A DNA stretch of 15,612 nt, from contig JADGAE010000017.1 in NCBI GenBank assembly GCA_015232165.1, positions 1 through 15,612 on the forward strand. Reading direction: 5' to 3'. The notes beneath the pieces were generated by a model. It did no database searches. It had not been told where the DNA came from and saw only the letters and a list, made by a program, of their open reading frames with translations. The translations under genes were made by a program, and so were the position numbers. Shown here piece by piece: positions 1 through 15,612 of the stretch. Numbering within the stretch: position 1 is the stretch's first letter; every line of letters starts with the position of its first letter. Source of the stretch: Nitrospirota bacterium. Its GTDB lineage: Bacteria > Nitrospirota > Thermodesulfovibrionia > Thermodesulfovibrionales > Magnetobacteriaceae.

Positions 1-112
1 ATAATGGGGTCAAGGGGACTTCTTCGTGGTCGGGGCGCCTCGCCCCTCCCCTTGCGGGGGAGGTCTGAGGAGGGGGCGGAGCCGCCCTACTTTTCGTCTT
101 TTCTTTTGGTGT
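1..112 (+). repeat. Interspersed GC-rich double-hairpin repeat, copy A
   Basis: This copy starts at or just inside the window edge. It shares with the copies near 3942 and 5289 the opening AATGGGGTCAAGGGG, a core hairpin around CCCCTTGCGGGGG, a linker like AGGTCTGAGGA, the near-palindrome GGGCGGAGCCGCCC, and a T/C-rich tail (about 94-112). No coding capacity is apparent. The layout suggests a short non-autonomous mobile or REP-like element, which is inference; no flanking target duplication could be defined because the left edge is cut. It lies directly upstream of the promoter of the CZB gene. Confidence 0.75.
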
Positions 113-155
113 TATAACGTAGAACAAATTTACCGTGATTAAGAAATAGGTCTGC

Positions 156-185
156 TTGACAGAGAAGGCAGAGTTGTGGTATAAA
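156..185 (+). promoter_or_regulatory. Sigma70-type promoter for the CZB-domain gene
   Basis: TTGACA at 156-161 and TATAAA at 180-185 are separated by 18 bases, and TG at 177-178 adds an extended -10 motif. Transcription would begin near 191, giving a leader of roughly 105 bases before the ATG at 298. The leader contains a small ATGTA-T5-TACAT inverted repeat (193-207) and a strong Shine-Dalgarno AGGAGGAG at 280-287. Prediction from motif match only. Confidence 0.6.
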
Positions 186-297
186 AACAATCATGTATTT
201 TTTACATAAAGAATAACGTGCGGCATTGAAATGAAATTATTACTTTATAATCTGAGAATTTTCATATGATCGGGGATTTAGGAGGAGTTTTTATTTT

Positions 298-819
298 ATG
301 ATTGACATTACTATAGCCAGGATGACCCATGTGGAATGGGAGTATCAACTTGAATTGGCATTGCAAAAGAGAAATCTCGTAATTAACATGAGACCATACA
401 ATGAATGTGAGCTTGGCGTATGGCTATATAGCAAGGCATTAAAAATGTACCAGGAGATACCCGATATTGAATTACTGGAAAGAGAACACAAGTTATTCCA
501 TATTGCGGCAGAGAAGGTTGTCAAGTGGCATAATGCCCCCAAGATTAGCCCAAGATATGATGCGCAGGCTCAAATAGATTTTGAAGAGGTACGGCAAAAG
601 AGTAAAGAGATAATTTATCTTTTGACGATGCTCGAGTTTAAAATGTTGATAAAATACCAACATGAAAGCTCAGGTCAAGTGGTGGATTTTAAAGGTCTCA
701 TAAAGAACCCGTTAAAGACATTAAACAATATGATTAAAGGCAAGGGTAATATCCACAATGTATCACAGACCTCATTGGACATGTTAAAGGATGATCTGAC
801 AAGAAAGGGCCTGAAATGA
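298..819 (+). CDS. Free-standing CZB (chemoreceptor zinc-binding) domain protein
   Basis: The first ~75 residues match the CZB pattern: His11 in HVEW, Cys37 in the C-x-L-G-x-W-L motif, then His64 and His68 in EHKLFH, which together make the 3-His/1-Cys zinc site of this family. CZB domains are known at the ends of chemoreceptors and diguanylate cyclases, where the zinc-thiolate senses zinc or oxidants. Here there is no membrane segment, no methyl-accepting domain and no GGDEF domain. The remaining ~100 residues are mostly helical and charged and I do not recognise them. The start is set by a strong AGGAGGAG 10 bases upstream of ATG 298. The gene is visibly more AT-rich than its neighbours. 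It lies 82 bases ahead of the repeat-bearing glycosyltransferase, so a regulatory or sensory link to glycan synthesis is possible but is inference. Confidence 0.8.
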   Translation: MIDITIARMTHVEWEYQLELALQKRNLVINMRPYNECELGVWLYSKALKMYQEIPDIELLEREHKLFHIAAEKVVKWHNAPKISPRYDAQAQIDFEEVRQKSKEIIYLLTMLEFKMLIKYQHESSGQVVDFKGLIKNPLKTLNNMIKGKGNIHNVSQTSLDMLKDDLTRKGLK

Positions 820-901
820 TATGTGAACGGTCTGTCTGTTAGGATACGCAAAAAAAATTGCTTGCAGCACAGTGAAACATCCCAGGTTTGGATAGCCTTA
901 C

Positions 902-3880
902 GTGAAGGTATTAAACTACGATAGGGTAATACGTGGTGTCGGAGGCAGAAAGGATGCCTACAAGAGGGCCCTTTTTGCCGCTCAATCCCCCGGTACGGTA
1001 ACCATACACAAGGCTAATCATAGGGATGAAACCCCAATCGTGTCAATAATCCTGCTGGATTGGGAATGTCGGGAACACTACAGCTCGCTGTACTGGCTCA
1101 ACCAACAGGATGTTCCGCGTAATCAGTACGAGCTTATATGGATCGAGCTGTATAACCAGGTAGTGCCGGAGGTGACGGCGCAGGTCGATTGGCATATAAC
1201 ATGCGGACAATCAGGCATGTATCACAAGCACCTGGGATACAACATAGGGGTACTCAATGCCCGCGGCGATATAGTGACCGTTTGTGACAGCGACGCCATC
1301 TTCCCACCTGACTTTATAAGCTCGATAACCGAGTCCTTTGAGTATGACGCCAATAAGGGCTGTCAACGCTCCCTGGTGCTGATGCACCACGAGATGAGGT
1401 CATCCTTTCTGTTTCCGGAGGGGCTCAAGGAGATCGAGGACGTAAAGAGCAAAAAATGGAAGTGGTGGCCGCTAAATCCCAATGCCGGGGCATGTATGTC
1501 CGTCAGAAAGTCCGACGCCATCCGCTATGGCGCCTTCGATGAGCACGACTCCTACAGGGGCTACCTCTGCGGTCCATACGAGTTGGGATGGCGGCTGATC
1601 AACGCGGGGATGCCGGAGGTCTGGTACGACCACACGGTGACGGCCCTGTGGCACTATGCACACCCGGACCCCGTGGGCGTAAACGGACTGAGGGCCTCCG
1701 TCAATATAATCTTCGAAAATACATATCCGCACGTAGACCTACATGCCATAAAGGCCGTAGAGGCCTTTTCCGCCGGTAAGATGCTGCCCTTGCAGGAAAA
1801 CCCCATAGTCTTTGACATGCGCATGAAAGACAGGGTCATTGGCACCACATTTGAGGAACGATACTCCGACCTGACAGGTCCCGAGGGGTTTCCACAGTGG
1901 CTGCTGTGGTACATGACGATAGAGCTGTTTATCTCCCTGTCGATGAAGGTCATCGTGGCCAACATACTAAAACCGGCAATGATAAAGACCCTGAAACTGC
2001 TGCTGGGTAAGAGGCTATATAAATTCATCAGGTCCCTGTTCTATGGAGATTATGAGGAGATCGATATCAATGCCATGCCCGAGATCATTGAGTCCTATCT
2101 GACATACAATATCATCGAATACAGGGGCGTTATCTATGGCATACCCATGTCCCTGGGCAACGTTGACTTTAAAAGCAAAAAGCAGCTCAACCGCAAGGAG
2201 ATCGTCAAGGGCACTAACACCGAGGATGTCAGGGGCAAGATCGAGGAGTCCGGGCGCTTTGACCCGGAGCTTGTCAACTCCGTGGAGGACTACAATATCA
2301 TCAAGTATGGCAAGATGTTTTATGCCCTGCCCATGTCCCTGGGACAGATCGACTTCACCAATGAGACACAAATTAATCGGGCGGAGATACTCAAAGGTAA
2401 CGGCTACGATGAGGTCTTTAGGCTCATCGAGGAGACCAATAACCTTGTCCCCGTCTATGTATGCCCCTGTGAGACATGGTACATAGTGAAGTACAGGCAT
2501 GTCTTTTACGCCATCCCCATGTTTATAGAAAAGACGGATGACAACTGTGACCTTAACTACGGCGATATACTAAAGACAAAGACGAATGAAGACCTGCTGC
2601 TGTTGCTGGAGCACAAGGAAGTCATAAAATGTGCCGACCTTGAACAATTAAAGGGGATAATTGACAATACCGGCGGTGCTCATCCTATTCTGATCTATAC
2701 GGTTGAGAGCTATAATGTTATTAAGTACAACAGGCTCTTCTACGTCGTGCCGACATCCATAGGCGAAATAGACTTCAGCGACGAAAAACAGCTCCAACAC
2801 ACCGATATCGTCAAGGTCGTCGAATACGAGGAGGCCTTGCGTATAGCCCGGGAAAGAAACGATCTCTTGCCGGCGCTACTGCGCACTTACAAGCACTACA
2901 ACGTCGTCAAGTACAAGAAAATAATATATGCCATCCCCTCCTCCCTTGGCAAGATCGACTTTACCAACGAAGCACAAATCAACGTTGAAGACATCCTCAG
3001 AGGCGCCACTATTGAAGAGGTAACGGCCCTCATCGAAGAGGTCTGCCGCCTTGTCCCGGAGCTGATCGACACGGTTGATAACTATAACGTGATCAAGTAC
3101 GACAACGTCTTCTATGGTCTGCCGGCATCCCTGGGCAAGATCGACTTCAATGACAAGACCCGGCTTGAGCACAACGATATAATCATTGGCACCAACCGGA
3201 AAGAGGTCTTATATCTAATCCGTGAAGCTATCCACATCGTCCCGCTTCTTTTATGCTCTTGCGGGCACTATAACATCGTCAAATATCGCGCCGGTTTCCA
3301 TGCCATACCAAAGTCTCTGCAACGGGCGGACTTCATCTACAAGTCCAAGGTCAACTATCACGACATCCTGCGGGAAAAAACCGAGGCAGAACTGCTAACG
3401 CTCCTTCAGCACAAGGACGTACTCCATGCACCATCCGATGAAGGCCTAAAGGCCATGATCGGAGAGATTGGCCGATTTCAACCGGTATTGGTAGATTCCC
3501 TTGCAGGTTATAACGTGGTCAAATATAAAAAGCTGTTCTATGGTCTGCCCAAATCCCTTGGAGACGTTGACTTCACCGATGAAACTCAGACAAACAACGA
3601 CAGGATCATCAAAAGCGCCCTCTACGACAAGGTCTTAAATGCCATCCAACAACGAGACGATGTCGCACCTGAACTTCTCTGTTCCTATGAAGACTATAAC
3701 ATCATCATGTACAAAAATGTCCTCTACGCCGTCCACAAATCACTCGGAGCAGTGGACTTCACGAAGAAATCCCAGATTAATCGCAAGGAAATCTTAAAGG
3801 CAAATACAAAAGAAGAGTTACTCTATTTGTTTGTAAAGAGCGTAAACAGACAGTGGCATTTAGATGAGTACCAGGATTGA
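902..3880 (+). CDS. Glycosyltransferase (GT2-like, GT-A fold) with nine C-terminal tandem repeats
   Basis: Residues ~44-290 look like a family-2 GT-A glycosyltransferase: a beta-strand PIVSIILL, the metal/nucleotide-sugar motif D129-S-D131 after a NIGVLNARGDIV stretch, and a GPYELGWRL motif with E227 where these enzymes carry acceptor-site acidic residues. A hydrophobic helix (~333-356) followed by a basic stretch suggests membrane association. Residues 393-992 are nine tandem units of ~62 residues, each with the core YNxxKY, then FYAxPxSLGxxDF, then a Q-N-x-x-x-I/L-stretch and an acidic helix; units 3 and 7 are longer (78 and 80). The start is a GTG with no clear Shine-Dalgarno, and I saw no in-frame ATG that suits better. 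At 992 residues it is far longer than a simple GT2 enzyme. It likely adds sugars to a surface glycan in the cytoplasm; the role of the repeats is unknown (scaffold, carbohydrate or protein binding). Confidence 0.85.
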   Translation: MKVLNYDRVIRGVGGRKDAYKRALFAAQSPGTVTIHKANHRDETPIVSIILLDWECREHYSSLYWLNQQDVPRNQYELIWIELYNQVVPEVTAQVDWHITCGQSGMYHKHLGYNIGVLNARGDIVTVCDSDAIFPPDFISSITESFEYDANKGCQRSLVLMHHEMRSSFLFPEGLKEIEDVKSKKWKWWPLNPNAGACMSVRKSDAIRYGAFDEHDSYRGYLCGPYELGWRLINAGMPEVWYDHTVTALWHYAHPDPVGVNGLRASVNIIFENTYPHVDLHAIKAVEAFSAGKMLPLQENPIVFDMRMKDRVIGTTFEERYSDLTGPEGFPQWLLWYMTIELFISLSMKVIVANILKPAMIKTLKLLLGKRLYKFIRSLFYGDYEEIDINAMPEIIESYLTYNIIEYRGVIYGIPMSLGNVDFKSKKQLNRKEIVKGTNTEDVRGKIEESGRFDPELVNSVEDYNIIKYGKMFYALPMSLGQIDFTNETQINRAEILKGNGYDEVFRLIEETNNLVPVYVCPCETWYIVKYRHVFYAIPMFIEKTDDNCDLNYGDILKTKTNEDLLLLLEHKEVIKCADLEQLKGIIDNTGGAHPILIYTVESYNVIKYNRLFYVVPTSIGEIDFSDEKQLQHTDIVKVVEYEEALRIARERNDLLPALLRTYKHYNVVKYKKIIYAIPSSLGKIDFTNEAQINVEDILRGATIEEVTALIEEVCRLVPELIDTVDNYNVIKYDNVFYGLPASLGKIDFNDKTRLEHNDIIIGTNRKEVLYLIREAIHIVPLLLCSCGHYNIVKYRAGFHAIPKSLQRADFIYKSKVNYHDILREKTEAELLTLLQHKDVLHAPSDEGLKAMIGEIGRFQPVLVDSLAGYNVVKYKKLFYGLPKSLGDVDFTDETQTNNDRIIKSALYDKVLNAIQQRDDVAPELLCSYEDYNIIMYKNVLYAVHKSLGAVDFTKKSQINRKEILKANTKEELLYLFVKSVNRQWHLDEYQD
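2078..3880 (+). repeat. Nine tandem ~186-bp coding repeats in the glycosyltransferase
   Basis: Units start at residues 393, 455, 517, 595, 657, 719, 781, 861 and 923 of the protein. Seven are on the 62-residue (186-bp) register, units 3 and 7 carry 16-18 extra residues at their end, and unit 9 runs into the C-terminus. DNA conservation is visible but diverged, so the array is old rather than a recent slippage product. Confidence 0.9.
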
Positions 3881-3941
3881 AAAAGAAGGAGCCGAATTTA
3901 TAGCAGATTTCGGTTTGATTAAATACAAAATGCACGTCACT

Positions 3942-4020
3942 TTAATGGGGTCAAGGGGGCTGGCCCCCTTGCAGGGGAGGTCAAGGAGGGGGCAGAGCCG
4001 CCCTCCTTGTTCTTTGTATT
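3942..4020 (+). repeat. Interspersed GC-rich double-hairpin repeat, copy B
   Basis: This is the cleanest copy. It opens with TTAATGGGGTC, followed by GGGGGCTGGCCCCC, the core CCCCTTGCAGGGG hairpin, the linker AGGTCAAGGA, the near-palindrome GGGGGCAGAGCCGCCC and a pyrimidine-rich tail with TTCTTTG. It begins 61 bases after the glycosyltransferase stop codon and ends 38 bases before the O-antigen-ligase start. The GC hairpin plus T/C tail could weakly terminate transcription on the + strand, but the T run is interrupted. Confidence 0.8.
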
Positions 4021-4057
4021 GCACTCAATCTAAATGCGCTATATACAAGGTCTTTGA

Positions 4058-5356
4058 ATGTCAGGCAGCCTGGATACAGTAAGGCAATGGTGGGACAGAC
4101 ATATTGAAGACAAGGTCTTCCCCGCGATCATGCAGTGGGGGATATATGTCTTTGTCTTATTGATGTATGCCGGGAAGTTTGGAACATTTAAGGCGCTGGC
4201 CTTTTACGTCCCAGCATCTGTATGGTTTATCAGGCTGGTGATCAAAAAAGAGGCCGGTTTCCGATGGAACGACTCATTGTTTATTTGCCTGTTGCTGCTT
4301 ACGTTGTCTGCGATTGTCTCATCTCTGTTAAACGTCAATCAGACATCATCGCTTGTAGTGGTCAAGAAGAGCTATCTTAAGATTATCTTGCTCTACTGCG
4401 TCATAGTGGCAGCCTTCAGCGACACCGCCAGGTTGAAGAGGCTTGCGTTTGTTATGGCCTGCACGGCCGTGGTGTATGTTATCGTGGCGTTTTACGAATT
4501 GGCCGGATACCTCATCAAAGAGGGGCGGATCGATTATCTCGATATCAGATATTTCGCGACGATCATCCTGTACTTCTTCCCATTTGTCCTCTTGCAGTAC
4601 ATAGAAAGCCATGGACATAAACGAATGCCGTGGATTGTGACCACGATTGCCTCGGTCATAGCGCTTATTATTATCAGCGTTCGGGCAAGTTGGTTAGCCA
4701 TTGTGGGGGTGTTCATCATCTGGATATATTTTCTAAGGGGTGATTTCTTTAAGAGGATCAATCTTATAACGACCTCGGTGACAGTGCTTTGTCTTGTCAC
4801 TGCGGTATTTTTAATCTTTCCAAGTCAATACAGCCTCATAAAGGGACACATGCAGGAGACTGTCCAGATGTCGCATAGGTTTGCCCAGTGGCAGGTGTTT
4901 GCTGCGATGTCAGGCCAACGACTGCTCTACGGTCATGGCCTCAACCAGGACGACGCCACAGAACACTACCGCCAAACCTTCAATCACCTCTACGGTAGAT
5001 ATCCCACAAAGGACGAACGCACCACGGCACACAATCAACTCCTCACCATCCTGTATCAACATGGGATTGTGGGGCTTGTCATATATATATTCACCATAGG
5101 TATGGTATTGATGCGACTGTACAGGCGGATCACCACCGACGGGATATCCGGTGATTCATATGTGGGAATAGCCATCTTTGCAACAATCGTAGGCGAATAC
5201 GTATTGCGCACGCTCTTTGAGGATAGAAACATCATCCCTCTTGGCTTCCTGATTGGCATGACTGGTGCCTTTACATCAGGACTGAGAATTAAGGGGTCAA
5301 GGGGGCTGGCCCCTTTTATGCCAGTGCGGCTCGCACCTTGCAGGAGAGGTCAATGA
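4058..5356 (+). CDS. O-antigen ligase / polymerase-like membrane protein (Wzy_C family)
   Basis: The 432-residue product is a polytopic inner-membrane protein with roughly ten hydrophobic segments. It has the family layout: paired helices in the first half, an Arg in the ISVRASWLAIVG segment, and a large periplasmic loop (about 260-330) that ends in A-H325-N-Q-L-L, matching the conserved loop His of WaaL-type ligases. The family transfers lipid-linked O-polysaccharide to lipid A-core or polymerises repeat units; ligase versus polymerase cannot be separated from sequence alone. ATG 4058 is preceded by AAGG with a 7-base gap. Flanking glycosyltransferases support a surface-polysaccharide role. 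Residues ~411-432 are encoded by an invading interspersed repeat (copy C), so the native C-terminus has been replaced or extended. Confidence 0.85.
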   Translation: MSGSLDTVRQWWDRHIEDKVFPAIMQWGIYVFVLLMYAGKFGTFKALAFYVPASVWFIRLVIKKEAGFRWNDSLFICLLLLTLSAIVSSLLNVNQTSSLVVVKKSYLKIILLYCVIVAAFSDTARLKRLAFVMACTAVVYVIVAFYELAGYLIKEGRIDYLDIRYFATIILYFFPFVLLQYIESHGHKRMPWIVTTIASVIALIIISVRASWLAIVGVFIIWIYFLRGDFFKRINLITTSVTVLCLVTAVFLIFPSQYSLIKGHMQETVQMSHRFAQWQVFAAMSGQRLLYGHGLNQDDATEHYRQTFNHLYGRYPTKDERTTAHNQLLTILYQHGIVGLVIYIFTIGMVLMRLYRRITTDGISGDSYVGIAIFATIVGEYVLRTLFEDRNIIPLGFLIGMTGAFTSGLRIKGSRGLAPFMPVRLAPCRRGQ

Positions 5357-5473
5357 GGGGGCGGAGGGGATGGGGCACGATTTTCCCGCAGCGGGTCGCA
5401 CCCGCCCCGGCCACAAAACGCCCTCCTTGCAGGGGGTTAGGGGGCGGAGCCCCCCATTCTTTTTCTTTGCTTG
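5289..5473 (+). repeat. Interspersed GC-rich repeat, copy C (composite)
   Basis: It opens like copies A and B (TTAAGGGGTCAAGGGGG, then CTGGCCCC) and ends like them (CTTGCAGGGGGTTAGGGGGC, GGAGCCCCCC, tail TTCTTTTTCTTTGC). The middle (about 5320-5430) holds extra material, including a partial CTTGCAGGAGAGGTCAATGA unit and a separate hairpin GCGGGT-CGC-ACCCGC at 5391-5405. It reads as two partial copies fused or nested. Its first ~68 bases are the last 22 codons and stop of the upstream ligase-like gene. The remainder fills the 154-base gap to the next gene. Confidence 0.75.
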
Positions 5474-5510
5474 TATATAAATTAAGTATGGGCAGGTGGT
5501 ACTTAATAAT

Positions 5511-6671
5511 ATGACGATATACTATCCGGTGCCTGAGTTTATATGCGCTACTCAGGCCAGGTTTGTACAGATCATAAACACCGCCAACTCCATTGCCAAG
5601 GCCGGTCATGTGGTCAAGCTGCTCTGCGGCAGGCAGATGGGACAGCACGCCGACGATATATTCAGGTACTACGACCTGCAACACCACCCAAACCTCGATA
5701 TGGTGTTTCTGCCAATTATGAGAAGAAACATACCACTGTTGCCATTTTCATTTGGAATGTTGTTTAAATTCACGCTGTTTTTCTACCTGCTGTTAAAGGC
5801 CGGCAGCGGGGTCATCTTTGTAAGACACCCAAAGTTGGCGGCCTCCCTGCTCAGGATCAAGCGTCTAGTCAGGATGCCGATAATCTTTGAGGCCCACGAG
5901 ATATTTCACCTCACCACCGAAAGGACAAACAAGCAACACGGACTAAAAAAAACAGAGTCATACATATATGGCAACGTTGACGGCGTCATTACGATATCAA
6001 ACCTACTGAGGGAGGAACTCATGCAGGTGTTTGAGCTTCAGGGCAAGCCAATTGTAACGATCCCCAATGCCGTCAAGAGCGAACTCCTAAATCATAATGT
6101 TGCGGAGGTGGACACTGCCACCAAGGAAGGTCTGCTCTATGCCGGAGGGCTTTATCCGTGGAAGGGGGTTGATACATTGATCAGGGCGATGGCGTTTATA
6201 CCCGGGGAGGTGCTGACAATCGTTGGTGGTGGTGACAGACTAGACGAATTGAAGCAACTCGCCACAGACCTTGGGGTATCAGAGAGGGTTATCTTTACGG
6301 GGTACGTTGAGCAGAGTCGACTCGTTGGTTATCTATCGCGGGCGCGGATTGCCATAATCCCCAACATCCTCCACAAGCCCTCGATTCACTCCTCGCCGCT
6401 GAAGATGTTTGAGTTCATGGCCCTGGGTCTCCCCATTGTGGCATCCAACATCCCCGGCATAACGGATGTCCTAACGGACAAGGTCAACGTGTTGTTGTTT
6501 GAGCCGGGCAACATCAGGCAACTGGCCTCTTCGGTCAAGCACCTTTTGGACAATCCCCTCTACGCCGCCGAGATCGCCGGTAACGCAAAGGCCCTTGCCG
6601 GTGACTATACCTACGACAAACGCTCGGGACAGATCATGGAGTTTATAGCAAACACAGTCAAGCGCGGTTAA
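5511..6671 (+). CDS. Glycosyltransferase family 4 (GT-B fold)
   Basis: The 386-residue product has the two-Rossmann GT-B layout. The N-terminal half binds acceptor (YYPVPEF, then an FEAHEIFH segment at ~125-132). The C-terminal half is the nucleotide-sugar domain, with LLYAGGLYPWKGVDTLI, then VIFTGYVEQSRLVGYLSRA, and the donor motif SSPLKMFEFMALGLPIVAS ending at E301. In the classic E-x7-E pair the first Glu is replaced here by His293, a variation seen in parts of the family. I place the start at ATG 5511 because AGGTGG lies at 5494-5499; an in-frame GTG at 5496 would add five residues but has no Shine-Dalgarno. It acts at the cytoplasmic face to build the polysaccharide made by this cluster; donor and acceptor sugars cannot be read from sequence. 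The stop is 5 bases before the next gene, so the two are probably co-translated. Confidence 0.88.
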   Translation: MTIYYPVPEFICATQARFVQIINTANSIAKAGHVVKLLCGRQMGQHADDIFRYYDLQHHPNLDMVFLPIMRRNIPLLPFSFGMLFKFTLFFYLLLKAGSGVIFVRHPKLAASLLRIKRLVRMPIIFEAHEIFHLTTERTNKQHGLKKTESYIYGNVDGVITISNLLREELMQVFELQGKPIVTIPNAVKSELLNHNVAEVDTATKEGLLYAGGLYPWKGVDTLIRAMAFIPGEVLTIVGGGDRLDELKQLATDLGVSERVIFTGYVEQSRLVGYLSRARIAIIPNILHKPSIHSSPLKMFEFMALGLPIVASNIPGITDVLTDKVNVLLFEPGNIRQLASSVKHLLDNPLYAAEIAGNAKALAGDYTYDKRSGQIMEFIANTVKRG

Positions 6672-6676
6672 TTGTA

Positions 6677-7456
6677 ATGCCTGACAATGAAATGCCAAAC
6701 AAGCTGCCTGTCTCCGTTGTCATCGTCACCAAGAACGAGGAGCTTAACATTGCCGGAGCGCTTCAAAGTGCGTCCGTGGCACAGGAGATCGTTATCGTCG
6801 ATGATTACAGCACGGACAGGACAATAGATATCTGCCGGGCCTACAACACCAAAATATATCAAAATCACTGGCAGGGGTTTGCACCACAAAAGCAGTTTGC
6901 CATAGACCATGCTCAGGGGCCCTGGGTGTTCCTCCTTGACTCCGATGAGCGATTGACGCCCGAGCTTGTGCTGGAGCTGCATCAGGTGGTCAGTGAGGCA
7001 GCCTATGACGGCTTTTACGTCTCCAGGAAGAACTTCTTCCTGGGCAAGTGGATACGGCACGGCGGATGGTGGCCGGACAATACGCTGCGTTTGTTTAAGA
7101 AGGACCTGGCCAACATGCACCAGCGTCAGGTGCATGAGAAGGTGGTCCTCGATGGCAGGGCGGGAAAGCTGCGAAATCCCATTGAGCATTACTCCTACAG
7201 GGGTATCTCGGACTTCATTAAGCGGATGGACATATACACGACACTCTCGGCAGAGGAGATTGCCAAAACTACCGTCAAGTCATACACCTTTGCTTTTACG
7301 CTCAGGCCTATGGCGATGTTTCTGAAGATGTATCTCCTGCGCCTGGGGTTTCTTGATGGCGTGCGCGGGTTTATCCTGGCCGTGTTGTATGCCTTCTACA
7401 CGTTTTTAAAGTACCTCAAGGCCTGGGAAAAAGAAAAGATCGCCCCGCAGAAATAA
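6677..7456 (+). CDS. Glycosyltransferase family 2, WaaE/KdtX-like (LPS core type)
   Basis: At 259 residues it has the usual length of the small WaaE-like GT2 group. Motifs in order: VSVVIVTKNEE near the N-terminus, VDDYSTD with D42/D43, a WQGFAPQKQFAID segment, the metal-binding D88-S-D90-E-R, a GGWWPDNTLRLFKK loop, and HYSYRGISDFIKRMDIY near the end, followed by a hydrophobic C-terminal stretch. Related enzymes add glucose or similar sugars to the inner LPS core; the exact linkage is unknown here. The start ATG 6677 follows the previous stop by 5 bases; a second in-frame ATG lies four codons later. It appears to be the last gene of the glycan region, followed by an AT-rich gap with a new promoter. 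Confidence 0.88.
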   Translation: MPDNEMPNKLPVSVVIVTKNEELNIAGALQSASVAQEIVIVDDYSTDRTIDICRAYNTKIYQNHWQGFAPQKQFAIDHAQGPWVFLLDSDERLTPELVLELHQVVSEAAYDGFYVSRKNFFLGKWIRHGGWWPDNTLRLFKKDLANMHQRQVHEKVVLDGRAGKLRNPIEHYSYRGISDFIKRMDIYTTLSAEEIAKTTVKSYTFAFTLRPMAMFLKMYLLRLGFLDGVRGFILAVLYAFYTFLKYLKAWEKEKIAPQK

Positions 7457-7528
7457 CGACAACGATGTCAACCTTCGAGTTAACTTACCAACATGCGTCA
7501 AATGCGATTGCCCTGCAAAAACCTGCTA

Positions 7529-7558
7529 TTGACAACATTTTTACATTTATTGTATATT
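7529..7558 (+). promoter_or_regulatory. Sigma70-type promoter ahead of the unknown gene and argD-argF
   Basis: TTGACA at 7529-7534 and TATATT at 7553-7558 are 18 bases apart within the AT-rich 178-base gap 7457-7634. Transcription would start near 7565, leaving a ~70-base leader before ATG 7635. I see no clear operator or terminator in the gap. Motif match only. Confidence 0.6.
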
Positions 7559-7634
7559 ATAGTTTGGCTTTATTTTATAGCCATAGTGCAACTTAATACT
7601 AAATTAAAGAGTAGAAGTAGAGAGAAAAGACCGG

Positions 7635-8597
7635 ATGAGAGATAAACCTCCTGCAGTGGACAGACCACTGACAGACGTAAAGAGATACTCTCTGAGTGCA
7701 AGAAGCAGCAAGGTAAACATCTGTCAACAGGGCAAGCCGTTTTCAAGAGGCGGCTCATTCAGAGATTTCCTTGACACGATGCCGGAGGTGTTGGCAGCGT
7801 CGGAGCTAAAAAAGGCCGCACGCGCCATTATCGAGGCCAGGGCGGCGGACAGACCCGTTATCCTGGGCATGGGTGCTCATCCAATAAAGGTCGGCCTCTC
7901 TCCGATCATTATAGACCTAATGAAAAAGGGGATCATCACGGCAATAGCAACAAGCGGGGCATCCATTGTCCATGACTTTGAGATGGCCTTTATGGGATGC
8001 ACCTCCGAGGACGTGGCCGGCGAGCTCTGTCATGGCACCTTTGGAATGGCTCTGGAGACTGGGATTATGCTTAACACGGCCATATCGGATGGCGTGCGGG
8101 GAGGGCTGGGCCTGGGCAGCGCCATCGGTGACTTCATCCTCAACGACAACAGGATCAAGGATGCCTCCGTAAGCATCTTTGCCGCGGCCGTTGACCTCAA
8201 CGTACCAATTACGGTGCACGTTGCCGTCGGCACGGATATACTGCACATGCACCCCGAAGCCAACGGCAGCGACATCGGAGAGGGCAGTATGCGCGACTTC
8301 AGAACACTCGCCTCCGTCATCACCACACTTGCCGGCGGGGTGTTTATCAACCTGGGGTCGGCCGTTATCATACCGGAGGTTTTTCTTAAGGCGCTGAATC
8401 TGGCAAGAAACATTGGCCACAGGGTAGAGGGCTTCACCACTATAAACATGGACTTTATACGACAATACAGGGCCGAGGTAAACGTGCTTAAAAGGCCGAC
8501 AGCCAATTCCGGTTCAGCCATAAGCCTCATCGGACATCACGAGGTCATGTTTCCGATGCTCTGTGCCATTGTCAGCGAAATGAAGGACGATTGTTAA
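7635..8597 (+). CDS. Conserved protein of unsettled function, deoxyhypusine-synthase-like flavour
   Basis: The 320-residue product is soluble and well conserved in style. Notable motifs are VKRYSLSARSSKV near the start, G78-M-G-A-H82-P-I-K85 with VGLSP, TSGASIVHDFE (H113, D114, E116) followed by TSEDV, GTDILHMHPEANG, GGVFINLGSAVIIPEVFLKA, and HRVEGFTTINMDFIRQYR. The TSGA-x-x-x-x-D pattern recalls the NAD-binding TAGG/STGA segment of deoxyhypusine-synthase-like proteins. I recall bacterial proteins with these motifs as uncharacterised, but this was not checked. It has its own promoter and ends 4 bases before argD, so it probably shares a transcript with argD and argF. An arginine/ornithine/polyamine-related role is inference from context only. 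It could also be an unrelated housekeeping enzyme. The Shine-Dalgarno is weak (purine-rich GAGAGAAAAGA). Confidence 0.8.
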   Translation: MRDKPPAVDRPLTDVKRYSLSARSSKVNICQQGKPFSRGGSFRDFLDTMPEVLAASELKKAARAIIEARAADRPVILGMGAHPIKVGLSPIIIDLMKKGIITAIATSGASIVHDFEMAFMGCTSEDVAGELCHGTFGMALETGIMLNTAISDGVRGGLGLGSAIGDFILNDNRIKDASVSIFAAAVDLNVPITVHVAVGTDILHMHPEANGSDIGEGSMRDFRTLASVITTLAGGVFINLGSAVIIPEVFLKALNLARNIGHRVEGFTTINMDFIRQYRAEVNVLKRPTANSGSAISLIGHHEVMFPMLCAIVSEMKDDC

Positions 8598-8601
8598 CAC
8601 T

Positions 8602-9801
8602 ATGGAAATAAAAAAGGCATTAGACGAATCCCAGCAATACATAATGGAGACGTACAAACGGTTTCCCGTGGTATTTAGCAAGGGCAGAGGGATGAAACTC
8701 TGGAGCATGGACGGCAAGGAGTACCTGGACTTCCTGGCAGGGGTTGCGGTAAACGTCCTTGGGCACTGTCACCCAAAGATAGTTGTTGCCATCCAGAAGC
8801 AGGCCCAGAGGCTCATCCACGTATCCAACTTCTATCACAACGAGTATCACATAAAGCTGGCCAAACAGCTAGTAAGGCATTCCTTTGGCGGCAAGGTGTT
8901 TTTTTCCAACTCCGGGGCCGAGGCCAACGAAGCCGCAATTAAGCTCGTCAGGCGCTACTGCAATCAACGCTATTCCGGCCGGCGCTATGAGATCATAACC
9001 GCGTTGAACTCCTTCCACGGTCGCACGATGGCCTGCATATCCGCCACCGGTCAGGACAGGTTTCATCACGGCTTTGAACCCCTCCTGCCCGGCTTCAAGT
9101 ACGTGCCCTTTAACGACATGGAAGGGATAAAGAAGGCAACAACCGACAAAACGGCCGCCGTGATGCTCGAACCCATACAGGGCGAAGGCGGCGTGAAGGT
9201 CCCCTCCGATGACTACTTCGTGGAGGTCAGACGACACTGCGATAAACACGGCCTTGTCCTCATCCTTGACGAGGTGCAGACCGGTGTAGGCAGGACAGGT
9301 AAGCTGTTTGCCTACGAGCACTTTGGCATCGAACCGGATGTCATGACCCTTGCAAAGGGGCTCGGTGGTGGCTTCCCCATAGGGGCAACCATCGCACGGG
9401 AGGAGCTTACAAAGGGCTTTGAACCAGGCAGTCACGCCTCCACCTTTGGCGGCAACCCCCTGGCATGTGCCACGGCCCTGGCCGTGTTTGAGACCGTCAC
9501 GGAGGACGGCATCATGCTGGCAGAGTGTCTGAGGATGGGAACAACCCTGCAAAACTCGCTCCTGGAGCTAAAGGAGAAGTTCCCCAATATTATCGTGGAC
9601 GTTCGTGGTATGGGACTGCTCTTGGGAATGGAGCTTACCAGGGATTGCAGTCAGGTGGTACAGGCCTGCTTTGAGCGCGGCATACTTATCAATTGCACGG
9701 CGCAAAATACCCTTAGGTTTTGTCCGCCGTTGATTGTCAAGGAAGAGGACATCGAACGCCTCATCTTCGCACTCAACGAAATCCTGACGAGGCTGTCATG
9801 A
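8602..9801 (+). CDS. argD: Acetylornithine aminotransferase
   Basis: It converts N-acetylglutamate 5-semialdehyde and glutamate to N-acetylornithine and 2-oxoglutarate, a PLP-dependent step of arginine biosynthesis. The 399-residue length is typical. Visible motifs: FLAGVAVNVLGHCHP near the N-terminus, the phosphate-cradle FFSNSGAEANEAAIK, SFHGRT, the EPIQGEGGV segment, LDEVQTGVGRTG, the Schiff-base lysine K252 in TLAKGLGGGFPIGA, and STFGGNPLACA. Class-III aminotransferases on related substrates (ornithine or GABA type) look alike, but length, motifs and the adjacent argF favour ArgD. It lies 4 bases after the previous gene; an AAGGA at 8583-8587 is somewhat distant from the ATG. Its stop overlaps the argF start as ATGA. 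Confidence 0.93.
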   Translation: MEIKKALDESQQYIMETYKRFPVVFSKGRGMKLWSMDGKEYLDFLAGVAVNVLGHCHPKIVVAIQKQAQRLIHVSNFYHNEYHIKLAKQLVRHSFGGKVFFSNSGAEANEAAIKLVRRYCNQRYSGRRYEIITALNSFHGRTMACISATGQDRFHHGFEPLLPGFKYVPFNDMEGIKKATTDKTAAVMLEPIQGEGGVKVPSDDYFVEVRRHCDKHGLVLILDEVQTGVGRTGKLFAYEHFGIEPDVMTLAKGLGGGFPIGATIAREELTKGFEPGSHASTFGGNPLACATALAVFETVTEDGIMLAECLRMGTTLQNSLLELKEKFPNIIVDVRGMGLLLGMELTRDCSQVVQACFERGILINCTAQNTLRFCPPLIVKEEDIERLIFALNEILTRLS

Positions 9802-10706
9802 AACGCGACTTCCTGAGGGTCCTTGACCTCTCACCGCCGGAGTGTGGGCGGTTGATAGACCGTGCGATAGAGCTAAAGGGCGGGCTCAATAACACCGCAA
9901 GACCACTCAGTGGCAAGGCCGTTGGGCTGTTGTTTGAGAAGTCATCCACACGCACGAGGGTCTCCCTCGAGGTGGGGGTCTATCAGCTTGGGGGGTATCC
10001 CGTGTATCTCAACCAGGGCGATACGCAAATGGGCAGGGGGGAATCCATCGCCGACACTGCGCGCGTGCTGTCAAGATACCTCGACGCCTTGGCCATCAGG
10101 ACCTATCGGCACGAAACTCTGGTGGAGTTCGCTCAACAGGCCACGATACCCGTTATCAACGCCCTGAGCGACAGCCACCACCCTTGCCAGATACTGGCCG
10201 ACCTGATGACCATCAAGGAGAGAAAGGGCACACTCAAGGGTGTCAGAGTCACTTATGTGGGTGACGGCAACAACGTGGCCAATTCCCTCATTGAGTCGGC
10301 GTGGTTAATGGGGATGTCGCTGACCGTTGCCTGTCCACCGGGTTTCGAGCCGAACATCGTGATGCCGGCAATACCTCCAAGGGCTGATATACCCGCTGAC
10401 ATACGCATCTGCCACTGTCCGGAGGAGGCCGTCAGAGAGACCGATGTAATCTATACGGACGTATGGGTCAGCATGGGAGACAAGGTGTCCGCAGCAGAGA
10501 AGAAGGAAAACTTTAAGGGATTTCAGGTAAACGACGGCCTGTTGCTGCATGCAAGGCCCGATACGCTGATAATGCACTGCCTGCCGGCCCATAGGGGAGA
10601 GGAGATAACATCTCAGGTGTTGGATGGCACAAACAGCGTTGTCTTTGATCAGGCAGAAAACAGACTACATACGCAAAAGGCCATCCTGGAGCTACTTGTT
10701 AAATAA
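9798..10706 (+). CDS. argF: Ornithine carbamoyltransferase
   Basis: It makes citrulline from ornithine and carbamoyl phosphate in the cytoplasm, two steps downstream of ArgD in the arginine pathway. The 302-residue product has the anabolic OTCase hallmarks: carbamoyl-phosphate motif S49-S-T-R-T-R54, HPCQ at 128-131, the D-V-W-V-S-M-G ornithine loop, and HCLP at 260-263 followed by AHRGEE. The frame is open from 9720, but the start at ATG 9798 is preferred because it begins MKRDFL-RVLDLSP as in the family and overlaps the argD stop by four bases (ATGA), a usual translational-coupling arrangement. The gene ends with TAA followed by AT-rich sequence and an inverted repeat. Confidence 0.95.
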   Translation: MKRDFLRVLDLSPPECGRLIDRAIELKGGLNNTARPLSGKAVGLLFEKSSTRTRVSLEVGVYQLGGYPVYLNQGDTQMGRGESIADTARVLSRYLDALAIRTYRHETLVEFAQQATIPVINALSDSHHPCQILADLMTIKERKGTLKGVRVTYVGDGNNVANSLIESAWLMGMSLTVACPPGFEPNIVMPAIPPRADIPADIRICHCPEEAVRETDVIYTDVWVSMGDKVSAAEKKENFKGFQVNDGLLLHARPDTLIMHCLPAHRGEEITSQVLDGTNSVVFDQAENRLHTQKAILELLVK

Positions 10707-10726
10707 ATAAAAACAGGAGTTTTCTG

Positions 10727-10761
10727 TTTCCCGCCTGTCAATCCCCCTAACAGGCGGGAAA
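10727..10761 (+). promoter_or_regulatory. Perfect 12-bp inverted repeat between argF and rnj
   Basis: TTTCCCGCCTGT at 10727-10738 pairs with ACAGGCGGGAAA at 10750-10761 across an 11-base loop. No T run follows directly on either strand, so it is not a textbook intrinsic terminator, though it could still terminate or stabilise the argF 3' end. A shorter AAACAG/CTGTTT stem (10711-10729) overlaps its left arm and could compete with it. A role as a structured leader of rnj is possible. Pairing is seen; function is inference. Confidence 0.55.
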
Positions 10762-10799
10762 ACAACGGGGGGAGAAGATAAGAAAAAAAGAATAAATTT

Positions 10800-12476
10800 A
10801 TGTGTAATGTAAATAACGAAGAAAAACTATTGGTGATCCCGCTAGGAGGTGTTGCGGAGATCGGTTTGAACATGACGGTGTTTGAGACCAATAACGACAT
10901 GATAATTGTCGATGTTGGGCTTATGTTTCCCGATGATGATATGCCGGGTGTTGACTACGTCATCCCTGACTATGCGTATGTGCTGGAGAGACGTGAAAAA
11001 CTCCGCGGGATCATCATCACCCACGGACATGAGGACCACACCGGGGGACTGCCGTTTTTGCTAAGAGACCTGGGTAAGATGGTCCCCGTGTACGGGACCC
11101 CATTGACCCTTGGGTTGATAAAGGAAAAGCTGCGGGAGTTCAGCATAAAAGGCGTGCCCTTCCAGAAGATAAAGCCCCGTGACAGGGCCAGGCTTGGCAG
11201 CTTTACGGTTGAGTTCATACGCGTCACACACAGCATAGCCGACGGCGTGGGGCTTGGTATCAGCACCCCCCTTGGCAACATCATCCACACGGGGGACTTC
11301 AAGATCGATTCCAGTCCCGTTGACGGCCAACTGCTGGACTTTAGCAAGTTCGTGGAGTACGGCGAAAAGGGCACCCTGCTTATGCTATCAGACAGCACCA
11401 ACGCCGAAAAAGCCGGCATCACGCCGTCCGAAAAAGAGGTCAAAAGGGCCTTCGAGGACATATTCTCAAAGGCCAAGGGCAGGATCATCATTGCCACCTT
11501 TGCCTCCAACATACATCGCGTGCAGCAGGCGGTGGACGTATCGGTGGCCTTTGGCAAAAAGATCATACTCTGTGGACGCAGCATCATATCAAATGCCAAG
11601 ATCGCAATGGACATAGGCTATCTCAACATCCCCGGCAATATCCTCATGAAGCTCGAACAGATGAACTCTATCAGACCGGAGGATACCGTAATCATCACAA
11701 CCGGCTCTCAGGGAGAACCCATGTCCGTCCTGACAAGGATGTCCATCAACGAACACAAGCATATAAAGGTGGCCTCCAATGACACCGTGATAATTTCGGC
11801 CAAACCCATCCCGGGTAACGAAAAGGCCGTGGGCAAGATAATCAATCAGCTCTTTATGCGCGGGGCAAACGTCCTCTACGATAAGATATCCGATGTCCAC
11901 GTCTCAGGGCATGCCTCCAATGAGGAACTGAAGTTGATGCTCAACGTAGTCAGACCGCGCTACTTTATGCCGGTCCACGGGGAGTACAGGCAACTGATCT
12001 ACCATGCCAAGCTGGCATGCAGCCTTAATATCCCCGAGGAGAACGTCTTTATTCCGCAAGATGGCGAGGTGCTCGAGATAACCGCACAAGGGGCCTCCAA
12101 AACCACAAGCGTTGCCTGCGGCAGACACTTCGTCGATGGTAAAGGTTTTGTCGATAGAGACGATATCATCCTCAAAGACAGACGCCGTCTGTCACAGGAT
12201 GGCTTTGTCCTCGTCCTGCTCTACATAAACAAGGAGAGTTGGCAGATCGTGGCAGAACCCGAAATAATCTATCGCGGATTCGTCCTGGAAAGCGCCTCTC
12301 AGATGGTTATCTCCGAAGCCAAAAAACTCATCATCGACACCTTCAACAACATAGACCGCGACGTCGGAAAGGACTCCTCCGTGCTGCAGGCCAAACTCCA
12401 CAGCGCCCTGAGAAAGTACATAAAAAATGCCACCGATAAACGACCGATCATCACCCCCGTTGTGGTAGAGATATGA
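10800..12476 (+). CDS. rnj: Ribonuclease J (metallo-beta-lactamase/beta-CASP nuclease)
   Basis: RNase J combines endonuclease and 5'-3' exonuclease activity in mRNA decay and rRNA maturation. The 558-residue length is normal. The first half has the zinc ligands H75-G-H77-E-D79-H80, a VTHSIADG motif, HTGDFKID and SDSTNAEKAG. The beta-CASP part shows ATFASNIHRVQQ, TGSQGEP, and VHVSGHAS followed by PVHGEYR, and the remaining ~120 residues match the C-terminal domain that mediates dimerisation. The start ATG 10800 gives MCNVNNEEKLLVIPLGG; no Shine-Dalgarno lies at normal spacing (the nearest GGAGAAG is ~22 bases away), so initiation may be weak or structure-dependent. Its stop overlaps the uppP start as ATGA. 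An archaeal-type or DNA-processing beta-CASP protein is unlikely given the end-to-end RNase J layout. Confidence 0.95.
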   Translation: MCNVNNEEKLLVIPLGGVAEIGLNMTVFETNNDMIIVDVGLMFPDDDMPGVDYVIPDYAYVLERREKLRGIIITHGHEDHTGGLPFLLRDLGKMVPVYGTPLTLGLIKEKLREFSIKGVPFQKIKPRDRARLGSFTVEFIRVTHSIADGVGLGISTPLGNIIHTGDFKIDSSPVDGQLLDFSKFVEYGEKGTLLMLSDSTNAEKAGITPSEKEVKRAFEDIFSKAKGRIIIATFASNIHRVQQAVDVSVAFGKKIILCGRSIISNAKIAMDIGYLNIPGNILMKLEQMNSIRPEDTVIITTGSQGEPMSVLTRMSINEHKHIKVASNDTVIISAKPIPGNEKAVGKIINQLFMRGANVLYDKISDVHVSGHASNEELKLMLNVVRPRYFMPVHGEYRQLIYHAKLACSLNIPEENVFIPQDGEVLEITAQGASKTTSVACGRHFVDGKGFVDRDDIILKDRRRLSQDGFVLVLLYINKESWQIVAEPEIIYRGFVLESASQMVISEAKKLIIDTFNNIDRDVGKDSSVLQAKLHSALRKYIKNATDKRPIITPVVVEI

Positions 12477-13258
12477 GCGCAGAGGCATTGCAATCGATAC
12501 TCCTGGGGGCCGTCCAGGGGCTTACGGAGTTCTTCCCCGTAAGCAGCACCGCACACCTGGTGCTCATCCCCTGGCTCTTTGGATGGCACGGGATAACCGA
12601 GTCCATGTCATTTGACATAGCCCTGCACGTGGGTACGTTGCTGGCCCTGCTGCTGTACTTCTATAAAGACTGGCTTGACATCCTGCTCAAAAAACACAGA
12701 CTCCTGATGCTGCTTATCGTGGCAACCATCCCGGCGGCTGTAGCAGGCAAACTCCTGGACAATTTCGTGGAAGAGACGTTGAGGGGGCCACTTGTGATAG
12801 CGGTAGGTCTGGTCGTTGGAGGATTTGTGATGCTTTATGTCGAGCGTATCGGCACCAAAAAAAGAACCATCCCTGATATGGACATATACGACTGCATAGT
12901 GGTGGGAATAGCCCAGGCCATTGCTATTATCCCCGGTGTATCGCGCTCGGGGATAACCATATCGGCAGGACTAATCCTCAACATCACGAGGGAGGAGGCA
13001 GCAAGGTTTTCCTTCCTCATGTCCACGCCCGTGGTGGGTGGGGCCGCACTCTTACACGGAGTAAAGCTCCTGTATGGCAATGGGACAGACTTTGAGCTAA
13101 ACGTGTTCTTATGTGGCATAGCTGCTTCATTTATAGTAGGCCTGATAGCCATTAAATTCCTGATGGCTTTTTTTAAGAAATACTCACTAGGGGTGTTTGT
13201 CTATTACAGGTTTGTCCTGGCCGGGGTTATAGTGTTGTTGCTATGGCTGAAGCACTAA
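12473..13258 (+). CDS. uppP: Undecaprenyl-diphosphatase (UppP/BacA family)
   Basis: This integral membrane enzyme dephosphorylates undecaprenyl diphosphate, regenerating the carrier lipid for peptidoglycan and surface polysaccharide; overexpression of family members gives bacitracin resistance. The 261-residue product has about eight membrane segments. The (E/Q)-x-x-x-E motif is present as Q15-G-L-T-E19, followed by FFPVSSTAHL with H28, and the second catalytic motif is P154-G-V-S-R158-S-G-I-T. It starts within the rnj stop (ATGA) and overlaps ftsK by 16 bases, so coupling across the three genes is likely. Pairing with rnj is not an obvious functional partnership; the link to the O-antigen genes upstream is shared use of undecaprenyl carrier. 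Confidence 0.94.
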   Translation: MSAEALQSILLGAVQGLTEFFPVSSTAHLVLIPWLFGWHGITESMSFDIALHVGTLLALLLYFYKDWLDILLKKHRLLMLLIVATIPAAVAGKLLDNFVEETLRGPLVIAVGLVVGGFVMLYVERIGTKKRTIPDMDIYDCIVVGIAQAIAIIPGVSRSGITISAGLILNITREEAARFSFLMSTPVVGGAALLHGVKLLYGNGTDFELNVFLCGIAASFIVGLIAIKFLMAFFKKYSLGVFVYYRFVLAGVIVLLLWLKH

Positions 13259-15522
13259 AAAGAGGCAAGAGTCCAATCTTTGGGTTTTTGGCGACACTGC
13301 TGGCGCTATTTACCGGGGTTAGTCTTGCCTCGTACAATAAGTGGGACCCGTCGCCTTTTACTTACACCAATCTCCCTCCACAGAACTATGGCGGTATGGC
13401 CGGGGCATATGTCTCCGATGTACTGATCTCGGTGTTTGGGACATCGGCATATATGCTCCCGCTTGTCTTTTTGTTCTATGCCGTGAGGAGGTTTATCGGT
13501 GCCTCCAGGAAACCTGAAAACATAGTAGGCGTTGTCCTGATGGTTATTGCGCTGTCAATCAACTTCTCCCTCATGGGGGATACCTTTGAGATAACCATCG
13601 TTAAGGGTGGGCTGACAGGCAGCTCTATCGCTTATATCCTGCAAACGTTTCTCTCTACGGTGCCGGCTTTTATAATCAGTCTTTCAGTCCTGTACACATC
13701 CATAGTGCTGTTGATCCCGATGTCTCTTTCAGCCACATATAAAGCCGGCCGCAAGGAGGATTTAACCGAAAGGACACCAATCCCGAAAAACAGAGATATC
13801 GAAAGACCACATGTTGAACGCCCCAAGGTGGAAGTGACAAATACAGTGCAGCCAACGCTTGACCCAGGGCCAAAGACTCCGGTTACGCATTCGCAACAGA
13901 AGACTCCGGCACCCCAAAGTCCGGCGCTACAAAGTCCGGCACCCCAAGGACCGGTACCTCAAAGCCCGGTACCACAAAGTCCTGCCCCTCAAAGTTCTGC
14001 ACCCCAAAGGCCGACCCAGAGTCACGCCAAAAGACCCGATAATAACATGCCTCCTCCCACCACAAAGCTCCCCGCAGGCCCCTCCGCGTCCAAGCCCACA
14101 AGGCCCCCTGCACCAAAGACTGCCGCGGTACACAAGGGGCCTTATATGTTACCACCACCGGAACTCCTCAGCAGCGAACACACGGAAGGTCAGGCATTTA
14201 CCAAGGAGGATATCCTCAGAGATGCCTCAACCCTCCAGGAGCTGCTGTCGGACTTTGGTGCCGATGGCAAGATACTGCATGTGAGTCCCGGTCCGGTAGT
14301 GACGATGTACGAGTTTGAGCCGGCCTCCGGTGTAAAACTCAGCAAGGTGGTATCGCTCTCGGACGACCTTGGACGTGCCAAAGGTGGTGTCAAGGTACGG
14401 GTCTCTCTGATCTCCGGTAAGGCCCCTATTGGCATAGAGGTCCCAAATGAGACGGCGGCGGTTGTGACCCTGAGAGAGGTCATAGACTCGGACAAATTCT
14501 CAAAACGCAGCGCCCTCCTTACCATGTCGATGGGCATAGACATATACGGAAATCCCGTGATAGAGGAGCTTTCCAGGCTGTCCCACCTGCTTATGGCAGG
14601 GACGACGGGTTGTGGTAAGAGCGTGGTCATCAATGCCATGATATTGAGCATCCTCTATAAGGTCAAGCCCTCGCAGGTGAAGATGCTGCTGATTGACCCC
14701 AAGCTGCTTGAGCTGTCGATGTACAACGGCATCCCTCATCTCCTCAGTCACGTGATAACGAGTCCGCGGGAGGCCGCTGAGGCATTAAGCAAGATGCTCC
14801 TTGAGATGGAGAGGCGTTACCGGCAGATTACTGCCCAGGGCGCTAAAAACATAGAGATGTTTAACGCAAGCGTTGCCGAAGAGGACAAACTGCCCTACAT
14901 AGTGATCGTGATCAATGAGCTTGCCGACCTTATCTTTACATCGGCCAAGGCTGTTGAGGATTCAATCGTGAAACTGACCCAGGGCGCACGTGCTGCCGGT
15001 ATACACCTGATCGTGGCCACACAGCATCCCACGGCGGACGTCATCACAAGCACGATCAAGGCAAGTTTCCCCTCAAGGGTGGCCTTTATGGTGTCCTCGA
15101 AGGTGGACTCACGCACCATACTGGACACCCACGGGGCGGAAAAACTCCTTGGTCGTGGCGACATGCTCATGTTGACCCCGGGGGCACGGCTGATGCGGGT
15201 TCACGGGGCCTACGTCAGCGAAGGTGAGGTCAAGGCCGTCACGGACTATATAAAGTCACAAGGGCAACCGGATTACACCCTGTTTGACGACATCCGTCCT
15301 GCCGAGTCTGCCGCAGAAGCCTCATCCGTGGAAAGGGACGAAATGTACAAAGAGGTGGTACGCTATGCCCAGACGATAGGTGAAATATCCATAACCTCCA
15401 TCCAGCGGAGGTTCAAGATGGGATACAATCAGGCGGCAGGCATCATGGATATGATGGAAGAGGACGGCCTCGTCGGTCCCCCCAAGGGTGCCGGTAAACC
15501 ACGCAAATTCGCTTCGCATTGA
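13243..15522 (+). CDS. ftsK: FtsK/SpoIIIE-family DNA translocase
   Basis: This septal ATP-driven pump moves chromosomal DNA during division. Residues ~10-165 carry four membrane segments; ~165-300 is a Pro/Gln-rich linker with seven PAPQS-like units; the motor spans ~310-675, and the C-terminal ~60 residues are a winged-helix gamma domain (ISITSIQRRFKMGYNQAAG, then MMEEDGLVGPP) that reads KOPS-type sequences. Motor motifs: Walker A G453-T-T-G-C-G-K459-S, MLLIDPKLLELSMYNGIPHL, EMERRY, KVDSRTIL, and GAEKLLGRGDML. Two deviations stand out: Walker B reads IVIVI-N558-E559-LADL where Asp normally precedes Glu, and ATQHP has His595 where ATQRP is usual. Otherwise the frame is intact with tandem stops TGA-TAA. 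At 759 residues it is a normal compact FtsK. ATG 13243 overlaps uppP by 16 bases. Confidence 0.93.
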   Translation: MAEALKRGKSPIFGFLATLLALFTGVSLASYNKWDPSPFTYTNLPPQNYGGMAGAYVSDVLISVFGTSAYMLPLVFLFYAVRRFIGASRKPENIVGVVLMVIALSINFSLMGDTFEITIVKGGLTGSSIAYILQTFLSTVPAFIISLSVLYTSIVLLIPMSLSATYKAGRKEDLTERTPIPKNRDIERPHVERPKVEVTNTVQPTLDPGPKTPVTHSQQKTPAPQSPALQSPAPQGPVPQSPVPQSPAPQSSAPQRPTQSHAKRPDNNMPPPTTKLPAGPSASKPTRPPAPKTAAVHKGPYMLPPPELLSSEHTEGQAFTKEDILRDASTLQELLSDFGADGKILHVSPGPVVTMYEFEPASGVKLSKVVSLSDDLGRAKGGVKVRVSLISGKAPIGIEVPNETAAVVTLREVIDSDKFSKRSALLTMSMGIDIYGNPVIEELSRLSHLLMAGTTGCGKSVVINAMILSILYKVKPSQVKMLLIDPKLLELSMYNGIPHLLSHVITSPREAAEALSKMLLEMERRYRQITAQGAKNIEMFNASVAEEDKLPYIVIVINELADLIFTSAKAVEDSIVKLTQGARAAGIHLIVATQHPTADVITSTIKASFPSRVAFMVSSKVDSRTILDTHGAEKLLGRGDMLMLTPGARLMRVHGAYVSEGEVKAVTDYIKSQGQPDYTLFDDIRPAESAAEASSVERDEMYKEVVRYAQTIGEISITSIQRRFKMGYNQAAGIMDMMEEDGLVGPPKGAGKPRKFASH
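13906..14010 (+). repeat. Seven 15-bp tandem coding repeats in the ftsK linker
   Basis: Residues 222-256 are PAPQS, PALQS, PAPQG, PVPQS, PVPQS, PAPQS and SAPQR, encoded by seven near-identical 15-base units close to CCGGCACCCCAAAGT. The tract sits in the disordered linker between the membrane anchor and the motor. Such arrays change length by slippage, so copy number may vary between strains. Confidence 0.9.
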
Positions 15523-15550
15523 TAAATACCTACCATAATTAATTATATAC

Positions 15551-15612
15551 GAAAGAAGAAGAAAGAAAGGGGCGGCTCCGCCCCCCTTCAGAACCCCCCG
15601 CAAGGGGACCAG
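15551..15612 (-). repeat. Interspersed GC-rich double-hairpin repeat, copy D (inverted, cut by window end)
   Basis: Read on the - strand it runs CTGGTCCCCTTGCGGGGGGT, TCTGAA, GGGGGGCGGAGCCGCCCC and a T/C tail (TTTCTTTCTTCTTCTTTC), matching the 3' half of copies A-C. The palindrome GGGGCGG-CT-CCGCCCC is at 15569-15584. The start of the element lies beyond the window. It begins about 28 bases after the ftsK stop; on the + strand no T run follows the hairpin, so it is not a normal ftsK terminator. Apart from this repeat, 15523-15550 holds only AT-rich sequence. Confidence 0.75.

What the first reader, a model, noticed from the sequence alone, without database searches (positions are those of the whole stretch)
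2078..3880. Glycosyltransferase carrying nine tandem 62-residue repeats
The C-terminal 600 residues of the 992-residue protein are nine copies of a unit with core YNxxKY, FYAxPxSLGxxDF and a trailing acidic helix. I cannot assign the unit to a named repeat family. An array this long on a GT-A enzyme suggests a binding or length-measuring scaffold for a glycan or a partner protein.
Basis: partly seen in the sequence, partly recalled or inferred. Interest (0 to 1): 0.7.

Follow-up and report, generated by a model that had tools for sequence, protein, structure and literature searches.

The report
Unnamed domain shared by polysaccharide-assembly enzymes
The nine repeats on this sugar-transferring enzyme belong to a small, probably self-folding protein domain for which the libraries searched have no family name, and which in several bacterial phyla is attached to many different enzymes, and sometimes to the exporter, of surface-polysaccharide gene clusters, so it may help assemble or space that machinery.

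Summary
In detail: a 992-aa GT-A glycosyltransferase carries nine units (residues 388-982; seven of 62-65 aa, two of 78 and 80 aa). Held-out units score 49-96 bits against at most 11.9 for shuffles. No Pfam, NCBIfam or PDB match to the unit is significant. AlphaFold2 gives a beta-beta-beta-short helix-beta-alpha fold (pLDDT 91 for a pair). 34 of 72 uncut unit-bearing ORFs show one unit only, so it is probably an autonomous domain.

The unit is not specific to this enzyme. Of 88 unit-bearing ORFs in fetched loci, 71 fall into eight partner groups: GT2/GT4, B12-radical SAM, methyltransferases, two sulfotransferase groups, Wzt (unit between the ABC and Wzt_C domains), SPASM radical SAM, acyltransferase. 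Unit-bearing genes cluster (six within 12 kb of a 5.06-Mb genome); Wzt-like genes lie in 16 of 54 loci. Orthologous arrays have 5, 9, 11 or 12 units; the middle varies.

Best reading: a tethering/spacer domain of polysaccharide-assembly complexes (0.42). Rivals: glycan binding, common-ligand binding. No result here shows what the unit binds. Seven answered paper searches listed no description.

The parts
902..3880 (+). 992-aa protein: GT-A glycosyltransferase, hydrophobic helix, nine-unit array
   Evidence: ORF; homologs P0003-P0009
1034..1891 (+). GT-A (GT2-like) domain, residues 45-330; invariant D129-S-D131 at 1286-1294
   Evidence: Pfam GT2 22.9 bits, cut-off 23.3; family alignment A4; profile hit to heparosan synthase B 2.7e-5
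1895..2044 (+). Long hydrophobic/amphipathic helix, residues 332-381, possible membrane attachment (inferred)
   Evidence: helix 332-381 in a low-confidence part of the model; Kyte-Doolittle 19-residue mean up to 1.74
2063..2248 (+). unit 1 (residues 388-449)
   Evidence: held-out 75.6 bits
2249..2434 (+). unit 2 (450-511), the least constrained unit (pN/pS 0.348)
   Evidence: held-out 95.8 bits
2435..2668 (+). unit 3 (512-589), 78 aa with insert
   Evidence: held-out 49.0 bits; model
2669..2854 (+). unit 4 (590-651), the type present in 3-4 copies in two orthologs
   Evidence: held-out 69.9 bits; unit mapping
2855..3040 (+). unit 5 (652-713)
   Evidence: held-out 88.1 bits; AlphaFold2 pair model
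3041..3226 (+). unit 6 (714-775)
   Evidence: held-out 82.7 bits; AlphaFold2 pair model
3227..3466 (+). unit 7 (776-855), 80 aa with insert
   Evidence: held-out 66.9 bits
3467..3652 (+). unit 8 (856-917), the most constrained unit (pN/pS 0.078)
   Evidence: held-out 73.1 bits
3653..3847 (+). unit 9 (918-982)
   Evidence: held-out 81.4 bits
4058..5356 (+). O-antigen ligase-family (Wzy_C) membrane protein, syntenic with the array gene
   Evidence: PF04932 61.8 bits; near the array gene also in L046, L037, L071
5496..6671 (+). GT4 glycosyltransferase, syntenic
   Evidence: PF00534 99.1 bits; L046, L037, L071
6677..7456 (+). GT2 glycosyltransferase without units
   Evidence: PF00535 77.8 bits; no unit

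Best explanation
The unit is an autonomous ~62-aa interaction domain (three-stranded meander, short helix, strand, helix) that tethers enzymes of surface-polysaccharide synthesis, modification and export into one assembly complex at the inner membrane. In the window, a GT-A enzyme, perhaps held at the membrane by the hydrophobic helix 332-381, carries nine such domains end to end. The terminal units kept in all five orthologs (1-2 and 7-9) would make specific contacts, while the middle units act as a spacer whose length changes by whole units between species. SHOWN: the unit, its array, its many partner enzymes, its clustering, its insertion in Wzt, the ABC exporter beside part of the clusters, kept ends with a variable middle. 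PREDICTED: the fold. INFERRED: membrane attachment, tethering, spacing, and that the contact is with protein rather than glycan.
For: 88 distinct unit-bearing ORFs form a GT2/GT4 group (27), B12-radical SAM (14), methyltransferase and related (9), two sulfotransferase groups (5+5), Wzt (5), SPASM radical SAM (4), acyltransferase (2) and 17 in pairs or singletons (Pfam, not every member scanned). In Wzt the unit lies between ABC_tran and Wzt_C; a database search with that piece found 8 proteins including the window genome's own (61 candidates scored). 24 of 27 genomes have two or more unit-bearing ORFs (ORFs counted by hand). Six lie within 11.8 kb of a 5.06-Mb chromosome, chance about 4e-13 under uniform placement. 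Wzt-like genes over 170 bits lie in 16 of 54 loci, 15 of 33 genomes or records; Wzm-like genes in 13 of them (six of these Wzt trained the profile, and those six have Wzt_C by Pfam). ORFs made mostly of units (L075_5866, L076_12136, L078_7715) and a two-unit ORF with a coiled-coil-like tail (L038_5055; below-cut-off matches to coiled-coil families) look like adaptors. The array middle has 0, 1, 3 or 4 copies of the unit-4 type while the end units are kept. Protein complexes, a coiled-coil spacer and a membrane-associated helix beside a polymerase-recruitment site are documented in the same pathway type (PMC11231755, PMC3482155; passages read).
Against: Units of different enzyme classes in one genome are no more alike (mean identity 0.252) than across genomes (0.247), so there is no genome-specific docking code. 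At the thresholds used, 3 of 27 genomes have only one unit-bearing ORF, so unit-to-unit pairing between proteins cannot be obligatory. 38 of 54 loci show no Wzt-like gene over 170 bits (many loci are short), and the window itself has no Wzt- or Wzm-like ORF among its 11 apart from the array gene, which matches the Wzt profile through its units. Unit 2, one of the kept end units, is the least constrained of the nine (pN/pS 0.348). Relative orientation of units is uncertain (pTM 0.61 for the pair, 0.25 for the whole protein).
Confidence: 0.42

Rival explanations
1. The unit is a carbohydrate-binding domain: each enzyme uses it to hold the growing lipid-linked polysaccharide, arrays giving avidity or processivity, and Wzt uses it next to its own glycan-recognition domain.
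For: The partner families with a recognisable role mostly make, modify or export glycans; the unit is aromatic-rich, with conserved N16, Y25 and D35 and mostly aromatic 15 and 20; it is adjacent to Wzt_C.
Against: No resemblance to a carbohydrate-binding family reached significance (the CBM_5_12 match, E 0.59 in 1 of 17 units, is chance level). Enzymes of one cluster should see the same glycan, yet their units are no more alike than units from other genomes. One carrier includes an APS kinase, which acts on a small molecule.
Confidence: 0.3
2. The unit binds an invariant ligand common to the pathway, such as the polyprenyl-pyrophosphate carrier, the membrane surface or one conserved protein, so its sequence does not follow each glycan.
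For: A conserved core across partners (P6 91%, N16 83%, Y25 79%, P28 82%, G32 89%, D35 87% of 187 units), without genome-specific similarity; the hydrophobic helix next to the array.
Against: The conserved positions may be purely structural; no coordinates were available to test exposure; six of the nine window units are net acidic, which does not suggest membrane binding.
Confidence: 0.18
3. The array is a passive expansion: one functional unit followed by neutral duplications.
For: Copy number varies (5, 9, 11, 12) among relatives; P0004 and P0005 hold 3-4 copies of one unit type; middle units are less constrained than units 1 and 7-9.
Against: All nine units show pN/pS 0.08-0.35; unit 8, far from the enzyme, is the most constrained. 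Long arrays also occur in Nitrospinota (12 units on a GT2, 16 on a SPASM radical SAM protein).
Confidence: 0.1

Closest known systems
WbdD/WbdA-type O-polysaccharide assembly complexes (coiled-coil ruler plus recruitment site)
   Same: Same pathway type (ABC-transporter-dependent export) at part of the clusters (16 of 54 loci); a non-catalytic extension on a glycan enzyme, a possible membrane helix, species-variable spacer length; one carrier is methyltransferase, unit and coiled-coil-like tail (L036_7927, weak Pfam matches), and L038_6064 looks alike by eye
   Different: The spacer here is a chain of predicted beta/alpha domains, not a coiled coil; the same domain is on many enzyme classes and on Wzt; no chain-length role has been shown
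Carbohydrate-binding modules of glycan exporters (Wzt_C, PF14524)
   Same: Small domain on the cytoplasmic exporter ATPase; in the same proteins the unit precedes Wzt_C
   Different: No sequence match to Wzt_C or another CBM at significance
GT2/GT-A glycosyltransferases (heparosan synthase B, PDB 8vh7, is the best profile hit among solved chains)
   Same: GT-A core with the invariant DSD motif
   Different: Nine-unit C-terminal array, for which no solved chain gives a significant match

Membership tests
GT2 / GT-A glycosyltransferase | significant match to the family profile | tested here: met
   Window protein 22.9 bits against a cut-off of 23.3 (marginal, not passed by itself), but relatives of the same group pass (32.4, 40.0, 31.7 bits) and the A4 profile hits solved glycosyltransferases
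GT2 / GT-A glycosyltransferase | metal-binding DxD motif (recalled) | tested here: met
   D129-S-D131 invariant in 10 of 10 aligned relatives
A named repeat or domain family (Pfam, NCBIfam) | profile match above the curated cut-off | tested here: not met
   The whole protein, the 600-aa array and, for Pfam only, 17 single units: no match to the unit near a cut-off
Fold of a solved structure | clear structural match of the unit | tested here: inconclusive
WbdD-type chain-length ruler | coiled coil between terminator and polymerase | tested here: not met
   The model of the window protein shows nine beta/alpha units and no long helix inside the array (moderate confidence there)
WbdD-type chain-length ruler | length sets glycan chain length | not testable with these tools
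   needs mutants and LPS analysis
Carbohydrate-binding module | sequence membership in a known CBM family of Pfam | tested here: not met
   Single units against Pfam: only CBM_5_12 at E 0.59 in 1 of 17
Carbohydrate-binding module | binds glycan | not testable with these tools
   needs binding assays

The most novel reading that the evidence does not exclude
The unit is a so far unnamed 'assembly-line address' domain: one family shared by polymerising, modifying and radical-SAM enzymes and, in some clusters, by the Wzt exporter of the same polysaccharide, which physically couples synthesis, decoration and export; long arrays on GTs and radical SAM enzymes are modular rulers lengthened or shortened one bead at a time.
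Probability: 0.3. Interest if true: 0.83.

Novelty: new variant of a known kind. Interest (0 to 1): 0.68.

Why it matters
How enzymes that build, decorate and export bacterial surface polysaccharides are held together is known for a few O-antigens, where coiled coils do the job. A single domain present on many enzyme classes and on an exporter would give a handle to recognise such assembly lines by sequence, to assign orphan sulfotransferases and (B12-)radical SAM enzymes to glycan modification, and to test a bead-by-bead length ruler. By their record titles it occurs in isolates, not only in metagenome bins (Azospirillum lipoferum 4B, Methylomonas sp. WSC-6, Methylomicrobium sp. wino1).

Tried and rejected
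Weak Pfam/NCBIfam matches inside the array (DUF2290 0.0012, B9T54_RS14040 family 0.0088) were rejected: below cut-off, covering part of one unit, and DUF2290 is absent from the single-unit Pfam scan (NCBIfam was not scanned with single units). A closed beta-propeller or obligate solenoid was rejected as the default because 40 of 88 ORFs show one unit (34 of the 72 not cut by a locus end; weak extra units may be missed) and a helix follows each sheet; the fold searches gave no clear relative, which shows neither novelty nor difference. Genome-specific homogenisation of units was looked for and not found (classes labelled by hand, 'other' treated as one class). A phage origin: no phage record matched one array query (one query only). 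A description in print: paper searches returned no paper; others listed papers, none describing the unit by title and abstract start. The unit may carry a name in libraries not available here (other InterPro members, CDD). The full-length model's GT part is unusable (pLDDT mostly below 50, nine-row alignment). In the ortholog mapping (ungapped) unit 10 of P0004 matched nothing well (0.24), probably because of an insertion; by position it corresponds to unit 7. The 88 ORFs come from loci fetched because they encode the unit; 23 of 111 were dropped as duplicates or fragments, 16 of the 88 are cut by a locus end, and not every group member was scanned with Pfam. The cut was E<=1e-4; some weaker carriers, such as the GT4 ORF L035_12911 (1.1e-4), fall just outside. 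The two Azospirillum loci came later and are not in the 88. Of 68 distinct members of the 88 scanned with Pfam, 17 had no partner assignment by my hand count; six of the 17 fall into a known group by masked BLAST. One of 28 pattern-scan stretches (L047) showed no unit in a kept ORF.

Full report
WHAT IS THERE. The ORF at 902-3880 encodes 992 aa. Residues 45-330 form a GT-A domain: Pfam GT2 is marginal (22.9 bits against 23.3), but relatives of the same group pass the cut-off, and a profile of ten such domains with an invariant DSD motif hits heparosan synthase B and another glycosyltransferase among solved structures (E 2.7e-5 and 5.8e-5). Residues 332-381 form a long hydrophobic helix. Residues 388-982 are nine units. 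Seven are 62-65 aa; units 3 and 7 are 78 and 80 aa through an insert before the last strand and helix. Statistics: offset 62 stands far above shuffles; each held-out unit scores 49.0-95.8 bits against at most 11.9 for 500 shuffles.

WHERE ELSE IT OCCURS. A degenerate DNA pattern scan of one genome per species gave 28 stretches, in Nitrospirota, Nitrospinota, Planctomycetota, Gamma-, Alpha- and Betaproteobacteria, Acidobacteria and KSB1 (27 of 28 confirmed by the unit model). It is patchy: 12 of 295 genomes of the window's phylum (E<=1e-5), 4 of 151 of the Methylomonas genome's family and 3 of 77 of the Nitrospinota genome's phylum, the last two at E<=1e-6. Two Azospirillum plasmid records and no phage record matched one array query.

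WHAT IT IS ATTACHED TO. After removing duplicates, 88 unit-bearing ORFs group by the rest of their sequence (units masked): GT2, some also GT4 (27, including one GT4-only member), B12-radical SAM (14), PF13578 methyltransferases and related (9, one being a PF04464 glycerophosphotransferase), two sulfotransferase groups (5 and 5), Wzt (5), SPASM radical SAM (4), acyltransferase 3 (2) and 17 in pairs or singletons (Pfam; about a quarter of those scanned had no Pfam partner). In Wzt the unit sits at about residues 251-325, between ABC_tran and Wzt_C; a search for that piece found 8 proteins including the window genome's own, all 8 with Wzt_C in the precomputed annotation. In Azospirillum lipoferum 4B a GT2 with two units stands next to an ORF with two units (one weak) and an APS kinase; A. 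ramasamyi has the same pair (APS kinase by Pfam in 4B, by record annotation in A. ramasamyi). ORFs made mostly of units and a two-unit ORF with a coiled-coil-like tail also occur.

CLUSTERING. In 24 of 27 genomes two or more ORFs carry units (hand count; the 27 were chosen for having the unit). On a 5.06-Mb chromosome six lie within 11.8 kb (chance about 4e-13 under uniform placement), on a 4.69-Mb one three within 7.3 kb (7e-6). A Nitrospira cluster (L035) has seven unit-bearing ORFs: SPASM radical SAM, two sulfotransferase-like (below cut-off), GT2, B12-radical SAM, acyltransferase and, marginally, GT4, next to a Wzt without a unit and a Wzm-like gene. Wzt-like genes over 170 bits lie in 16 of the 54 loci searched, from 15 of 33 genomes or records, 13 of them with a Wzm-like gene. 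Six of the sixteen trained the profile and have Wzt_C by Pfam; the others are Wzt-like by profile only, and the lower-scoring entries of that list are mostly unit-bearing ORFs that probably match through the unit. The window has no Wzt- or Wzm-like ORF besides the array gene's own match through its units; its array gene is followed by Wzy_C and GT4, as in three relatives, with a methyltransferase-like gene between in L046. A unit-bearing Wzt is on another contig of the same genome (L040).

HOW THE ARRAY EVOLVES. Orthologs have 9 (P0003), 11 (P0005), 12 (P0004) and 5 (P0006) units. Mapping them to the window's nine shows kept ends and a changing middle: P0006 units match 1, 2, 7, 8 and 9; P0005 has three and P0004 four copies closest to unit 4. 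Against L046, pN/pS is 0.10 for the GT domain and 0.22 for the array; units 8, 1, 7 and 9 are the most constrained (0.08-0.18), units 2-6 less (0.24-0.35), unit 2 least. Long arrays also occur on other proteins in Nitrospinota: 12 units on a GT2 (L072) and 16 on a SPASM radical SAM protein of 1504 aa (L075).

MECHANISM. The partners with a recognisable role mostly belong to surface-polysaccharide synthesis, modification or export. The best-supported reading is a tether/spacer domain of the assembly complex; protein complexes, a spacer and a membrane helix next to a polymerase-recruitment site are documented for O-polysaccharides of the ABC-dependent pathway (PMC11231755, PMC3482155; passages read). 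Against it, units in one genome show no common signature (0.252 against 0.247), and 3 of 27 genomes have a single unit-bearing ORF at the thresholds used, so simple unit-unit docking between proteins is not obligatory. Glycan binding is the main rival; a common invariant ligand is the third. No result here shows what the unit binds.

NOVELTY. Accessory interaction modules in polysaccharide assembly are a known kind; this domain and its spread over many enzyme classes and an exporter were not found in the libraries or among the papers listed by the seven answered searches. Hence 'new variant of a known kind'.

Noticed in passing
L075:6380-10894 (Nitrospinota): A 1504-aa radical SAM/SPASM protein with 16 copies of a ~70-aa subtype of the unit, preceded by a 145-aa ORF of two units.
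   Followed up: partly
L035:8560-12042, L049:3576-7082, L057:3920-7174, L084:4738-7860 and others: A ~1040-1170-aa B12-binding radical SAM protein with two or three spread-out units recurs in several phyla, often in polysaccharide clusters; its reaction is unknown.
   Followed up: no
L087:16414-19023 (Azospirillum lipoferum 4B plasmid): Fusion of an unassigned N-terminal part, two units (one weak) and an APS kinase, beside a unit-bearing GT2, near annotated sulfotransferases and a phosphocholine cytidylyltransferase.
   Followed up: partly
window 298-819: Small protein with a CZB (chemoreceptor zinc-binding) match right at the cut-off (29.5 against 29.4 bits) just upstream of the array gene; the same neighbour in L046 scores 28.7 bits.
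   Followed up: partly
window 7635-8597: GSU2086-family protein, distantly related to deoxyhypusine synthase (386.6 bits against a cut-off of 250), between glycan genes and genes that look like arginine biosynthesis by eye (not searched).
   Followed up: no
L038:5055-6071, L036:7927-9102, L038:6064-7872: Units followed by coiled-coil-like tails (weak Pfam matches in the first two, by eye in the third), on a methyltransferase or alone, reminiscent of WbdD-type rulers.
   Followed up: partly
P0016: A partial Wzt with the unit is labelled Chryseolinea (Bacteroidota), one more phylum.
   Followed up: no
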